Shown piece after piece: positions 1 to 64,000 of a DNA stretch of 64,000 bases; position 1 is the stretch's first letter, and each line of letters starts with the position of its first letter. A model generated the notes under the pieces. That model was not told where the DNA came from. It saw only the letters and a list, made by a program, of their open reading frames with translations, and did no database searches. The translations under genes were made by a program, and so were the position numbers. The DNA comes from Chitinophagaceae bacterium (lineage in GTDB: Bacteria; Bacteroidota; Bacteroidia; Chitinophagales; Chitinophagaceae). The stretch spans positions 1 to 64,000 of the forward strand of contig CANGNA010000018.1 of NCBI GenBank assembly GCA_947455215.1, read 5' to 3'.

Positions 1-1
1 G

Positions 2-118
2 GAGCGCCTTATAGAACAAAAGAAAGCTCCTGTAACAGCCAATAATAAGGGTGGTCATGCCTCGGCCAATAGGGCGGCAGGTGATGTTATAGCCGAACAG
101 CGCAAGTACACAGGCTAA
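2..118 (+). CDS. C-terminal end of an unidentified protein (partial)
   Basis: An open frame enters from the left edge and stops at TAA 116-118, leaving 38 residues that end in EQRKYTG. The tail is hydrophilic and rich in Lys, Asn, Ala and Gly, with a KGGHASANRAAGD stretch, and has no membrane segment. The start lies outside the window, so no family can be assigned. A TGG-containing promoter-like element begins three bases after the stop, so the next gene probably has its own promoter. Confidence 0.55.
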   Translation, partial: ERLIEQKKAPVTANNKGGHASANRAAGDVIAEQRKYTG

Positions 119-120
119 CG

Positions 121-138
121 TGGTACGGTGTTTATAAC
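121..138 (+). promoter_or_regulatory. TGGTACG...TTATAAC promoter-like element
   Basis: TGGTACG is followed after four bases by TTATAAC and ends 20 bases before the ATG at 159. Nearly the same arrangement (TGGCACG...TTATAAC) lies 21 bases before the DUF4142 gene at 1843. The TGGCACG half matches the -24 element of sigma-54 promoters, but the -12 half lacks the usual GC, so the sigma factor is uncertain. Confidence 0.45.
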
Positions 139-158
139 AACCCACACAAACTAATAAC

Positions 159-686
159 ATGGAAACAACAATGACCAACTACCTGGTAACAGGCGAATTC
201 AACAACAAGGAAAGTGCAGACCGCGCTTACGAATCTATGCTGAACCGTGGCTACACACGCGACAAGATCCATCTCGTAATGTCTGAAGCTACGCGCAGTA
301 CACACTATGCAGATAGTAATGTAAAAGTAGAGACGGGCTCACAGACGATGGCGGGTACCGGCACAGGTGCAGCCATAGGCGGTACCGTAGGTGCAGTGGC
401 AGCTGCTATTGCTGCAGTTGGTACCAGTCTCATATTGCCCGGTCTTGGCCTCATAGTCGCAGGTCCTCTTGCTGCCGCCCTCGCAGGTGCAGGTGCAGGT
501 GGCGTCACAGGCGGCGTCATTGGCGCACTGATAGGTTCAGGCATTCCTGAAGAGAAGGCCATTATTTATGAAAAAGGCCTTCGGGAAGGTAATATCATGA
601 TCGGGGTTCATGCGCGCAATGCTGAAGAAGCACGCGAGATAGAAGCTGAACTGCGTATGAATGGTGCATTTAATATCCATAGTTAA
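159..686 (+). CDS. General stress protein 17M/YflT-like protein with glycine-zipper core
   Basis: This 175-residue protein starts with LVTGEFNNKESADRAYESML (about residues 9-28), which resembles the small alpha/beta domain of general stress protein 17M/YflT. Residues about 67-125 are a Gly/Ala-rich block with GTGTGAAIGGTVGAV and two hydrophobic stretches, as in glycine-zipper membrane-inserting segments. The C-terminus (GNIMIGVHARNAEEAREIEA) looks like a second half of the first domain. I infer a membrane-associated stress protein of unknown biochemical role. ATG 159 fits the promoter-like element at 121-138; ATG 171 is an alternative start. A strong terminator follows at 722-750, so the gene is probably monocistronic. 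Confidence 0.75.
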   Translation: METTMTNYLVTGEFNNKESADRAYESMLNRGYTRDKIHLVMSEATRSTHYADSNVKVETGSQTMAGTGTGAAIGGTVGAVAAAIAAVGTSLILPGLGLIVAGPLAAALAGAGAGGVTGGVIGALIGSGIPEEKAIIYEKGLREGNIMIGVHARNAEEAREIEAELRMNGAFNIHS

Positions 687-721
687 TAGCTGTCCGCTAT
701 CAACTATTCATTATAAATCGT

Positions 722-750
722 AGCTGCCGCGCATTTGTGCGGCAGCTTTA
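722..750 (+). terminator. Rho-independent terminator
   Basis: AGCTGCCGC (722-730) pairs with GCGGCAGCT (739-747) over an eight-base loop and is followed by TTTAAAT. It lies 35 bases after the stress-protein gene and just before the ATG of the glycosylase at 763. Confidence 0.75.
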
Positions 751-762
751 AATAGTATTGTC

Positions 763-1497
763 ATGCCCGAAGGTCCTTCTCTTGTTCTGATGAAAGAAGC
801 GCTGCTGCCCTTTGAAGGTAAGAAGGTTACCGCCGTTTCTGGTTATGCTAAAGCTGATATCAAACGTATTGCAGGGCATAAGATCAAAGACATACGCACC
901 TGGGGCAAGCATTTGTTGCTGGAGTTCCCCGGCTTTTTTGTGCGCATACATTTGCTCATGTTTGGCTCCTATCGTGTTAACGAAGAAAAGGACGTGAACC
1001 CGATGTTGCGGCTGGGGTTCGCCCGTAACCAGTGCATCAATTTTTATACTTGTTCTGTAAAGATATTGGAAGGTGAGGCTAATGATCTCTATGATTGGAG
1101 CGCAGATGTACTATCTGACGATTGGAGCGCCGAGAAGGCAAAGACCAAACTAGCGGCACATCCCGATATGCTGGTTTGTGACGCATTGCTCGACCAGGAT
1201 ATTTTTTCAGGCAGCGGTAATATCATAAAGAACGAGGTACTCTTCCGTACACGTATACATCCGTTAAGTGTTGTAGGTAAATTACCTGCCCGACAATTAT
1301 CCGCGCTTATAAAAGAGGCACGCAACTATTCATTCGACTTCCTGGAATGGAAGCGACAATATGTATTGAAACAGCATTGGCAGATATATACAAAGAAAGA
1401 GTGTCCGCGTTGTCATCTGCCGGTTACCAAAGAATACCTGGGTGCCGGTAAGCGGCGTACGTTTTTCTGTGAACATTGTCAGCAACGCTATGCTTAG
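763..1497 (+). CDS. Fpg/Nei family DNA glycosylase (endonuclease VIII-like)
   Basis: A 244-residue bifunctional DNA glycosylase/AP lyase for oxidized bases. The protein begins MPEGPS, giving the catalytic Pro2 and Glu3 of the Fpg/Nei family, with the conserved Lys at K49 (TWGKHLLLEF). A helix-two-turn-helix segment (DQDIFSGSGNIIKNEVL, roughly residues 143-160) and a C-terminal zinc finger (C214, C217, C236, C239 with R231/R232 in its beta hairpin) complete the DNA-binding part. Length and domain order are normal. TWGKHLLLEF and the divergent body suggest the Nei-like branch rather than true Fpg (MutM), but the substrate range cannot be read from sequence alone. The gene stands alone between a terminator and a convergent small gene. 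Confidence 0.9.
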   Translation: MPEGPSLVLMKEALLPFEGKKVTAVSGYAKADIKRIAGHKIKDIRTWGKHLLLEFPGFFVRIHLLMFGSYRVNEEKDVNPMLRLGFARNQCINFYTCSVKILEGEANDLYDWSADVLSDDWSAEKAKTKLAAHPDMLVCDALLDQDIFSGSGNIIKNEVLFRTRIHPLSVVGKLPARQLSALIKEARNYSFDFLEWKRQYVLKQHWQIYTKKECPRCHLPVTKEYLGAGKRRTFFCEHCQQRYA

Positions 1498-1505
1498 TTG
1501 CTTTA

Positions 1506-1712
1506 CTAAGATGTTGCTGGCATCGGTTCTGGCACCGGCGTTACCTCGGGTGTAGGTGGCACTTGCTTTATCTCTGGTTTTTCCGGTGTCACCGGCATGT
1601 CAGGCGCAGGGCTCGGCAATGGTTGTTGCGGAGGTGGTTGTGGTACTTCTGTTTTTCCCGGAACAGGCACTTCGGTAGTAGCCACCCTCACGGTAGCAAT
1701 ATGGTATGTCAT
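1506..1712 (-). CDS. Pro/Glu-rich 68-residue microprotein
   Basis: The product begins MTYHIATVRV and is then almost wholly a Pro-rich string with repeated TPE/VPxP units (for example TEVPQPPPQQPLPSP). Small acidic Pro-rich proteins of this style are common in Bacteroidota, with no known function. Support for a real gene: it ends nine bases from the convergent glycosylase gene, and a TGGCACG element on the same strand (1738-1755) lies 25 bases upstream of its ATG, like those before neighbouring stress genes. There is no signal peptide or membrane segment. The opposite-strand frame here is Trp/Arg/Cys-rich and looks like a shadow. Confidence 0.55.
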   Translation of the reverse strand: MTYHIATVRVATTEVPVPGKTEVPQPPPQQPLPSPAPDMPVTPEKPEIKQVPPTPEVTPVPEPMPATS

Positions 1713-1737
1713 GATGGTTAATTTATAAGATACAGAG

Positions 1738-1755
1738 CATAGTAATACCGTGCCA
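1738..1755 (-). promoter_or_regulatory. TGGCACG promoter-like element of the Pro-rich microprotein
   Basis: On the minus strand TGGCACGGTATTACTATG ends 25 bases before the ATG at 1712. TGGCACGGT matches the -24 block found at 121, 1804 and 55858; the -12 side is weak. Only about 50 bases separate it from the plus-strand copy at 1804, making a divergent pair. Confidence 0.4.
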
Positions 1756-1803
1756 CATGCCTTGGTGTTACATAAGTATTGCGTTGTTGGTGTATAATTT
1801 ATA

Positions 1804-1821
1804 TGGCACGATTATTATAAC
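1804..1821 (+). promoter_or_regulatory. TGGCACG...TTATAAC promoter-like element of the DUF4142 gene
   Basis: TGGCACGATTATTATAAC ends 21 bases before ATG 1843. Its spacing and sequence closely match the element at 121-138. TGGCACG is a full sigma-54-type -24 box, whereas the expected TTGCW at -12 reads TTATA. Confidence 0.45.
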
Positions 1822-1842
1822 CCGTTCCTAAAAAACTTTACC

Positions 1843-2451
1843 ATGAGCAAGAAGCTTTATTGGATCTTATTGATCCCATTTTCGGTGCTGACCTTTGCAT
1901 GTAAGAACAGCAATACCGACACCAATAACACCGACTCCAGCGCAAACGCCAGGCTGGAGAAGACAGGTGAGAACATTAAAGAAGCCACTAATAACGCTGT
2001 GCAGGATGCCAAGCAGGCAATGACAATTAACGATGATTCTCAGTTTGTAGTAAAGGCTACTAACCTCAACGACAATGAGATAGCCTTACTGGAGGCTGGC
2101 ATGAAGATGGGCAGTAGCAAAGAAGTAAAAAGCCATGCAAAAATGATGCTCGCCGATCACAATGCGTTGGCTAAAAAGATGGACGCCTATGCAAAGAGTA
2201 AGAATTATCCTGTAGCAGTTAAAGACAAAGCATCTGATAAACTGGACGATATGAAGGATAAGAAAGGCGTGGATTGGGACCGTGCATGGTGGGACAAAAT
2301 GGAAGATGGCCACAAGGATGCGATCAAAACATTTGAGAACGGCCGCAACGATGTAAAAGACGGTGAATTGAAAGCGCTTATAGATAATACCCTGCCGACA
2401 TTGCATAAGCACCTGGATATGGTGACTGAAATGAAGGAGAAGATGAGGTAG
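1843..2451 (+). CDS. DUF4142 lipoprotein (ferritin-like four-helix family)
   Basis: A 202-residue protein with a lipoprotein signal ending LTFAC (Cys20) and a Asn/Thr/Asp-rich linker. A DUF4142 domain follows from about residue 64: FVVKATNLNDNEIALLEAG, then VKSHAKMMLADHNAL and a final helix with TLPTLHKHLDMVTEM. DUF4142 proteins are periplasmic or outer-membrane-associated helical bundles with recurrent His residues; their function is not established, though they often sit with stress genes. The upstream TGGCACG element fits stress-type expression. A perfect terminator lies 21 bases after the stop. Confidence 0.85.
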   Translation: MSKKLYWILLIPFSVLTFACKNSNTDTNNTDSSANARLEKTGENIKEATNNAVQDAKQAMTINDDSQFVVKATNLNDNEIALLEAGMKMGSSKEVKSHAKMMLADHNALAKKMDAYAKSKNYPVAVKDKASDKLDDMKDKKGVDWDRAWWDKMEDGHKDAIKTFENGRNDVKDGELKALIDNTLPTLHKHLDMVTEMKEKMR

Positions 2452-2471
2452 GCAAGTGATGTAGTTTATTG

Positions 2472-2508
2472 AATAAGGACGCCCCCTAAGGAGACGTCCT
2501 TATTTTTT
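2472..2508 (+). terminator. Rho-independent terminator
   Basis: AATAAGGACG (2472-2481) pairs perfectly with CGTCCTTATT (2495-2504), followed by a T run. It ends the DUF4142 gene and may also serve the minus-strand lipoprotein gene ending at 2541. Confidence 0.8.
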
Positions 2509-2540
2509 GGAATATTATGTAGCTATTGTGCTTCTGATTG

Positions 2541-2945
2541 TTAGTTAACAGTAATGGTCAGGCTAACGTTATTTTTCAGGCCATCTTTATTCACTACCGT
2601 AAAGGTGTACTTCTCAGTGCCGGCCTGGTTGCGGGTAGTGATGGTCACATCCTTAGAGTAGCTGTCGCCATTGGAGCCGGTAAGTGTTTCTGATGTAAAG
2701 CTGGTTGACGTGCCGCCATCGTATGAGCGGGATCCGTCGAAGGATACCAATACATCTTTGTCCTCCGCTTTAGAGGCCGTAATGCCTATAACCACAGTGG
2801 TATCCCTGCTCAGGGTAGTAGATGTTGATATATAAGCAGCCGTTGTTTTAAAAGCTATGTTAGGCAACTTGCCTTCATCTTTTTCGCATGAGGCAAGGAA
2901 TACAAGAGCGATAAGTATGGCAAATATTGAAGTAAGTTTTTTCAT
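2541..2945 (-). CDS. Small lipoprotein with an Ig-like domain
   Basis: A 134-residue protein with a clear lipoprotein signal (MKKLTSIFAILIALVFLASC; Cys20). The mature part is a single beta-rich region with alternating Thr/Ser and hydrophobic residues ending VSLTITVN, like a bacterial Ig-like or PKD-type domain. It lies 85 bases downstream of the TonB receptor/membrane protein pair on the same strand, so it could be the third gene of that unit. I do not recognise a specific family. A structural or binding role at the outer membrane is inference only. Confidence 0.65.
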   Translation of the reverse strand: MKKLTSIFAILIALVFLASCEKDEGKLPNIAFKTTAAYISTSTTLSRDTTVVIGITASKAEDKDVLVSFDGSRSYDGGTSTSFTSETLTGSNGDSYSKDVTITTRNQAGTEKYTFTVVNKDGLKNNVSLTITVN

Positions 2946-3029
2946 TGTCTTTTTGATTTTGTTAAGTATAATAATACAGCAGGTACACAGGGGTGCACTG
3001 CAATTGAATTCAGATAACGGTAGTATAAC

Positions 3030-3530
3030 TTAACAAGATCGGGGAGGGGGCAATGAGATGTTGCCATGGTAACAGCAGGTAGAGGGGCTATAACGCTCTG
3101 TATGCACCAGTATGTAAGTAGGTACATATTGCAGAGACCATTGTATAGGCTGTTCGTGGTAAAGGAACACGAATGGCAATATAGACGGGTTGCTATTGCG
3201 GTTCTTGCGCGGGTCCGGGAGAAGGTGGGTAAGGCTGGTCTCCTCATCGTCGGCAAGGAGGTAGGCAACCCGCTGGCCATGTTCATTGGTTACCAGTGCC
3301 ACATCATACAGTGCTCCACCGCGTTGCAGCTCAGCGCCTGCGGTCGGATGCTCTGCGGGCGATAGTGCTACGCGCTGGAAGTTGCTAAGGTCGCCCAGGT
3401 TGTTGAGGATGCGCTGGTGCTGCACCTGGTGTATGACCATGATACCCACAGACAAAAGGAAAGGCAGCAACACCTGTAGCAATACAGATGCTGATATGAC
3501 CGTTGCCGCCTTTTTGCCGGTAGTTACCAT
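3030..3530 (-). CDS. Uncharacterized membrane-anchored protein coupled to a TonB receptor
   Basis: A 166-residue protein with one strong membrane segment near the N-terminus (VISASVLLQVLLPFLLSVGI, residues 11-30), then a soluble region with a two-Cys motif (STCCYHGN) and the ending SLPPPRSC. Its ATG overlaps the stop of the upstream receptor gene by seven bases (ATGGTAA), which indicates translational coupling. I do not recognise the family. The Cys and His residues near the end (CCYH) could bind metal, which would fit a metal-uptake receptor partner, but this is inference. Confidence 0.65.
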   Translation of the reverse strand: MVTTGKKAATVISASVLLQVLLPFLLSVGIMVIHQVQHQRILNNLGDLSNFQRVALSPAEHPTAGAELQRGGALYDVALVTNEHGQRVAYLLADDEETSLTHLLPDPRKNRNSNPSILPFVFLYHEQPIQWSLQYVPTYILVHTERYSPSTCCYHGNISLPPPRSC

Positions 3531-5521
3531 TTAATGTCTTTACGCAATGAAATTACAATATTTAAGCCCTGGTTGTACAAACCATAATATTTTAACCGAG
3601 ACAGGTGATCGGCATATACGCGGTTAGTCAGGTTCGTGCCGGTAAGTCCCAGGTGCCAGTCGCCTTTTTTTGCTTTTATGGTGGTGCCCATATACAGGTT
3701 GATCAGCGCATAGTCGCCGGTCATGGTCTCGAACTGTGCTGGGCGGTCTTGCTCAAACACATATACAAACTCGGGTTCTATAAAGAAGTTTTTTATGTCA
3801 CCTTCCAGTTTCTTTTCTATGCGCAGCGATGTGGCCGACCGTGCTGCGGGTATGAAGGGCAGGTAGCCGCCGTTATCCAGCACACCGTAGGTAGTGGCAA
3901 ATGTCTCTTTTATCTGTAGCCATTTTACAGATGCCGGTAACACCCGCAGGGTTACATCGCTGCCGTATATAAGGGCATCCTGCTGGCGGTAGCGGAACAC
4001 CTGGAAGCCATAGAACTTATCGGCAGTTGGGGCCAGGTATACATAATTGAAGAAGCGGTTGTAGTAGGCCGATGCGGTTAGCTGCAATTGCCTGCCGTTG
4101 GCGGTGATGGACACATCGGTGTTGATGTTCTGCTCCAGGTGCAGATCGGGCTTGCCTATCTCGTAGCGGTATACACCTTCGTGTACCCCGTTCGATGACA
4201 GTTCGGCCAGGTTGGGTGTGCGCGAGCCTGTGGCTGCATTGATGGTGATATATATATCGTCGGCCAGTTGGCAGATGGCACCGAGCATGCCGTTGCCCGC
4301 TATGTTGTTGCGGGTAAAGGGTTGTATCTCTTCTCCGGGCACATTAAGGCTGCGGGTAGCAATAGTGCTTACATATTTATTGTTGGCGCCTGCGCCTGCC
4401 TCCAGTATCCAGCGGGTGGTGGTGTAGCGCAGGTAGCCCGACAGGTTCACCTCCAGCATATTGGCATCGGGTACTATGATGCGGCCACCGTAGTTGGTAT
4501 TGTTCTCGTACGTGAGCTGCTGGTTGGCGGCGAACGATAGCTTGCTGCTGAGCTGTTTCTCCCAGCGCAGGCTTTGCAGCAGCGACAGCAGGTGCATGTT
4601 CAGGCTTATCTGCCCGCCACCTTCATCCTCGCGGCGGCTGTTGGATTGTATGCCGGCATTCAGGTGTAGGGTAGAACTTTTGAGCACAAAGGTGTTCTGG
4701 CTGCTCAGCAGGTTCAGCATCACTATGTGGTGCGGCCCGCTCATGGCGCGGCTCCAGCGGTCATCGGGGGTGAATACGGTATTGAGATCGGGCATGATGA
4801 ACCCGAACTGGTTGAGCGAGAAGTTATAGCTGTTCTCCTGTGTCCAGTTGCGGCGGGTGAAGCCCATGCCTGCTTTTATATATGCCCCGCTGTTGCGGGA
4901 ATTGAGCACGCGGTTGCCCTTGCCATCAGTATAGTCGGCGTGGCTTTCTATGCCCATGCGTATGCGGAACCACTTGTCGCCATGCTTTACGGAATAGCCT
5001 ATATCGCTAAGTGTGCCGAGCGTATTACTGAAGGCCTGCTTGCCGAGGTTTATCTTATGGCCATCGTCAACAGGCTTTTCTTCTATTACATTAATAACGC
5101 CGCCAATGGCATCGGAGCCATAGAGCAGCGATGCAGGGCCTTTGATGAGCTCTACCCGGTTGATGCCTATCTGTGAGAGACCCAGGCCATGCTCGTCCTG
5201 CCACTGCTGGTTATCGAACCGCATGCCTGAATACAGCACCAGTATGCGATTGCCATACAGCCCGCGGATAACGGGCTTTGAGATAGCATTGCCGGTAGAC
5301 ATCTGCGATACGCCGGGCACTTCGGCCAGGGCATCGCTGAGGTTGAAGGGGGCGCGCTCGCTCATTTGCTGCAGCGTTACGGCCTGCACAGTGAGCGACG
5401 ACCGTGCGGTGGTATACCCGCTGATGACCACCCCGGGCAGGGCAGTATCGCGCTGTGTAGTGGTTTGGGCGCTGGCGGCTGCACCGGCCAGCAACAGCCA
5501 TATGATGAAAAAATGTTTCAT
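3524..5521 (-). CDS. TonB-dependent outer membrane receptor
   Basis: A 665-residue receptor with a signal peptide (MKHFFIIWLLLAGAAASAQ). A plug domain spans about residues 25-150 (SDALAEVPGVSQMS, KPVIRGLYGNRILVL, VELIKGPASLLYGSDAIGG), and a beta-barrel ends in an aromatic-rich strand. It lacks the N-terminal carboxypeptidase-like extension of SusC proteins and is short, so it belongs with receptors for metals, haem or small chelates rather than glycans. The substrate cannot be read from the sequence. It overlaps the next gene (3030-3530) by seven bases. Confidence 0.9.
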   Translation of the reverse strand: MKHFFIIWLLLAGAAASAQTTTQRDTALPGVVISGYTTARSSLTVQAVTLQQMSERAPFNLSDALAEVPGVSQMSTGNAISKPVIRGLYGNRILVLYSGMRFDNQQWQDEHGLGLSQIGINRVELIKGPASLLYGSDAIGGVINVIEEKPVDDGHKINLGKQAFSNTLGTLSDIGYSVKHGDKWFRIRMGIESHADYTDGKGNRVLNSRNSGAYIKAGMGFTRRNWTQENSYNFSLNQFGFIMPDLNTVFTPDDRWSRAMSGPHHIVMLNLLSSQNTFVLKSSTLHLNAGIQSNSRREDEGGGQISLNMHLLSLLQSLRWEKQLSSKLSFAANQQLTYENNTNYGGRIIVPDANMLEVNLSGYLRYTTTRWILEAGAGANNKYVSTIATRSLNVPGEEIQPFTRNNIAGNGMLGAICQLADDIYITINAATGSRTPNLAELSSNGVHEGVYRYEIGKPDLHLEQNINTDVSITANGRQLQLTASAYYNRFFNYVYLAPTADKFYGFQVFRYRQQDALIYGSDVTLRVLPASVKWLQIKETFATTYGVLDNGGYLPFIPAARSATSLRIEKKLEGDIKNFFIEPEFVYVFEQDRPAQFETMTGDYALINLYMGTTIKAKKGDWHLGLTGTNLTNRVYADHLSRLKYYGLYNQGLNIVISLRKDIKW

Positions 5522-5568
5522 TGTTGGGGTTGCAGAATATATGCTAAGGTAGTAAGATGCAGAGAGAG

Positions 5569-6897
5569 TTAATGCTCAATAATGATATTCCCGGCGGGTA
5601 CCCCGGCAATATAGAGCAGGTAAAGCCCGTTGGGGAGGGTTGTATTGATGGTTGTTGTTTTATTGGGCTGTACGTAAGTTGACCAGACGACCCGCCCGTT
5701 GAGGTCTGTGATGGTAAGTGGCATGGGCTCGTTAGCATTAGCCAGAAATTCGAGTTGAAATATACCATTACAAGGGGATGGGTATGTTTTGACAGCAGAT
5801 GGCTTTTCTGTGGCTGCTATGTTTACTGTGTGCTGATATGTTTTGCGAATGCGGTAGTTTAGCTGATCTATGATATAGATATTCCCATGTTGGTCTACAG
5901 CAACACCTGGCGTAAACGAAAATGTTGCAGCAGTTGCTGGTCCTCCATCCCCTCCAAATCCAGATATGCCAGGAATGCCTGCTACTCGATGTATTATACC
6001 GTCATTTCCGATTTTTCTAATTACATTTTGTCCAATTTCACTTATATAAATGTCTCCGCTTTGAGATATGCAAATTCCCTCCGACGAAGTTTGTGCGGCT
6101 GTCGCAGGCCCGTCATCACCCGAATATCCCGCAGAACCGTTTCCGGAAAATGTGGTAATAATTCCTGATAAGTCTACTTTACGGACCTGACCTACTGTAG
6201 TGAAATATACATTGCCAAATGTATCTATATCCAATTTCAGTGGCTGATCAATCTTTGCTGCTGTAGCTGGGCCATTATCCCCTGTGTAACCAGTAATGCC
6301 TGTTCCGGCTATCGTAGTAACAATTCCGGAAGTATCTATTTTCCTAATGCAATTATTGCCATAGTCAGCAAAATATACATTCCCCCATTTATCACATGCT
6401 GCATCTCTGGGTATGTGAAGAGTAGCATCTGTAGCCGGTCCATTGTCACCTGTATATCCAACCCCGCCATTACCAGCAATGGTTGTAATTATGCCTGCTA
6501 CACTCACCTTGCGTATTCGTTGATTGGCGAAGTCTGCAAAATATAAATTGCCCTTTTTATCAAGTCCAATTCCCGTAACATAACTCAATTGTGCATTAGT
6601 TGCTGGACCATTATCACCACTATAGCCACTGCTTCCCTCTACACCTACATAAGTAGTAATTATTCCGTATTTGTCTATTCTGCGTATACAACTAGATATT
6701 TCATCAGCAATATATACAGTGCCACTATCATCTACTGCGACATCTCTTGGGTGTTTCAAAGCAGCATCCGTAGCCGGCCCATTATCTCCGCTATACCCAA
6801 AAGTGCCATTGCCTGCTATGGTGGTAATATATTGCGCTTGCCCGGTGGTAGTACCCAGGAGGAAAAGAGACAGTAAGAGCAGGTAAGCGTATCTCAT
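5569..6897 (-). CDS. NHL-repeat secreted protein with T9SS C-terminal sorting domain
   Basis: I chose ATG 6897, which gives a signal peptide (MRYAYLLLLSLFLLGTTTGQ) and 442 residues; the open frame extends to 7092, but that part is not protein-like. The mature protein contains about six NHL-type propeller repeats marked by AGNGxxGxxGDNGPAT and IRKI motifs. A T9SS type A sorting domain follows: TYPSPCNGIFQLEF, ITDLNGRVV and NGLYLLYI. Family knowledge predicts export through the outer membrane and attachment to the cell surface or release. A paralogue is at 45518-47356. The upstream region carries conserved TGCCG blocks also found before the gene at 53173. Confidence 0.88.
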   Translation of the reverse strand: MRYAYLLLLSLFLLGTTTGQAQYITTIAGNGTFGYSGDNGPATDAALKHPRDVAVDDSGTVYIADEISSCIRRIDKYGIITTYVGVEGSSGYSGDNGPATNAQLSYVTGIGLDKKGNLYFADFANQRIRKVSVAGIITTIAGNGGVGYTGDNGPATDATLHIPRDAACDKWGNVYFADYGNNCIRKIDTSGIVTTIAGTGITGYTGDNGPATAAKIDQPLKLDIDTFGNVYFTTVGQVRKVDLSGIITTFSGNGSAGYSGDDGPATAAQTSSEGICISQSGDIYISEIGQNVIRKIGNDGIIHRVAGIPGISGFGGDGGPATAATFSFTPGVAVDQHGNIYIIDQLNYRIRKTYQHTVNIAATEKPSAVKTYPSPCNGIFQLEFLANANEPMPLTITDLNGRVVWSTYVQPNKTTTINTTLPNGLYLLYIAGVPAGNIIIEH

Positions 6898-6933
6898 AGT
6901 ATTGTTATATAAAGATACCGGGTGGTAGTGGCA

Positions 6934-7073
6934 AAACGAAAACTGCCGATGTAAAAAAATGAACGTTGCCGGCAATTTTACTTTAGGTAAGCGCGGTAAT
7001 GTATTGGTAAATAGAAAAGGTATGTAAAAGTGTAATTTGGCGTTTTCTGCCGATGTGGCATTTTTGCCGATGG
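6934..7073 (-). promoter_or_regulatory. Three-block TGCCG upstream module (copy 1)
   Basis: Block A (7044-7073) matches the reverse complement of 53023-53052 at 28 of 30 bases and includes TGCCGATGTGGCA. Block B (6967-6987) contains TGCCGGCA followed by AATTTTACTTTAGG. Block C (6934-6951) contains AAAACTGCCGAT. The A-B gap is about 56 bases in both copies, and the orientation toward the downstream gene is the same. It is a candidate leader or regulator-binding array for the NHL gene. Confidence 0.5.
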
Positions 7074-7266
7074 TTTTTGCGAGGGGTTTCATAGTAGGGG
7101 TTGGGGTTTATTTGTGAAAGAACTGGTACCGACAGCTACGCTCCGATGGTGTAAAGGTCGGAAGAGTTTTTGGGATGAGCAAATTTGGAGGTTGTTTGTA
7201 TGCGGGGTATGTAAGCGAGATAGCATTGGCCGGGGACGAAGCGGGGCGAGTGTGGTGCGTTGTTTT

Positions 7267-7316
7267 CGCAAGCGAGACGCTTGCAATGGCTAAGGACGAA
7301 GCGGGACGCTTCGACC
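7267..7316 (-). repeat. Double-palindrome dispersed repeat R2, copy 1
   Basis: Two adjacent palindromes, CGCAAGCGAGACGCTTGC and GAAGCGGGACGCTTC, are separated by a short spacer. The reverse complement matches 52728-52775 nearly base for base. Relative to the downstream secreted-protein gene, both copies have the same orientation. Confidence 0.7.
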
Positions 7317-7427
7317 AGTACGTGCGCAAGGTGGTGTGTTAGGTTGTTGTAGTGGTCGGTTGTCTACTTCGTGTGGTGCTACGACGGCTGTGAAACCTGA
7401 GGCAGCCATATAGTATTAAGCGGTATA

Positions 7428-7459
7428 TTTGGCATATACTGGCGTAGGCTATACCTTTG
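7428..7459 (+). promoter_or_regulatory. Bacteroidota sigma-A type promoter
   Basis: TTTG (7428-7431), a 20-base spacer and TACCTTTG (7452-7459) match the Bacteroidota consensus TTTG-N19..21-TAnnTTTG exactly. A start near 7466 would give a leader of about 50 bases before the methyltransferase ATG at 7516. Confidence 0.65.
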
Positions 7460-7515
7460 CAGGCGCCCGTACGGATGGTTAGTGCGGGATAGAAAAGTTA
7501 TCTGAATAAATAAAT

Positions 7516-8337
7516 ATGATGCAACCGGAACAGTTCTTTGAACTGATGCTTAAAGAATTGGAAGTGCACACGGAGATGCAGCCTTACTATAAATTTTTGG
7601 GTAAGCAGTCGTCGTGGCATTTTCGCAGGAACTATTTCCTGCAGCGGTTGCGGTATATACAGAACGAGGTGGCCAATAACCGCGAACTGCGCATATGGGA
7701 TTGCGGCAGCGGCTATGGTACCACTTGCCTGTTCCTGGCCATGAACGGCATTAAGACCCACGGCACTACGCTTGAGTTTTATTACGACATGGTACAGAAG
7801 CGCAAAGAGTATTGGAGCCAGTACGGCGACACATCTCTGTTTACCTGCAGCTACGAGAATCTTTTTGATAGTCCGCCGCCGGCCAATAGTTACGACCTTA
7901 TAATAGTACAGGATACGCTGCACCACCTGGAGCCGATCAATGATGCGTTGAAAATATTCAACAATTGCCTGGGCAAGGGCGGGCGTGTACTATCGATAGA
8001 GGAGAATGGCAGCAACATCATACAGCGGGCCAAATTATATAAGTACCGGGGCAATAAGCGCATCATCAGCATATGGGATGAGAAGCTGCAAAAGGATATA
8101 CTGATAGGTAACGAAAACATAAGGAGCCTGGCTAACTGGACGAAGTTGTTCCGGGCCAATGGTTTTGATATACCGGCACGATCGGTGCAGTATGTGCGGT
8201 ATTACCTGCCGGTACACTACCGTTTTTCTGATCCGCAGGTGCTACTGGAAAAGGAAAACAAGATACAGGCCGGCGGCAACAGCTTTAGACGGGAATATTT
8301 TTTCTTTGGCCTGAACTTTGTGGCCCAAAAGCAATAA
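7516..8337 (+). CDS. Class I SAM-dependent methyltransferase
   Basis: A 273-residue protein with a Rossmann-type methyltransferase core. Motif I is WDCGSGYGTTC (about residues 60-70), the acidic strand-2 end is GTTLEFY, motif IV is DLIIVQDTLHHLEP, and post-motif GKGGRVLSIEENG follows. The DTLHHLEP signature is common in small-molecule or lipid/quinone-type methyltransferases (Methyltransf_11/25 class). A C-terminal extension of about 90 residues (RSVQYVRYYLPVHYRF) may set substrate choice. The substrate is unknown. It is followed after 27 bases by a secreted protein gene on the same strand. Confidence 0.85.
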   Translation: MMQPEQFFELMLKELEVHTEMQPYYKFLGKQSSWHFRRNYFLQRLRYIQNEVANNRELRIWDCGSGYGTTCLFLAMNGIKTHGTTLEFYYDMVQKRKEYWSQYGDTSLFTCSYENLFDSPPPANSYDLIIVQDTLHHLEPINDALKIFNNCLGKGGRVLSIEENGSNIIQRAKLYKYRGNKRIISIWDEKLQKDILIGNENIRSLANWTKLFRANGFDIPARSVQYVRYYLPVHYRFSDPQVLLEKENKIQAGGNSFRREYFFFGLNFVAQKQ

Positions 8338-8364
8338 CTAATAACACGAAACAATCGGAATACT

Positions 8365-9048
8365 ATGAACTTACTAACACGTGTCCTTTGCCTTTTATTA
8401 GCTGTTATTTTATCGGTGCCTGCATTGGCAGCTGATGGCCAGGCCGATACTGCAAAGCCACCGGCAGGTGGCGGATATATAGTGCTGGTGGCACTGCATG
8501 CCGAGCGCAATCGCATAAATGAGGCCAAAAGGCGTGGTGATGAAAAGCTGCTGGCCACGCTTGAAAAAGATGCCGAAGAGACGCGCAAGCGCACCATAAT
8601 GGACTTTACAGATAACTTTCACTCTTACCCTGTGTACTTTATCATGGACACGGATATAGCCAAGATAGCCAAGGGCAAGAAGGATGAGGTATTGCTGAAT
8701 GCCGATGGCAGTAAGGTGAAGGGTGTGCCGCCATCGCTGGCTGGTGGTTCGTTTGTGATCGCTTACTTTACCCACCCTGATCTGCAATATATTTTTGAGG
8801 ATGTAGTAGTGGATAGTGAGCGCTGGGTGAAGCAGCCGAGGTTTTCCAATTATTCGCTGGTGTTGTATAACAGTAAGTTTCAGCAGTTCAATTTTTACGC
8901 CCGCCGGGCATTTGCCAAGGTGAAGCCCGAGCAGGAAAAGTATTACTATAAGAGCACTGTGTGCGATATGGAGTATTTTCCGATGGCCAATCGTATGGAG
9001 GCTAAGCGTGGTAAGCGCAGGGGGATCACGTCGTTCTTTGGATTTTGA
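8365..9048 (+). CDS. Secreted protein of unknown function
   Basis: A 227-residue protein with a signal peptide (MNLLTRVLCLLLAVILSVPALA). The mature part is alpha/beta with a charged helix (EAKRRGDEKLLATLEKDAEE) and a Lys/Arg-rich tail (EAKRGKRRGITSFFGF). It follows the methyltransferase by 27 bases and probably shares its promoter. I see no catalytic motif and do not recognise the family; it is likely periplasmic. Confidence 0.7.
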   Translation: MNLLTRVLCLLLAVILSVPALAADGQADTAKPPAGGGYIVLVALHAERNRINEAKRRGDEKLLATLEKDAEETRKRTIMDFTDNFHSYPVYFIMDTDIAKIAKGKKDEVLLNADGSKVKGVPPSLAGGSFVIAYFTHPDLQYIFEDVVVDSERWVKQPRFSNYSLVLYNSKFQQFNFYARRAFAKVKPEQEKYYYKSTVCDMEYFPMANRMEAKRGKRRGITSFFGF

Positions 9049-9140
9049 TGGGGCCGCTGCGGGGGATGTATCCTCCGCATATTGCTACGGCGACTGAAAG
9101 AAACCATGTTCCGGGAAATAATTTAGCTAAGGGTTTTTGT

Positions 9141-9232
9141 CGGGTATCTTTCGCTCTTACAGAGCTTGCCCAACTTCTTTATCTCACCCGGGACTGCATC
9201 CCGGGCTATTATCTTTCGGTCTTTCAGACCGT
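9141..9232 (+). repeat. Three-hairpin dispersed repeat R1, copy 1
   Basis: The unit has three short inverted repeats in order: GCTCTTACAGAGC, CCCGGGACTGCATCCCGGG and GGTCTTTCAGACC, joined by TATCTTTC-type linkers. Copies lie at 11671-11764, 50255-50352 (reverse) and 55196-55280 (variant). All are between genes. Confidence 0.75.
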
Positions 9233-9484
9233 ATTTTCTTAACTTAATGACATTGCCCTAAAGTGAAATGATGTCAGTGCGTCATTTGTTTGCGGGGCTG
9301 CTTTCCCAAAAGCGTTTGGGAATGGCTGTTCCCTGCCAATGACATAGCCCATGACCGTGTCGCACTTCGACCCTTCGACTAACTCAGGGTAAACTGAGCC
9401 CAGTGTGACACGATGTGGTGGTTCGCTGAATGGCCGTTATCAATGACCAGGTTAGGGAAGTTATTGCGTCGTGAAAATAGACAG

Positions 9485-9533
9485 CAATAAACTAATAAAC
9501 CGCCTCTTTTGAAGGCGGTTTATTAGTTTATTG
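9485..9533 (-). terminator. Long bidirectional terminator hairpin
   Basis: CAATAAACTAATAAACCGCC (9485-9504) pairs perfectly with its complement at 9514-9533 over a small loop. It lies 14 bases past the end of the M13 peptidase gene on the minus strand; the A/T-rich flanks allow it to act in both directions. Confidence 0.8.
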
Positions 9534-9546
9534 AGTTATGTTGTTA

Positions 9547-11583
9547 TTACCAGAGGTGTACGCGGGCAGTGTCTGCTATGTACATTTTGTCTCCTGCCTT
9601 GATGTTGAATGCCTGGTAGAAATCGGGTACGTTGGGGAACGGACCGTTTACGCGGCACTTAGCCGGTGAGTGTACATCGGTGAGCAGTTGTGTAGCGATC
9701 TTTTCCGGACGTTCAGACATCATCCAGCCCAGTGAATAGCCGAGGAAGAAGCGCTGCAGCGGGGTAAGGCCGTGTATCTTTTCGCCCTTCTTGTAAGCGT
9801 CTGTCATCTTAAAGGCATCGAGGCCAATGAGGATGCCTCCAAGGTCGGCCAGGTTCTCGCCGAGAGTGGCTTTGCCATTTACGTGCATAGAGTCGCCCAG
9901 CGGGGTCATCTTGTTGAATTGCTGCGCCAGTACTTCGGCACGCTTTACAAACTGAGCTGAGTCTGAAGGACCCCACCAGTTGTGCAGGTTGCCATTCTCA
10001 TCGAACTGGCGGCCTTCATCGTCGAAACCGTGCGTGATCTCGTGGCCCACTGTGCTGGCAGCTGTGTAGCCATATACAAGTGCGTCGTCCAGGTCTTCAT
10101 CTTTAAAGCCAGGTACGGTCATCATAGCTGCAGGCAGTACTATCTCGTTGTTCGACGGATTGTAGTATGCATTGTAGGTCTGCGGTGTCATGTCCCACTC
10201 GTTGCGGTCTACCGGCTTGCCCAGTTTGTTGAGGGAATAAGTGTTCCACCACTGGTTGGCGCGCATGATGTTGGCTGCATATGCACCACGGTCTATCTTC
10301 AGGGTAGACAGGTCTTTCCACTTGTCGGGGTAACCTACTTTCTTTTTGATGGCCATCAGCTTGTGGATAGCTTTTTGCTTTGTGCTGTCTGTCATCCAGT
10401 CCAGCTTTTCTATGCGGTGCTTGTAGGCGGTACGCACATTTTCCACCATGTTCTCGTAGCGGGCTTTAGCCTTGTCGCTGAAGTATTCTTTAACGAATAG
10501 CTGGCCGAGCGATTCGCCGATAACACCCTGCTCTGCATCAAGCGCCCTGCGCCAGCGAGCGCGAGGCTCCTGGGCACCACGTATCTTCTTACCGTAGAAG
10601 TTGAAAGAGGCATCGAAGAAAGGCTTGCTGAGGTAAGACGAGTATTCGCGTACCAGGTGGAAAGACATGTAGTCTTTTAGTGTCTGCATGTCTGTTTTAG
10701 CGATCAGCTTATCAAGTGCGGTGAAGAACTCCGGCTGGCCAACGATAACGCTATCGATATTTTTAACGCCAATGATCTTCAGCACATTGGCCCAATCTGT
10801 AGCAGGTGAGATCTTTTTGAGGTCGCTGATAGCGAACTTGTTGTAATTTTTATAAGGATCGCGGAGGTCTTCGAGCTTGCGTGAAGCTTTAGCCAGGCCT
10901 GTTTCGAACTCGATGATCTTAGCAGCTTTTGCTTTTGCTGTTACAGAGTCGATGCCCATGTTGGTGAGCACTGTGGCTACGTAAGCAGGATAGGCATTGC
11001 GAATGCTGGTAGTGCGCGGATCGGTATTGAAGTAATAGTCGCGGTTCGGAAGACCCAGGCCGCCCTGGCCCATGTCGTAAGCCATCACGTCGCTGTTCTT
11101 GGCATCCTGTCCTACACCTTCGCTAAAGAACACACCTGCGCCATACTCGTGCATGTGCGCTGCCTGTGTCATTACATCGGCCTTTGTCTGCATGGCAGCT
11201 ATCTTATCCAGTTCCGGCTTCAGCGGGCTGATGCCATTCTGTTCGATAGCGGCAGAGTCCATGGCACTGTGCCAGAAATCGCCTATCTGTTGTCCGCTGC
11301 CGGATTTGTCGGCGCGTTTGTCAGCCTCTTCGTTGATGTGGCGGAGTTTTTCGTACAGTTCTTTCTGTACCAGCTCGCCAACGCCCCAGTTAGACTCATC
11401 GCCCGGTATCGGATTTTTCTTTATCCAACCGCCATTGGCGTAATCGAAGAAGTCGTTGGCCGGGTTAACAGTAGTATCCAGGTGCGATGCGAGTGCATCT
11501 TCCTTGGTGGTTTTTTCCGGCAGTGGCTGGCACGATGCGGCTGCCAAAGCAAGGGCTACAGCGCCCACAAGTTGTTTGTTCAT
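9547..11583 (-). CDS. M13 family (neprilysin/PepO-like) zinc metallopeptidase lipoprotein
   Basis: A 678-residue oligopeptidase with a lipoprotein signal (LALAAASC). The N-terminal M13 domain begins with the typical NPANDFFDYANGGWIKKNP. The catalytic region has VGHEITHGFDDEGR with zinc ligands H514 and H518, catalytic E515 and third ligand E576 in GENLADLGG. NAYYNPSNNEIVLPAA and the C-terminal RVNGPFPNVPDFYQAF are also family hallmarks. Length is normal and all key residues are present, so it should be active, cutting short peptides in the periplasm or at the cell surface. It is monocistronic, with a strong terminator immediately downstream. Confidence 0.95.
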   Translation of the reverse strand: MNKQLVGAVALALAAASCQPLPEKTTKEDALASHLDTTVNPANDFFDYANGGWIKKNPIPGDESNWGVGELVQKELYEKLRHINEEADKRADKSGSGQQIGDFWHSAMDSAAIEQNGISPLKPELDKIAAMQTKADVMTQAAHMHEYGAGVFFSEGVGQDAKNSDVMAYDMGQGGLGLPNRDYYFNTDPRTTSIRNAYPAYVATVLTNMGIDSVTAKAKAAKIIEFETGLAKASRKLEDLRDPYKNYNKFAISDLKKISPATDWANVLKIIGVKNIDSVIVGQPEFFTALDKLIAKTDMQTLKDYMSFHLVREYSSYLSKPFFDASFNFYGKKIRGAQEPRARWRRALDAEQGVIGESLGQLFVKEYFSDKAKARYENMVENVRTAYKHRIEKLDWMTDSTKQKAIHKLMAIKKKVGYPDKWKDLSTLKIDRGAYAANIMRANQWWNTYSLNKLGKPVDRNEWDMTPQTYNAYYNPSNNEIVLPAAMMTVPGFKDEDLDDALVYGYTAASTVGHEITHGFDDEGRQFDENGNLHNWWGPSDSAQFVKRAEVLAQQFNKMTPLGDSMHVNGKATLGENLADLGGILIGLDAFKMTDAYKKGEKIHGLTPLQRFFLGYSLGWMMSERPEKIATQLLTDVHSPAKCRVNGPFPNVPDFYQAFNIKAGDKMYIADTARVHLW

Positions 11584-11670
11584 TGGTTGTGTGTAGAATT
11601 GGAGACCAAAATTACTTTATATATTATAGAATATCTAACGTTTTAGAGGGGATATTATTCCTGCTTTATC

Positions 11671-11764
11671 AGGATGTCTTTCGCTCTTACAGAGCTTGAC
11701 TCCTTTTTTCTAAATACCCGGGACTATCGCCCCGGGCTATTGTCTTTCGGTCTTTCAGACCTAT
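11671..11764 (+). repeat. Three-hairpin dispersed repeat R1, copy 2
   Basis: The unit has the same hairpin order as copy 1: GCTCTTACAGAGC, then a CCCGGG...CCCGGG stem around ACTATCGC, then GGTCTTTCAGACC. It lies in the 245-base gap between the M13 peptidase and the RlmI-like gene. Confidence 0.75.
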
Positions 11765-11828
11765 GTTGCTGTGTTATAATTGCCGATCTATACGCCATGT
11801 TACCCATTTTGTATCCACCTGAACAATA

Positions 11829-13001
11829 TTATAATACCTGCACTATAAGGAATTTGAGATACTGTGTTGTCGGGATGTTCCAGAGAATAGGGTGGTCTGC
11901 ACTTTGTGTTTGCCAGCATACCTGGCGCAGGGTGCGATGGGCATCTTTGGCCGCCATGGCTATGGTTTTGAGGAACAATTCCGGATCGACAAGGTTGGTA
12001 CATGATGCTGTTACAAGGAAGCCGCCAGGTTTTACCAGTTTCATACCACGCAGGTTGATCTCTTTATAACCGGTTACTGCCTTGTCTATATTCTCGCGGC
12101 TTTTGGTGAAAGCCGGAGGGTCGAGCATCACCACATCGTATTTTCTACCCTCTTTGGTCCACGCCTTCAGTACGTCGAATGCATTGACGGCTTCGAACTT
12201 GCAGCGATCTTCAAAACCATTCAGCACAGCATTGCGGCGGGCGGTGTTCACCGCGTTCTCGGATATATCGAGCCCTATTACGCTTTTGGCACCGTAGTGT
12301 GCTGCGTGCATAGAGAACGTACCTGTATAACAGAAGGCTTCCAATACATCGGCACCCTTAACTATATGCTGTATGGCGCGGCGGTTGTCCTGCTGGTCGA
12401 GGAAATAACCCGTTTTCTGGCCATTTTCTATATCTACATGGAATTTCAGCCCGTTCTCGTTCAATATAATATTGGTATCGAACGGATCGGACAGGAAACC
12501 TTTTACCTGGGGCATACCCTCCACTTCGCGCACCGGCACGTCGTTGCGCTCGTAGATACCCTTTGGTGAGAAGATCTTTTGCAGCGCGGCTACGATGGCA
12601 CCTTTCCAGCGTTCTATGCCAAGGGCCAATGTCTGGATGACGATGTAATCGTTGAATTTATCTATTATGAGGGCTGGCAGGCCATCTGCCTCGGCAAAAA
12701 TAAGGCGGCAGTTCTCTACGTAACCAATGCTTTTGCGGTATTCCCAGGCCGCTTTTATGCGGTTGTAGAAGAAAGCATCGTCTATAGCCTCATTTTTTTG
12801 CCTGGTAAGGAGGCGGATGCGTATCTGTGAGGCAGGGTTTACATACCCTTTGCCTACGAAAGAACCATTATATGAATAAACTTCAACTATATCGCCCGGT
12901 TCACAATCACCATCGCTGTCGCCCAGTTCGTTTGCAAATATCCAGGGGTGACCATTAATAACCCTATCGCCTATTTTTTTTCTGAGGAAAAATTTTGCCA
13001 T
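11829..13001 (-). CDS. RlmI-like class I SAM-dependent rRNA (cytosine-C5) methyltransferase
   Basis: A 390-residue protein. The N-terminal PUA-like domain (RVINGHPWIFANEL, GDIVEVYSYNGSFVGKGYV) covers residues 1-75. A RlmI/YccW-type middle domain follows, then the methyltransferase core: VLEAFCYTGTFSMHAA (motif I), VIGLDISENAV, DVVMLDPPAFTKS (motif IV) and VTASCT (motif with the Cys used by m5C enzymes). RlmI methylates 23S rRNA C1962 in E. coli; equivalent specificity here is inferred from overall architecture. Its ATG is well placed, with a short spacer to the M28 gene's promoter region. Confidence 0.88.
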   Translation of the reverse strand: MAKFFLRKKIGDRVINGHPWIFANELGDSDGDCEPGDIVEVYSYNGSFVGKGYVNPASQIRIRLLTRQKNEAIDDAFFYNRIKAAWEYRKSIGYVENCRLIFAEADGLPALIIDKFNDYIVIQTLALGIERWKGAIVAALQKIFSPKGIYERNDVPVREVEGMPQVKGFLSDPFDTNIILNENGLKFHVDIENGQKTGYFLDQQDNRRAIQHIVKGADVLEAFCYTGTFSMHAAHYGAKSVIGLDISENAVNTARRNAVLNGFEDRCKFEAVNAFDVLKAWTKEGRKYDVVMLDPPAFTKSRENIDKAVTGYKEINLRGMKLVKPGGFLVTASCTNLVDPELFLKTIAMAAKDAHRTLRQVCWQTQSADHPILWNIPTTQYLKFLIVQVL

Positions 13002-13021
13002 TGCGCAAAGGTATGCGTTTT

Positions 13022-13110
13022 AATTAGCTGATGTGCTGATTAGCAGATTAGCTGATTAGCAGATTAGCAGATTAGCAGATTAGCTGATCAGTTGATTAGT
13101 TGATTAGTTG
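13022..13110 (+). repeat. Low-complexity GATTAGCA-type tandem repeat
   Basis: An imperfect run of 10- to 11-base units built from ATTAGCAG/ATTAGCTG/TTGATTAG fills 13022-13110, between two divergent genes. Units drift gradually from AGCAGATT to AGTTGATT. It has no coding potential. Similar word-like repeats with other sequences occur at 40050-40106 and 44184-44229. Confidence 0.7.
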
Positions 13111-13134
13111 TAATGTGTGTATATGTAGCATCTC

Positions 13135-13165
13135 TTTAGCAATTGCGCATTAATTTGTACGTTTG
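13135..13165 (+). promoter_or_regulatory. Bacteroidota-type promoter of the M28 peptidase gene
   Basis: TTTA (13135-13138; consensus TTTG), a 19-base spacer and an exact TACGTTTG (13158-13165) lie just upstream of ATG 13185. The leader would be about 13 bases, which also argues against a start codon farther upstream. Confidence 0.5.
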
Positions 13166-13184
13166 TTATGTCAAATTCCGACTC

Positions 13185-14852
13185 ATGCGTCTTAACCTCT
13201 CTGCTTACCTTTTTATTGCTGCCATTGGCCTTTCTGTACCTGCTGTAGCAGGTAAAAAGAATAAGAAACTCATCAAGCAGCTAAAGGCTGATATAGGCTA
13301 CCTGGCGTCGGACGAGCTGGCAGGCAGGCGTACCGGCACTGACGGAGAGGTAAAGGCGGCAGACTATATTGTAAAGCGTTATACCGACCTGGGGATACCG
13401 GCGTATAAGGGAAACTATAAACACCCCTTCCATTTTACTTACGGACGAGAGATCGGCGCTACCACACAGATAAGGTTTGGCAGCCGTGCGGCGAAAATAA
13501 AGGAAGAGGCCTTTCCGTTGCCTTACAGTGGCAACGGCAATACCACAGTGAGCGAGATAATGCCTGAGATCACCGAGCAGGGCAATGTATGGCTGGTATC
13601 GCTGTATACAGACAAGGACCAGGCGAATGATCCGCATTTTGACTGCGACAAGCATATGTATGATTATGCCCGCAATGCGCAGAAAAGCGGTGCCAAAGGC
13701 GTGGTATTCTATGATAGGTTCGGCAGCAAGTATGAGCCTGCATTCAATAGCCAGTCGGACCTGGAGACACTAAACATACCTGCAGTATGTGTTACGTATG
13801 CCGGCTACCGGAAATATATACAGCCGGTAGAAGATGGCGGCAGCAAGGGCGCGTTGAGCACCGAGCTGAAAATAGATATCAAGAAGACCGACCGAGTGGG
13901 CACTAACATAGCTGCCTATATAGATAATGGTGCTAAATACACTGTAGTGATTGGTGCCCATTACGACCACCTGGGCTTTGGTGAGGATGGCAACAGCCTG
14001 TATGCCAATGCAGCCAAGGAGCACCAGATACACCATGGTGCTGACGATAATGCCAGTGGCACCGCTGCACTGATGAGCGTGGCTAAATGGGTGCAAGGCA
14101 GCAAGCTGCATAATTATAATTACCTGTTCCTGCATTTCTCTGGTGAGGAACTGGGCCTGTATGGTTCTAAAGCGTTTGTGCGCGATGAAAAGGTGGATAG
14201 TGCGCAGGTGGCGTATATGCTGAACATGGATATGGTGGGCAGGCTGAATGACAGTACGCATGCGCTGACCATAGGTGGAGTAGGTACATCGCCGGAGTGG
14301 GGCGCAGTGGTGGATATGGCGGGTAAGGATTTTAAAGTAGTAATAGATAGTGCGGGTGTAGGGCCGAGCGACCATACCAGTTTTTATAATGCTGGCATAC
14401 CTGTGTTGTTCCTGTTCACCGGTACGCATAAGGACTACCACAAGCCCAGCGACAGGGCAGAGCTGATCAACTACAACGGCGAAGCCGCTGTAATAGATTA
14501 TGCAGAGGCGGTAATGACCAAACTGGATAAAGAGAACACCAAGCCAGGCTACATTGTAACGAAGACCATGACCATGGGTAAGTCAAAGTTCAAGGTGACG
14601 CTGGGTATAATGCCCGACTACACTTACCAGGATGGCGGTGTGCGCGTGGATGGTGTGACAGACGGTAAGCCTGCCAGCAAAGCAGGTGTAAAGGCAGGAG
14701 ACATCATTACCCAGATAGGTGATATAAAAATACAGGGCATGCAGAGCTATATGGAGGCGCTCGGTAAATTCAGCCCCGGCGATAAGACCAGTGTGAAGGT
14801 GACGCGTGATGGTAAGCCATTGAACCTGCCGCTGGAGTTTATGGCCAAATAA
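13185..14852 (+). CDS. M28 family zinc aminopeptidase with PA insert and C-terminal PDZ domain
   Basis: I chose ATG 13185, giving 555 residues and a signal peptide (MRLNLSAYLFIAAIGLSVPA); an upstream TTG would add 14 residues but precedes the predicted transcript start. A PA-type insert lies at about residues 120-215. M28 catalytic residues are all visible: H259 (GAHYDHLG), D287 (GADDNASG), E321/E322 (FSGEELG), D349 (NMDMVGR) and H419 (KDYHKPSD). A PDZ domain closes the protein (GVRVDGVTDGKPASKAGV, GDIITQIGDIKIQG). Predicted to be a periplasmic or surface aminopeptidase; the PDZ domain probably binds substrate or partner termini. Confidence 0.93.
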   Translation: MRLNLSAYLFIAAIGLSVPAVAGKKNKKLIKQLKADIGYLASDELAGRRTGTDGEVKAADYIVKRYTDLGIPAYKGNYKHPFHFTYGREIGATTQIRFGSRAAKIKEEAFPLPYSGNGNTTVSEIMPEITEQGNVWLVSLYTDKDQANDPHFDCDKHMYDYARNAQKSGAKGVVFYDRFGSKYEPAFNSQSDLETLNIPAVCVTYAGYRKYIQPVEDGGSKGALSTELKIDIKKTDRVGTNIAAYIDNGAKYTVVIGAHYDHLGFGEDGNSLYANAAKEHQIHHGADDNASGTAALMSVAKWVQGSKLHNYNYLFLHFSGEELGLYGSKAFVRDEKVDSAQVAYMLNMDMVGRLNDSTHALTIGGVGTSPEWGAVVDMAGKDFKVVIDSAGVGPSDHTSFYNAGIPVLFLFTGTHKDYHKPSDRAELINYNGEAAVIDYAEAVMTKLDKENTKPGYIVTKTMTMGKSKFKVTLGIMPDYTYQDGGVRVDGVTDGKPASKAGVKAGDIITQIGDIKIQGMQSYMEALGKFSPGDKTSVKVTRDGKPLNLPLEFMAK

Positions 14853-14947
14853 GGCAAAAGTGAAAGCCTGGAAACAGGGGGCTTGGGTTGCTGTGTCGAC
14901 GGATAAATTTATAGGACAATCTATTTGGGGGGACTAAATAATAGGGC

Positions 14948-15937
14948 ATGTCATTAACACGGAAGCTTACAACTTTAAATAAACTATATACCGATTATAA
15001 GGTAAAGAAGGGGTATTACTCCAAATCGACCAACAAGGACTTTGTGGTTGTGATGTATCATGGTATAGATATGGTACAAAGCACCAGGTACAATCCACGT
15101 TTCTTCAGCAAAGCGAATTTTGAGGAGCAGGTGATGCTGATGAAAAAGCATTGCAACATATTGACGCACGAGGACCTGGTTAGCGGCAACCGCGCTAAAG
15201 ACAAGCTGAATGTGGTGATCACCTTTGACGACGGTTACCTGAACAACTATAAGTATGCATTACCCATACTGGAAAAGTATAATGCCCATGCTTACTTTTT
15301 TATAACGGGGGTAGATACGATGCAGCATAAAGTGTTGTGGGCAGATGCTGTAGATATCGTTTCAAAGCATGCTGCGGAGCACAGCAGGATAACCGTTTCG
15401 GGCGTAGACTTTATACTGCGCAAGGGTAATTTTGTGGCTGAGCAGGGTGGCGAGAAGCTAAAGCTGTTCATACAGCGGAGTAAGGCGCAGGGCTATGATG
15501 AAAAGGCGCAGCTGGTGGACGAAGTGCTGAGGGTGTTTGATATCAGCAAACATCCGGAACTGGATGACTACTGGAAGCTGATGAACGCGGAAGATATAGC
15601 ACAAACGGCTGAGCGTAAAAACATAACAATAGGGTCGCATGGATTCTACCATAACGACCTCGGCTCGCTGGAGCCGGAAGATGCAGTGGCGGAAGTACTG
15701 CAATCGCGCGCATACCTGCAAGGCATTACCGGGAAAGAAATAGATACTGTCGCGTTCCCCAATGGCTCTTACACGCCGCAATTGAACACTACACTTTTTG
15801 ACCTGGGTTTTAAAGTGCAGTTCCTGGTCAATCACTGGCATGAAGCATCTAAGGACGTAGCATATGTTTATGACAGGCTGGGGTTATATCCATTCATGGG
15901 CAATACAGCTCAAATATTTCATCAAATCATCAACTAG
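14948..15937 (+). CDS. Polysaccharide deacetylase (NodB/CE4) family protein
   Basis: A 329-residue protein with the NodB fold: VVMYHGID near residue 36, the catalytic/metal motif TFDDGY (D94, D95), and the metal-binding SHGFYHND box (consensus HxxxH) after an insert of about 100 residues. VAFPNGSYTP corresponds to motif 3. There is no signal peptide, so it probably acts on the cytoplasmic face or on soluble sugar intermediates. The formyltransferase gene starts three bases after its stop, which points to joint action on an amino sugar: deacetylation and then N-formylation (inference). Confidence 0.88.
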   Translation: MSLTRKLTTLNKLYTDYKVKKGYYSKSTNKDFVVVMYHGIDMVQSTRYNPRFFSKANFEEQVMLMKKHCNILTHEDLVSGNRAKDKLNVVITFDDGYLNNYKYALPILEKYNAHAYFFITGVDTMQHKVLWADAVDIVSKHAAEHSRITVSGVDFILRKGNFVAEQGGEKLKLFIQRSKAQGYDEKAQLVDEVLRVFDISKHPELDDYWKLMNAEDIAQTAERKNITIGSHGFYHNDLGSLEPEDAVAEVLQSRAYLQGITGKEIDTVAFPNGSYTPQLNTTLFDLGFKVQFLVNHWHEASKDVAYVYDRLGLYPFMGNTAQIFHQIIN

Positions 15938-15940
15938 TTC

Positions 15941-16753
15941 ATGAACATTTGTTTTTATACCAAAACAAATCCGTCTGCCGCCAATCTTTTGAACATCAGT
16001 TACCTGATGAACAGGTTCCCGGAGCATAACTATTCGTTCGTACGCATCGTATCGGCCAGGTGGACCCCTCCGACTTTTAAAGAGAAGGTGAAGAACTGGT
16101 ATGTAAACAAGCGGTTTGATGATGGCAGGTTTGATTACGAACGCGATCAGCAGGCCATAAAGGACAACCTGCGAACGCATACCACGCCAGTGAATTTTAA
16201 AGATTTCCGGTGCGAAGATGTAATGAAGGTAAATGATGCGGCCAGTGAACAAGCTATGATGAACATACAGCCCGACATAATAATACAGGCAGGTGCGGGT
16301 ATTGTAAAGGAGAACATATTTACCAAAGCAAGGATAGCGACCATTAATGTACACCATGGTATAGCGCCGGAGATAAGAGGGATAGAGTCTACCTTTTGGT
16401 GCTTGTTTTACGGATTGAATGATATGATAGGTGTTACCTGTCATTTTATAGATGAGAAGTTGGACACGGGAGCTGTTATCTGCAAGCAGGCACTGCAGAC
16501 TACTACAGGGACATTTGTAGACCTGCAGACGGCCAATTTCCTGATGGGCAGAGAGGTGCTGGGCAAGAGTGTGGCCATACTGACCAAGGAGAACTTCAGG
16601 ATCGAGAACCGCGGGCAGGTGAAATCGTACTATTTCGGGATGCCCGATAATTTCCTGTATTACGGACTGAAGAAACGGAACTTTAAGCCGCTGATGAAGA
16701 TATCTCAGCGGGCATTTACTATGAAGGACCTTAATGAAGTGGTGGTGCCATAG
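15941..16753 (+). CDS. Formyltransferase family protein (GART/Fmt fold), likely sugar N-formyltransferase
   Basis: A 270-residue protein with the formyltransferase catalytic triad N136, H138 (TINVHHG) and D175 (EKLDTGAVI). These match the N-x-H...D pattern of enzymes using N10-formyltetrahydrofolate. It lacks the C-terminal domain of methionyl-tRNA formyltransferase, and the usual HPSLLP is replaced by HHGIAPEIRG, as in sugar or small-molecule formyltransferases. It follows the NodB-type gene by three bases. Substrate is inferred from this pairing; it could instead formylate another amine. Cytoplasmic. Confidence 0.82.
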   Translation: MNICFYTKTNPSAANLLNISYLMNRFPEHNYSFVRIVSARWTPPTFKEKVKNWYVNKRFDDGRFDYERDQQAIKDNLRTHTTPVNFKDFRCEDVMKVNDAASEQAMMNIQPDIIIQAGAGIVKENIFTKARIATINVHHGIAPEIRGIESTFWCLFYGLNDMIGVTCHFIDEKLDTGAVICKQALQTTTGTFVDLQTANFLMGREVLGKSVAILTKENFRIENRGQVKSYYFGMPDNFLYYGLKKRNFKPLMKISQRAFTMKDLNEVVVP

Positions 16754-16810
16754 CAGTGTGCCCTCATCAAAATAACGTAAATTAGCAATTGGTTTTTAAT
16801 ACGAACAATA

Positions 16811-19123
16811 GTGAAAAGTAACGCTCAGCAGCATATTCCTAACCCGGAGAACCCGGAAAAGTTTTTGAAGTTAAGGTTGGCGAAGCGCCAAACGTCTGCT
16901 GCCGGTATACCGGCAGTTATCTCGTCTGCACAGCATGTGTTTGGTGAGATGGATGTGGCGAGGGGCATGAAGGCGCTGTTTGCACTGAACCAAAAGGATG
17001 GTTTTGACTGCCCGGGCTGTGCCTGGCCCGACCCGGACGGCACGCGCTCTAAAATAGCGGAGTATTGCGAGAATGGCGCCAAAGCCATAGCTGAGGAAGC
17101 TACCACCAAGAAGCTGGATGCCAGCTTCTTTAAGAATAATTCTGTTTACGACCTTGCGCAGCTGAACGACTACGAGATAGGCAAGAAGGGCCGCGTGGCA
17201 GAGCCAATGTATTTGCCGGAAGGCGCTACGCATTACCAGCCGATAAGCTGGGATGATGCCTTTGCCAAAATAGGCGCGAAGCTGAACTCTCTGGCATCGC
17301 CGGACGAGGCTGTTTTTTATACATCGGGTCGTACGGGTAACGAGGCGGCGTTCCTCTACCAATTGTTTGCCCGCGAATATGGTACCAACAACCTGCCCGA
17401 TTGTTCGAACATGTGTCATGAGTCGAGCGGCGTAGCGCTGATAGAAACACTTGGGCTCGGCAAGGGTTCTGTGAAGCTGGATGATTTTGGCAAGGCAGAG
17501 GTGATCATTATACTGGGGCAGAACCCCGGTACGAACCACCCGCGCATGCTTTCGGCATTGCAGGAGGCCAAAGAGAATGGCTGTACGATCATTGCTGTTA
17601 ATCCGCTGCCGGAGACCGGACTGCTGGGCTTTAAGAACCCGCAGACCGTAAAAGGCGCGCTGGGTATAAAAGCCAGGCTGACAGATATATTCCTGCAGGT
17701 GAAACTGAATGGTGATATGGCCTTGCTGAAAGCCATAGCCTTACTGCTGCTGGAAGAAGAGGATAAGCAGCCGGGCAGTGTGTTTGACCTGGACTTTATT
17801 AAGAACAATACCGCAGGGTATGACAGCTATATACAGAACCTGCGCAAATATAATGTGCCACAACTGGCAGAGGCTGCCGGTATCTCTATAGAGCAGATAA
17901 AGCAAACCGCTGAGGTATTTAAAAAGAAAAGCAAGATAATAGCCTGCTGGGCTATGGGGCTCACGCAGCACAAAAATGCGGTAGCTACCATACAAGAAGT
18001 GGTGAACCTGCTGCTGGTAAAGGGTAGCATAGGCAAGCCGGGTGCAGGTACCTGTCCGGTGCGTGGCCATAGCAATGTGCAGGGCGACCGCACAATGGGC
18101 ATCAACGAAAAGGCCCCACAAAAATTCCTGGACAGCATAGAAAGGGTGTATGGTTTCCGCCCGCCGCAGCATCATGGGTATGATGTGGTGGAGTGTATAC
18201 ATGCTATGCATGAGGGCAAGGCAAAGGTGTTCTTTGCTATGGGCGGTAACTTCCTGTCGGCAACGCCCGATACAACCTTTACTGCCGAGGCACTACGCCG
18301 TACAGACCTGACGGTACACGTGAGCACCAAGCTGAATCGCAGCCACCTGGTGCATGGCAAGGAAGCCATCATACTGCCGTGTTGCGGCCATACCGACCTG
18401 GATGTGGTGAACGGCGAGGCCCAGTTCATCACCTGCGAGAACTCTATGGGTGTGGTGCAGATGTCGAAAGGTAGCCTGAAGCCCATAAGCGACAAGTTGC
18501 TTGGCGAGCCCATGATAGTAGCTAAGCTGGCCAAGGCCACGCTGGGCGGCCGCAGCAAGATAAACTGGGACCTGTATATGGAGCATTACGACTATATACG
18601 CAATGATATAGAACTGACCATACCCGGCTTCCAGGATTACAATAAGCGTGCACGTGTGCTGGGTGGTTTTTACCTGCCTAATGGCCCACGCGAGGGTAAG
18701 TTTACCACCGCAAATGAGAAAGCAAATTTCACCACATCGGATGTGACGTTCCAGAAGCTGGCCGATGATGAATTGATGATGCAGACGCTGCGTAGCCACG
18801 ATCAGTTCAATACCACCATTTATGGTCTTAACGACCGTTACAGAGGTGTTTACAATGAGCGCCGTGTGATCTTTATGAACGAGAGGGACATCACTCGTTT
18901 AGGCTTTAAAGATGGTGATGTGGTGGATCTGTATAACCACCACGGCGGGGTAGAGCGCGTGGCGCGTAAGTTCATCATCATTGCCTTCAGCACGCCTGAG
19001 CAATGTACTGCTACCTACTTCCCGGAGACCAATGTGCTGGTGCCTATTGATACCACTGCCGACAGGAGCAATACGCCAATGTCGAAGATGGTGATCATTA
19101 AGGTGAGGAAGCATGTGGGATAA
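16811..19123 (+). CDS. FdhF/YdeP family molybdopterin oxidoreductase
   Basis: A 770-residue protein that I start at GTG 16811. It carries the FdCPGC motif (C67, C70; CPGCAWPDPDG) typical of the YdeP branch of formate-dehydrogenase-like enzymes. The molybdopterin core includes YTSGRTGNEAAF, ILGQNPGTNHPRM, GTCPVRGHSNVQGDRTMG and VFFAMGGNFLSATPD, and a C-terminal molydopterin-dinucleotide-binding domain ends FPETNVLVP. YdeP-type proteins are linked to acid tolerance in E. coli, but their substrate is unknown. There is no Tat signal, so it is cytoplasmic. No FdhD or molybdopterin biosynthesis gene is nearby. The 57-base gap after the formyltransferase makes co-transcription possible. Confidence 0.9.
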   Translation: MKSNAQQHIPNPENPEKFLKLRLAKRQTSAAGIPAVISSAQHVFGEMDVARGMKALFALNQKDGFDCPGCAWPDPDGTRSKIAEYCENGAKAIAEEATTKKLDASFFKNNSVYDLAQLNDYEIGKKGRVAEPMYLPEGATHYQPISWDDAFAKIGAKLNSLASPDEAVFYTSGRTGNEAAFLYQLFAREYGTNNLPDCSNMCHESSGVALIETLGLGKGSVKLDDFGKAEVIIILGQNPGTNHPRMLSALQEAKENGCTIIAVNPLPETGLLGFKNPQTVKGALGIKARLTDIFLQVKLNGDMALLKAIALLLLEEEDKQPGSVFDLDFIKNNTAGYDSYIQNLRKYNVPQLAEAAGISIEQIKQTAEVFKKKSKIIACWAMGLTQHKNAVATIQEVVNLLLVKGSIGKPGAGTCPVRGHSNVQGDRTMGINEKAPQKFLDSIERVYGFRPPQHHGYDVVECIHAMHEGKAKVFFAMGGNFLSATPDTTFTAEALRRTDLTVHVSTKLNRSHLVHGKEAIILPCCGHTDLDVVNGEAQFITCENSMGVVQMSKGSLKPISDKLLGEPMIVAKLAKATLGGRSKINWDLYMEHYDYIRNDIELTIPGFQDYNKRARVLGGFYLPNGPREGKFTTANEKANFTTSDVTFQKLADDELMMQTLRSHDQFNTTIYGLNDRYRGVYNERRVIFMNERDITRLGFKDGDVVDLYNHHGGVERVARKFIIIAFSTPEQCTATYFPETNVLVPIDTTADRSNTPMSKMVIIKVRKHVG

Positions 19124-19207
19124 TGGCTCGATGGCGGAGTTATAAATGTTACTGACTATGAAAAGAATATTATCGTTTTACTACTCTGTCTGTTTGTTTT
19201 ATATGGG

Positions 19208-19510
19208 GTGGTAGCTTTCGGTAGTTTTTGGAAGCCGACAATAGAAGTAGTTTTAACGGGACACTTGCGTTCTAGAAGTCATCAAAGCACGGCTGGTCTT
19301 ACCGTATTTGTGCAGCCGACGATAAACCAGACTATCGCCAGGGCAATTACCGATAAAAATGGTGATTTCAGCCTTGAGTTTAATGACGTTTACGATCGTC
19401 GAGGTAAGCTCAATTTTTATTGCCTAGCCCATGATACTGACACTATTTTTTTGAAGTGCGTTGATAGGTTGAAAAATGATACGCCTGAGATGACTTTCTG
19501 GATAAAATAG
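19208..19510 (+). CDS. Small protein with carboxypeptidase-regulatory-like domain, start uncertain
   Basis: The reading frame gives a beta-sandwich-like region (VVLTGHLRSRS, ARAITDKNGDFSLEF, LNFYCLAHDTDTIFLK). The frame stays open upstream to 19124 and encodes a good membrane helix (NIIVLLLCLFVLYGVVAFGS), but no ATG precedes it. An ATG at 19158 lies in another frame and stops at 19212. The options are a GTG start at 19208, a rare start further up, or a frameshifted pseudogene. The domain is common in secreted Bacteroidota proteins. I cannot settle the start from the sequence. Confidence 0.45.
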   Translation: MVAFGSFWKPTIEVVLTGHLRSRSHQSTAGLTVFVQPTINQTIARAITDKNGDFSLEFNDVYDRRGKLNFYCLAHDTDTIFLKCVDRLKNDTPEMTFWIK

Positions 19511-19570
19511 TTGGCTACCACATCCTGCTTGCGAGGTTGCTTCGCTGTGCACGCAATGAACTGTGTTTAC

Positions 19571-19601
19571 TACTAAGGCCGGGTATCGCCCGGCCTTAGT
19601 A
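19571..19601 (+). terminator. Bidirectional hairpin terminator
   Basis: TACTAAGGCCGGG (19571-19583) pairs perfectly with CCCGGCCTTAGTA (19589-19601) over a five-base loop, between convergent genes ending at 19510 and 19623. The T run is weak, but the stem is very stable. Confidence 0.65.
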
Positions 19602-19622
19602 ATGAAAGATGTCTTTGATGAA

Positions 19623-20150
19623 TTAGTAACTATATGCCACCGCTCTTTTGATAGATTGTGTCTGGCCGAAAGAGCCGCCCTGGTAGCCTTTGCGGTCTAT
19701 TTCTTTGTCGCTGGTGATGAGGATGAAGGCACAACCGCGGGCCGCTGCTTCTTTCTTCAATTTACGTAGTGCGGTATTATCGCTGCCGGCGCCGGTATGC
19801 AGATTGATGAAGGCTGTTTTGCCACGTATCTCGTCTACCCGCACCAGCCCGGCAATATCGTCAGGGTTTTCCACTACCATTACATTCTCCCAGTCGGCTT
19901 CGGAGTACACGTGGAGTTTGGGTGTGATGTCTTGCTGGCGGCCGCTTTTGCCAAAGATGACGTGATGTACAGCGTACTTGCCTATTACTTGTTCCACATC
20001 TTCGTTCTGGTATTTGAACGTGATGGTGTGCTCGCCGATCTTGTTGACGGTGCCTTCGATAGTTTTGCCATTGTTCATGTAAATGGCATCTTGTGCAAAA
20101 GAGATAAGTGTGCAAAATACTGCTGCTGCGGTGATAATGATCCGTTTCAT
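19623..20150 (-). CDS. Secreted protein of unknown function
   Basis: A 175-residue protein with a signal peptide (MKRIIITAAAVFCTLISFAQ). The opening of the mature region (DAIYMNNGKTIEGTVNKIGE) is a small beta unit seen in many Bacteroidota secreted proteins. The rest includes GLVRVDEIRGKTAFINLHTG, and an AARGCAFILITSDKE segment. No enzyme motif is visible. A TGGCACA-GCGT-TTGAA element lies about 50 bases upstream (20202-20217) and resembles sigma-54-type promoters ahead of other stress-type genes here. Confidence 0.7.
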   Translation of the reverse strand: MKRIIITAAAVFCTLISFAQDAIYMNNGKTIEGTVNKIGEHTITFKYQNEDVEQVIGKYAVHHVIFGKSGRQQDITPKLHVYSEADWENVMVVENPDDIAGLVRVDEIRGKTAFINLHTGAGSDNTALRKLKKEAAARGCAFILITSDKEIDRKGYQGGSFGQTQSIKRAVAYSY

Positions 20151-20201
20151 TTTTTGTGTGTTTTAAAAGAAGTGTTGGTTATCAATTTTGAACACTCCTG
20201 T

Positions 20202-20217
20202 TTCAAACGCTGTGCCA
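20202..20217 (-). promoter_or_regulatory. TGGCAC-N5-TTGAA promoter-like element
   Basis: On the minus strand TGGCACAGCGTTTGAA lies 51 bases before ATG 20150. TGGCAC matches the sigma-54 -24 block, and TTGAA is near the TTGCA -12 block at the correct spacing. Confidence 0.4.
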
Positions 20218-20278
20218 GAAACCGGTAATTCCGCTGTTAAAATAATTTAGGAGATAGCGCGTAGGGGTAAGGGCGGAG

Positions 20279-20698
20279 TTAGTTGTCTATAGTGGTTATC
20301 CAGTTGGTAATGATCTCTTTTAGCGCTGCTGATCTTGCCTGGATATCTTCTATATTTTTGAAGGTAATTGTGCGCCGTCCATCGGTATATTTTCCTTCCA
20401 GTATCTTGTGTGGGTCTGGTACTCTTGCCCCTGATGGCAGCACCAGCATGATGCGGCCTTTGAAGAGGTTGAACACGGCTATGTCGGCCTTATATTCTTT
20501 GGGATCGAACGGCGGCATTTCGCCTGTGTAATAAAAAGCTGGATTATTCCATTTGATGTGTTCGGCAATACGGGCGTCTGCAGATAAGATGATGGTGCGT
20601 AAGGCCTGTACGGGAGCCTGCAGTGCTTCGTCTAGTTGGCTGATATGCGCATCTACCTGTTCCTTATCTGTAGGTTTATTTTTTATTGCCTTTGCCAT
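20279..20698 (-). CDS. DUF1801 domain protein
   Basis: A 139-residue cytoplasmic protein with the DUF1801 pattern: a helical N-terminus (VDAHISQLDEALQAPVQALR), the KWNNPAFYYTG motif, and DIAVFNLFKGRIMLVLPSGA followed by RRTITFKNIEDI. The family has a small YdhG-like alpha/beta fold and no proven function. It is transcribed with or just upstream of the secreted protein at 19623. Length is normal. Confidence 0.82.
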   Translation of the reverse strand: MAKAIKNKPTDKEQVDAHISQLDEALQAPVQALRTIILSADARIAEHIKWNNPAFYYTGEMPPFDPKEYKADIAVFNLFKGRIMLVLPSGARVPDPHKILEGKYTDGRRTITFKNIEDIQARSAALKEIITNWITTIDN

Positions 20699-20747
20699 AA
20701 TGGGTAATGGTTTGATATAAAAGTAATCAGCAGAAGGCTGATAATTG

Positions 20748-21320
20748 CTATTTGTTACTGTTTTTACGTAATTGCCAGGCTATGCCCAGGTGCTTTACAT
20801 TATAGGTCCATTCGCGCAGTATTACGGACATTAGCAGCCCTTCCACTTCAGACACTATGCCCATGAATATAGCTAATGGGAAAAGTATGTGCGCATAGCC
20901 AAACCCCATGATAGCGATGGTAGCAGCCAGCAATGTAACGCCAAATATCTTGGCGCTGTAGGCGTGGTAGCTGGCGCCGCGGCGGAACTTGATATAATCG
21001 AAAATATAGCGGATGACCTCCAGTCCTATGATGCTTGCGATGCCGGCCTTGTAGGTAGTATAAATGCTTGGGTAGGCAAACCACATACCTGCCAGTACGC
21101 CGAGAAAGAATACGGTGTCGGCAATGCTATCCCACTGGCGGATGGCTGCCGTCTCTACGTTTAGCTTGCGGGCAAGCACGCCATCATAATAATCGGTGGT
21201 GGCGGCGATGGCTAATAGCAAGACGTATACCCAGCCAGTTATGAGCAGGTAGCCGAGGGCAATAGCAGGAATGGTTAATGCAAACCTGAGATATATCAGC
21301 AGCCAGGGCGTATGCTTCAT
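20748..21320 (-). CDS. CDP-alcohol phosphatidyltransferase family membrane protein
   Basis: A 190-residue integral membrane protein with about five to six hydrophobic segments. The CDP-OH-P signature begins DYYDGVLAR (D43, D46, G47, A50, R51) and ends D64-SIA-D68, so the metal-binding aspartates are intact. The Gly of the consensus (DGxxARx8GxxxDxxxD) is Ile60 here, an unusual change beside the active site. Such enzymes transfer a phosphoalcohol from a CDP-alcohol (PgsA and PssA relatives). Acceptor unknown. It lies 16 bases downstream of the DUF6048 gene. Confidence 0.8.
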   Translation of the reverse strand: MKHTPWLLIYLRFALTIPAIALGYLLITGWVYVLLLAIAATTDYYDGVLARKLNVETAAIRQWDSIADTVFFLGVLAGMWFAYPSIYTTYKAGIASIIGLEVIRYIFDYIKFRRGASYHAYSAKIFGVTLLAATIAIMGFGYAHILFPLAIFMGIVSEVEGLLMSVILREWTYNVKHLGIAWQLRKNSNK

Positions 21321-21336
21321 AGGAGGGGATCGTTAG

Positions 21337-22053
21337 TTATTTTCTCTTCCACCTGATGGCATAGTGGAGATAGAAATTAAAGTCGAATGCTGCGTTCTTA
21401 TCTCCGCGGCCATAGCCTGCTATATAAAGTGGGGCTAGGTCGTTGAAGGAGCGGGCATTGAGCATGAACTTGCCGCGGATGGTCCAGCCGGCAATGATAC
21501 CCTTGTACAGCTCCAGCCGGACGCCGCCCAGTACTTCCATCCAATAGCCGTTAAAGCTTTTGCCGGCCACGTTGCCGGTACTGTTGCCCCAGAGCGAGTC
21601 TGTTATGGTATATGTAGCAGCACTGCGATCTATTGATGCCATGGCCAGGCGGCCACCCAGCATTACGCCGCTCCAGTCTTTAGGGTTCTCGCGCGGCAGC
21701 AATATCCTGTTCACCCCAAAGCGATAGAAGGTATTGGTGGTGCTGTATTTAAGGTCGGTGTAGTTAACGTCGGAAGATCCCCAGCCGCCTTCTGCTGCCA
21801 GGTATATCTCATTTTTCAGGTAGTAGTCGGCTGCAAACTCGTAGCCTTGCTTGTTAGTGGCAAAGTAGTTAATGACGGGGCGCGACATATCGAACCCGAT
21901 AGCCAGCTGGTGGCCTGCAAGTTCTTTGTGCTTCTGCACAGCGGTGGTGTCGGCAGCAGTGGTGTCTGCTACCTGTGCTTTAGCCGCTATGCCCGAAAGG
22001 CACAGGCTAAAAATCAGGATGCATGTATATTTTAAGCTGCCGCGTATTGACAT
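21337..22053 (-). CDS. DUF6048 family outer membrane beta-barrel protein
   Basis: A 238-residue protein with a signal peptide (about residues 1-26, ending AAKAQ). An outer-membrane barrel follows: HQLAIGFDMSRPVINYF, YEFAADYYLKNEIYLAAEGG, a series of alternating strands, and the C-terminal strand FNFYLHYAIRWKRK. The pairing with an upstream DUF6452 lipoprotein is typical in Bacteroidota. The first 47 bases overlap the end of that gene, which implies translational coupling. Function unknown. Confidence 0.8.
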   Translation of the reverse strand: MSIRGSLKYTCILIFSLCLSGIAAKAQVADTTAADTTAVQKHKELAGHQLAIGFDMSRPVINYFATNKQGYEFAADYYLKNEIYLAAEGGWGSSDVNYTDLKYSTTNTFYRFGVNRILLPRENPKDWSGVMLGGRLAMASIDRSAATYTITDSLWGNSTGNVAGKSFNGYWMEVLGGVRLELYKGIIAGWTIRGKFMLNARSFNDLAPLYIAGYGRGDKNAAFDFNFYLHYAIRWKRK

Positions 22054-22555
22054 CGTTGGTTACACTGTTATTGGTAAGGATGATGGAATCTATGCCTTTG
22101 TTTTTTGTGACGTGCACAGAATCGAGCGTATAGAAATTGGTATAACCGCAGGCATTGGATAAAAACTTAAGCTGGCGGCGATAATAAAAGTTAAGCGTAT
22201 CGTAATCAGTAAGTGCGGAGTCAGCCTTGAATATCCACTGGCAGGAATCTGTTGTGGAGGATAAGGAAAGGGTAGTGTATGCCGTTGGCGTACGGTATAT
22301 CAATTCCTTTACGGTGCTGCCGCCTGTTAAGGCGCCAAACACAGCGGAGGGCAGGGCAGTATCCTGCGTGGTGTTATTGGCTATGGCAGTGTCTATGGCA
22401 AAGTGTACAAAGTGCAGGTTCAGGCTGGCTATTTTGGGCGTAAGGCAGGGTTGGCGCTCCTGTGTGCAGGCGGGTAACAGCCATGCTGTCACTGCCAGCA
22501 ACAGCAGGTAGTACATGAGCGTTAAATTGCTTGCTGGTGTGGGCCTGTTAGTCAT
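22007..22555 (-). CDS. DUF6452 family lipoprotein
   Basis: The product has a lipoprotein signal, with MYYLLLLAVTAWLLPAC ending at Cys30, and a beta-rich periplasmic domain (CLTPKIASLNLHFVHFAID, LNFYYRRQLKFLSNACGYTN, DSIILTNNSV). ATG 22555 overlaps the upstream coiled-coil gene's stop (ATGACTAA) and gives 182 residues. ATG 22516 would give a more standard lipoprotein signal and 169 residues. The gene overlaps the DUF6048 gene by 47 bases. The two likely work together at the outer membrane; function unknown. Confidence 0.78.
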   Translation of the reverse strand: MTNRPTPASNLTLMYYLLLLAVTAWLLPACTQERQPCLTPKIASLNLHFVHFAIDTAIANNTTQDTALPSAVFGALTGGSTVKELIYRTPTAYTTLSLSSTTDSCQWIFKADSALTDYDTLNFYYRRQLKFLSNACGYTNFYTLDSVHVTKNKGIDSIILTNNSVTNDVNTRQLKIYMHPDF

Positions 22556-22823
22556 TGAGGGTGTGCAGTATTTGGTCTATTTCATTGATGACCACATCCA
22601 ACTGGCGGCGCATGTGTTCTTTGTCTTCTTCGTTGATGTTGGTATTGCCCAGGTGCACGCTCACCATGCCATTATCCAGCGACTGTACCTTTTTGTTCAG
22701 GCGCTGGATGGCCTTGTTCTGGCCATCTATAGTGGCACGCAGGCGGTTGTTCTCCGCCTGCAGTGCCGTATATTTTTTCAGCAAGGCATCCAGCCTGCTG
22801 TTTACCAGGTGCATTGCATCCAT
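22548..22823 (-). CDS. Small coiled-coil protein (ZapB-like), downstream of pheT
   Basis: A 91-residue protein, almost entirely one coiled coil (LLKKYTALQAENNRLRAT, QNKAIQRLNKKVQSLDN), with a helical C-terminus (VVINEIDQILHTL). Its ATG shares one base with the pheT stop (TAATG), so translation is coupled. In Bacteroidota a short coiled-coil gene often follows pheT and precedes a zapA-type cell-division gene; here no ZapA is present. A division or septum role is inference from that arrangement. Confidence 0.65.
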   Translation of the reverse strand: MDAMHLVNSRLDALLKKYTALQAENNRLRATIDGQNKAIQRLNKKVQSLDNGMVSVHLGNTNINEEDKEHMRRQLDVVINEIDQILHTLND

Positions 22824-25225
22824 TATAGTCTTATTTGGGCATTTAGCTTATTGGTATAAGTATCTATCAGTTGCTTCATCAGTTGTTCGGTCTCGGCATC
22901 GGTAAGGGTGCGATCGTGCAACTGGAAGGTATAAGATAATGCAAACGATTTTTTGCCTGCGCCCAGCTTCTCGCTTTCAAACACATCAAACAGTCCGAAG
23001 GATTTTAATTCAGACAGTTTCAGTTGCTCGGTGGCATCCTGCACTTGCTTGTACGTAGTGTCTTTGTCCAGCACTATGGCCAGGTCTCGCGATACGGCAG
23101 GGAACTTAGGCACTTCTGTGTAGCGGGTCTTTGCCGCAGCCATAGCGGCGGTCCAGTTATCCCAGTGTATATCTGCAAAGAACACTTCCTGCTTCACGTC
23201 CATCATCTTCAGCTTTGCGGCATCTACGCGGCTTATGGTGCACAGTATATTGTTCTTCCACTTCCAGGTAGTTTCAGCGCTATCGCTATAAGACACTGCT
23301 GTGTTGCTGATGCCGCTGTAAGCAAGCAGGTTGCCAATGACGCCCTTTAGGTAATACAGGTCGGCCTTGCGTGCCTGCTGGTTCCATTGTGCTGCGGCAG
23401 TATTGCCCGTAAGCCATATGGCCAGGCACTGTTGCTGTATATACTTATCGGCAGCAGTGCGGTATACATTGCCAAATTCGAATAGTGCCAGGTCCTGGTT
23501 CTTACGGTTAGCGTTGTATTCTATTACTTCCAGCCCGCTTTCCAGCATCGATGGGCGCATCACATCCAGCTCTACGCTCAGGCTGTTGATCATGCGCACC
23601 AGGTTTTCCTCGGTAGGGTAGTACTTGCTGTTCACTATAGAGTTGGTCACTATCTCCTGCATGCCCATACCGCACAGCAGGTTGGCTATCTGCTCCTTCT
23701 TGCTGCGGTCGTTGGGCATAGGGCGGGTGAGGGCAATGTTCAGTCTGCCGTGCAGTTGTACATTGTCCAGGCCATCTATGCGCAGTATCTCTTCTACTAT
23801 ATCGGCCGGCTGGGTCACATCGGGCTTATTGGTAGGTACGCCCAGTGTTAGTCCCTGCTCGTCCTCGCTTTTAATGGTAAACCCAAGCGAAGTGAGTATC
23901 TCTTTTATAGCAGCTATGGTATAGCCCTTGCCGCTTAATGTGTGTATATAGCTGTAAGTGATGCTTACCTCTGCCGGTACCAGGTTGATAGGGTATACAT
24001 CTACGATTTCTGATGCTATGGTGCCGCCAGATATTTCTGCTATCAGCTGTGCTGCGCGCTGCAGGGCGGGTATCACATTGTTGATGTCCACGCCCTTCTC
24101 AAAGTGCATGGCTGCGTCGGTACGCAGTCCGAAGTGTGTGCTGGTAATGCGGATATGCCTGGAATTGAAGTAGGCACTTTCCAGGAACACATTAGTAGTG
24201 CCATTGCTGATGCCGCTGTGCAGGCCGCCGAATACGCCGCCGAGCGCTATAGGTCCGTTACCGTCAGATATAACGATGTCTGTACTGTTTAATTTTCTTT
24301 CCTTTTCATCCAGTGCCATGAAAGGCGTGCCTGCATCTACATGGCCTACGTAGATTGTGTTGTCAGCGATCTTATCTGCGTCGAAGGCGTGCAGCGGCTG
24401 GCCGTATTCGTGCAGTACATAGTTGGTCACATCTACTATGTTATTGATGCTGCGTACGCCAATGGCTTCCAGGCGTTTCTTCAGCCAGTCGGGCGATTCG
24501 CCCACTTTTATATTGCTGATGTACAGCTCGGCGTAGCGCGGACAAGCATCTATGGCCTGTACCTGTACTTCTATAGGCGATGCCGCGGTTACGGTATGCG
24601 GCTTTATTTCCGGCAGTTTAATATTGTGCTTTTTGCCGGTATGGTGGGTAAGATAAGCGCATACATCGCGGGCCACGCCTATGTGGCTGTTGGCATCGCT
24701 GCGGTTGGGCGTAAGGCCTATGTGTATGGTATAATCTGTTTCGGGTATGTTGAAGAATGTTTTTGCAGCCATGCCTACCTGCGCGTCCTGCGGCAGTATC
24801 ATGATGCCGGCATGACTTTCGCCCAGTCCTATTTCGTCTTCGGCGCATATCATGCCTTCACTTTCTTCGCCGCGTATCTTGGCCTTCTTTATCAGGAATG
24901 CCTCGCCGTGCGTAGGATGCACGGTAGTACCTACTGTGGCCACCACTACTTTTTGACCTGCTGCTACATTGGGTGCGCCGCAAACTATCTTCAGCGGGGT
25001 ATCGCCGCCCACATTTACAGTGGTCAGGTTCAGTTTGTCGGCATTAGGGTGTTTCTGGCAGGTAAGCACTTCGCCTATTACCAGGCCGGCAAGGCCGCCC
25101 TTTATGGCTTCTGTGCGCTCAATTGCCTCTACCTCAAGGCCTATAGATGTAAGGATATGGCTTAATTCGTCTACCGGTATATGATGAGGCAGATGATCCA
25201 TCAGCCATTGGTAAGAAATGGTCAT
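22823..25225 (-). CDS. pheT: Phenylalanine--tRNA ligase beta subunit
   Basis: An 800-residue subunit of the alpha2-beta2 enzyme charging tRNA-Phe. Visible domains in order are: an N-terminal segment (SYQWLMDHLPHH), an EMAP-II/tRNA-binding domain (about residues 40-150; LTCQKHPNADKLN, VCGAPNVAAGQKV), B3/B4 editing domains (RSINNIVDVTNYV, GQPLHAFDADKI), the B5 domain, and a C-terminal FDX-ACB anticodon-binding domain (PKFPAVSRDLAIVLD). Length matches the family. pheS is not adjacent, so the genes are split as in many Bacteroidota. It heads a tightly coupled operon with the coiled coil, DUF6452, DUF6048 and CDP-alcohol transferase genes. Confidence 0.96.
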   Translation of the reverse strand: MTISYQWLMDHLPHHIPVDELSHILTSIGLEVEAIERTEAIKGGLAGLVIGEVLTCQKHPNADKLNLTTVNVGGDTPLKIVCGAPNVAAGQKVVVATVGTTVHPTHGEAFLIKKAKIRGEESEGMICAEDEIGLGESHAGIMILPQDAQVGMAAKTFFNIPETDYTIHIGLTPNRSDANSHIGVARDVCAYLTHHTGKKHNIKLPEIKPHTVTAASPIEVQVQAIDACPRYAELYISNIKVGESPDWLKKRLEAIGVRSINNIVDVTNYVLHEYGQPLHAFDADKIADNTIYVGHVDAGTPFMALDEKERKLNSTDIVISDGNGPIALGGVFGGLHSGISNGTTNVFLESAYFNSRHIRITSTHFGLRTDAAMHFEKGVDINNVIPALQRAAQLIAEISGGTIASEIVDVYPINLVPAEVSITYSYIHTLSGKGYTIAAIKEILTSLGFTIKSEDEQGLTLGVPTNKPDVTQPADIVEEILRIDGLDNVQLHGRLNIALTRPMPNDRSKKEQIANLLCGMGMQEIVTNSIVNSKYYPTEENLVRMINSLSVELDVMRPSMLESGLEVIEYNANRKNQDLALFEFGNVYRTAADKYIQQQCLAIWLTGNTAAAQWNQQARKADLYYLKGVIGNLLAYSGISNTAVSYSDSAETTWKWKNNILCTISRVDAAKLKMMDVKQEVFFADIHWDNWTAAMAAAKTRYTEVPKFPAVSRDLAIVLDKDTTYKQVQDATEQLKLSELKSFGLFDVFESEKLGAGKKSFALSYTFQLHDRTLTDAETEQLMKQLIDTYTNKLNAQIRL

Positions 25226-25244
25226 TTAAAACAGAATATTTGCG

Positions 25245-25252
25245 CAAAGATA
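25245..25252 (-). promoter_or_regulatory. -7 box of pheT promoter
   Basis: TATCTTTG on the minus strand matches TAnnTTTG exactly, 19 bases before ATG 25225. A TTTG at the usual -33 distance is not evident, so only the -7 element is called. Confidence 0.4.
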
Positions 25253-25454
25253 ACTTACCTCATACCAAAACCCATGAACTTAAAAAAATGCTTTAACAAA
25301 CTTAGTTACGCACATGTAAATCTGCATACTATGTGGATTGGCGTGTATAACTGTTGTAACTTTGTTAGTGAATAGGGAAATACACCTAAAAGGTAGGCAT
25401 AACAATGTGGAATATGTGTGGACGAGTGGAAGAAAATTATATAACCTCCTTTTT

Positions 25455-25485
25455 TTTGCGGTTACCGAAATCGCTTTTACTTTCG
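25455..25485 (+). promoter_or_regulatory. Bacteroidota-type promoter of dnaB
   Basis: TTTG (25455-25458), a 19-base spacer and TACTTTCG (25478-25485; one mismatch to TAnnTTTG). The leader to ATG 25607 would be about 115 bases. Confidence 0.55.
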
Positions 25486-25606
25486 TCCTCCCCCGTAAAA
25501 ATTTGCTTAACACCCAGGTAATATTGCTTTTATAGCGGAAAAGCAATGTGGGCTTGTTTTCGGGATAAAATAAGACAATTTGTACAGTATAATTTATTTA
25601 TAAACA

Positions 25607-27238
25607 ATGTCAGTCAACGTAAAAAAGGATTTCGGAGGAGCAAGGAGCCGCAAGCCGGACATGACCAGTATGGTCTATGGTAAGGTGCCGCCGCAGGCTG
25701 TGGAGCTTGAAGAAGCCGTGCTGGGTGCCTGTATGCTGGAGAAGGACACCTTTGCACAGGTGCTGGAGGTGATACAGAGCGCCGAGTGTTTTTATGTGGA
25801 TGCACACCAGAAGATATACGCCGCGATGCGTCGCCTGTTTGACAAGGGTACCCCGGTAGACCTGTTGACCATAAGCGATGAGCTGCGCAAGACCAATGAA
25901 CTGGAAATAGTAGGCGGTGCTTACTTCCTCACTAAGCTGACCATGGCGGTGATGTCTTCTGCCCACGTAGAAGCACATGCCCGTATAGTGATGGAAAAGT
26001 TCGTACAGCGTGAACTGATCCGCATCTCCGGGTCTATCATCAGCGAGGCTTACGAGGACAGCAGTGACGTGTTCGACCTGTTGGATAAGGCAGAAAGCGG
26101 TCTGTATGAGATCACCGATAAGCACCTGCGTAAGAACTTCAAGAGCTTGCAGGACGTATTGGTGCAGACCATGAACGAGATAGATGAGGCGCGTAAAAAG
26201 ACGGACGACCTGACCGGTGTGCCATCGCACTTCCGCGAACTGGACGCTATCACCTCGGGCTGGCAGAAGACCGATCTTATCATTCTTGCGGCACGTCCAT
26301 CGGTGGGTAAAACAGCGTTTTGTCTGAACCTGGCGCTAAATGCGGCGATGAATCCGGGGAAGGAATTTCCTGTGGCTTTCTTCTCGTTGGAAATGGGTGC
26401 AGGGCAGATAGTAAAGAGGTTGCTGAGCGCGGTGACGGACGTGCGCCTGGAGGCCATTACGCGTGGTAAGATGGCAGAGCATGAGTTCATTCAGATGTCT
26501 CAGCGTATGTCGAAACTGGCCCAGGCCAAGATATTTATAGATGACCAGGCCGCGCTGAACATCTTTGAGCTACGTGCCAAGTGCCGCCGACTGAAGCAGA
26601 AGCATGATATACAGATGATCATCATCGACTACCTGCAGCTGATGCATGGTTCTGATAACAATGGTAACCGTGAGCAGGAGATCAGTAAGATATCGCGCGA
26701 CCTTAAGGCGCTGGCCAAAGAGCTGGATATACCGGTGATAGCGCTGTCTCAGCTAAGCCGTGCGGTGGAGACGCGTAAAGAAAGTAAGATACCGCAGCTG
26801 AGTGACCTTCGTGAATCGGGTGCGATAGAACAGGATGCCGACATGGTCATGTTCCTGTACCGCCCTGAATACTATGGCATCAATAACGATGCGATGGGCG
26901 AGACCATAGAAGGGGAAACACATATACATATAGCCAAGCATCGTAATGGTAGCCTGGGTAATGTGCGGGTGCGCTTTATAAAAGAATACCAGCGCTTCGT
27001 GGATATTGAAGACAATTTTAACCAGTTTGGCCCTGCTGCGCCGAAGGATAATCCTGCTGCCGGTATCCGCCGCGATACCAGCGACTTTGGCGAGTCTAAG
27101 ATGTTCATTCCGGGAGGCTTCCAGACCATGCAATCTAAGGCCAATGATGTGAACTGGGATGATGACGACCTTACCGGCATGGGCGGTAACCCGCTGAAAC
27201 GCGGACCTAAGCCGGGCGATGATGATGCGCCGTTTTAA
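25607..27238 (+). CDS. dnaB: Replicative DNA helicase
   Basis: A 543-residue hexameric helicase that unwinds DNA at the fork. The N-terminal domain begins at VPPQAVELEEAVLGACML (about residue 27), followed by the linker. The RecA-like domain has Walker A ARPSVGKTAF, Walker B MIIIDYLQLM, and LRESGAIEQDADMV(M)F with the downstream arginine-finger region. The C-terminal tail from about residue 460 is Pro/Gly/Asp-rich and probably disordered. All catalytic parts are present and no intein is seen. It has its own promoter and terminator, so it is monocistronic. Confidence 0.97.
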   Translation: MSVNVKKDFGGARSRKPDMTSMVYGKVPPQAVELEEAVLGACMLEKDTFAQVLEVIQSAECFYVDAHQKIYAAMRRLFDKGTPVDLLTISDELRKTNELEIVGGAYFLTKLTMAVMSSAHVEAHARIVMEKFVQRELIRISGSIISEAYEDSSDVFDLLDKAESGLYEITDKHLRKNFKSLQDVLVQTMNEIDEARKKTDDLTGVPSHFRELDAITSGWQKTDLIILAARPSVGKTAFCLNLALNAAMNPGKEFPVAFFSLEMGAGQIVKRLLSAVTDVRLEAITRGKMAEHEFIQMSQRMSKLAQAKIFIDDQAALNIFELRAKCRRLKQKHDIQMIIIDYLQLMHGSDNNGNREQEISKISRDLKALAKELDIPVIALSQLSRAVETRKESKIPQLSDLRESGAIEQDADMVMFLYRPEYYGINNDAMGETIEGETHIHIAKHRNGSLGNVRVRFIKEYQRFVDIEDNFNQFGPAAPKDNPAAGIRRDTSDFGESKMFIPGGFQTMQSKANDVNWDDDDLTGMGGNPLKRGPKPGDDDAPF

Positions 27239-27252
27239 TAAGATACTTTTCT

Positions 27253-27283
27253 ATAAAGGCCCGCAAGGGCCTTTATTTTTTAA
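27253..27283 (+). terminator. Rho-independent terminator of dnaB
   Basis: ATAAAGGCCC (27253-27262) pairs perfectly with GGGCCTTTAT (27267-27276) over a GCAA tetraloop, followed by seven Ts. Confidence 0.9.
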
Positions 27284-27331
27284 GATAAATAGCGGTTAGT
27301 TTTTATATATTTGTTGCAACTGATCATCGTT

Positions 27332-28423
27332 ATGAAAAGACTGTTACTTACTATTTTTACCCTTTGCTGTATGCTTCCGTTCGCTTACGGACAAGCAATA
27401 CAGGAGATCGATCTGCTGTTTGCGCAAAAAAAATACGAGCAGGTATTGGCAAAGGCCCGGGGAGTACTGGATAAGGACCCCGGCAATGCTTATGCTAACG
27501 GGATCATCGCATCGACCTATGTGCGCGTGGCGAAGTATGATTCTTCGATAGCATTTGCCCTAAAGGCAATACAACTGGACAATGACAGCACGTTTATATC
27601 GGGGTGGGCGCATTATAATCTGGGGTTGGCTTATGTGTATACCGGCAAAAGGGAAGAGGGCATTGCAGAGTTGAAACGTGCCATAGCTGTTGATGTTACG
27701 GTCAATAATGTAAAATCTGCAAAGCATATACTCGACTCATTGGGCTATAAAATGCCGGAGAAAGAATACGATAAAAATTACCTGCCCAATTGGGTGACCA
27801 TACAAAGTCCGGCACTTACCTATAAATTCCAGGATACTGAGGGGTGTACTGCCACAACATATAAGTTCATGCAGGTGCACGATTCGGCATACAGGCAACT
27901 GGTACAAATATTTCAGCCTGCATTGCCCGGTGGTGTGCTGATGCATGTGTGGAGCGACCCTGAGATAGCTAAGACGGTTTTGCATCGCAGGTTGGGTTTT
28001 GCATTTGCCAAGCAATGTTTCTGCCATGTATCCCGGCACCAGACGGTGGGGCACGAACTGGCGCATATCATTTCTTACTGGAGCTGGGGAACGGCCAACA
28101 GTGGCTATAGCAAGTTCATCAGTGAAGGGATAGGTGTATGCTTCGACCTGGAGCCGCGCGATAAATATGCTGCCGCCCGCTTTGTGGTAGGTAAGTATAA
28201 TGTGGCTACCCTAAAAGTATGGGAGAATGAACAAGACTATGACGATGATGTGCTATACCCGCTTGGCGGCGCCTTTATACAATACATGAAAGAGCATAGC
28301 ACGCCCGAGCAGTTCAGGCTGTTGGTGAAGCGGCAAACACTGGCTGAGGTGCGTATAATTTACGGTGCCCAGTTTGATACGATGGTGGCTGATTTTGATA
28401 AGTTGATGGGGGTAAAAGGGTAA
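27332..28423 (+). CDS. Secreted TPR protein with HELAH metallopeptidase-like domain
   Basis: ATG 27332 gives 363 residues and a signal peptide (MKRLLLTIFTLCCMLPFAYG). TPR-like helices cover about residues 22-140 (LDKDPGNAYANGIIAST, GWAHYNLGLAYVYTGK). The C-terminal half has a gluzincin-type site: H241-E242-L-A-H245 with E265 in FISEGIG, which fits an HExxH zinc site with a glutamate third ligand. QTVGHELAHIIS and FIQYMKEH resemble DUF1570/peptidase MA-like proteins. I infer a periplasmic zinc peptidase or a peptidase-fold protein, substrate unknown. Confidence 0.75.
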   Translation: MKRLLLTIFTLCCMLPFAYGQAIQEIDLLFAQKKYEQVLAKARGVLDKDPGNAYANGIIASTYVRVAKYDSSIAFALKAIQLDNDSTFISGWAHYNLGLAYVYTGKREEGIAELKRAIAVDVTVNNVKSAKHILDSLGYKMPEKEYDKNYLPNWVTIQSPALTYKFQDTEGCTATTYKFMQVHDSAYRQLVQIFQPALPGGVLMHVWSDPEIAKTVLHRRLGFAFAKQCFCHVSRHQTVGHELAHIISYWSWGTANSGYSKFISEGIGVCFDLEPRDKYAAARFVVGKYNVATLKVWENEQDYDDDVLYPLGGAFIQYMKEHSTPEQFRLLVKRQTLAEVRIIYGAQFDTMVADFDKLMGVKG

Positions 28424-28461
28424 GTTTCAGATTCATACAGCCCTAAAAAATTAATGTCTTT

Positions 28462-28827
28462 ATGTTTCTTGCTATCATGTGTGTCCCGTTTTTATACCTG
28501 TTATGGCCATCGTTGCTACTAAAAAAAGACTATGAACAGGAATTGCTGATAGCGACAGCAATTATTGCAGTTGTCGGTGTTTTATTGTTTTTATGGTTAC
28601 ATGCGACTAATTGCTTATCTCTTCTTTGTCCCTTGTATGCATTACTTGTATTTAAGGCTGGCAGCCGATTTTTTCGCAAAAGGATGCGGCGGGATCCAAA
28701 ACAGCCGCCAAAGAGCCTATTTCTTGATGATGAGTATAACTGGGACCGGCTGTTTCAGTTTTGCTACCTGCTATTAACTTTTTTGGCACCATTATGCATA
28801 TTCATAGGTATTTTTAAATGGCCATAG
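28462..28827 (+). CDS. Small membrane protein of unknown function
   Basis: A 121-residue protein with three hydrophobic segments: FLAIMCVPFLYLLWP near the start, LIATAIIAVVGVLLFLWL (about residues 28-45), and FCYLLLTFLAPLCIFIGIF near the end. A basic loop (RFFRKRMRRDPKQPP) lies between the second and third, probably on the cytoplasmic side. No family recognised. It follows the TPR peptidase gene by 38 bases and probably shares its transcript. Confidence 0.6.
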   Translation: MFLAIMCVPFLYLLWPSLLLKKDYEQELLIATAIIAVVGVLLFLWLHATNCLSLLCPLYALLVFKAGSRFFRKRMRRDPKQPPKSLFLDDEYNWDRLFQFCYLLLTFLAPLCIFIGIFKWP

Positions 28828-28832
28828 TAAAG

Positions 28833-28865
28833 CAAAAGCCCGAGACAACTACCGCGGGCGTTTTG
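28833..28865 (+). terminator. Imperfect hairpin terminator between convergent genes
   Basis: CAAAAGCCCG (28833-28842) pairs imperfectly with CGGGCGTTTTG (28855-28865). It lies just after the small membrane protein gene and before the convergent gene ending at 28906. Confidence 0.5.
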
Positions 28866-28905
28866 GAAATATGGTCATTGGAAATTTGGGTAGATCGTTT
28901 TCTGG

Positions 28906-29313
28906 CTACTTTTCCAGCTCTTTATTGAAGCCCATTTTGATGTACGTTTCTTCTCTTTGGTCTGGTTTCCTGCCTTTGAATTCTTCAAATATAGAGAGTG
29001 CATCTTCAACGGTGTTCACTCCCATGGCGTTACATGCCTTGCCCCATTTATATAATGCTATGGCCAGTTGGGTAGTGATCACATTAGGCTTTACCGCCAC
29101 TGCCTGGTACTCTTTACCTTTTATTGGTGTAAAATAATCCAGCCTGCCGCCCGGTTGCGTTTTTTCAATGATCAGTTTCCTTAATTCAGTAGGTGTTGTT
29201 CCTGAGCTATCAGCTGTCTTCAATGTATCGGAAGAACCTTTGCCAATACCTGATGTTTGCGCACAGATGACGCCGGAGGTGAAGAGTAACAGCGTTATAA
29301 CAAGGTATCTCAT
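28906..29313 (-). CDS. Secreted protein of unknown function
   Basis: A 135-residue protein with a signal peptide (MRYLVITLLLFTSGVICAQ), a Ser/Thr-rich linker, and a small conserved-looking domain (GGRLDYFTPIKGKEYQAVA, TQLAIALYKWGKACNAMG, ALSIFEEFKGRKPDQREE). No catalytic or metal motif is seen. It is monocistronic, between two terminators. Confidence 0.65.
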   Translation of the reverse strand: MRYLVITLLLFTSGVICAQTSGIGKGSSDTLKTADSSGTTPTELRKLIIEKTQPGGRLDYFTPIKGKEYQAVAVKPNVITTQLAIALYKWGKACNAMGVNTVEDALSIFEEFKGRKPDQREETYIKMGFNKELEK

Positions 29314-29352
29314 TCGTGATGTGTTGTTCTTACAATAGTAATAAAATAAAGC

Positions 29353-29381
29353 AAAAAGCCCGCGACAGCTATCGCGGGCTT
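29353..29381 (-). terminator. Terminator downstream of lolA
   Basis: AAGCCCGCGA (29356-29365) pairs perfectly with TCGCGGGCTT (29372-29381); on the minus strand it is followed by TTTTTGC. It ends the lolA transcript, whose coding region stops at 29402. Confidence 0.85.
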
Positions 29382-29401
29382 CTGAATGTCATCAATAAAA
29401 A

Positions 29402-30040
29402 TTAGCGGAGGTCATTCACTTCTACGCCCGGGTGTGCTTTGGTATTCCAGGTAAAGAAGTCGTCAGCTATTGGTTTGTCGGTAACTACATTGCTGATCAT
29501 ATAAGTAGTTTTGTTGCCGTTCTTAGCCCATATGTTGCCACCGGCTATCATAGAGTTACCTTTGTCTATCAGCAGTTCTATTTTAGTGGTCTGCTTATTA
29601 GCGTCTATTGGTGTCAGCTCTATTACATCGCATTTTTTGCCGCCTTCTGTGCGCTCGCCAATATACTTGTAGCGGTATTCTTTATCGTAGAAATTGGTCA
29701 GCAATTTGGCCGGAGAGATACTCTGGTCTTTAGGGTTGAAGGTGCTCACTGTTACCTCTTTAGCTTCGGCATTGTAGGTCCATACGGTCTTATTGTCGCA
29801 GATGATCTCCTGGCCGGTAAGCTGCACATGATACTTGGTACCTTTTATAGCAATAGTGCCTTTCTTGGAATCATTCACCTTACCGCCCGTCAGCTTCAAA
29901 GCGAAATTGGCCTTGATGGTCTTCAGGGTGTTTACTTTTTTGGTTACGTTGTCCAGTATAGCCTTTGCTTTTGCATCCTGTGCGTTAGCGTTAATGGCAA
30001 AAGACAATGCCAGCACACAAACCGAAAGTAGTTTCTTCAT
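29402..30040 (-). CDS. lolA: Outer-membrane lipoprotein carrier LolA-like protein
   Basis: A 212-residue periplasmic protein with a signal peptide (MKKLLSVCVLALSFAINANA). The LolA-type half-barrel is read from TIKANFALKLTGGK, KGTIAIKGTKYHVQL, DNKTVWTYNAEAKEVTVS, KTTKIELLIDKGNSMIAGG and FFTWNTKAHPGVEV. LolA shuttles mature lipoproteins from the inner membrane to the outer membrane. Position next to ftsK is typical for Bacteroidota. A TACCTTTG -7 box lies about 41 bases before its ATG, so it is probably transcribed alone. Confidence 0.9.
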   Translation of the reverse strand: MKKLLSVCVLALSFAINANAQDAKAKAILDNVTKKVNTLKTIKANFALKLTGGKVNDSKKGTIAIKGTKYHVQLTGQEIICDNKTVWTYNAEAKEVTVSTFNPKDQSISPAKLLTNFYDKEYRYKYIGERTEGGKKCDVIELTPIDANKQTTKIELLIDKGNSMIAGGNIWAKNGNKTTYMISNVVTDKPIADDFFTWNTKAHPGVEVNDLR

Positions 30041-30080
30041 TACCTGTGTATGATTGTTAAGTGGTTACAAAATGAGGGCG

Positions 30081-30088
30081 CAAAGGTA
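30081..30088 (-). promoter_or_regulatory. -7 box of lolA promoter
   Basis: TACCTTTG on the minus strand matches the Bacteroidota -7 consensus exactly and lies 41 bases upstream of ATG 30040. No clear -33 TTTG at the right distance. Confidence 0.45.
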
Positions 30089-30165
30089 GCAAACACATGC
30101 GAATATTACCCGTTGTGAAGGATAATTTAACAACATGCTGATACTTACTGTGTTAGTTGTCAGTG

Positions 30166-32847
30166 CTATTTAAGCGTATCCAAAAACTGTTCCAGTTCGC
30201 TTTCGCTTTTGAAATATACCTCCCTTGGCTTGCTACCTACGGCCGGACCTACAATGTTGGCTGCTTCCAGCTGGTCCATGATGCGGCCGGCGCGGTTATA
30301 GCCGAGGTTGAAACGGCGCTGCAGGTTACTGGTCGATCCGCTTTGCATCTGCACTACAGTACGGGCGCATTCTTCAAACAGTTTATCCCTGTTCTTCAGG
30401 TCTACGTTCTTGGCTCCGCCTTCGTCATCGTCCATTTCCGGTTCCGGCAGCGGGTGGGCTTTAGGATAGCCGCGTTGCTCACCAATGAACTCCACTACAT
30501 GTTCTACCTCCGGCGTATCTACAAAGGCACACTGCAGGCGCAATAGCTCGCTGCCATGCGATATCAGCATGTCGCCACGGCCTACCAGTTGCTCGGCACC
30601 GCCGGTGTCGAGGATGGTGCGGGAATCGACCTTGGCCGACACCTTGAAGGCGATACGGGCAGGGAAGTTGGCCTTGATGGTGCCCGTAATTACGTTTACC
30701 GACGGCCTTTGTGTGGCTATGATGATGTGTATACCCACCGCACGGGCCAACTGTGCCAGGCGGGCAATAGGCAGTTCCACCTCTTTACCTGCGGTCATGA
30801 TCAGGTCGGCAAATTCATCTATCACAAGCACTATGAAAGGCAAGTATTTATGGCCATTCTCGGGGTTCAGCCTGCGGGCTATGAATTTTTCGTTGTATTC
30901 TTTTATGTTCCTGGCACCGGCTTCTTTCAGCAGACCATAGCGGTCATCCATCTCGTCGCACAGGGCGCGCAGGGTGTAGATCACCTTCTTAATATCGGTG
31001 ATGATCGGCTCTTCTTCGTTAGGCAGCTTGGCCAGGAAGTGTTTTTCTATCGTGCGGTATATAGAAAGCTCCACTTTCTTCGGGTCTACCATCACAAATT
31101 TAAGCTGGCTTGGGTGCTTTTTATACAGCAGCGACACCAGTATAGCATTGATACCTACCGACTTACCCTGGCCCGTAGCACCCGCCATCAGCAGGTGGGG
31201 CATGGTGGCAAGGTCTACTATATAGTTCTCGTTATCTATCTTTTTACCCAGTGCTATCGGCAGGCTCATTTTGTTGTTCACAAACTTGTCGCTGCTCAGC
31301 AGCGCCTGCATGCTTACTATCTGTTTGTTAGCATTGGGCACTTCTATACCTATGGTGCCCTTGCCCGGTATAGGGGCTATGATGCGTATGCCAAGCGCTG
31401 CAAGGCTCAGGGCTATATCGTCTTCCAGGTTTTTGATCTTGCTGATGCGCACACCCTTGCCCGGCACCACTTCGTAAAGGGTTACAGTAGGGCCTACGGT
31501 GGCACTTATCTGCTGTATCTCTATGCCGAAACTGCTCAGCGTTTGTACGATCTGGTCTTTATTGCGCTCCAGTTCACCTTTGTCCAGCGCTATGCTTTCA
31601 GCTACGCGTGTCTCCAGCAGGTCCAGGGTAGGGAAGCGGTAGTCGGGCAGGTCCAGCTCGGGGGCGTAGGGCTCGTTGCTGGCTATCGAAATGTGTGCGC
31701 CGTGCTGTATGGTGGGCCTTTCTTCTTCCTGCTGCTTTACTTCAAATGAGAACTGCGGTGCTTCGTGTTCTTCTTCCGGTGCTTCCTCATCATCATAATC
31801 CTCCTCGTAAGCGCCATATGGCTCCTCTTCTATCTCTTGTTCCAGGTGGGCAGGTGGCTGCGGAGCCTCTACCGTATTCTTCCATTCGTTGAACAGCTTT
31901 TCATCTTCCGTCAACTCGTCATCCTCATCCTCCGGGGTAGTCAATATGTGGTGTTCATCAATATGGTCGAGTTTTTTTTCGATCATATCCATTTCCCAGG
32001 CTTTATCCTCGGGCAGATTATCGATCACCAGGGGCACGTGTGCTGCTGCGCCCTTCAGTTTATTGCCGGTAGCCGTGGTGCGTGCCTCTGCGGCCGATGG
32101 GGTTTCTGCTACAGCAGCTAAGGGTTCTGTATCTTCTTCTTCCTGTGCGCCTGCTACTGGTTCTTCAGCGGGTGCATTAAATTCCTGCACTGGCTTTAGT
32201 GCCGCCGCCATTTGCGCTGCCCGCTCCCGCATCTTCCTGATCATGGGGCTGATATCCAGGGCAAAAATGACAAATACAAAGAATAACACTACAGAAAGCA
32301 AGCCCAGGCCGGTACCTGCTACGCCAAACAGCCCGTTGAAATAGCTGATGGAAGCTTTACCCAGTGCTCCGCCCAGGGGAAAAGTAGCATCGGGGAACAA
32401 ATAAGTAAGCACAGGTGCCAGTAGCAGCAGCAGGATAGATACCCATCGGGCGTAGCGCAGTGCGCCGGAAGCACGTTTTTCATAGATCATATTGGCGCCA
32501 ATAGCTGCTATGCCAATACCTATGGTGATAGATGCAATACCTGCCCCGCTGAAAACCAGCAGGTGAGCTACCGCGGCGCCCATACGGCCACCCCAGTTGG
32601 CCACCGGTGTCTGGTCTTTGAACAGGAAGTTGCTCAGAGTAGTATTCGTGAAAAATCTATCCTGGTCGGTGTTCCAACTGTAGTAATAACTGATGATGGA
32701 TACGCATATGAACACGCCCGACAACAGCAAAAACAGGCCAATGCCTAATTTTATCTGTCGTTTTCTGTCCATATGCAGCGGCAGATCCGCCGCCGGCTGT
32801 GGTTCAGGCGCACTATTCGTTCCTTTTTTGCTCTTCGATGCTGCCAT
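30166..32847 (-). CDS. ftsK: DNA translocase FtsK
   Basis: An 893-residue DNA pump that helps separate chromosome termini at division. The N-terminus has four membrane segments (about residues 34-58, 88-120, 127-147 and 180-200). A long acidic, Glu/Pro-rich linker spans roughly residues 215-400 (EEEPYGAYEEDYDDEEAPEE). The motor carries Walker A GATGQGKSVGIN and Walker B IVLVIDEFADLI, with ATQRPSVNVITG. The C-terminal gamma winged-helix reads NLQRRFNLGYNRAGRIMDQL, which in relatives reads polar DNA motifs. All parts are intact. Confidence 0.96.
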   Translation of the reverse strand: MAASKSKKGTNSAPEPQPAADLPLHMDRKRQIKLGIGLFLLLSGVFICVSIISYYYSWNTDQDRFFTNTTLSNFLFKDQTPVANWGGRMGAAVAHLLVFSGAGIASITIGIGIAAIGANMIYEKRASGALRYARWVSILLLLLAPVLTYLFPDATFPLGGALGKASISYFNGLFGVAGTGLGLLSVVLFFVFVIFALDISPMIRKMRERAAQMAAALKPVQEFNAPAEEPVAGAQEEEDTEPLAAVAETPSAAEARTTATGNKLKGAAAHVPLVIDNLPEDKAWEMDMIEKKLDHIDEHHILTTPEDEDDELTEDEKLFNEWKNTVEAPQPPAHLEQEIEEEPYGAYEEDYDDEEAPEEEHEAPQFSFEVKQQEEERPTIQHGAHISIASNEPYAPELDLPDYRFPTLDLLETRVAESIALDKGELERNKDQIVQTLSSFGIEIQQISATVGPTVTLYEVVPGKGVRISKIKNLEDDIALSLAALGIRIIAPIPGKGTIGIEVPNANKQIVSMQALLSSDKFVNNKMSLPIALGKKIDNENYIVDLATMPHLLMAGATGQGKSVGINAILVSLLYKKHPSQLKFVMVDPKKVELSIYRTIEKHFLAKLPNEEEPIITDIKKVIYTLRALCDEMDDRYGLLKEAGARNIKEYNEKFIARRLNPENGHKYLPFIVLVIDEFADLIMTAGKEVELPIARLAQLARAVGIHIIIATQRPSVNVITGTIKANFPARIAFKVSAKVDSRTILDTGGAEQLVGRGDMLISHGSELLRLQCAFVDTPEVEHVVEFIGEQRGYPKAHPLPEPEMDDDEGGAKNVDLKNRDKLFEECARTVVQMQSGSTSNLQRRFNLGYNRAGRIMDQLEAANIVGPAVGSKPREVYFKSESELEQFLDTLK

Positions 32848-33122
32848 GGGTGGCCTTAACTTGATTTAAGTACAATATTAATAAACATTACGGGGAGAAG
32901 GAGGGAGAAGATGCGGTTATTTTATATCAATTTATATGTAGATAATTTGGTATGCAAAAATGGCTAGTGAATCAGTTTATTAACACTTATCCCTATTTTT
33001 AAGTTTTTATTATCAGATATGCTATAAAACGCATATTTTTGGATATAAAAATATTTATGCCCCGGCAAACGCTTATGTGTTTGTGGGGTGTCTATATGTT
33101 ATCAGTTAAAAAAAGTACACTC

Positions 33123-36100
33123 ATGACTTTTAAATTTACGAAGTCCTATCTTTCTGTTAAAGCAGTGTTAGTACTGCTATGCTTGCTGTTGGCAGGAGTA
33201 GCCAACGCGCAGGTTACCGTAACGCGAGGTTTTTCAGCCGCGCAATTGGTTCAGAAACTCGTTGGACCAGGTGTAACAACTTCCGCCGAATCATTGACCT
33301 GCAATAATGTGGCTAATGGAGAATTTCAAGTTGCCGCGAGTAATCTCGGCATAGATTGTGGCGTAGTGCTTTCATCCGGTGCAGTGAGCACGAATATTGA
33401 TACAACCGGCGTTAACATTCTGACCGGTACGGCTAGCACTAATTTTGCATCTACTACTTTTGGCACGGCGGGTGTTGGCGATGCTCAGTTGACAGCCTTG
33501 GCAGGTGAGCCTACTTTTGACGCTTGTGTTTTACAGTTCGATTTCATTCCTTCAGGAGATACGATCAGGTTCAATTATGTATTCGGTTCCGAAGAATACA
33601 CCAACTATACATGCGATATCTATAATGACGTATTCGGCTTCTTGATCACCGGTCCGGGATATGCTACCGCTACAAATATAGCGCTGGTGCCTGGCACAAA
33701 TGTGCCTGTGTGTATCAATAGTGTTAATGGCGGCGCGCCTACCGGTGGTGGTGTTCTTTCTAACTGTACAGCAGTCGGTCCCGGATCGCCCTTTCCTGCT
33801 TATTACGTGAATAATCTGACAGGAACAACAATTACATTCGATGGTTTTACAACCGTGCTCACCGCTAAAGCGCACGTTACACCGTGTCAGACCTATCACC
33901 TGAAGCTAGGGGTTGCCGATGCTGTAGACCATGTGTTAGATTCCGGTGTATTCCTTGAAGCAGGTAGTCTTTCTTCTGTGCCTACAGCCAATCTTACAGC
34001 AGTGGGTATCGGGTCATTGCCTTATGCTATACGCGGCTGCGCTCCCGGTCGTATAGATTTCAGTATTCCTACTGCCAGCTGTACACAAACGATCATCAGG
34101 TATGCCATCTCCGGCACTGCAGTTAATGGCACTGATTACGCAACCATAGCTGACAGCGTGATCATACCCCCATTTGGTACTACGGCCACCGTAAATATCA
34201 CACCGTTGCCACTGCCGCCGTCTACACCTAAAACGGTGATCCTTACCGTTTTGAAGCCTGATCATTGTGATCCTACACTGTTGGTGCCAGATCCTACAGA
34301 GCAGGCTATTCTTACTATTTACGATTCTTTTCACCTGCATATCCTTACTCCTGATACCAGCGTATGCCAGGGTTCGTCTTTCACCATCCGTGTTCAGCCG
34401 GATAGCGTGTTTGGCAGCATCATGAGCTATACCTGGACACCTGCTTCCGGTTTAAGTAGCTCAACGGCGCTCAATCCGGTGTTCTCCGATACATCCACAC
34501 AGACCTACGTTATCTCCGGCAATGTTACAGCCGCTGCCGGTTGCCCGCCTGCGGTTGATGATGTTACTATTACCGTGTTCAAGGCGCTTACTGTCACAGT
34601 GGATTCCCCACTCGTGAAAACTTGTGTGGGTGTGCCTGTACAACTGAATGCGCATGTTACCCCTGTTGGTGTGGCGTATGACTACAGCTGGACGTCTGCT
34701 ACTTACCTTAACAATACAACTATCGCATCGCCAACAGCTACACCAACTGCTGTGGGTAATATTACCTATACCGTGTCGGTAAATCCGTCGGCATTGCCGG
34801 CGTGCCGACTTACCCAGTCGGTTACAGTACATACTCTGGGCGACTTTACCGTAGGGCCTTTAAATTCTATTATTTGTATGGGACAGTCGGTGAACGTGAC
34901 CAATACAGGAAGTAGCGAATTTGCCTATACATGGACGCCAACCTCGGGCGTATTTACCTCAACAAGTGCTGCGCCGGTTATCACTCCGCCTATGCAGGGC
35001 AATTACGTATATACTGTGCATGCTTCCTATGCTAATTGTCCGGGTTATGATCATACCATCAATATTCATGTTGATACCCCGGCAACGGCTATCGTGATTA
35101 CCGATACTATATGCCTGGGGATGACCTACACACAAGACTTTACCGTGCCGGGCACAGCGTACTATCATTACCAGTGGTCATCAACACCCACAACAGTTAT
35201 ATTTGGTAATGATACGGCCAGCAATACTACCATAACGCCTACTGCTGTTGGGCAATATGATATTACTACAAGCATTCAGCCGCTGGCTGCTTGTGCTACA
35301 GTTAACCATATTCACCTGGATGTGTTACCGAATGCTATTTCTGTGCGCCCTACGGATACCACAATATGTGCCGGCCAGGTGGTGCAGGTAATAGGCAGTG
35401 GCGATGCGGCCTTCCACTACCAGTGGTTGCCGACCGTTGGTATAGCTAACTCGCAGCAACTGAATGCGCTTATAGCAACAGATACTACTACATTCTACAC
35501 TGTTGTTGCTTCATTCCATGGCTGTCCTGACATGCCGGCGACGCTCAACCTGCATGTAGATCCTACCCCTGTGGTGTATGTGGGTGGTAACCGCATCATG
35601 TGCCAGTTCGACTCTACACATCTGCATGCTTCAGTGACACCGGCGTGGTTCGCGGGATATAGTTATGCCTGGACACCGGCTGCCAACCTGGATAATACTA
35701 CTACTTCAACCGTAGTATTTACCGGCGGTGCAAGCACCTGGGTATATGCCACAGTAACCACCCCGGCTGGTTGTCAGTCTAAAGACTCAGCTTACATTAC
35801 CGTGAACAGCGGCAATTTTGCGCCGACCCTGCCAGACCTTTCTTTCTGTCCGCACGATACGGCTATCCTTAATGCCGGCGGCGATGCAGGACATACCTAC
35901 CAGTGGTATCCATCGTATTATTTGAGTGACAGTGCAGCCAATTCGCCTGTTATCCGTCCCGAGGCAACACAGGTATATACGGTGGTAGTTACCGATGCCA
36001 ACGGTTGTAAAGACACAGTGTCGTTCAAAGCTACGGTCAACCCGGCTGCCCTTATATCGCTGGATGATTCAGTGACACTGTATCCTGGTGAAAGCTTCCA

Positions 36101-36551
36101 TATAGCGCCAATAACCAATTGCAGCAGCTTTACGTGGTTCCCTTATGCAGGGTTAAGCAATCCGTTCATTTCAGACCCTACCGCAACACCGGATATCAGT
36201 ACGCTTTACCTGGTAACGGCGGTAACAGAACAGGGCTGTAAAACGGTCGACTCTATCAATGTGTTTGTAAGCGAAGAGTCGCTACTGGCGGTGCCTAACG
36301 CGTTTTCACCGGGTACCGGCGTGAATAGCGAATTTAAAATTATATTGCGCGGTATTGCTACTTTAAATTATTTTCGTATTTTCAACCGTTGGGGGAATGT
36401 AGTATTCGAGACCAAAAACATTGCTGAAGGGTGGGATGGTAGCTATAAAGGTGTACCACAGCCATTCGGGGTTTATGTGTACGATATACAAGCTGTTACC
36501 TCTACGGGTAAAGTCATCAACAAATCAGGAAACGTAACAATTATCAGGTAA
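33123..36551 (+). CDS. Giant surface protein: choice-of-anchor L domain, PKD-like repeats and gliding-type C-terminal domain
   Basis: ATG 33123 yields a signal peptide (MTFKFTKSYLSVKAVLVLLC...ANAQ) and 1142 residues; frames upstream to 33039 are not signal-like. Residues about 30-270 form a choice-of-anchor L domain (VFGSEEYTNYTCDIYNDVFG, VFLEAGSLSS). A Calx-beta-like segment follows (ISGTAVNGTDYATIADSV), then a series of PKD/Ig-like units with repeated YxWxP motifs. The end is a gliding-motility-associated C-terminal domain (VPNAFSPG, FRIFNRWGNVVFE, GVYVYDIQ). Family knowledge predicts T9SS export and surface display as an adhesin. PorP/SprF is 20 bases downstream. Confidence 0.9.
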   Translation: MTFKFTKSYLSVKAVLVLLCLLLAGVANAQVTVTRGFSAAQLVQKLVGPGVTTSAESLTCNNVANGEFQVAASNLGIDCGVVLSSGAVSTNIDTTGVNILTGTASTNFASTTFGTAGVGDAQLTALAGEPTFDACVLQFDFIPSGDTIRFNYVFGSEEYTNYTCDIYNDVFGFLITGPGYATATNIALVPGTNVPVCINSVNGGAPTGGGVLSNCTAVGPGSPFPAYYVNNLTGTTITFDGFTTVLTAKAHVTPCQTYHLKLGVADAVDHVLDSGVFLEAGSLSSVPTANLTAVGIGSLPYAIRGCAPGRIDFSIPTASCTQTIIRYAISGTAVNGTDYATIADSVIIPPFGTTATVNITPLPLPPSTPKTVILTVLKPDHCDPTLLVPDPTEQAILTIYDSFHLHILTPDTSVCQGSSFTIRVQPDSVFGSIMSYTWTPASGLSSSTALNPVFSDTSTQTYVISGNVTAAAGCPPAVDDVTITVFKALTVTVDSPLVKTCVGVPVQLNAHVTPVGVAYDYSWTSATYLNNTTIASPTATPTAVGNITYTVSVNPSALPACRLTQSVTVHTLGDFTVGPLNSIICMGQSVNVTNTGSSEFAYTWTPTSGVFTSTSAAPVITPPMQGNYVYTVHASYANCPGYDHTINIHVDTPATAIVITDTICLGMTYTQDFTVPGTAYYHYQWSSTPTTVIFGNDTASNTTITPTAVGQYDITTSIQPLAACATVNHIHLDVLPNAISVRPTDTTICAGQVVQVIGSGDAAFHYQWLPTVGIANSQQLNALIATDTTTFYTVVASFHGCPDMPATLNLHVDPTPVVYVGGNRIMCQFDSTHLHASVTPAWFAGYSYAWTPAANLDNTTTSTVVFTGGASTWVYATVTTPAGCQSKDSAYITVNSGNFAPTLPDLSFCPHDTAILNAGGDAGHTYQWYPSYYLSDSAANSPVIRPEATQVYTVVVTDANGCKDTVSFKATVNPAALISLDDSVTLYPGESFHIAPITNCSSFTWFPYAGLSNPFISDPTATPDISTLYLVTAVTEQGCKTVDSINVFVSEESLLAVPNAFSPGTGVNSEFKIILRGIATLNYFRIFNRWGNVVFETKNIAEGWDGSYKGVPQPFGVYVYDIQAVTSTGKVINKSGNVTIIR

Positions 36552-36571
36552 ATTTGTAAGCAAATTATAAG

Positions 36572-37627
36572 ATGAAAAAAGGAAACATTATCACACGTTT
36601 GGGTTTTGCAGCGCTGATGTTGGCCGCTCCTGCAGCTTTCGCCCAGGATATTCACTTTACTCAGTTCGACATGCAACCACTGGTTGTTAATCCGGCGTTC
36701 ACCGGTATGTTCTTCGGTAAGGTCCGCGCGAATGCTATCTATCGTACGCAGTGGTCAAGTGTTACAGTTCCTTACAAGACATACGGCGCCTCTGTCGATA
36801 TGCCTATCAAGTCTGAAAATGGTGGCTACCTCGCAGGTGGACTCCAGCTGTATAAAGATCAGGCCGGCGACGGTAACCTGTCTAACTTCACAGGGCTTGT
36901 ATCTATTGCTTACCACAAAACATTCGGCGACCACGGCGATGAGTTCTCCGGTTCTGACCTCGCAGTAGGCCTGCAGGGCGGCTGGGCGCAGAAGAGCATC
37001 GACCTGTCTAAGCTGTACTTTGGCGATGAGTTCGTTAATGGCTCTTTCGTTAAAGGCTCTACCCAGGAATACCTGAATGGCATGGGCAACTCTGTGAACT
37101 ATGCACTGGTGAATGCCGGTATCAGTTTCAGCCGCAGCTTCAGCCGTAATTTCAGCATGATACTTGGTGCAGGTGCCAACAACCTGAACCAGCCTAACGA
37201 TGCGATAACACGCAAGAAAAAGAGCGATGTAGGCTTGGCCATGAGGTATACCGGTGAACTGGGCTTTGTATGGAAAGTAGGCGATAAGCTGAGCCTTCGT
37301 CCTGCAGTGTTCGCACAGTCTCAGGCCTCTGCCCTGGAACTGGTGTATGGTAACGAATTCCATTACCTTGTAGGTGATTATTATGCCAGCGAAACTACCT
37401 TCACTCCTGCTATCTTCCTGGGTGGCTGGATGCGCGGTGGCGATGCTACAATGATCACTGCCGGCCTGGAGATCAAGAACATCAGGGTTGGTCTGGCTTA
37501 CGACTACAATACTTCTAAGTTGAACAATGCCTCTAACGGCAACGGTGGCTTTGAGATCGCCCTCAGGTATATAGCGCCTTATGGCGTATACGGTGGCAGG
37601 CGTTCAATACCTTGTCCGCGTTTTTAA
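36572..37627 (+). CDS. PorP/SprF family type IX secretion membrane protein
   Basis: A 351-residue outer-membrane protein with a signal peptide (residues 1-24, ending AAPAAFAQ) and the family opening DIHFTQFDMQPLVVNPAF TG-type motif. Strands with NAIYRTQWSSV and VDMPIKSENGGYLAGG follow, and the end reads FEIALRYIAPYG. PorP/SprF proteins anchor or help secrete specific T9SS substrates carrying gliding-type C-terminal domains. The preceding surface-protein gene is probably its cognate client, only 20 bases upstream. A terminator follows at 37652. Confidence 0.93.
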   Translation: MKKGNIITRLGFAALMLAAPAAFAQDIHFTQFDMQPLVVNPAFTGMFFGKVRANAIYRTQWSSVTVPYKTYGASVDMPIKSENGGYLAGGLQLYKDQAGDGNLSNFTGLVSIAYHKTFGDHGDEFSGSDLAVGLQGGWAQKSIDLSKLYFGDEFVNGSFVKGSTQEYLNGMGNSVNYALVNAGISFSRSFSRNFSMILGAGANNLNQPNDAITRKKKSDVGLAMRYTGELGFVWKVGDKLSLRPAVFAQSQASALELVYGNEFHYLVGDYYASETTFTPAIFLGGWMRGGDATMITAGLEIKNIRVGLAYDYNTSKLNNASNGNGGFEIALRYIAPYGVYGGRRSIPCPRF

Positions 37628-37651
37628 TTGTTACATATTATAAATAAGTTG

Positions 37652-37691
37652 GAAGGGCTAAACTTTTTTTTCGTAAGCCCTTCTTTTTTTT
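37652..37691 (+). terminator. Terminator after the porP/sprF gene
   Basis: GAAGGGCT (37652-37659) pairs with AGCCCTTC (37676-37683), followed by seven or more Ts. It separates the surface protein/PorP unit from the PorE-like gene. Confidence 0.8.
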
Positions 37692-37728
37692 AAAAGCAAT
37701 AATTACTTTTATATCGTTTTCAACGATC

Positions 37729-39981
37729 ATGCACATGAGAAAAAATTGGCTGTTCCTTGCTTTAGCATCTATTCTTGTTACTTCCAAACTTCCTTCCTAT
37801 GCACAGGCAAGAGGTAGCGGTTCCGATCCGACCAAGGTTTGGACCACGGATAAAGAATTAGGGCTGGCATTAGGTTTGTTTTTACAAGGTAGCTATTTCG
37901 ATGCCATTGATTATTACCAGGACCTGCTGTCTCGCGACGAAAGGAACCCATACCTGACGTATATACTTGCTGAATGTTACGCCAACACCCGTGACTATGT
38001 TCCGGCTGCGCACTACTACGTTTCTGCATACTACCTGGATAAAAAAGACTACCCGATGTCTTCTTACTATGCCGGCCTGATGTTCAAACAGCAGGGTGAG
38101 TATAAGCAGGCTATCCAGTGGTTCCAGCAGTTCCTTACTGATAATAAGAAAACGCCGACAACTGACCCGAACAATACTAACTTCAACAGGCAGCCTACGC
38201 AAAAGCAGTATAAAGACTACAAGAAGTTTGCTCAAATGGAGATAGACGGCTGTAACATGGCCATGGTATCTATCAAAAATCCTGAGCCGGTAAACATCAT
38301 CAACTGCGGTCCTAACGTTAACTCTGCTTACACAGAATTATCTCCATACCCACTTGGTGACTCTATGCTGCTGTTCTCTACACTGAACAGGAACAGCCTG
38401 GAAGTTATCGACTCAAGGAAGAAGTACAAGACATCTGAGGGCAAGCGTAATCTGATTCAGGCAGAGCATTTTATGCTGGCTAAGAAACAACCAGGTTATG
38501 TGGATTCTTTCCAGTGGCCTTTACCATTTAACGATGGTGGTTTCAATGGCTTTACTCCTGATGGCGATGGTGCCAGCGTAGGTAATGGCTGCTACAGCCC
38601 AGGTGGTAACAGGTTCTACTTTACAAGGTGCCACGTAGGCGACTCTTTCAAGTTTGTTTGTAAGATATTCGTTTCTACTTTCCAGGAACACCAGTGGGGT
38701 GCACCTCAGCAGATACTTGACGATGGTGGCGATGCTACCAGCTCTAATACTATGCCTTTCGTAGCTAAGGTGGGTAAAAAAGAAGTGGTTTACTTCGCAT
38801 CAAACCGCAAGCTGCAGAGCCGTGGTGGTTACGATATCTGGTATTCTGTAGTTGACCCGCGTAATGGTACGTACCGTCGTCCTCAGAACTGCGGTAAGAC
38901 GATCAACTCTAAAGAAGATGAACTGACTCCTTATTATGACTCAAGGGTAAAGAAGCTTTACTACGCTACCAACGGCCTTAAGTCTATGGGTGGTTTCGAT
39001 ATCTACGTAGCTGATGGTGGTCCTTCACGTTATTCTAACGTACACAACATGGGTTATCCTATCAATACTTCTGCTGATGAGTTCTACTTCATCAAAGATC
39101 CGGTAGGTAAGCCTGATGCGTATGTGGTATCTAACCGTATTGGTACTACTGCGTTGAAGAACCCAACCTGCTGTAACGATATCTGGCGCATTCAGTACGA
39201 GCCTACTCTGGTTATCGTTGGTAAGGTGATAGACAAGAAGACAAACACATTGATGTCACAGAGCGTAGTGAAAATGGTAGACCAGAAGTCTGACATGAAC
39301 ACGTACACTTCTGAAGATGGTAACTTCATCTTCCAGATGTCTCGCAATCATTCTTATGTACTTACTGCAGATAAGCCGGGTTATACCTCTTCTCGTGCAA
39401 CTGTAAGCACGATGTCTGTTAAGCGTTCAGATCCGGATGATACAGTTAATGTTACCATCTATCTCGATAGCATCAAGCAGAGCTTCAGCGTAAGCAACAT
39501 CTACTACGATTACGATCAGGCTACTCTGCGTTCAGAATCAGTTGCTTCTTTGGATACACTGGTACACTTTATGACAGATAATCCATCTCTGGTTGTTGAG
39601 ATCTACTCATATACAGATGGTAAGGGTACACTGGAATACAATATGGCACTGTCTCAGCGTCGTGCACAGTCTGTAATGGACTACATGGAAAAGAACGGTA
39701 TCGAGCGCGCTCGTATGAGTGCTAAGGGTTTCGGTCCTAAAAATCCGGTAGCCAGCGAAACAGCTGCTGATGGTAAGAGCGATAACGCTATGGGCCGCCA
39801 GATGAACCGTCGTACTGAATTCCGTATCATTGGTGATCTGCCTACACGCCGCGTACTGTACAACAGTGCTAACTCAGGTACTATGGATCAGCAGGAAAAG
39901 AACTTGCGTATACCAACAGAGGCTGAAGATGAGCCGGGTACACCAGGTGCCAAACAGCCTGCTACTAAAGACGAAGAATAG
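37729..39981 (+). CDS. PorE-like protein: TPR, WD40/PD40 propeller, CRD fold and OmpA domain
   Basis: A 750-residue protein with a signal peptide (MHMRKNWLFLALASILVTSK...SYAQ). TPR-like helices span about residues 40-160. PD40/WD40-type propeller blades follow, at about 190-490 (RFYFTRCHVGDSFK, VVYFASNRKLQSRGGYDIW, LYYATNGLKSMGGFDIYVA). A carboxypeptidase-regulatory-like fold occupies about 500-585. The OmpA peptidoglycan-binding domain closes it (VVEIYSYTDGKGTLEYNMAL, RMSAKGFG). This order matches PorE of the T9SS, which links the system to peptidoglycan. A Pro/Glu tail ends the protein. Confidence 0.88.
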   Translation: MHMRKNWLFLALASILVTSKLPSYAQARGSGSDPTKVWTTDKELGLALGLFLQGSYFDAIDYYQDLLSRDERNPYLTYILAECYANTRDYVPAAHYYVSAYYLDKKDYPMSSYYAGLMFKQQGEYKQAIQWFQQFLTDNKKTPTTDPNNTNFNRQPTQKQYKDYKKFAQMEIDGCNMAMVSIKNPEPVNIINCGPNVNSAYTELSPYPLGDSMLLFSTLNRNSLEVIDSRKKYKTSEGKRNLIQAEHFMLAKKQPGYVDSFQWPLPFNDGGFNGFTPDGDGASVGNGCYSPGGNRFYFTRCHVGDSFKFVCKIFVSTFQEHQWGAPQQILDDGGDATSSNTMPFVAKVGKKEVVYFASNRKLQSRGGYDIWYSVVDPRNGTYRRPQNCGKTINSKEDELTPYYDSRVKKLYYATNGLKSMGGFDIYVADGGPSRYSNVHNMGYPINTSADEFYFIKDPVGKPDAYVVSNRIGTTALKNPTCCNDIWRIQYEPTLVIVGKVIDKKTNTLMSQSVVKMVDQKSDMNTYTSEDGNFIFQMSRNHSYVLTADKPGYTSSRATVSTMSVKRSDPDDTVNVTIYLDSIKQSFSVSNIYYDYDQATLRSESVASLDTLVHFMTDNPSLVVEIYSYTDGKGTLEYNMALSQRRAQSVMDYMEKNGIERARMSAKGFGPKNPVASETAADGKSDNAMGRQMNRRTEFRIIGDLPTRRVLYNSANSGTMDQQEKNLRIPTEAEDEPGTPGAKQPATKDEE

Positions 39982-40002
39982 TTGAAAACATAAGTGATAT
40001 AT

Positions 40003-40038
40003 AGACAAAGGCCGCTACTTGCGGCCTTTGTCTTTTTG
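40003..40038 (+). terminator. Rho-independent terminator of the PorE-like gene
   Basis: AGACAAAGGCCGC (40003-40015) pairs perfectly with GCGGCCTTTGTCT (40021-40033) over TACTT, followed by TTTT. Confidence 0.9.
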
Positions 40039-40049
40039 TGTATCGCACC

Positions 40050-40106
40050 TTGTTCCTGGAATTTGGTGATTGGATCCTGGAGTTTGGATCCTGGCGCTTG
40101 AACTTT
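40050..40106 (+). repeat. Low-complexity TTGGATCCTGG-type repeat
   Basis: Four imperfect units around TTGG(A)TCCTGGA lie between the terminator and the end of the MocR gene: TTGTTCCTGGAATTTGG, TTGGATCCTGGAGTTTGG and drifting forms. It resembles the word-like repeats at 13022 and 44184 in period, not in sequence. Confidence 0.55.
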
Positions 40107-40108
40107 GA

Positions 40109-41548
40109 TCACATCATTTGCTTCACCAGTGTACCCAGTTTCTTTAACCCCCGGTCTACTTCCGGTGTCCATTGCATGCCATAACTCAGGCGCATACAGT
40201 TCTGGTACCTGTCTTGCAGGGTGAACATGGTGCCGGGTGCAATGCTCATCTTGCATTGCATAGCTTCCTGGTATAGCTGGTAAGTATCTATATGGCGGGC
40301 CAGTTCCAGCCACAGTATAAAGCCACCCTTAGGCGTACTCAGCTTTATCTCTTCAGGGAAATACTCACCTATGGCGCGGGTAAAGTGCAGACTGTTGGCA
40401 TGTAGTGTTTGCCGCAATTTGCGCAAGTGGTGTTCGTATCGCCCGGTAGCCAGGAAATTGCCTATGGCCGCCTGTTGCGCCGTAGCAGAAGTAATGCTGT
40501 GATAGAGTTTAAGGTTCTTTACTTGCTCTATATACTTACCGGGTGCTACCCAGCCTACACGGTATCCTGGTGCCAGTGTCTTGGATATGGAACTGCACCA
40601 GAGTACATTGCCTTCCTCGTCGAAACTCTTGCAGGAGCGGGGCCGCCGGTTGCCAAGGTATACATCGCCATACAGGTCGTCCTCTATAAGCGGTACGCCA
40701 TATTTAGAGAGCAGCTTCACCATGGCTTCTTTCTGCTCATCGGGCATGCAATAGCCGGTAGGGTTGCTGAAATTGGTAACGAAGAAGCAGGCTTTTATAT
40801 CGTGTTTATCCAACGCTTTTTTTACATCGTCGGGGTCTACACCGGTATCTGGGTGCGTGGGTAGCTCCAGTACATTCAGCCCAATGCTTTTGGCAAAGCG
40901 CAGCATACCAAAATATACCGGGCTTTCTATGGCTATGGTGTCGCCTGGCCTTGTGAGGGCCATCAGGCAATAAGATATGGCGTTCATGCAGCCGGCGGTG
41001 GTAATGATGTCATCTGCATGCAGCTGGCCACCCCAGGTCATGCTCCACTGCGCCACTTGTCGGCGCAACAGGTCATTGCCCTGTATTTTTTCATACGATG
41101 TGCCATTGGCCGGCAATGTCCGCATGGCATGCATCATGGCCTTGTTCAGGGCCCCTAGTGGCAGCAACTCCGGTGCCGGCACATTGATGGAAAATTTCAT
41201 GATACCCTCCATGGCCAGATCGTCATATACCTCGCCAATGATCGCCTCCACATTCTTGGTGCGCACAACAGGTATCGGGTTACTCTTTTCTATCTTCCTT
41301 GGAAACCTAGACGGGTTAAAGCTTACATAGTAGCCCGACTGTGGCCGTGGCTCTACCAGGCCTTTAGCTTCCAGGTGGTAGTAGGCCTGTAGTATGGTGC
41401 TCACACTTATGCCATGTTGCTTGCTCAACGATCGTACAGAGGGTAGCTTGTCGCCTATTTTCAGTACCTCGTCCAGTATTTGTTTCTGGAAGGTCTCTGC
41501 TATCTGCAGGTATAAATGTTCGCTTTTGCTGCTGGCCAATAAGTTCAT
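40109..41548 (-). CDS. MocR/PdxR-type PLP-dependent GntR-family regulator
   Basis: The frame is open to 41974, but the protein starts at ATG 41548, giving 479 residues. Residues 10-75 are a GntR winged helix (IGDKLPSVRSLSKQHGISVS). From about 115 is an aspartate-aminotransferase fold with N262 (NFSNPTGY), D290/D291, Y293, the PLP lysine K323 (SSISKTLAPGYRVGW) and R330. PLP-site residues are intact, so it probably senses an amine or vitamin B6. It is divergent from an EamA exporter by 78 bases, suggesting that it regulates that gene (inference). Ligand unknown. Confidence 0.9.
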   Translation of the reverse strand: MNLLASSKSEHLYLQIAETFQKQILDEVLKIGDKLPSVRSLSKQHGISVSTILQAYYHLEAKGLVEPRPQSGYYVSFNPSRFPRKIEKSNPIPVVRTKNVEAIIGEVYDDLAMEGIMKFSINVPAPELLPLGALNKAMMHAMRTLPANGTSYEKIQGNDLLRRQVAQWSMTWGGQLHADDIITTAGCMNAISYCLMALTRPGDTIAIESPVYFGMLRFAKSIGLNVLELPTHPDTGVDPDDVKKALDKHDIKACFFVTNFSNPTGYCMPDEQKEAMVKLLSKYGVPLIEDDLYGDVYLGNRRPRSCKSFDEEGNVLWCSSISKTLAPGYRVGWVAPGKYIEQVKNLKLYHSITSATAQQAAIGNFLATGRYEHHLRKLRQTLHANSLHFTRAIGEYFPEEIKLSTPKGGFILWLELARHIDTYQLYQEAMQCKMSIAPGTMFTLQDRYQNCMRLSYGMQWTPEVDRGLKKLGTLVKQMM

Positions 41549-41566
41549 AAAACAAACTGTTATGGT

Positions 41567-41574
41567 CAAAAATA
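41567..41574 (-). promoter_or_regulatory. -7 box of the MocR gene
   Basis: TATTTTTG on the minus strand matches TAnnTTTG, 18 bases before ATG 41548, within the short divergent region shared with the EamA gene. No -33 TTTG is evident. Confidence 0.35.
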
Positions 41575-41626
41575 CGAAAATTGTATCTGTTTTATTTCGG
41601 AATAATACATCATTTTTGTGCCGGAA

Positions 41627-42586
41627 ATGAAACCGGATACCAAAGCATATATCGCCCTTGTGTTCGTCTGTATCGTATGGGGGACCACCTACCTGGCATT
41701 GCGCATAGGCGTTATGCATTATCCTGCATTCTTGTTTGCGGGCGTGCGGCAAACGGTTGCCGGCACAGTGCTGGCTATTGCGGCACTGGCCATGAATAAG
41801 AATAAAGACCTTAGTGCCCGGAACATTGGCCTGCAGGCGCTGGTGGGTTTCTTGCTGCTTACGATCGGTAACGGATGTGTTACCTGGGGCGAGAAGACCG
41901 TACCCAGTGGTATAGCGGCCATGATCTGTGCAGGTATGCCCCTGTTTGCCGTTTTGTTCAACCTGATGCTGCATAAAGGAGAGAAGCTGAACCTGATGAT
42001 AGGTGCCGGTATGCTGCTCGGGTTGGTTGGGGTAGGACTCATCTTCCGCCAGAACCTGAGCGATATTTCCAACACTGCCTATCTGTGGGGCATTGCCGCT
42101 GTGTTGCTGGCTACCTGCTCATGGGCCGGTGGCAGCATCATCAATAAGCAGAATACCAATCCTGTAAATCCGTTTTTCAACTCGGGCCTGCAACTGCTGT
42201 TTGGTGGCTTGTTCATGCTCATCATCAGCCCTTTTGTCGATAATTACCAGGGTATGGATCTGTGGAATAAAGATGGTCTGCTGGCGTTGGCATACCTTAT
42301 TGTATTTGGTTCCATACTGGCCTATGCGGCGTATATGTATGTGCTGAGCAAACTGCCCGTGGGTATAGCCACCGTTTACGCATATGTCAACCCGCTGGTG
42401 GCGGTGATATTGGGCTACATTATTTTAAAGGAAGAAGTAAATATTTATACCGGTCTGGCGTTTATAGCTATCATCAGCAGTGTGCTGATGGTGAACCGCG
42501 GCTACCGGCAACAAAAGGAGCAAGCAATCATTGCAGATAACAAAGCCTCTGCAGCTGCTGATAAAGCGGCCGGAGAGGATTCATAA
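41627..42586 (+). CDS. EamA family (DMT superfamily) transporter
   Basis: I prefer ATG 41627 (a GTG at 41618 is possible), giving about 319 residues with ten hydrophobic segments in two EamA repeats. Family marks include AYIALVFVCIVWGTTYLALR at the start, FLFAGVRQTVAG, NGCVTWGEKTVPSGIAAMI, and in the second half ASTYVLSKLPVGIATVYAYV-like helices and PLVAVILGYIIL. The C-terminal tail is Ala/Lys-rich. DMT exporters often move amino acids or metabolites outward; the divergent MocR regulator supports an amine or amino-acid-related cargo. ilvE starts 21 bases downstream, so an operon is likely. Confidence 0.88.
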   Translation: MKPDTKAYIALVFVCIVWGTTYLALRIGVMHYPAFLFAGVRQTVAGTVLAIAALAMNKNKDLSARNIGLQALVGFLLLTIGNGCVTWGEKTVPSGIAAMICAGMPLFAVLFNLMLHKGEKLNLMIGAGMLLGLVGVGLIFRQNLSDISNTAYLWGIAAVLLATCSWAGGSIINKQNTNPVNPFFNSGLQLLFGGLFMLIISPFVDNYQGMDLWNKDGLLALAYLIVFGSILAYAAYMYVLSKLPVGIATVYAYVNPLVAVILGYIILKEEVNIYTGLAFIAIISSVLMVNRGYRQQKEQAIIADNKASAAADKAAGEDS

Positions 42587-42607
42587 ACGATCAAAAAATT
42601 CCTGGTT

Positions 42608-43657
42608 ATGGAGTACCCGATCTCAATTACACCGCAGACGGTGAGAACAGTAACAGACACAAAGTCTATCCCTTTCGGCAAGGTGCCTACCGAGCACATG
42701 TTCATTGCTGAATATAGGGACGGCCAATGGCAGAATGCACGCATAACGCCTTTTCACGACCTTACCCTGAGCCCTATGGCCCTGTGCCTGCACTACGGGC
42801 AAACGGTTTTTGAAGGCATGAAGGCATTTGTGATGGAAGACAGCCGCATCAATATCTTCCGTATAGACAAGCATTACGACCGCTTCTGCAAGTCGCTGGA
42901 CCGCATGTGCATGCCACGTGTGCCCAAAGAGTTGTTTACGGAAGCTATGCACCAGCTGGTGCAACTGGACAGCAAGTGGGTACCTGATGAGGCCGATGGG
43001 TCGTTATACCTGCGCCCCTTCATGATAGCTACTGAGGATAGGATAGGGGTGAAGATAGGTGAGGAATACCTGTTCATGATAGTAGCATCTCCTGCATACC
43101 AGTATTACGCAAATCCGCTGAAGATAAAGGTAGAGACCGAATTTTCGCGCGCGGCTGATGGTGGTACCGGCACGGCTAAGTGTGGTGGTAACTACGGTGG
43201 CGCATTCTATCCTACACAGCTGGCCAAGGAGCAGGGCTTCGACCAGGTATTGTGGACGGATAGTCGCACGCATACGCTTATAGAAGAATCGGGCACCATG
43301 AATGCCATGTTCTATATAGATAACACATTACTCACCCCGGCATTGTCGGGCAGCATACTGGATGGTGTAACGCGCGATTCACTGCTCGCAATAGCCCGCG
43401 AAAAGGGTATGAAGGTAGAAGAACGGCCGATCAGCATTGCTGAATTAAAGGCTGCTTTTGAAGCCGGCAAAAGGGTAGAGGCTTTTGGAGCAGGTACCGC
43501 CGCTGTAATAGCGCCCATAGCCAGTATAACCATTGGCGATAAGGCTTACGATTGTTATGTGGGCGAAGATGCTACCATGTTCACGCTGAAGAAAGCGTTG
43601 TACGACATCCGCACAGGCGTAGCCCCTGATACACATAAATGGAACTATATTCTTTAA
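42608..43657 (+). CDS. ilvE: Branched-chain amino acid aminotransferase
   Basis: A 349-residue fold-type IV PLP enzyme that interconverts Val/Leu/Ile with their 2-oxo acids. Visible marks: ALCLHYGQTVFEGMKAF, RPFMIATED, the PLP lysine K191 in GTAKCGGNYGGA, then VLWTDSRTHTLIEESGTMN and DGVTRDSLL. Length fits the BCAT-II group. It follows the EamA gene by 21 bases; together with the MocR regulator this suggests a local amino-acid handling unit, possibly export of excess branched-chain products (inference). A terminator follows. Confidence 0.95.
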   Translation: MEYPISITPQTVRTVTDTKSIPFGKVPTEHMFIAEYRDGQWQNARITPFHDLTLSPMALCLHYGQTVFEGMKAFVMEDSRINIFRIDKHYDRFCKSLDRMCMPRVPKELFTEAMHQLVQLDSKWVPDEADGSLYLRPFMIATEDRIGVKIGEEYLFMIVASPAYQYYANPLKIKVETEFSRAADGGTGTAKCGGNYGGAFYPTQLAKEQGFDQVLWTDSRTHTLIEESGTMNAMFYIDNTLLTPALSGSILDGVTRDSLLAIAREKGMKVEERPISIAELKAAFEAGKRVEAFGAGTAAVIAPIASITIGDKAYDCYVGEDATMFTLKKALYDIRTGVAPDTHKWNYIL

Positions 43658-43667
43658 TTGGATACTG

Positions 43668-43702
43668 CTGTGCCCTGCATGATCGCGGGGCACAGTTCTT
43701 TT
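43668..43702 (+). terminator. Rho-independent terminator of ilvE
   Basis: CTGTGCCC (43668-43675) pairs with GGGCACAG (43688-43695), followed by TTCTTTT. Confidence 0.75.
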
Positions 43703-43717
43703 AACTATAGAATCACG

Positions 43718-44179
43718 ATGCAACCGATCTCATTCGACTATAACGGTTATCTCATCACCACCGATAAATCGCAGATGGTACCTGCTGACATTCACCATTG
43801 GTTATCATTGGAGTCTTACTGGTCTAAGCACATGCCTGAGGATGTTTTTATGCGCTCGTTCGAAAATTCGTTTTGCATAGGCGCGGTAAAAGAGGGCAGG
43901 CAGGTAGCTTTCGCGCGTCTCATCACCGATTATGCCACCTATGCTTACCTGGCCGATGTATTTGTTTACGACGATCATCGCGGCAAAGGCATCAGTAAAA
44001 TAATGATGGAGATCCTGTTCGATATAGACTGGGTAAAGGGCTTGCGCCGCATTATGCTGGCCACCAAAGATGCACATGAACTATACCGTAAAGTAGGCTT
44101 CAAAAATTCTAATTTCCCTGATCGCATCATGGAGATAGCACGGCCTGCCATTTACGGAGACCTGGAAACAAGATGTTGA
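43718..44179 (+). CDS. GNAT family N-acetyltransferase
   Basis: ATG 43718 gives 153 residues; the frame extends upstream through the ilvE terminator and is not used there. The GNAT core shows LADVFVYDDHRGKGISKIMM (acetyl-CoA binding R/QxxGxG/A variant HRGKGIS, about residues 77-96), FDIDWVKGLRRIMLATKDA, and HELYRKVGFKNS near the end. Substrate unknown. It lies alone between the ilvE terminator and a repeat. Confidence 0.87.
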   Translation: MQPISFDYNGYLITTDKSQMVPADIHHWLSLESYWSKHMPEDVFMRSFENSFCIGAVKEGRQVAFARLITDYATYAYLADVFVYDDHRGKGISKIMMEILFDIDWVKGLRRIMLATKDAHELYRKVGFKNSNFPDRIMEIARPAIYGDLETRC

Positions 44180-44183
44180 GTCA

Positions 44184-44229
44184 AGTCGTAAGTACTTAGT
44201 CGTAAGGCATAAGTATCTGTGCGTAAGCA
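44184..44229 (+). repeat. Low-complexity AGTCGTAAG-type repeat
   Basis: Imperfect units of AGTCGTAAGTA, TTAGTCGTAAGGC, ATAAGTATC and GTGCGTAAGC follow the GNAT gene. The following 50 bases hold a related TTTGACTC-TTTACTTTCGACT run, which may be its partial inverted counterpart. Confidence 0.5.
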
Positions 44230-44287
44230 TTTCCTGAATAGCAGCTTTTGACTCTTTACTTTCGACTTTATACTAATAAGCAAGATC

Positions 44288-44857
44288 ATGATAAACTACC
44301 TAAGCAGCGCTACCCGCCAGTTTAAAATGTACAAGGGCCTTGGCGAGAAAGCCATAGCGCAGATGAAGGATGAAGCGCTTATGGAGCGCGCCAATGAAGA
44401 CAGTAACAGCGTAGCCACCATTGTAAAACACTTGTGGGGCAACATGCTGAGCCGCTGGACCGATTTCCTGACCACTGACGGTGAAAAGCCATGGCGCCAG
44501 CGCGACGCAGAGTTTGACAACGATGTGCGCACGCGCGAAGAGCTGATGAACAAATGGGAAGAAGGTTGGCAATGCCTCTTCAACGCGCTGGAGTCTATTA
44601 CCGATGCCGACCTCGAACGCATCATTTACATCCGCAACGAAGGGCATACTATACTGGAGGCCATCAACCGGCAGATAGCACATTATGCTTATCACGTGGG
44701 CCAGATAGTATACATAGCCAAGCTCTACAGCAATGATGATTGGCAAACGCTGTCGATAGCCCGCAACCAGTCATCAGCATACAATGCAGGTAAATTCAGC
44801 CAGGAGAAAGGTGTGCGCCATTTTACCGATGAGTTTATAGATAAGGACAAGAAGTAG
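44288..44857 (+). CDS. DinB superfamily protein (DUF1572)
   Basis: A 189-residue four-helix bundle of the DinB/YfiT superfamily. The likely metal triad is visible as H48 (TIVKHLWGN), H132 and H136 (QIAHYAYHVGQIVY). FLTTDGEKPWRQRDAEF is typical of DUF1572. Many relatives bind nickel or zinc and act as thiol (bacillithiol/mycothiol) transferases; the actual reaction here is unknown. Cytoplasmic and monocistronic as far as can be seen. Confidence 0.88.
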   Translation: MINYLSSATRQFKMYKGLGEKAIAQMKDEALMERANEDSNSVATIVKHLWGNMLSRWTDFLTTDGEKPWRQRDAEFDNDVRTREELMNKWEEGWQCLFNALESITDADLERIIYIRNEGHTILEAINRQIAHYAYHVGQIVYIAKLYSNDDWQTLSIARNQSSAYNAGKFSQEKGVRHFTDEFIDKDKK

Positions 44858-45022
44858 TGATCTTCGGGAACGGCTCTGTTTGATTGTAAACATGATTCGG
44901 CAACGACAGCCGCCGTTGTGTCTCCTGACCAACGGCCACGGGACGTATTCGTTTTCGGACACGATATATGAAGCTGTTCTGGAAATCTCCAATATATAGT
45001 ACCTTCATTGCTTACAAAGTAT

Positions 45023-45487
45023 ATGAAACGATTACTTATTTTACCGGTGCTTCTGGCTGCAGTGCAAATCACTAGTGCACAGTCCTTCCTGCTTTGTGGC
45101 CGTATTACCGATAGTAAGGGTAAGCCGGTACAGGATGCAACTTTACAGGCCATATCTAAGGACAGCCTGCTACTGGCAACGTCTGATGCTGGTGGCTTGT
45201 ACGCTACCACACAGCTGCCCGCCGGTCGGTACGAGGTAGTGATCCGAAAAGATAAGAAGAGCTACGTAACCCTGGTGGATATTGCACCAACCGACCCTGT
45301 GAAGCGTTTTTACAATTTCACCCTGGCCGATAATAACAGGGCTACGCTTGCCAAAACCGATAAAGACCCATACTTGGAAACTGCCTTCGCCAAACTAAAG
45401 AGAGCTCCGCGGGTAGATGCGAAGGGAGATGTATATATGATGCCCATAAAGAAGGGCGATAGCACAACAAAAGCCAGGAGAAAATGA
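45023..45487 (+). CDS. Secreted carboxypeptidase-regulatory-like domain protein
   Basis: I start at ATG 45023 (154 residues) because it gives a clean signal peptide (MKRLLILPVLLAAVQITSAQ); a TTG at 45008 is possible. The mature region holds one CarboxypepD_reg-like fold (LLCGRITDSKGKPVQDATLQ, LLATSDAGGLYATTQLPAG, RYEVVIRKDKKSYVTLVDI) and then a basic C-terminal tail. This domain is usually the N-terminal part of SusC-like receptors or surface proteins; here it stands alone. Function unknown. Confidence 0.75.
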   Translation: MKRLLILPVLLAAVQITSAQSFLLCGRITDSKGKPVQDATLQAISKDSLLLATSDAGGLYATTQLPAGRYEVVIRKDKKSYVTLVDIAPTDPVKRFYNFTLADNNRATLAKTDKDPYLETAFAKLKRAPRVDAKGDVYMMPIKKGDSTTKARRK

Positions 45488-45517
45488 CCTGTGTCGTTGT
45501 CTTTAGATCGTAGGGTA

Positions 45518-47356
45518 TCAACGAGGGCCCTTGCAGATCTTGAGCGTTGTGTAAAGTCCGCTATCGTTCAGTTTTATAATGTAGAGGCCATTAGCTAGGC
45601 CGTGGCAATATACAGTTGTGGTATTGCTTCCGGGCTGCCATGTAGCTGACTGTATTTCTCTCCCCGTAGCATCCAACAAATAGATAGTAACAGGAGTTAA
45701 TAAACTAGCAGAAGCATGGAGGTCGATATGTTCTCCATTTGCGTGTGCCCAATAGCTATTCCCAGGTTGCGACAACTCATTTACGCCAACGGTAGTAATA
45801 GTTGCAGATGAACCTTTACATGATCCGGAATCGACCACCACGTAATAAGATGCACCGGTTGTGGTATAGGTGTAAGTAGCATTTGTAGCGCCAGGTATGG
45901 CTGTACTGCCAGTGAACCACTGATATTGTGCATAAGGGCCGCTGGTAACTGTAAACGTATGCCCCGCTTGGTTGACAACAGGGTAGGGAGCCGGTTGTAC
46001 ATGCATGGTCTGCGATATAGAATCGCTTGCTGTGCCGCTGTAGGCTACCAATGTTATCACGGCTGCGCCCGGCTGATGGAAACAGATGGTCGAGAGGCTG
46101 CTTGCAGCACCTGAAATCGTATTTCCGCTACCGGTTACCTTCCATTTTACGCTGTCTATAGTGCCTGTGGTGGTGCTTGTTACAGTGATGCAGCTATCCT
46201 GGCATACTAACGAATCACCGAAAGTAAAAGAGGATGTGATCACATGCAGCGGGCATCCGCCTACATCCTCGCCCAGGTTGGCTACTCTCCTTATCCGGTT
46301 ATTGTGATATTCCGGAATGTAAAGGTTGTAAGCGTGGTCAAAGACCAGGTTGTTAGGCCCGTTCAGCTGGGCACTTACCGCGGCACCGCCATCACCGCTA
46401 AAGCCCGGGGTGCCATTGCCTACCACCCGGGATATTGTACCGAGTACATTGATTTTTCTGACAGTGTGTTGGTTCCAGTCTGTAAAATATACATTGCACG
46501 ATCCGTCTACAGTAATGCCGTTTATATAGTCTATACCCGCTGCAGTGGCAGGTCCGCCATCGCCTGATGCAACAGAAGAGCCGTTACCTGCATAGGTGGA
46601 TATCATGCCCGCAGTATTTACCTTTCTCACCCGGTGGTTCATGGCATCGGCTATATACATATTGCCAAAACCATCGAAGCCAACACCCAATGGCGTGCTG
46701 AGGCTGGCAGCTGTTGCAGGGCCGCCGTCTCCGGCAAATGCAGCGGTGCCATTGCCTGCTACTGTGCTGATGATGCCTGCCGGTGTTATCATACGTATGC
46801 GGTGATTATTGGCATCTGCAAAATAAATATTGCCTGCACCATCTATGGCCATCCTGCTGGGGTCTCTCAATGCGGCTGCGGTAGCGGGCCCGCCATCGCC
46901 TGAAAAGCCATAGGCGCCGCTGCCGGCGTAGGTGCTGATGATGCCAGCGGGTGTTATTTTACGTATCCTCTGGTTAGCATTGTCTGATACATAAATATTA
47001 CCTGCTGCATCTGCCACCATGTCTATGGGATAGTAGAAGCTGGCTGCAGTGGCGGGGCCGCCATCGCCGGCAAATGCAGGAATGCCATTGCCTGCGAACG
47101 TGCTCACAATACCACTGCTGGTTATTTTCCTAATCTTGCAGCCTGAATATTCTATGACGTACAGGTTGTTACCTGCATCTATATACACGCCCGATGGGTT
47201 GTTGAAGCTGGCAAGCAAGGGCGAAGATCCATCGCCGGTAGATGCCGCTACACCATTACCTGCATAGGTGCTGATACTCTGGGCCAGGAGGTGCCTGGGA
47301 GACAGGTTAGCAATAGTCGATAGGATAAGACACATGACCAGTAGTGATTTTTTCAT
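45518..47356 (-). CDS. NHL-repeat secreted protein with PKD-like domain and T9SS sorting tail
   Basis: A 612-residue protein with a signal peptide (MKKSLLVMCLILSTIANLSP) and about six NHL-type propeller repeats with the unit IISTYAGNGxxxFSGDGGPATAA-like pattern and IRKI/VRKV turns (residues 30-360). A PKD/Ig-like segment follows (CQDSCITVTSTTTGTIDSVK). The T9SS sorting domain at the C-terminus reads TIYLLDATGREIQSATW and NGLYIIKLNDSGLY. It is a paralogue of 5569-6897 with an added PKD-like part. Family knowledge predicts surface exposure through T9SS. Confidence 0.9.
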   Translation of the reverse strand: MKKSLLVMCLILSTIANLSPRHLLAQSISTYAGNGVAASTGDGSSPLLASFNNPSGVYIDAGNNLYVIEYSGCKIRKITSSGIVSTFAGNGIPAFAGDGGPATAASFYYPIDMVADAAGNIYVSDNANQRIRKITPAGIISTYAGSGAYGFSGDGGPATAAALRDPSRMAIDGAGNIYFADANNHRIRMITPAGIISTVAGNGTAAFAGDGGPATAASLSTPLGVGFDGFGNMYIADAMNHRVRKVNTAGMISTYAGNGSSVASGDGGPATAAGIDYINGITVDGSCNVYFTDWNQHTVRKINVLGTISRVVGNGTPGFSGDGGAAVSAQLNGPNNLVFDHAYNLYIPEYHNNRIRRVANLGEDVGGCPLHVITSSFTFGDSLVCQDSCITVTSTTTGTIDSVKWKVTGSGNTISGAASSLSTICFHQPGAAVITLVAYSGTASDSISQTMHVQPAPYPVVNQAGHTFTVTSGPYAQYQWFTGSTAIPGATNATYTYTTTGASYYVVVDSGSCKGSSATITTVGVNELSQPGNSYWAHANGEHIDLHASASLLTPVTIYLLDATGREIQSATWQPGSNTTTVYCHGLANGLYIIKLNDSGLYTTLKICKGPR

Positions 47357-47428
47357 AGGAGTAATTTTATTAAATGTACATATTTATTTTGTCTCAGTTT
47401 TATTTGGCGCTCATCCTTCGCTGCTGAT

Positions 47429-47463
47429 AAAAAAAGAGACCTGCATCTGCAGGTCTCTTTTTT
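47429..47463 (-). terminator. Terminator after the lipoprotein gene
   Basis: AAAAAAGAGACCTGCA (47430-47445) pairs with TGCAGGTCTCTTTTTT (47448-47463) with a tiny loop. On the minus strand it lies 20 bases past the stop at 47484 and upstream of the NHL gene. Confidence 0.85.
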
Positions 47464-47483
47464 AAAAATATCATTCATCAGTA

Positions 47484-48419
47484 TTACATTCCGTTTACTG
47501 TGTGCAGGAAGGTGATCGGGTTCACCTTGCTTACGGTTACAGAGTAACTGCCACCGCTAAGCGGCGTTACACTGCTCGATATACCTGCATAAAATTCGCC
47601 GCGGTATACAGTATATACCACAAAATGTGTAGGTACGTTCAGCACGCTGTCTTGTGTAAACTTCTGGTGGTAGCGGCGCAGCATAGGCGTTATAGACCTG
47701 TAGTTGTCATACACAGCATATGCCTGTACGTGGTCGCTGTCATCAAACGTCAAACCATTTACGGTAAGTGCTATGGCCTGGTTAGTAGCACCGGCATATG
47801 GTTTGCCTGCACTCAGGTAGCCTACGCTGTCAGCGTTCAATGTTACAGTATCACCAAACCTGGTAGCGGTGCCTGTGCCCGTACCGGTTACCCAATTGAT
47901 AGGGCTTACCGTTGTATTCTCGTTATAGCCATAGTACAAAGACATGTAGTCAGATATTTGACCCAGCTGTGGTATGGAAGCGGTAAAATTATAACCTGGC
48001 TTCAGTATCAGTTTAGAGCCGCCCTGTGTGGCCTCAACCAATATCTGGCCGCCCGATATCAGGGTCTGGCCATCGCTCACCGGCAACACGCGCGAAAAGA
48101 TCATATCGCCCTTCTTCACGTATTCTGATAAAGACAGTGTGATATTGCCGGTAACAGAACCACCACCAGCGGTCTGGAACGCATTGGCAGGGAAGGTGTA
48201 TATCGTGCCGCTGTTGCCTACTATGGCTCCACCGGTGGCTACGTTCATGGTCACCGTCTTAGGCACCACCTTCAGCAGGCTGTAGACAGAGCTCATTGAA
48301 TAGGTGTAGAATGTGGTAGAATCAACAGGGGTAGGGGTCACCTCTATACGGGCGCTCCTGCTGCAAGATCCTAAACCGGCTAACGCCAATAAAACAACTG
48401 GTACCAGTTTTTTAGTCAT
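47484..48419 (-). CDS. Lipoprotein of unknown function with beta-rich repeats
   Basis: A 311-residue protein with a lipoprotein signal (MTKKLVPVVLLALAGLGSC; Cys19). The mature protein is beta-rich and includes TVTMNVATGGAIVGNSGTIY and TFPANAFQTAGGGSVTGNI, a TFPANAF box seen near ZU5-like/propeller entries in Bacteroidota surface lipoproteins. No catalytic residues are obvious. Its own terminator downstream marks a single-gene transcript. Confidence 0.7.
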   Translation of the reverse strand: MTKKLVPVVLLALAGLGSCSRSARIEVTPTPVDSTTFYTYSMSSVYSLLKVVPKTVTMNVATGGAIVGNSGTIYTFPANAFQTAGGGSVTGNITLSLSEYVKKGDMIFSRVLPVSDGQTLISGGQILVEATQGGSKLILKPGYNFTASIPQLGQISDYMSLYYGYNENTTVSPINWVTGTGTGTATRFGDTVTLNADSVGYLSAGKPYAGATNQAIALTVNGLTFDDSDHVQAYAVYDNYRSITPMLRRYHQKFTQDSVLNVPTHFVVYTVYRGEFYAGISSSVTPLSGGSYSVTVSKVNPITFLHTVNGM

Positions 48420-48611
48420 AGATACTTTATTTGTCTTTTATTCTTTAGCTACCGGGCACAACCCGGCAAATAAACCGTGGTAAAATACAGCATTTTTTTC
48501 AAATGCCACTCATTTTTTCCGCAGCACCTCTATTGGGCGCTGTACTTACGTAGTATCACCCTGAGCCTGTCGAAGGGCGGCATGGTCACGGGTCCATACT
48601 ACAAAGACAAG

Positions 48612-48682
48612 CCGCTCTCCGCTCTCCGCACTCACGCTCAAGCGAAGCGCCTTCCCGCTCTCCGCTCCCCGCACTCGCTCTC
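48612..48682 (+). repeat. Imperfect CCGCTCTCCGC-type direct repeat
   Basis: Two related blocks (48612-48639 and 48654-48682) share CCGCTCTCCGCTCYCCGCACTC. They lie in a 271-base spacer before the pepT gene's end, with a CACCCTGAGCCTGTCGAAGG-type motif just upstream (48555-48575). No gene is visible. Confidence 0.55.
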
Positions 48683-48690
48683 AAGTGTGC

Positions 48691-49941
48691 CTAAGCACGC
48701 TTTTCCCATATCTGGCTCAGATGCACCAGTACTTCCATAGCCTTCTCCATATCCTGCACGCTCACATACTCCTGCTTGCTATGTATGCCCATTTCGCCGG
48801 TAAAAATATTGGGGCAAGGCAGGCCCATGAACGATAGCCTTGAACCATCGGTGCCGCCGCGGATGCTCTCGATATGCGGCGCCAGGCCGGCAAGCTTATA
48901 GGCTTCTTCGGCATAGGCCATTACCTGCGGGTTCTGGTCCAGTATCTCCTTCATATTGCGGTACTGTTCTTTCACCTCAAAGTCTATCGTTACACCCGGG
49001 AATTTGGCTGCTGCCTGCTCTGCAATCCCTTTCAGGCGCGCTTCGTGCTCCGCTAATTTCTTCGTATCAAAATCGCGAACGATAAAAGAAACAGTTGCCT
49101 GCTCCAGCTCGCCGCTGATGCCCGTAGGGTGTACAAAGCCCTGGTGGCCTTCGGTAGCCTCTGGGCACCACTCATTGGCAGGCAGCATGCTTACAAACAG
49201 CCCTGCGGCTTTTATAGCGCTCTGCATCTTGCCCTTGGCATAGCCGGGGTGCGCGCTGATACCGTGGAACGTAACCTTGGCAGCATCGGCGCTGAAAGAT
49301 TCGCCCTCCAGGTGACCACGTTCGCCGCCATCCAGCGTATAGCCAAAGTGTGCGCCCAGTTTCTGCATATTTACAGCAGCCACACCGCGGCCCACTTCTT
49401 CGTCCGGGGTAAAGAGGATGCGGATCTTACCATGCTTCACTTCCGGGTGCTTGATGAAGTAATTGGCCAGGTCCATAATGATGGCCACACCGGCCTTATC
49501 GTCGGCGCCCAGCAAAGTAAGGCCCGATGCGGTGATGATATCATCGCCGATGCGCTCCTTCAGGTAAGGGTGGTTGGCGGTGGTGATCACCACGCCGGTA
49601 TCATCAGGCAGCACTATATCACTGCCATCGTAATTTTTATGCAAAATTGGCTTTACACCGGCGCCACTGCAATCGGGCGCGGTATCTACGTGCGAGCAGA
49701 AGCACAGCACGGGCACATCCTTATCGGTAGTGGCGGGTATGGTAGCATACACATAGCCATGCTCATCCAATTCGGCATCGGTAATGCCCATATCCAGCAG
49801 CTCCTGCACCAGTATGCGGCTCAGGTCTTTTTGCTTTTCGGTAGATGGTTGCGATGGAGAGGCAGGGTCGCTCTGGGTGTCCACCTGTACATACTTCATA
49901 AAGCGCTCTGCGCTGATATGTTGGTAATTTGCTATAGCCAT
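48691..49941 (-). CDS. pepT: Peptidase T (tripeptide aminopeptidase, M20 family)
   Basis: A 416-residue cytoplasmic dizinc enzyme that releases N-terminal residues from tripeptides. Metal and catalytic motifs are in order: CFCSHVDTAPD (His ligand and catalytic Asp), TLLGADDKAGVAI (bridging Asp), FTPDEEVGRG (catalytic Glu and ligand), TLDGGERGHLEGESF (Asp ligand), and HSKQEYVS near the end (His ligand). The dimerization lid domain lies between. Length and order are normal. Confidence 0.95.
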   Translation of the reverse strand: MAIANYQHISAERFMKYVQVDTQSDPASPSQPSTEKQKDLSRILVQELLDMGITDAELDEHGYVYATIPATTDKDVPVLCFCSHVDTAPDCSGAGVKPILHKNYDGSDIVLPDDTGVVITTANHPYLKERIGDDIITASGLTLLGADDKAGVAIIMDLANYFIKHPEVKHGKIRILFTPDEEVGRGVAAVNMQKLGAHFGYTLDGGERGHLEGESFSADAAKVTFHGISAHPGYAKGKMQSAIKAAGLFVSMLPANEWCPEATEGHQGFVHPTGISGELEQATVSFIVRDFDTKKLAEHEARLKGIAEQAAAKFPGVTIDFEVKEQYRNMKEILDQNPQVMAYAEEAYKLAGLAPHIESIRGGTDGSRLSFMGLPCPNIFTGEMGIHSKQEYVSVQDMEKAMEVLVHLSQIWEKRA

Positions 49942-50016
49942 GTGTAATTTTGAGACCTCAAAAATAACTAACTTACACTTTAGAACGTAGTGTTATTACC
50001 ACAACCGCCCGGAAAA

Positions 50017-50254
50017 CAGTACAGATCTGAAAGATCGCGGTATGCCGGATAACACCTCCCTCTCCTTTGGAGAAGGCCGGGGTGAGGCTGAATGACAGTA
50101 CAGGTCCGAAAGACACAGTTTTTCGGACAACACCTCCCTCTCCCCTGGAGAGGGTCGGGGTGAGGCTAAATAACCGTACTGGTCTGAAAGACGAAAGTGT
50201 AGAATAACATCTCCCTCTCCTTTGGAGAGAACCGGGGTGAGGCTCAATAACCGT
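50017..50254 (+). repeat. Three tandem units of about 78 bases
   Basis: Units begin at 50017, 50096 and 50175 (periods 79, 79 and then 77-80 to the following repeat). Each contains a GGTCTGAAAGAC-like hairpin, a variable 16-base spacer, and CTCTCC-TTT-GGAGAG with GGGGTGAGGCT. The array runs directly into the R1 copy at 50255, which opens with the same GTACAGGTCTGAAAGACC. It lies between divergent pepT and marC. Confidence 0.75.
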
Positions 50255-50352
50255 ACAGGTCTGAAAGACCTGAAGATAACAGCCCGGGGTGCAGCCCCGG
50301 GTAAACAAAACAAACGCAGGTAAGCTCTGTAAGAGCGACAGATACCTGCCCG
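50255..50352 (-). repeat. Three-hairpin dispersed repeat R1, copy 3 (inverted)
   Basis: Read on the minus strand it has GCTCTTACAGAGC, a CCCGGGGCTGCACCCCGGG stem, and GGTCTTTCAGACC, in the same order as 9141-9232. It ends 20 bases before the marC ATG at 50373. Confidence 0.75.
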
Positions 50353-50372
50353 ATAAAACCAAACAAAACAAA

Positions 50373-50969
50373 ATGGCAAACTTCTGGCTCGATAAGACCG
50401 ATTATAAAGAGATCGTCACCGTTACATTTACCCTTTTTGCAGTAATAGACGTGCTGGGCTCCCTGCCCGTCATCATATCTATAAAAAGGAAAATGGGCGA
50501 TATCAACGCCGCCCTGGCCACATTGGTATCGGGCGGACTGATGCTGCTCTTCTTCTTGGTGGGCGAGCAGATGCTGCAATTCATGGGGCTGGATATCCAC
50601 TCGTTTGCCATAGCAGGTAGCATCGTCATCTTTATCCTGGGAATGGAAATGGTGCTGGGGCTCGACATTTTTAAGCACGACGATAATATGAAGGCGAGCA
50701 CCCTGGTACCAGTGGCCTTCCCGCTGATAGCCGGCTCCGGAACCCTTACAACTGTAATGTCGCTAAAAGCGGCCTACGAGGCCTACAACATCCTCATCGC
50801 GATTCTCATCAACCTGATAGTAGTATATATCACCCTCCGCTCCGTCAACATCATAGAGCGCGCCCTCGGCCCATCCGGCGTCGCCGTCATCCGCAAATTC
50901 TTTGGTGTGATACTATTGGCTATTGCCGTGAAGATTTTTAGAGGGAATTTGGGGGTGATGCATGGGTAG
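50373..50969 (+). CDS. MarC (UPF0056) family membrane protein
   Basis: ATG 50373 gives 198 residues; earlier in-frame codons lie inside repeat R1. There are about six membrane helices: FTLFAVIDVLGSLPVIISI, AALATLVSGGLMLLFFLVGE, AGSIVIFILGMEMVLGL, PLIAGSGTLTTVMS, LIAILINLIVVYITLR and KFFGVILLAIAVKIF. MarC proteins share the fold of LysE-type exporters, but their substrate is unknown, and the old link to multiple antibiotic resistance has been withdrawn. It stands downstream of the repeat array and upstream of the AT-rich gene. Confidence 0.88.
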   Translation: MANFWLDKTDYKEIVTVTFTLFAVIDVLGSLPVIISIKRKMGDINAALATLVSGGLMLLFFLVGEQMLQFMGLDIHSFAIAGSIVIFILGMEMVLGLDIFKHDDNMKASTLVPVAFPLIAGSGTLTTVMSLKAAYEAYNILIAILINLIVVYITLRSVNIIERALGPSGVAVIRKFFGVILLAIAVKIFRGNLGVMHG

Positions 50970-51000
50970 AGAAAATATTTTTGATTTTTAAACTAATCTT

Positions 51001-52188
51001 ATGAAAGTGCTATTAGCCTACGACAAGGATACAAACCTAAAACAAGATTTAATCGCTGCGTTTTTGAATGAACATTGTAGTTATCTGAATTTTGTGACAG
51101 CTGATAAGAGTATAATTTTCAATTCGAATATAATTAGAAAACCATCCTCGTTCAACGTTCTTTCTCAACAAATAGGTACGGATCTGTCAAATTTTGATAG
51201 AGTATTCTGTTTTACGAACAAGCAATATAGTGACAACTATTTCTTGCACGAGTATAATTGCATATCGATATTTTCATTTTGGGGATGGCCTTATCTGACC
51301 AATCTTTCAGTTAATAATGGGGTGATATATTCTATTATTTATTATTTCGCATTGGAGTTGGATAAAACAGATTTTAGACACAATGATACAACCGGTTGCA
51401 TTTATGATTTTTTATGGTCAAAGGATGGCGTTGACGATGGTATGAGACGAGCTAGTTTCTGTCCAGGCTGTTTAGCTCGGGTTACTGGAAATATATCGAC
51501 AGAAGACGAAATAAATCTATTGAATGATTTGAAAATTTTAATGAATTTGTTATCAAACTCGTCAAAATGGAATCAAGATATATTGTCTGATTTTATTAAG
51601 CCAGAAAGTAAAATAGCGAAGCGAAAGGTAAAAATCAAAGGTGAAGTACATTTAGTTATCGCTTCGCCTGGAGACACCGAATTAGAAAGATCTCATTTAT
51701 TAGATAGATTGGAAATACAATTTCGAAGAGGTAATCATGAAAGCCACTGTGGAAAACGGTTAATTGTTCATGGATGGGAACATCTAGCATCACAAGAGGG
51801 ATACCCTCAAGATGTGATAAATAAAAAGATTATTGAGAAAATGGATATCGTTGTTGCAGTTTTTAAGCATAAGCTAGGAACTCCTACAATAAATGCAAAA
51901 ACCGGCAAAAAGCGTGCTTTATCTGGAACTGCGGAAGAACTTCTGCAAGCTTTAAATATGGCAAATAAAGACCGTCCTTTAGGTATGGCGTATTTTTATT
52001 CAAAGGCTCCAGTAATTTCTATTGACTCAAAAGATTTAGCGACCATAAAAGGCAATTGGGATGATTTAGAGAAATTTAAGAAGCGTATACAAACTAAAAT
52101 GATTTATAAGCCATATAACGAAGCAAGTGATTTGTTACAAACTGTGATCAATGATATCGAAAGCAATATCATTGATAATTTCGAATAA
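51001..52188 (+). CDS. AT-rich two-domain protein: His/Cys N-terminal domain plus DUF4062/TIR-like C-terminal domain
   Basis: A 395-residue protein not matching a family I can name with certainty. Residues 1-165 form an alpha/beta domain with H127, TTGC133 and C154-P-G-C157, a His/Cys arrangement that looks like a structural metal site and recalls metzincin-type endings. Residues 216-340 resemble DUF4062/TIR-like domains: VIASPGDTELER, EGYPQDVINKKII, MDIVVAVFKHKLGTPT and SGTAEELLQA. Base composition is far lower in GC than neighbours (line 51541-51600 has 15 G/C of 60), suggesting transfer. DUF4062/TIR-like folds occur in defence and STAND signalling. Cytoplasmic; defence role is inference. 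Confidence 0.7.
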   Translation: MKVLLAYDKDTNLKQDLIAAFLNEHCSYLNFVTADKSIIFNSNIIRKPSSFNVLSQQIGTDLSNFDRVFCFTNKQYSDNYFLHEYNCISIFSFWGWPYLTNLSVNNGVIYSIIYYFALELDKTDFRHNDTTGCIYDFLWSKDGVDDGMRRASFCPGCLARVTGNISTEDEINLLNDLKILMNLLSNSSKWNQDILSDFIKPESKIAKRKVKIKGEVHLVIASPGDTELERSHLLDRLEIQFRRGNHESHCGKRLIVHGWEHLASQEGYPQDVINKKIIEKMDIVVAVFKHKLGTPTINAKTGKKRALSGTAEELLQALNMANKDRPLGMAYFYSKAPVISIDSKDLATIKGNWDDLEKFKKRIQTKMIYKPYNEASDLLQTVINDIESNIIDNFE

Positions 52189-52190
52189 AT

Positions 52191-52253
52191 TTCCCGTCCT
52201 CGGCGTGTCTCTCGCATAGCCCAGTGCGCAGCCGAGGACTCGCCGATATCGGG
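52191..52253 (+). repeat. Direct repeat R3, copy 1
   Basis: TTCCCGTCCTCGGC, GCATAGCCCAGTGCGC, GCCGAGGACT and CCGATATCGGG occur in order just after the AT-rich gene. The same order recurs at 52780-52840 in the same direction, on the other side of cspA. Confidence 0.7.
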
Positions 52254-52431
52254 TGGGTTAAGTATTACCACGAATCAGTGACGCTTCAACAATCATCTGA
52301 TCTGAAACAACACATCCATACTATAAATGCTAAAATCCTGACCCACACAAAACGTTAAAGAAAAATATTAATGCTATTTTTAATTTTTAATAGCCTACCT
52401 TCGGTCTTTATTAATATTTTAAATTGTTAGA

Positions 52432-52623
52432 ATGCAACAAGGTACAGTAAAGTTTTTCAATGAAACAAAAGGTTTTGGTTTCATCACACCATCAGCAGGT
52501 GGTGCAGACGTATTCGTTCACGTGTCTGGTCTCATCAGTGAGATCCGCGAGCACGATACAGTATCCTACGAAGTACAAAATGGTCAGAAAGGTCTGAACG
52601 CAGTTAACGTTTCCGTTATCTAA
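52432..52623 (+). CDS. Cold-shock domain protein (CspA family)
   Basis: A 63-residue single OB-fold RNA/DNA chaperone with RNP1 KGFGFI (residues 13-18) and RNP2 VFVH near residue 32. It begins [18 protein letters not shown] and has the usual CspA length. Such proteins melt RNA structure during cold or growth changes. The 180-base region upstream is AT-rich, as is common for cold-shock leaders, though I could not verify a structured thermosensor. A strong terminator follows, so the gene is monocistronic. Confidence 0.95.
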
Positions 52624-52650
52624 GTTTTCATATTTATATCATTTTCAGCA

Positions 52651-52680
52651 GAAGCCACCCAACAGGGTGGCTTCTTTGTT
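52651..52680 (+). terminator. Rho-independent terminator of the cold-shock gene
   Basis: GAAGCCACCC (52651-52660) pairs perfectly with GGGTGGCTTC (52665-52674) over AACA, followed by TTTGTTT. Confidence 0.88.
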
Positions 52681-52727
52681 TATAAGCTCTGCCTCGTCAT
52701 AGTTCGGCGAAGTTTATAACCAAAACT

Positions 52728-52775
52728 GGTCGAAGCGTCCGCTTCGTCCTGATCCATGCAAGCGTCCCGCTTGCG
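52728..52775 (+). repeat. Double-palindrome dispersed repeat R2, copy 2
   Basis: GGTCGAAGCGTCCGCTTCG and CATGCAAGCGTCCCGCTTGC are adjacent palindromes. The order and sequence match the reverse complement of 7267-7316, in the same direction relative to the downstream gene. Confidence 0.7.
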
Positions 52776-52779
52776 AAAA

Positions 52780-52840
52780 TTCCCGTCCTCGGCAAGCCAC
52801 TAGCATAGCCAGTGCGCCGCCGGGCACTTTCCGATATTGG
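52780..52840 (+). repeat. Direct repeat R3, copy 2
   Basis: TTCCCGTCCTCGGC, AGCATAGCCAGTGCGC, CCGGGCACT and CCGATATTGG recur in the order seen at 52191-52253. The two copies lie about 590 bases apart and bracket the cold-shock gene. Confidence 0.7.
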
Positions 52841-52911
52841 ACGTGTATATAGAAAGAGCACCAGGTGGCTCCTATTCAGCCATTGAGCCATTCAATTTGT
52901 GCATATCTTTA

Positions 52912-52944
52912 TTTGGAAACCCCTGCCTGCCCATCGTATCTTTG
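52912..52944 (+). promoter_or_regulatory. Bacteroidota-type promoter upstream of the secreted-protein gene
   Basis: TTTG (52912-52915), a 21-base spacer and TATCTTTG (52937-52944) match the consensus exactly. A start near 52951 would place the TGCCG block module inside a leader of about 220 bases before ATG 53173. Confidence 0.55.
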
Positions 52945-53022
52945 GGCGGTCCAAAAGCAGTTTTTGGGCACAAAAGTTCTATCACGCATGACTCTATCCA
53001 ACAAAACAAACCGGCAGAAATG

Positions 53023-53168
53023 CCACCGGCAAAATTGCCACATCGGCAGAAATGGCAATAGTGCAAATTTTTATACCTGTGCTTCATTTCAGCCTACTGC
53101 AAAGGTTACCTAAAGCAAAAACTGCCGGTCACTGCAAAAAAATATGATCGGCAGAAAACTGAAATCGC
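53023..53168 (+). promoter_or_regulatory. Three-block TGCCG upstream module (copy 2)
   Basis: Block A (53023-53052) contains TGCCACATCGGCA, the exact reverse complement of the 7048-7060 motif. Block B (53109-53131) begins CCTAAAGCAAAA and contains TGCCGG. Block C (53144-53168) contains ATCGGCAGAAAAC. Spacing and order match copy 1 ahead of the NHL gene. Confidence 0.5.
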
Positions 53169-53172
53169 AAAT

Positions 53173-53739
53173 ATGATAAAGAGTTTTGTCATTTGTTTGT
53201 GCTGTTCATTTGCGGTGTTGATATGCACGCAAACAGCCTTTGCTCAGCATTCATTGTCAGTTATAGATACTGCTATAAGCATACAAATACCTGCCAGTAA
53301 TCTACCATTAACCGGGCTTACCAAGGCAAAAGCTAAAAGCATACTCTATAAACATTTTATCAGCAAGGGCTATCTCACAGATGATCTTGTTGCCCAACGG
53401 TTGGTTCTGAATGATACTGACGCTGATAAGCTGTCGGTTGATTTTGATACAAAATACAGCGATCTTTTTTTTATAACCAATGGAGGCAGGCCGTTTGCCA
53501 TTATCACTTATTGGCTTGCACCACCATTGGCCTCCGGTCACTGTTTTCAACCCCATAAAGCAATTATAACTAAAACAGTTAGCGGCTATAAAATTACAAA
53601 CGAGGATTTTATACCCGACCGGTTCAGTATAAAGCACATTACAAACACTAAGGGTAGGATTATTATACATGCCACAGATTACCAGTGTGCCAACCACATA
53701 GACCTACGTAAACTACGGATAGACCTGATAACGAAATGA
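53173..53739 (+). CDS. Secreted protein of unknown function
   Basis: A 188-residue protein with a signal peptide (MIKSFVICLCCSFAVLICTQ...AFAQ). The mature region has a helical part (LTKAKAKSILYKHFISKGYL) and a beta region with four Cys/His residues (SGHCFQPHKAIITKTVSG, YQCANHIDLRKLR), possibly forming a disulfide. No known family recognised. Its upstream region carries the three-block module also present before the NHL gene at 5569-6897, so the two may be co-regulated. Confidence 0.65.
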   Translation: MIKSFVICLCCSFAVLICTQTAFAQHSLSVIDTAISIQIPASNLPLTGLTKAKAKSILYKHFISKGYLTDDLVAQRLVLNDTDADKLSVDFDTKYSDLFFITNGGRPFAIITYWLAPPLASGHCFQPHKAIITKTVSGYKITNEDFIPDRFSIKHITNTKGRIIIHATDYQCANHIDLRKLRIDLITK

Positions 53740-53781
53740 GCTAAATTGAGCCATTAACTCATTTTTATTACATTTGTCTTA

Positions 53782-54342
53782 ATGAAGAAAGCGCTGTTAT
53801 TACTGTCTTTTACCATTTGGGGCTGGGCGGCCAATGCCCAGAAATATCCTGTGCCTGCCGATAAGAACAAGGTAGTGTGGGTGCGCCAGGGTAAAAAACT
53901 GGTAGACCTGGAGAAGACCGACCTGCACACCGCCTATTCATCTACCCGCCTTACCGGCAAGGCCAACTTTTCTATTGTGGCCGATGGGGCTAAATCGGGT
54001 ATCATCCGCTCGGGCAATCCTGCCGATGTATTTATTGTAAAGCTGGAGGCCGGTGCAGACCCGGAAAAGGCAATAGAGCTTTTCCGTTTCGAAGAGGATA
54101 AAGACCAACGCAGCATACCGCTGGGCGAAAAGGTGCTGGGCAAATCGCATGCGCCGGAACAGGAAAAGCCAACGCTTATATTCACTAAGGTAGAGGAAAA
54201 TGTATACGCCATATCTCCGGAAAATCAACTGGACCTGGGGGAGTATGTGTTCATTGTCAATCGCCCTAAGGTCAATATGAGCAGCGCCGCCAATGGCCGT
54301 GTGCAGACCTTTACCGGCTACTGCTTCAGCGTGGGTAATTAA
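53782..54342 (+). CDS. Secreted protein of unknown function
   Basis: A 186-residue protein with a signal peptide (MKKALLLLSFTIWGWAANAQ). The mature protein is beta-rich (VVWVRQGKKLVDLEKTDLH, FIVKLEAGADPEKAIELFRF, PTLIFTKVEENVYAISP), ending FTGYCFSVGN. No catalytic motif or metal site is apparent. It follows the 53173 gene by 42 bases and may share its transcript. Confidence 0.65.
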   Translation: MKKALLLLSFTIWGWAANAQKYPVPADKNKVVWVRQGKKLVDLEKTDLHTAYSSTRLTGKANFSIVADGAKSGIIRSGNPADVFIVKLEAGADPEKAIELFRFEEDKDQRSIPLGEKVLGKSHAPEQEKPTLIFTKVEENVYAISPENQLDLGEYVFIVNRPKVNMSSAANGRVQTFTGYCFSVGN

Positions 54343-54453
54343 CTAGTGTTGGTGTCTCCAATATTTATTCTCCCTTTTTTGATGTAGGTCAAAAATACCA
54401 TGATGTGTGCTGCATAATATTGTACCATCAAAGCAGTTAAATTTCTTTTCTTA

Positions 54454-55158
54454 ATGAAGAAGGTGGCTAAATATTTTTTAAGGGCTATGCTGGGCATTAT
54501 CATCTTCCTGGTGCTATATGTGGTGGTGGCATTATTGCTGCAAAAGATAGCGGTTGGGGGTGGGCCAACCAAGGGTGCAGATACTACGGTCGCTATATAC
54601 ATAAAGACCAACGGTGTACACACCGATATTGTAGTGCCGGTGCGCAATGGCCATATGGATTGGAGCCGACAGGTATTGTTTGCTAACACGGTAAGTAAAG
54701 ACACTGCATTCAACTACCTGGCCGTGGGCTGGGGCGATAAGGGCTTTTACCTGCAAACGCCCGAGTGGAAAGACTTAAAGGCATCAGTAGCGCTTAAAGC
54801 GGCGTTTGCCCTTAGCTCATCGGCTATGCATGCTACGTTTTACAGGCAGATGAATGAGAATGAGCAATGTAAGAAGATCATTATCAGGCAGGCTCAGTAT
54901 GACGAATTGATAAAGTATATCGATGAGAGTTTTCAGCACAATGCCGACGGTTCTTATCAGCATATTGTTACCAATGCTAACTATGGTAAGACCGATGCCT
55001 TTTATGAAGCAAAAGGCAGGTACTCGCTCTTCTATACTTGTAATACCTGGGCCAACCAGGCACTGAAAAGTTGTGGCCAGCGTGCCGCTCTGTGGACGCT
55101 GACGGATAAGGGGATATTTGATAAGTATAAGCAGGAGGAAACTTTGGCAACTTTTTAA
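54454..55158 (+). CDS. DUF2459/TIGR02117 family membrane-anchored protein
   Basis: A 234-residue protein with one N-terminal membrane anchor (FLRAMLGIIIFLVLYVVVALLL trimmed to about residues 9-30). The soluble domain has the family boxes IYIKTNGVHTDIVVPV, YLAVGWGDKGFYLQTPEW and YTCNTWANQALKSCGQ. The family is annotated as DUF2459/TIGR02117; the NGVHTD, GWGDKGFY and TCNTWAN boxes carry conserved Cys/His/Asn like NlpC/P60-type hydrolases, a resemblance I cannot prove. Probably periplasmic. Confidence 0.85.
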   Translation: MKKVAKYFLRAMLGIIIFLVLYVVVALLLQKIAVGGGPTKGADTTVAIYIKTNGVHTDIVVPVRNGHMDWSRQVLFANTVSKDTAFNYLAVGWGDKGFYLQTPEWKDLKASVALKAAFALSSSAMHATFYRQMNENEQCKKIIIRQAQYDELIKYIDESFQHNADGSYQHIVTNANYGKTDAFYEAKGRYSLFYTCNTWANQALKSCGQRAALWTLTDKGIFDKYKQEETLATF

Positions 55159-55195
55159 AAGAAGTTGCAATGCTCAACGGGCGTCATTGGCAATT

Positions 55196-55280
55196 GCTCT
55201 GAAAGAGCAAAAGATAATACCCCGGGACGATTGTCCCGGGGTTGAGAATAAGATGGCGGAAGCTCTGAAAGAGCGAAAGA
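55196..55280 (-). repeat. Three-hairpin dispersed repeat R1, copy 4 (variant)
   Basis: On the minus strand it has GCTCTTTCAGAGC, a CCCCGGGACAATCGTCCCGG stem and a second GCTCTTTCAGAGC in place of the GGTCTTTCAGACC unit. It sits between convergent genes ending at 55158 and 55284. Confidence 0.65.
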
Positions 55281-55283
55281 CAT

Positions 55284-55820
55284 TTAAGGCTTCAGATTTC
55301 CTTCTATGGAATCATCAAGCGTTGTTCCGGTGATGGCACCTGCTATCATCTTGGCAAAGGCTACCATACCGCCGTGTTTGGTATCCCAGTAGTAGCCATC
55401 TTCAGGCGCAAAGCGGATAACGGTAATACGCGGGTCATCCTTACCCTCTGTGAACCACACCTTTACCAGCGGTTCCCAAAGCTCATCTATCTTTTGTTTG
55501 TTGCGGTTGATGGAGCAAGTACCCCATAGGGTCATAAAATCGGTATGCGAGCTGCCCTGGAATAATAGCTGTACATAAGGGTCTTGCTGTAGCTCATCGT
55601 TCTTGTGGCTGTCTACTGCGCTCAGGAACCATATATTGACCTGCTCGTCTACTTTCTGTGCCGACATGGGCCGTGTATTAAAAGGCTTGCCCGATGCGAT
55701 GTTGGTGCAGAAGAAACACACTTCGGCTTTTTCTGCAAGCTCTTTGATCTTCTGTGCAGCCTCGCTGCCGCCAAGGTTTTCCATGTTATGTTCGGGCTGT
55801 CGTTTGTTGATGCTGTCCAT
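55284..55820 (-). CDS. Pyridoxamine 5'-phosphate oxidase-like general stress protein
   Basis: ATG 55820 gives 178 residues; an ATG at 55841 would precede the transcript start predicted from the TGGCACG element. The split-barrel FMN-binding fold is read from AEVCFFCTNIASGKPFNTRPM, VNIWFLSAVDSHKNDELQ, VQLLFQGSSHTDFMTLWGTC and the end DDPRITVIRFAPEDGYYWD. It resembles general stress protein 26 (YzzA-type) proteins that bind FMN or a related cofactor. Reaction unknown. The upstream element suggests stress-linked expression. Confidence 0.85.
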   Translation of the reverse strand: MDSINKRQPEHNMENLGGSEAAQKIKELAEKAEVCFFCTNIASGKPFNTRPMSAQKVDEQVNIWFLSAVDSHKNDELQQDPYVQLLFQGSSHTDFMTLWGTCSINRNKQKIDELWEPLVKVWFTEGKDDPRITVIRFAPEDGYYWDTKHGGMVAFAKMIAGAITGTTLDDSIEGNLKP

Positions 55821-55840
55821 GATGTTTTTTAAACAAAACA

Positions 55841-55858
55841 TGGTTCAAAATCGTGCCA
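55841..55858 (-). promoter_or_regulatory. TGGCACG promoter-like element of the stress-type oxidase gene
   Basis: TGGCACGATTTTGAACCA on the minus strand ends 20 bases before ATG 55820, the same distance as for the elements at 121 and 1804. The -12 side (TTGAA) resembles that of 20202-20217. Confidence 0.42.
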
Positions 55859-56080
55859 CATAACCGGTAATATTTTTGCAGCATATGTATGCCGCTGTAC
55901 GCAAATAAAATAGCAGCGTAGGCTGGAAACAGCCATTCATCAACTTTTCAGACCGTTTGTGAACTTATTTGGGCAGTTGCGTGATGGCCAAAGTAATATT
56001 GCTATAGAAACACACAAGGAGAAAATAAAAGTGGTGATTTACTACCTCGTGAACATTGGATAACACTTAAATTTTTTACT

Positions 56081-56413
56081 ATGAGCGCATTACAATTACA
56101 GACATTATACAAGCCCGTAGGACAAAGGGAACTGACGTTAATAGAAAGGTCGGGTTGGACAAGGTTCCCGCCGCGTATAGCGCGCCGCCCGGTGTTCTAT
56201 ACCGATATGAGCGACGAAGAAGCCGCCACTTGCGCCGTGCGCGAAACTGGGTACATCATCAAATTTCATATAAGGAAAGACTACCTGATGAAGTATGCTG
56301 TAAGGCACAACGAGTGCAATGACCATGATGAGTTATGTGTGCCTACACATGCGCTCGAAGACTTTAATAATAATATAATAGGCCTGATAGAGGTGGCAAG
56401 GGTAGTTAAGTAA
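56081..56413 (+). CDS. ADP-ribosylation/crystallin J1-type small protein
   Basis: A 110-residue cytoplasmic protein with the pattern TLYKPVGQRELTLIERSGW-x-RFPPRIARRPVFY and ETGYIIKFHIRKDYLMKY, then VPTHALEDFNNNIIGLIEVA. Proteins of this layout are commonly annotated as ADP-ribosylation/crystallin J1, although the annotation rests on a distant similarity. No catalytic role is clear. Short and likely complete. It ends four bases before the convergent O-antigen ligase gene. Confidence 0.65.
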   Translation: MSALQLQTLYKPVGQRELTLIERSGWTRFPPRIARRPVFYTDMSDEEAATCAVRETGYIIKFHIRKDYLMKYAVRHNECNDHDELCVPTHALEDFNNNIIGLIEVARVVK

Positions 56414-56417
56414 ACGG

Positions 56418-57665
56418 TCAATCAACCGCTGGCTTCCTGAGGTTATGTATGATCATCAGCGGGAAGTACAAGTAAACAAATACACCAAACTGACCTTCCA
56501 GGAAAGGTTCGATCATCAACTGCACAAATAAGGCAGCCCAGGTAACAGTAAAGAAAAACTTATCTCTGCCGCGCGGCAATGTAAACAGCGGCATCACTAC
56601 CCACCAAAGAAATAGTAATGCGCCCGGTATACCACAGCCCAACGCTACGGTAAGGAATTGGTTGTGTGGCACAAGGCGGTTACGCTCATCAGTAACCTGC
56701 GGATACCATTGGTTATACCCCTTATTCATTTCCACCATTATATCGCCTACGCCTACGCCCAGCACGGGATGCTCTTTGATCAGCCGTGTGGAGATGTCGT
56801 AAGATATAAGGCGGGAAAGGTCGCCAAGGGTGCCGCTCTTGTCGTGGTCGCGCAGGCGGTAAATAGTATACACTATATGTGCCTTGCGTTCGTGTAGCGT
56901 TGGTATATATTCAATAGCTAGCGATAATACTATGGGTATGGCAACGAGGCCCGCTATGCCGGCAATACTTCTGCGCTTAACAACGGTATATACTGCCCAC
57001 GATATCGCAAAAATATAAAAGGCAATGAGTCCGCTCTTGGAGGCCAGTATGTGCAGGTATATGGCCAGCAGCGCAGCTATCGCTATGGCCACCCACTTAG
57101 CCGTTTTAGAAAGGAACGATGGCAATGCATAAAACGTCCAGGCGATGAACAATGCACACGATGTACTGAAACAGATATAATCGCCATACACTGGCGTAGG
57201 TATCATATGCGATACATTATACTCAGCTATATAGTGCTGGTAATCCATCAGCAGGAAGGATACACTATACATGGCCCCGCCCAGCAGCATGCCACCACAC
57301 AACAGGGTGAGCATCTGTAATTGTTTGCGGGTAAATGCAGGCAGAAAGTTGAACGCAACAGGCAACAGCAGCACGGGCAACTTCATTTGCAGAAAGGTGC
57401 TCCATTCGGCTTTGTCATCGCTCCACAGGCCACTGATGGCGTATACTGCCACCCATGCCAACCCGGCCAGCCACCATTTGTCTTTTACCCATTGGCGGGG
57501 CGGTACATTCCACAGCCCGGTAATGCCCAGGATGATCATGCCCAACGAGAGAAATGCCCGCGAGCGGAGCAGCCCGGCGAACATAAGTAATATGCAAAAA
57601 ACAGCAATGTCGGATTTGCCTACTTTATTATTAATTAGAAAACTACTTTTGCTCACAGTATTCAC
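56418..57665 (-). CDS. O-antigen ligase family membrane protein (WaaL/Wzy-like)
   Basis: A 415-residue protein with about ten to twelve membrane segments. The long periplasmic loop typical of the family carries HERKAHIVYTIYRLRDHDK, RLIKEHPVLGVGVGDIM and NRLVPHNQFLTVALGCGIPG; the VPHNQFL box with its His and the upstream Arg-rich region are hallmarks of O-antigen ligases. Such proteins transfer a polysaccharide from lipid carrier to lipid A core or act as Wzy polymerases. Which of the two applies here cannot be told. Divergent from meaB by 29 bases. Confidence 0.87.
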   Translation of the reverse strand: MNTVSKSSFLINNKVGKSDIAVFCILLMFAGLLRSRAFLSLGMIILGITGLWNVPPRQWVKDKWWLAGLAWVAVYAISGLWSDDKAEWSTFLQMKLPVLLLPVAFNFLPAFTRKQLQMLTLLCGGMLLGGAMYSVSFLLMDYQHYIAEYNVSHMIPTPVYGDYICFSTSCALFIAWTFYALPSFLSKTAKWVAIAIAALLAIYLHILASKSGLIAFYIFAISWAVYTVVKRRSIAGIAGLVAIPIVLSLAIEYIPTLHERKAHIVYTIYRLRDHDKSGTLGDLSRLISYDISTRLIKEHPVLGVGVGDIMVEMNKGYNQWYPQVTDERNRLVPHNQFLTVALGCGIPGALLFLWWVVMPLFTLPRGRDKFFFTVTWAALFVQLMIEPFLEGQFGVFVYLYFPLMIIHNLRKPAVD

Positions 57666-57694
57666 ACATAGTAAACGGACAAAACTACGATTTA

Positions 57695-58630
57695 GTGCGT
57701 CAAAACATAAAGCAGTTGCACGAGCAGATAAAAGCGGGCGATTTCCGGTCGCTGGCCCGTGGCATTACGGTGGTTGAAAATAACCTGGACGGCTACGAGG
57801 AACTGATGACCGGCCTGAAGGATACGCACCGGCCAAGGGTAGTGGGCATTACCGGCCCTCCCGGAGCCGGTAAGAGTACGCTGGTGAACGCCCTGCTGAG
57901 CACCTGGCTGAAGGCCAATAAGAAGATAGCTGTGATAGCTGTAGACCCATCATCGCCATTTAACTATGGTGCGTTGCTGGGCGACAGGATACGCATGAGC
58001 GAATATTATACCAATCCCAATATATTCATCCGGTCGCTGGCATCGCGCGGGGCATTAGGCGGGCTAAGTGCCAAAATAATAGAGATAACAGAGGTTGTAA
58101 AAGAGGCACCATTCGATATAATAATAGTGGAGACCGTAGGAGTGGGGCAGAGCGAGGTAGAGATAGCCGGCCTGGCCGACTGTACTATTGTGGCTTTGGT
58201 GCCAGAGGCTGGTGACGAGGTGCAGACCCTGAAAGCCGGCATTATGGAGATAGCCGACATATTTGTAGTGAACAAGGCCGACCGTGATATGGCAGAAGCA
58301 CTGTACCGCAACCTGCGCATACTGGTCCATGAAAAGGCAATAGATGGCGATGAGATACCCGTAATAAAAACCATAGCCACCAACAACGACGGGGTAAACG
58401 AGCTGGCCGAAGCAATAGACGCTTACCTGGCCGGGGTAGACGGCACACCAGAGAAACACCTGGATCTGCTGGCTGAAAAATGCTGGCAGCTGATGCAGGT
58501 GCAACAGATGCGGGGCATCAACTACAGGCAGTTGCGGGCCGAGCTGGCTACATCGGTGGCAGGTGGCAGCTTTAATTTATATTCATTCACCATGCAATTC
58601 TTACAGCGTTCGCTGGGCGCACATTTATAA
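57695..58630 (+). CDS. meaB: MeaB/ArgK-type GTPase for B12-dependent mutase
   Basis: A 311-residue G3E-family GTPase starting at GTG 57695. Walker A is GPPGAGKST (G54-T62), the switch region reads IVETVGVGQSE, and the base-recognition motif is NKAD (about residues 188-191). DPSSPFNYGALLGDRIRM is diagnostic. MeaB chaperones and protects methylmalonyl-CoA mutase, controlling cobalamin cofactor loading. No mutase gene is in the window, so its partner must lie elsewhere. It shares a short divergent region with the O-antigen ligase gene and is followed by the WecA-like gene, 31 bases on. Confidence 0.94.
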   Translation: MRQNIKQLHEQIKAGDFRSLARGITVVENNLDGYEELMTGLKDTHRPRVVGITGPPGAGKSTLVNALLSTWLKANKKIAVIAVDPSSPFNYGALLGDRIRMSEYYTNPNIFIRSLASRGALGGLSAKIIEITEVVKEAPFDIIIVETVGVGQSEVEIAGLADCTIVALVPEAGDEVQTLKAGIMEIADIFVVNKADRDMAEALYRNLRILVHEKAIDGDEIPVIKTIATNNDGVNELAEAIDAYLAGVDGTPEKHLDLLAEKCWQLMQVQQMRGINYRQLRAELATSVAGGSFNLYSFTMQFLQRSLGAHL

Positions 58631-58661
58631 TAATAAGATAGTTATACCGTTATCTGTACGC

Positions 58662-59735
58662 ATGTTATCTGCTTTGCCTCCATACATACTCTATATTGCC
58701 TCCATACTGGTGTCGGCAGTGGTGAGCATGTACGCGGTAAAGAAGCTCATCTTCATAGCCCGTAAGCGGAAGATCTATGATATCCCCGACAACATACGCA
58801 AGATACACGGTGCTGAAATACCCAGCCTGGGTGGCATAGGTGTGTTTATTGGGTATATGGCTACCATACCGTTGTTTATAGCCAGTGGTGCAGGGCCGGG
58901 GTGGAACTATATCATTGTATCAACCGTTATCTTGTTCTTTACCGGTATCTACGACGACCTGATGAACATGAGGCCGAGTAAGAAATTGCTGGCCCAGCTT
59001 ATTGCGTCGGCAGTTACGGTTTACTTTGCTGATATCCGGCTTTCATCCTTTTACGATTTTTTCGGAGTACATGACCTGCCTTACTGGGTTAGTATTGGCC
59101 TTACAACTTTTCTATGCACTTTCTTCATCAACGTGTACAATTTTATCGACGGTATAGATGGCTTGGCCTGTATGCTGGGCATGCTGTATTGTGCAGTGTT
59201 CGGCGGGCTTTTTATCATGAATGGACAGCAGGCAGAAGCCGCTATTTGCTTTTGCCTGTTTGGTGCGACCGCAGGGCTATTGTACTATAATTACGCCCCG
59301 GCTAAAATATACCTTGGCGATACCGGCTCTATGCTTACCGGGTTTAGCCTGTTCATTTTTGCTGTCAATATCATCAGTTGGCCGAAGTGGAGTACAGATA
59401 TGTTTGGACATCCCGAACCGGAGATAATTGTAGTGTGTGCTGTGTTATTTTACCCGGTTTTTGATGCGTTAAGGGTGTTTGTCCTGAGACTGAAAAATGG
59501 TATCTCCCCGCTTAAGGCCGATAGGCGTCACCTGCATTACTATCTTATAGATTCGGGAATGAGCCATGCTAAAACCGCATGGTTACTGGTAGGTGTTAAT
59601 GTGCTTACCATTCTTATTGCAGCATGCTCAATATCCTTCCACCCTGCGCTACAGCTTTTATTGATAGCCGCTCCATCTTCAATTGTTGCTGTAGTAGCGC
59701 ACCGGGCTATGCGTAAGAAGAGCTTGGCGCAGTAA
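58662..59735 (+). CDS. MraY/WecA-like phosphoglycosyl transferase
   Basis: ATG 58662 gives 357 residues with about ten membrane helices; a frame upstream to 58563 overlaps meaB and is not used. Catalytic boxes are TGIYDDLMNM, FINVYNFIDGIDGLA, KIYLGDTGSMLTGF and the C-terminal DRRHLHYYLID. These are the features of polyprenyl-phosphate GlcNAc/hexose-1-phosphate transferases. The enzyme starts lipid-linked surface glycan synthesis; the sugar cannot be told from sequence. It fits near the O-antigen ligase gene. Confidence 0.92.
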   Translation: MLSALPPYILYIASILVSAVVSMYAVKKLIFIARKRKIYDIPDNIRKIHGAEIPSLGGIGVFIGYMATIPLFIASGAGPGWNYIIVSTVILFFTGIYDDLMNMRPSKKLLAQLIASAVTVYFADIRLSSFYDFFGVHDLPYWVSIGLTTFLCTFFINVYNFIDGIDGLACMLGMLYCAVFGGLFIMNGQQAEAAICFCLFGATAGLLYYNYAPAKIYLGDTGSMLTGFSLFIFAVNIISWPKWSTDMFGHPEPEIIVVCAVLFYPVFDALRVFVLRLKNGISPLKADRRHLHYYLIDSGMSHAKTAWLLVGVNVLTILIAACSISFHPALQLLLIAAPSSIVAVVAHRAMRKKSLAQ

Positions 59736-59744
59736 TTATCTATT

Positions 59745-60341
59745 TCAATCTTCCAGTTCTATTTTGTAGTCGTTCCCAATTATCTCATTCACTATGTTGG
59801 CGAAACCCTGATTCATTTTTGCAAGTTCCCGAATGTCGTACAGCATATTTTCAAAATCCCAGGTGCTCTCAACATTCATAAGTCGCAGCGGCAAGCCGTC
59901 TAAAAATTGAATGATCTGGCCATCGTTGCTAATGGGAGATAGTATTCCTGCTTTATCAATTATCCATTTGTGTAGCAGATGGTAGATCACCTTCTTTGTA
60001 TTAACTGCTGTATACCCTTCCCGGAACAAATCAAGCAATTTGAAAAAATCATCAAAGGCATCTTCCTCCCTTCCATAATGTGTTGCCAGAATATTGTTGC
60101 ACCACCCGGCTGAGCTGCCTGTCATATAGGAACAACAATAGTAGTCGCGTACAAATTCATCGAATTTTGCAAATTCTTTTTCAGATGCATCTTCCGTACC
60201 TTCTATTTGATTTCGTAGAGTGTAACCTTCAACAAACTGTCTTAGGCTGGTTAGGGACTTACTGCCCAAGTACATGTTGGGGCGCTTCCTTATCTCGTTC
60301 AGTAAGTCGTATAAATTATTGATCGATATTTTTTCAATCAT
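59745..60341 (-). CDS. AT-rich orphan protein resembling toxin-immunity proteins
   Basis: A 198-residue cytoplasmic protein with LLNEIRKRPNMYLGSKSLTS near the start and then an acidic helical body (EFAKFDEFVRDYYCCSYM, GWCNNILATHYGREEDAFDD, FFKLLDLFREG). The KRPNMYLG and GW(C/A)N boxes recall small immunity-type or phage-linked families of Bacteroidota, but I cannot assign one. AT-rich composition and isolation support a mobile origin. No toxin gene is adjacent. Confidence 0.6.
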   Translation of the reverse strand: MIEKISINNLYDLLNEIRKRPNMYLGSKSLTSLRQFVEGYTLRNQIEGTEDASEKEFAKFDEFVRDYYCCSYMTGSSAGWCNNILATHYGREEDAFDDFFKLLDLFREGYTAVNTKKVIYHLLHKWIIDKAGILSPISNDGQIIQFLDGLPLRLMNVESTWDFENMLYDIRELAKMNQGFANIVNEIIGNDYKIELED

Positions 60342-60370
60342 GCGGCAGGTATTGTTATACGCAATATAAA

Positions 60371-60395
60371 CAAAAACAGGGGCAGAAGGCCCCTG
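60371..60395 (-). terminator. Terminator of the lipoprotein gene
   Basis: CAGGGGC (60377-60383) pairs with GCCCCTG (60389-60395); on the minus strand TTTTTG follows. It lies 24 bases past the stop at 60419. Confidence 0.8.
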
Positions 60396-60418
60396 GTCAT
60401 TGCTATAAGAAAAATCGA

Positions 60419-61261
60419 CTATGGTAAAGTAATATTAACTGTAGTGCCGCTTGCTGTAGTAAGTACGGCCTGGTTGTCGCATGTAGCAGTGCTGCCGTAG
60501 TTGATGCTGCGGGTAAGGCCGCTGGGCAGTGTAAAAGTAATAGTGCCCGCTTCTATCCACCTGCAGCCCGCAACCATGATCAGCGGTGCTGAAGAGGATA
60601 CATTCACGCCTACAACGGCGCCGCTTGGCCTTGTTATAGTGCCGGTGCCGGTCAATGCATATTTATCATCGCTGAAATCGCCTGGTGTGGTATAGCCATC
60701 GGTCCAGGTGCGTACACGGGTGCTGTTGGTGATTATTGTGCCTGCGCCGGATGCCAGCGTTATTGTACCATTAACAGTAACGTTGAAATAAGGTTGTCCC
60801 AGTGAGTTATGGCCCATATTAGTAACGGTCTTTGTACCTTCTACCTTATTATCGTTCTGGTAAAAATTATCGAAAGTGATGGTGTGGGTCGATCCGCTAT
60901 CAGCATAATTACCGGTATAGCTGATGAGTATCTTTCCCCTGCGGTAGCGACCATCATTACATAGGCAGTTTACGGCGCCAAAATCTATAGTTGTGAGCCC
61001 CGTAGCATGGGTAACAGTAGCGCAGCCACTGGTGATGCCGGTAGTTTTATAGGCCAGCGTACCGCCCGATGATACATTGTTGGCCTGGTCGGCAATGCTC
61101 TCGGCATCGTTGTAAGATTTTTCCGATATCGAATGCTCGGTAGCATAGCCCGTATCTTCAGAAGTGTCTTTATTCTTTCTGCCACAAGAGGCAATAAAAA
61201 ATGTGGTGGCGACGGTGATGGCCAGCGAACTGACAAAAAGTAGCTTTTTTGTACGTGTCAT
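60419..61261 (-). CDS. Lipoprotein of unknown function
   Basis: A 280-residue protein with a lipoprotein signal ending FFIASC (Cys26) and a Ser/Asp/Glu linker. The mature part is almost wholly beta-rich, with regularly spaced Thr/Ser (SGCATVTHATGLTTIDFG, YTGNYADSGSTHTITFDNF, NVTVNGTITLASGAGTI). Two Cys pairs are likely (GCATVT...CLCNDG and GCRWIE...ATCDNQ). No family recognised; a beta-sandwich surface or periplasmic domain is likely. Confidence 0.7.
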   Translation of the reverse strand: MTRTKKLLFVSSLAITVATTFFIASCGRKNKDTSEDTGYATEHSISEKSYNDAESIADQANNVSSGGTLAYKTTGITSGCATVTHATGLTTIDFGAVNCLCNDGRYRRGKILISYTGNYADSGSTHTITFDNFYQNDNKVEGTKTVTNMGHNSLGQPYFNVTVNGTITLASGAGTIITNSTRVRTWTDGYTTPGDFSDDKYALTGTGTITRPSGAVVGVNVSSSAPLIMVAGCRWIEAGTITFTLPSGLTRSINYGSTATCDNQAVLTTASGTTVNITLP

Positions 61262-61550
61262 GATCGTATTTTTTAGTGGTTTAATATGCTAATTGCTTTA
61301 CTGAGACCTGTTACTGGCGAATAAGTTTAATGTATATAGTAAAATTTATTAACCAAGGTAATAAAACTTTCAATCTGAGTGCTTTAAGACTCTGCGCCAG
61401 CCATTATAAAACGCATAACGTTACTTCGCCCATAAAATAGGGTGTGTATTTTTTTAGTTAAAAACGGATATCGCAATACGTTTTTTTAATTGTTGTTATA
61501 TGTGCCTACAATAATTGGTGGTATCTTTCCGATAACATCGCTTTTATATA

Positions 61551-63161
61551 ATGTTTCTGCACAGATATCTAATCCGGTTTATAATTGCGCTCACGTTTTG
61601 TTTGCCTGTTGTTGGGTTTGCTCAGCCGGGTGTGCAGGTGGGCGATTCTATGATCCGGGAATTGACAAAATTTAAAGACGATACCGGCAAAGTAAGGTTG
61701 CTCACCCGTATTTCGCTAAGTTTCCGATACAGTAATCCACAAAGGGGAGTAGAGTATGGCAGCAAGGCCGTAGCACTGGCTGAGCAATTGGACTGGAAGG
61801 AAGGGCTGGTTAAAGCGTACAGTGCATTGGCCAATAATTACCTTACCAAATCAGAGTATGTTAAGTCGGCCGAGTATTACAATAAAGTGCTTACGCTGTG
61901 CGAAGAAATAGGCGACAAGGCAATGCTTGGTAAGACGATGGTAAATATCGGCATCCTGTATTTCACGCAAGCTAATTACCCAAAAGCACAGGATTACTAC
62001 TTTAAGGCCTTGAAAATTGAAGACGAGATAAAGAGCAAGGACGACATAGCATCGTGCCTGCTGAATATCGGGATAGTGTATAGCCGGCAGGAGAACTATC
62101 CGAAGGCATTAGAGTACTTTTTCAGATCGCAGAAGCTGGCAGAGGAAGTAGGTGATAAGCCGGGGCTGGCTTACAACTATGGTAATATAGGACTGGTATA
62201 CAAGGCGCTGAAAAACTATCCCAAGGCATTGGAATATTACGAGAAGGGATTGGCCTTGAATGAAAAAGCAGGGGCCAAAACGTATATACAGGCCGACCTG
62301 GGTAACATTGCCAACATTTACAGGGATCAGGGAAATTATGCAACCGCCTTCAGTTACTTCAACCGGTCGCTGAATATAGCCCGTGAGCTGGGCGATAAGT
62401 ACTCAGAGGCGATAACGCTGGGTAATATGGGTGAATGCTACCTGAACATTGCCCAGGATACACTGGGCAATATAAGGCCCGATAGTATGGTGCCCTCAGG
62501 TAAGCAGGCTAACATAGCAAAAGCAGAGCAATACCTGAGAACTGCCCTTGCCATGTCTAAAGAACTGGACGACCTGGATGGTATACAGGAGGTTTCTAAA
62601 AACCTGTCTGTCGCATTGGCATTAAAGGGCGATTATAAGGGGGCGCTGGACGCACATATGCAGTACACGCAGTATAAAGATTCCATATTCTCTGAAAAGA
62701 CGAAATTGAAACTGGCGGGCCTGGAGACACAACGCGAGATAGACCTGAGGGAGCGCGACCTGCAGATAGAAAAATTAAAGGCATCGAACAGGCGCAATGA
62801 GCGGATGGCCTATATCGCAGGTATAGTACTGCTGTTGGTGGCGATAGGCATTATACTGAACAAGGTGATGAAGCAGGCCCGGCACAATGAGCAATTATCG
62901 TCTGAAAAGAAGAAGCACCTGGCGCGCATACAGGAGCAGAGCAATGTGCTGGAAGATTTTGCCCACACCCAGGCGCACGATATACGGGGCGAAGTGGTGA
63001 AGATACTGGGCATCACCAAGCTATTCAATTACGAGAACCCGGCAGACCCCGTAAATAAAGACCTGATGGAAAACATGGCGAAGGTGACGGAAGACCTGGA
63101 TGCCATAGTAAAAGACATGGTGGCAAAAGAGAATAAATTCAATAAGGAAAGCAGAGGGTAA
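61551..63161 (+). CDS. TPR sensor-like protein with DHp-like helix but no kinase domain
   Basis: A 536-residue protein: signal peptide (MFLHRYLIRFIIALTFCLPVVG), eight or more TPRs (residues about 50-330, for example GLAYNYGNIGLVYKALKNYP), a coiled coil, one membrane helix (YIAGIVLLLVAIGIIL, about 424-446), then a cytoplasmic coiled coil. The end reads LEDFAHTQAHDIRGEVVKIL, with an H-x-x-R/S-H-D-like H-box as in HisKA dimerization helices. The ATP-binding domain is absent and the protein ends 60 residues later. It may be a decoy, an adaptor or a truncated kinase. No response regulator is adjacent. Confidence 0.75.
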   Translation: MFLHRYLIRFIIALTFCLPVVGFAQPGVQVGDSMIRELTKFKDDTGKVRLLTRISLSFRYSNPQRGVEYGSKAVALAEQLDWKEGLVKAYSALANNYLTKSEYVKSAEYYNKVLTLCEEIGDKAMLGKTMVNIGILYFTQANYPKAQDYYFKALKIEDEIKSKDDIASCLLNIGIVYSRQENYPKALEYFFRSQKLAEEVGDKPGLAYNYGNIGLVYKALKNYPKALEYYEKGLALNEKAGAKTYIQADLGNIANIYRDQGNYATAFSYFNRSLNIARELGDKYSEAITLGNMGECYLNIAQDTLGNIRPDSMVPSGKQANIAKAEQYLRTALAMSKELDDLDGIQEVSKNLSVALALKGDYKGALDAHMQYTQYKDSIFSEKTKLKLAGLETQREIDLRERDLQIEKLKASNRRNERMAYIAGIVLLLVAIGIILNKVMKQARHNEQLSSEKKKHLARIQEQSNVLEDFAHTQAHDIRGEVVKILGITKLFNYENPADPVNKDLMENMAKVTEDLDAIVKDMVAKENKFNKESRG

Positions 63162-63218
63162 AGTTCAGGATACAATTTCCAAGCAGGGGAAGTTATATTG
63201 CACGTTCGAAGTTAACTA

Positions 63219-63683
63219 CTAAGCCTTCTTAGCCAGCGATGCAAACTTCCTGGTAACGCCAACAATAAGATTTATTGCAAAAAGCGCATGGGCCAAAATC
63301 AATATAATAGCAGCTGAACCCGCTAACAAGGATATGCTGTGGCCTGTTTCGCAATAAGTTTTTGGTCTGCTGATAGTATCGGGATGAGTTGGAATCAGCA
63401 AATAGAGCATTGCCAGTAAGATAGCCAGGGAAATAACATGTGCCCAGGTAAAGGAGCGGCTTAACAGGAAGTTTTCCAGTATACGGTAGAGTATCCACAT
63501 CCATAGTATACCTGCCGCAAGAATGATGTCGATATAACGCCAGTGGATGATGAAATAGGAGTCGTGGGTATGAATGTCGAAAGTGTCAGTAGAAAATACA
63601 GCATGGACAAGTAATAGCAGCGCCATTACAAGTAGCAGCCCACAAGGCATTTTGAAGAGCCGTTTTAAAAAGATATTGTTCAT
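63219..63683 (-). CDS. Four-helix membrane protein with THDSYF motif
   Basis: ATG 63683 gives 154 residues; the frame upstream to 63836 overlaps the permease gene. There are about four membrane helices (LLLVMALLLLVHAVF, IDIILAAGILWMWILYRIL, VISLAILLAMLYLLIP, AAIILILAHALFAINLI). The loop FDIHTHDSYFIIHWRYID resembles the DTHDTYFVV...H motif near the low-spin haem region of haem-copper oxidase subunit I. I infer a distant relative or fragment rather than an active oxidase subunit. It starts three bases after the permease stop. Confidence 0.6.
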   Translation of the reverse strand: MNNIFLKRLFKMPCGLLLVMALLLLVHAVFSTDTFDIHTHDSYFIIHWRYIDIILAAGILWMWILYRILENFLLSRSFTWAHVISLAILLAMLYLLIPTHPDTISRPKTYCETGHSISLLAGSAAIILILAHALFAINLIVGVTRKFASLAKKA

Positions 63684-63685
63684 AG

Positions 63686-64000
63686 CTATCCCTTTACATC
63701 TAAAATATCCCTCAGTGCATTGCCTAAAATATTGAAGGCATATACCAGCAGCATAATGGCAAGGCCGGGGATAAGAGCGGCGAATGGCTTGCCCGCCAGC
63801 ATAAAGTTGTAGTGCTCCTTCATCATTAGTCCCCACGATGGTTGCGGCGGTTGTACGCCAATACCCAGAAAGCTGAGGCCGGCTTCTGTAAGTATGGCTG
63901 CGGCAAAGTTGCTGGCGGCAATAACCATTATCGGTCCGGCTATATTGGGTAGTATATGCCTGTATATGATGCGCGCATCGCTTATGCCAAGTGTTTTGGC
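63686..64000 (-). CDS. ABC transporter permease, Opp/Dpp type (partial)
   Basis: The C-terminal 104 residues of a binding-protein-dependent permease reach the right edge. The EAA-loop region is visible (LGISDARIIYRHILPNIAGP), followed by two membrane helices (MVIAASNFAAAILTEAGLSF and PGLAIMLLVYAFNILGNAL) and the ending RDILDVKG. GVQPPQPSWGLMM is typical of DppC/OppC. It should import peptides or nickel-like solutes; the other subunits lie outside. The gene ends three bases before the start of the small membrane gene. Confidence 0.88.
   Translation of the reverse strand, partial: AKTLGISDARIIYRHILPNIAGPIMVIAASNFAAAILTEAGLSFLGIGVQPPQPSWGLMMKEHYNFMLAGKPFAALIPGLAIMLLVYAFNILGNALRDILDVKG

What the first reader, a model, noticed from the sequence alone, without database searches (positions are those of the whole stretch)
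51001..52188. Foreign-looking gene pairing a His/Cys domain with a DUF4062/TIR-like domain
Seen: composition is sharply AT-rich compared with marC before it and other neighbours (51541-51600 has 15 G/C in 60). Residues 216-340 show ASPGDTELER, GYPQDVINKKI, MDIVVAVFKHKLGTPT and SGTAEELLQ, in the order expected for DUF4062/TIR-like domains. Known: such domains occur in STAND and antiviral signalling proteins. Inferred: the N-terminal domain with H127, C133, C154 and C157 is a sensor or metal-binding module, and the protein acts in defence. It sits next to direct repeats that could mark an insertion.
Basis: partly seen in the sequence, partly recalled or inferred. Interest (0 to 1): 0.75.

Follow-up and report, generated by a model that had tools for sequence, protein, structure and literature searches.

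The report
Dead-protease sensor fused to NAD-destroying domain
A foreign-looking bacterial gene joins a catalytically dead relative of a zinc protease to a TIR-like domain of the DUF4062 kind that is known to destroy NAD in phage-infected cells, and the dead-protease part turns out to be an undescribed, widely scattered module that other bacteria attach to other cell-killing domains.

Summary
The ORF is real (51001-52188, +, 395 aa), AT-rich (34% GC, 4.4 sd below 46 neighbouring genes) and sits after marC, where genus-mates lack it. Its C-terminal half (211-395) is a divergent DUF4062 domain: it matches PADLOC PDC-S60 (5e-17), and its family profile reaches the solved KpSwz (Swarozyc) chain, with E313 aligned to the KpSwz catalytic glutamate. 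DUF4062 was recently shown to be a TIR-like NADase acting in antiphage abortive infection. The new part is the N-terminal half: it belongs to a family with no Pfam model, found in about 10 phyla, with H127, G132, C133, D136, C154 and C157 almost invariant. A representative folds at pLDDT 92.6; the four best Foldseek hits in the PDB are all archaemetzincins (VIA Z 10.8). The catalytic HExxH is absent in 95 of 95 members while most zinc-finger ligands remain: a pseudo-peptidase. Other members carry a C-terminal membrane helix, a TIR domain (at either end), an Mrr nuclease or a patatin. Best reading: a single-gene abortive-infection protein with a pseudo-archaemetzincin sensor and a DUF4062 NADase executioner. 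Domains are well supported; defence function, trigger and NADase activity are inferred. The direct repeats are dispersed elements, not insertion marks.

The parts
51001..52188 (+). whole gene, 395 aa: pseudo-archaemetzincin domain + linker + DUF4062 (TIR-like) domain
   Evidence: ORF; single copy in the genome; GC 33.6%, z -4.4
51001..51495 (+). N-terminal archaemetzincin-like domain lacking HExxH (residues about 1-165)
   Evidence: family profile built without this sequence finds it at E 9.1e-16 among 355 window ORFs; representative fold matches archaemetzincins
51379..51381 (+). H127 codon, invariant; aligns with the third His of HExxHxxGxxH of archaemetzincins
51397..51399 (+). C133 codon, invariant; aligns with the second zinc-finger Cys of archaemetzincins
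51460..51471 (+). C154 and C157 codons (CxxC); align with the last two zinc-finger Cys
   Evidence: CxxC kept in 92 of 95 members
51496..51630 (+). linker, residues 166-210, predicted helical
   Evidence: no profile match; helices only in a low-confidence single-sequence model
51631..52185 (+). C-terminal DUF4062 / TIR-like domain (residues 211-395)
   Evidence: PADLOC PDC-S60 5e-17; 42-50% identical domains in L002 and L003; KpSwz chain 10wc_A E 0.0016 with the family profile
51934..51939 (+). E312-E313 codons; E313 is the predicted NADase catalytic glutamate
   Evidence: SGTxEE invariant in 10 sequences; aligned to KpSwz SFTEKAF, whose A is the position inferred to be E97A (PMC13174449)
50373..50969 (+). 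marC, the conserved upstream neighbour (context)
   Evidence: pepT-marC pair kept in genus-mates, this gene absent downstream
52187..52252 (+). dispersed ~66-bp repeat element (context, not part of the system)
   Evidence: 21 genomic matches
52776..52840 (+). second local copy of the dispersed element, beyond the cold-shock gene (context)

Best explanation
It is a single-gene sensor-effector protein of the abortive-infection type. The N-terminal domain is an archaemetzincin (peptidase family M54) fold that has lost its catalytic zinc motif and keeps a zinc-finger-like site (H127, C133, C154, C157). It most likely recognises a phage-derived or infection-induced ligand, perhaps a peptide or protein lying in the old substrate cleft, without cutting it. 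Recognition brings copies together, the C-terminal DUF4062 TIR-like domains assemble, and the NADase with catalytic E313 depletes NAD+, so the infected cell stops before phages are released. Shown here by computation: gene, domain identities, loss of the HExxH motif in all members examined, conservation of the metal ligands and of E313, attachment of the N-terminal module to other effector types in relatives, and patchy distribution. Shown by others for relatives: DUF4062 NADase activity and phage defence (PMC13174449). Inferred: metal binding, that the N-terminal domain is the sensor, its ligand, oligomerisation, and that this very protein defends against phages.
For: DUF4062 half: PDC-S60 5e-17; DUF4062-annotated plasmid proteins; 42-50% identical domains in L002 and L003; family profile reaches KpSwz 10wc_A at 0.0016, collinear over 146 profile positions, with E313 aligned to the inferred E97 site. 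N-terminal half: profiles built without this sequence recover it at 9.1e-16 (all), 1.7e-8 (membrane type only) and 1e-9 (vWA type only) among 355 window ORFs. AF2 of a representative pLDDT 92.6; Foldseek top four all archaemetzincins, best 3.8e-4; VIA Z 10.8/10.1/10.0. hhalign family vs archaemetzincins E 0.0014, score 28.6, against at most 17.3 in 30 column-shuffled controls; one member hits Pfam M54 by itself at 6.7e-4, sub-threshold. HExxH absent in 95/95, CxxC present in 92/95. Partner domains: TIR C-terminal (L018, 4.7e-28), TIR N-terminal (L050, 3.2e-21), Mrr_cat (L020, 3.7e-11); patatin (L164, 1.7e-25); C-terminal hydrophobic helix in most. Neighbours of fused relatives: ThsB-like TIR, patatin, SLATT, SNF2 helicase, QueC, MksE. 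Patchy: 31/395 genomes of the class, 8/266 of the family, about 10 phyla.
Against: No defence island around this gene: apart from this protein, the window holds only generic matches to PADLOC models. The exact fusion (this module + DUF4062) was found only here in the genomes searched, so a chance fusion or a decaying gene cannot be excluded. The structure was predicted for a 22%-identical relative, not for this sequence; the single-sequence model of this protein is useless (pLDDT 32). The Pfam DUF4062 score is below the curated cut-off (14.6 against 24.7 bits). Most membrane-type relatives show no defence genes next to them, and the neighbour evidence has no background rate.
Confidence: 0.66

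Rival explanations
1. The N-terminal domain is not the infection sensor but an oligomerisation or regulatory scaffold, or it binds a small signal (for example an ADP-ribose derivative made by a TIR enzyme elsewhere), so that the protein is the effector arm of a Thoeris-like two-part system.
For: Two relatives (L050, L019) sit beside ThsB-like TIR genes, one with a patatin and one with a SLATT effector gene next to it.
Against: No ThsB-like match above 1e-5 in this window; most relatives are lone genes without such a partner; the fold is that of peptidases, which bind peptides.
Confidence: 0.17
2. Decoy or bait: the dead peptidase mimics the target of a phage protein, and binding of that phage protein to the decoy releases the NADase (a guard-type mechanism).
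For: Inactive enzyme domains are proposed to act as decoys or dominant-negative regulators in prokaryotic conflict systems (PMC7159879); real archaemetzincins occur in genus- and family-mates (9 of 41 genomes).
Against: This genome itself has no archaemetzincin match; no phage counterpart is known; nothing separates this from ligand sensing by sequence.
Confidence: 0.12
3. Toxin of a mobile element or addiction module rather than phage defence: a constitutively harmful NADase kept in check by an unlinked partner.
For: Relatives lie on mobilisable plasmids and some DUF4062 genes lie beside recombinases.
Against: No small antitoxin-like ORF is coupled to the gene; fusion to a large conserved domain and lone-gene organisation are unlike toxin-antitoxin pairs.
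Confidence: 0.06
4. A decaying or non-functional fusion left by horizontal transfer.
For: Found in one genome only with this exact domain pair; long branch in the tree; several relatives are broken (stops in L015, L016, L041, L163; split ORF L115).
Against: The frame is open over 395 codons and all metal ligands and the SGTxEE motif are kept.
Confidence: 0.08

Closest known systems
Swarozyc (KpSwz), the DUF4062 TIR-like NADase defence system (PMC13174449; PDB 10wc, 11cq, 11cv)
   Same: DUF4062 domain with the conserved catalytic-Glu motif (SGTxEE here, SFTE.F in KpSwz); single gene; patchy distribution
   Different: KpSwz has its DUF4062 at the N-terminus and a C-terminal winged-HTH auxiliary domain that grips the phage portal; here DUF4062 is C-terminal and the auxiliary domain is an unrelated N-terminal pseudo-archaemetzincin, so the trigger is probably different
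PADLOC candidate PDC-S60 (DUF4062 + large C-terminal region, 906-position model)
   Same: homologous DUF4062 domain (positions 5-168 of the model)
   Different: only the N-terminal fifth of that model is matched; there is no NTPase-like or C-terminal region here
Archaemetzincin, peptidase family M54 (PDB 2x7m, 3lmc, 4axq, 3zvs)
   Same: fold of the family representative and spacing H-x5-C...CxxC of the zinc-finger part
   Different: the HExxHxxG catalytic motif is missing in all 95 members checked; the first zinc-finger Cys is lost; fused to effectors
Canonical TIR effectors (Thoeris ThsB, TIR_2)
   Same: same superfamily of folds; relatives of the N-terminal module carry true TIR_2 domains
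   Different: this protein has no TIR_2 or ThsB profile match
vWA-MoxR ternary conflict systems (PMC7159879)
   Same: a large branch of the N-terminal module family (about 380 aa, with a C-terminal extension) has a vWA gene and, in L160, a MoxR-type AAA gene beside it
   Different: the window gene has no vWA or MoxR partner; no archaemetzincin-like third component was seen in the passages of the paper that I read

Membership tests
DUF4062 TIR-like NADases | sequence homology to DUF4062 domains | tested here: met
   PDC-S60 5e-17; KpSwz chain found with the family profile at 0.0016; 42-50% identity to domains in L002 and L003
DUF4062 TIR-like NADases | score above the Pfam PF13271 curated cut-off | tested here: not met
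   14.6 bits for the isolated domain against 24.7; the close relative L003 scores 24.0, so the Pfam model is narrow here
DUF4062 TIR-like NADases | conserved catalytic glutamate | tested here: met
   E313 invariant in 10 relatives; aligned to the position inferred to be mutated E97 of KpSwz
DUF4062 TIR-like NADases | NAD+ hydrolysis | not testable with these tools
   needs a biochemical assay
Swarozyc system | N-terminal DUF4062 with C-terminal winged-HTH portal-binding auxiliary domain | tested here: not met
   the protein ends with the DUF4062 domain; its only other domain is the N-terminal archaemetzincin-like one
Archaemetzincin (M54) | archaemetzincin fold | tested here: met
   shown for representative L064 (Foldseek 3.8e-4, VIA Z 10.8, rmsd 3.7 over 164 residues); for the window protein by homology only
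Archaemetzincin (M54) | HExxHxxG catalytic zinc motif | tested here: not met
   absent in the window protein and in 95 of 95 family members
Archaemetzincin (M54) | Cx4CxMx17CxxC structural zinc site | tested here: inconclusive
   three of the four Cys kept (C133, C154, C157); the first is replaced and H127 (third His of the old catalytic motif) is invariant, so a His-Cys3 site is likely but unproven (motif from PMC4681839)
STAND NTPases with DUF4062 | NACHT/AAA NTPase domain | tested here: not met
   no NTPase profile match in 395 aa
Canonical TIR (TIR_2, SEFIR, ThsB_TIR) | match to a TIR profile | tested here: not met
   no hit in Pfam at E up to 5 and none in PADLOC

The most novel reading that the evidence does not exclude
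Pseudo-archaemetzincin domains form an undescribed superfamily of bacterial infection sensors, spread over about ten phyla, that plug into interchangeable killing domains: membrane helix, TIR at either end, DUF4062 NADase, Mrr nuclease, patatin phospholipase, and a vWA-linked branch. The window gene is the DUF4062 version.
Probability: 0.5. Interest if true: 0.86.

Novelty: new variant of a known kind. Interest (0 to 1): 0.7.

Why it matters
DUF4062 has only just been shown to be a defence NADase, and its known bacterial sensor is a winged-HTH domain that reads the phage portal. A DUF4062 protein with an unrelated, protease-derived front end shows that the executioner is paired with other sensors. 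The front end is itself a family without a Pfam model or any paper found here, and it also occurs fused to other effector types. If it is a sensor, it gives a handle for finding further defence genes outside defence islands, and for asking how a dead protease recognises infection.

Tried and rejected
Single-sequence AlphaFold of the whole protein: pLDDT 32, unusable. Pattern scans of genome contigs and viral contigs with the window protein itself: no relatives; the N-terminal family appeared only after a two-sequence profile. Phage records: no match for the window protein or for the membrane-type representative. Pfam Cmr1_C at 215-300 (E 4e-4, below cut-off) and PDB Cmr1 4l6u (0.033): overlaps the DUF4062 motifs and was not pursued as homology. 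Direct repeats as insertion marks: rejected, dispersed element with 21 genomic copies. Defence island in the window: not found; matches to mad2, mad8, SspH, ZorB and TPR models are taken to be to widespread protein families. Tree of the N-terminal domain: long branches, placement of the window protein unresolved, so no claim on the order of effector swaps. Literature for archaemetzincin or dead metallopeptidases in defence: nothing found. Designed TIM barrels topping the PDB profile searches are repeat artefacts. VIA Z of 9.5 and below to snake-venom and ADAM enzymes reflects the shared metzincin fold, not closer kinship.

Full report
WHAT IS THERE. The ORF at 51001-52188 on the + strand codes for 395 aa. 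It has one copy in its genome (4.2 Mb, 118 contigs). Its GC is 33.6%, against 48.7% (sd 3.4, minimum 39.7%) for 46 other ORFs of the window. The pepT-marC pair just upstream is kept in ten close relatives (nine of the genus, one other of the family). In the eight genus-mates with at least 1.4 kb of sequence downstream of marC, this gene is not there. Of 10 family genomes (296 searched) with any match to the protein, none covers it whole except its own. So it is an accessory, probably imported gene. The repeats at its 3' end (52187-52252, 52776-52840) belong to a dispersed ~66-bp element with 21 matches in the genome. They do not bracket the gene, so they are not evidence of how it arrived.

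C-TERMINAL HALF. Residues 211-395 match the first 170 positions of PADLOC PDC-S60 at 5e-17 and DUF4062 in Pfam below the cut-off (0.04). Plasmid proteins annotated DUF4062 match the same region. Domains 42-50% identical occur in L002 and L003, each near a tyrosine-recombinase-like gene. Ten aligned relatives, including STAND-like proteins of 567-909 aa, share D225, E229, W259, Q270, K291, G293, S308, G309, E312 and E313 without exception. The profile of these ten finds the KpSwz chain 10wc_A at E 0.0016, aligned over profile positions 24-169. In that alignment SGT-E-E-E of the family lies over S-F-T-E-K-A of KpSwz. Because the deposited construct is described as KpSwz 15-C, E97A, the A is most simply the mutated E97 (inference from numbering), which puts E313 of this protein at the catalytic position. 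PMC13174449 (read) shows that DUF4062 domains are TIR-like NADases, that KpSwz gives phage defence by NAD+ depletion dependent on E97, and that a C-terminal winged-HTH domain senses the phage portal. The paper's text does not mention zinc or metallopeptidase-like partner domains; its supplement was not readable here.

N-TERMINAL HALF: A FAMILY. Nothing in Pfam, NCBIfam, PADLOC or PHROGs names residues 1-200. One relative found by a protein search (L007, E 7e-9 in a two-sequence BLASTP comparison) gave a two-row profile, which found members across Bacteroidota. A scan of genome contigs then gave 56 loci from Bacteroidota, Pseudomonadota, Spirochaetota, Planctomycetota, Lentisphaerota, Bacillota, Acidobacteriota, Chlorobiota, Armatimonadota and other phyla. 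Prevalence is low and patchy: 31 of 395 genomes of the class, 8 of 266 of the family. As an independent test, profiles built without the window protein recover it from the 355 window ORFs at 9.1e-16 (whole family), 1.7e-8 (membrane type only) and 1e-9 (vWA type only); the next ORF is at 0.42, 0.54 and 0.045.

N-TERMINAL HALF: THE FOLD. The spacing H-x5-C-x~20-CxxC suggested the zinc-finger end of archaemetzincins (HExxHxxGx3Cx4CxMx17CxxC; PMC4681839), and this was written down as an idea before the fold was predicted. (i) One member, L020, matches Pfam Peptidase_M54 at 6.7e-4 by itself, below the cut-off. (ii) hhalign of the family (window protein left out) against 11 archaemetzincins from related genomes gives E 0.0014, score 28.6; 30 column-shuffled controls reach at most 17.3. 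The alignment puts H127 on the third His of the catalytic motif and C133, C154, C157 on the last three zinc-finger Cys. (iii) AlphaFold2 of representative L064 with a 46-row alignment that includes the window protein has mean pLDDT 92.6. Foldseek's four best PDB chains are all archaemetzincins (2x7m 3.8e-4), and VIA-align gives Z 10.8, 10.1 and 10.0 for 2x7m, 3lmc and 4axq, ahead of other metzincins at 9.5 and below. (iv) HExxH is absent upstream of the conserved His in 95 of 95 members, while the CxxC is kept in 92. The domain is therefore a pseudo-archaemetzincin: fold kept, catalysis presumably lost, most of a zinc site kept. The model is of a relative 22% identical to the window domain; for the window protein itself the fold is by homology.

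PARTNER DOMAINS. Members attach the module to different domains in one ORF: a C-terminal hydrophobic helix (most), a C-terminal TIR (L018, TIR_2 4.7e-28), an N-terminal TIR (L050, 3.2e-21), an N-terminal Mrr nuclease (L020, 3.7e-11), a C-terminal patatin (L164, 1.7e-25), and DUF4062 in the window. A further branch of about 380 aa lies beside vWA genes, in L160 also a MoxR-type AAA gene. TIR, patatin, nuclease and membrane-helix domains are standard executioners in bacterial abortive infection (general knowledge). A conserved module that is swapped among them is most simply the sensor or switch. Neighbours of fused relatives agree: L050 lies with ThsB-like TIR, patatin and QueC genes and a TPR-S gene; L019 with a ThsB-like TIR, a SLATT membrane effector and a PLD plus SNF2 helicase pair; L164 beside an MksE condensin gene. 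I have no background rate for these neighbourhoods, and the lone membrane-type genes and the window gene show no such island.

MECHANISM. Most likely the pseudo-peptidase binds an infection ligand, the protein oligomerises, and the DUF4062 domain hydrolyses NAD+ through E313, stopping phage production at the cost of the cell. The NADase step rests on KpSwz and TEP1 (PMC13174449); the sensing step and its ligand are inference. Rival readings (scaffold or receptor of a TIR-made signal; decoy of a phage target; addiction toxin; decaying fusion) are listed with refuting results.

NOVELTY. The DUF4062 half is a member of a newly characterised kind. Its pairing with a pseudo-archaemetzincin, and that module's use with other effectors, were not found in the papers searched (subscription journals and unread supplements are not covered). 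I rate the gene a new variant of a known kind, and the module family as the more novel possibility.

Noticed in passing
L160 1318-2451 with 185-1075 and 2859-3515; similar L021, L022, L023, L025-L048, L161: A large Bacteroidota branch of the N-terminal module family (about 380 aa, C-terminal extension partly matching a PADLOC CARF5 model) sits beside a vWA gene and, in L160, a MoxR-type AAA gene: a possible unreported vWA-MoxR ternary system with a pseudo-archaemetzincin component.
   Followed up: partly
L169 6384-10877: Compact run of four genes: ThsB-like TIR, patatin, TIR + pseudo-archaemetzincin, TPR-S/MAP3K_TRAF_bd; ThsB-like, QueC and TIR genes lie beyond. Looks like a composite defence operon.
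   Followed up: partly
L164 571-2109 (-): Pseudo-archaemetzincin domain fused to a patatin phospholipase, next to an MksE-type condensin gene (Wadjet/Mks-like).
   Followed up: partly
window 50046-50269: Three 69-nt imperfect direct repeats (86% identity, 77-78 nt spacing) with an internal palindrome upstream of marC; similar in look to dispersed palindromic elements.
   Followed up: no
window 52187-52252 and 52776-52840: Dispersed ~66-bp element, 21 matches in the genome, two copies flanking the cold-shock gene.
   Followed up: partly
L002 and L003: Short DUF4062 genes (about 180 and 296 aa) lie beside tyrosine-recombinase-like genes, L002 without any auxiliary domain.
   Followed up: no
L090 7989-9173 and 6733-7887: Membrane-type pseudo-archaemetzincin with a C-terminal extension that looks like MORN-type repeats, next to a DUF3800 gene.
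   Followed up: no
L015, L016, L041, L115, L163: Several family members are interrupted or split by stops, suggesting frequent decay of the gene.
   Followed up: no
fold search of the L064 model, viral library: An uncharacterised Edafosvirus (giant virus) protein A0A3G4ZUW2 matches the fold at E 9.9e-4.
   Followed up: no
window 51643-51900: Sub-threshold Pfam Cmr1_C match (E 4e-4, 20.8 of 26 bits) over the DUF4062 motifs; cause unclear.
   Followed up: no
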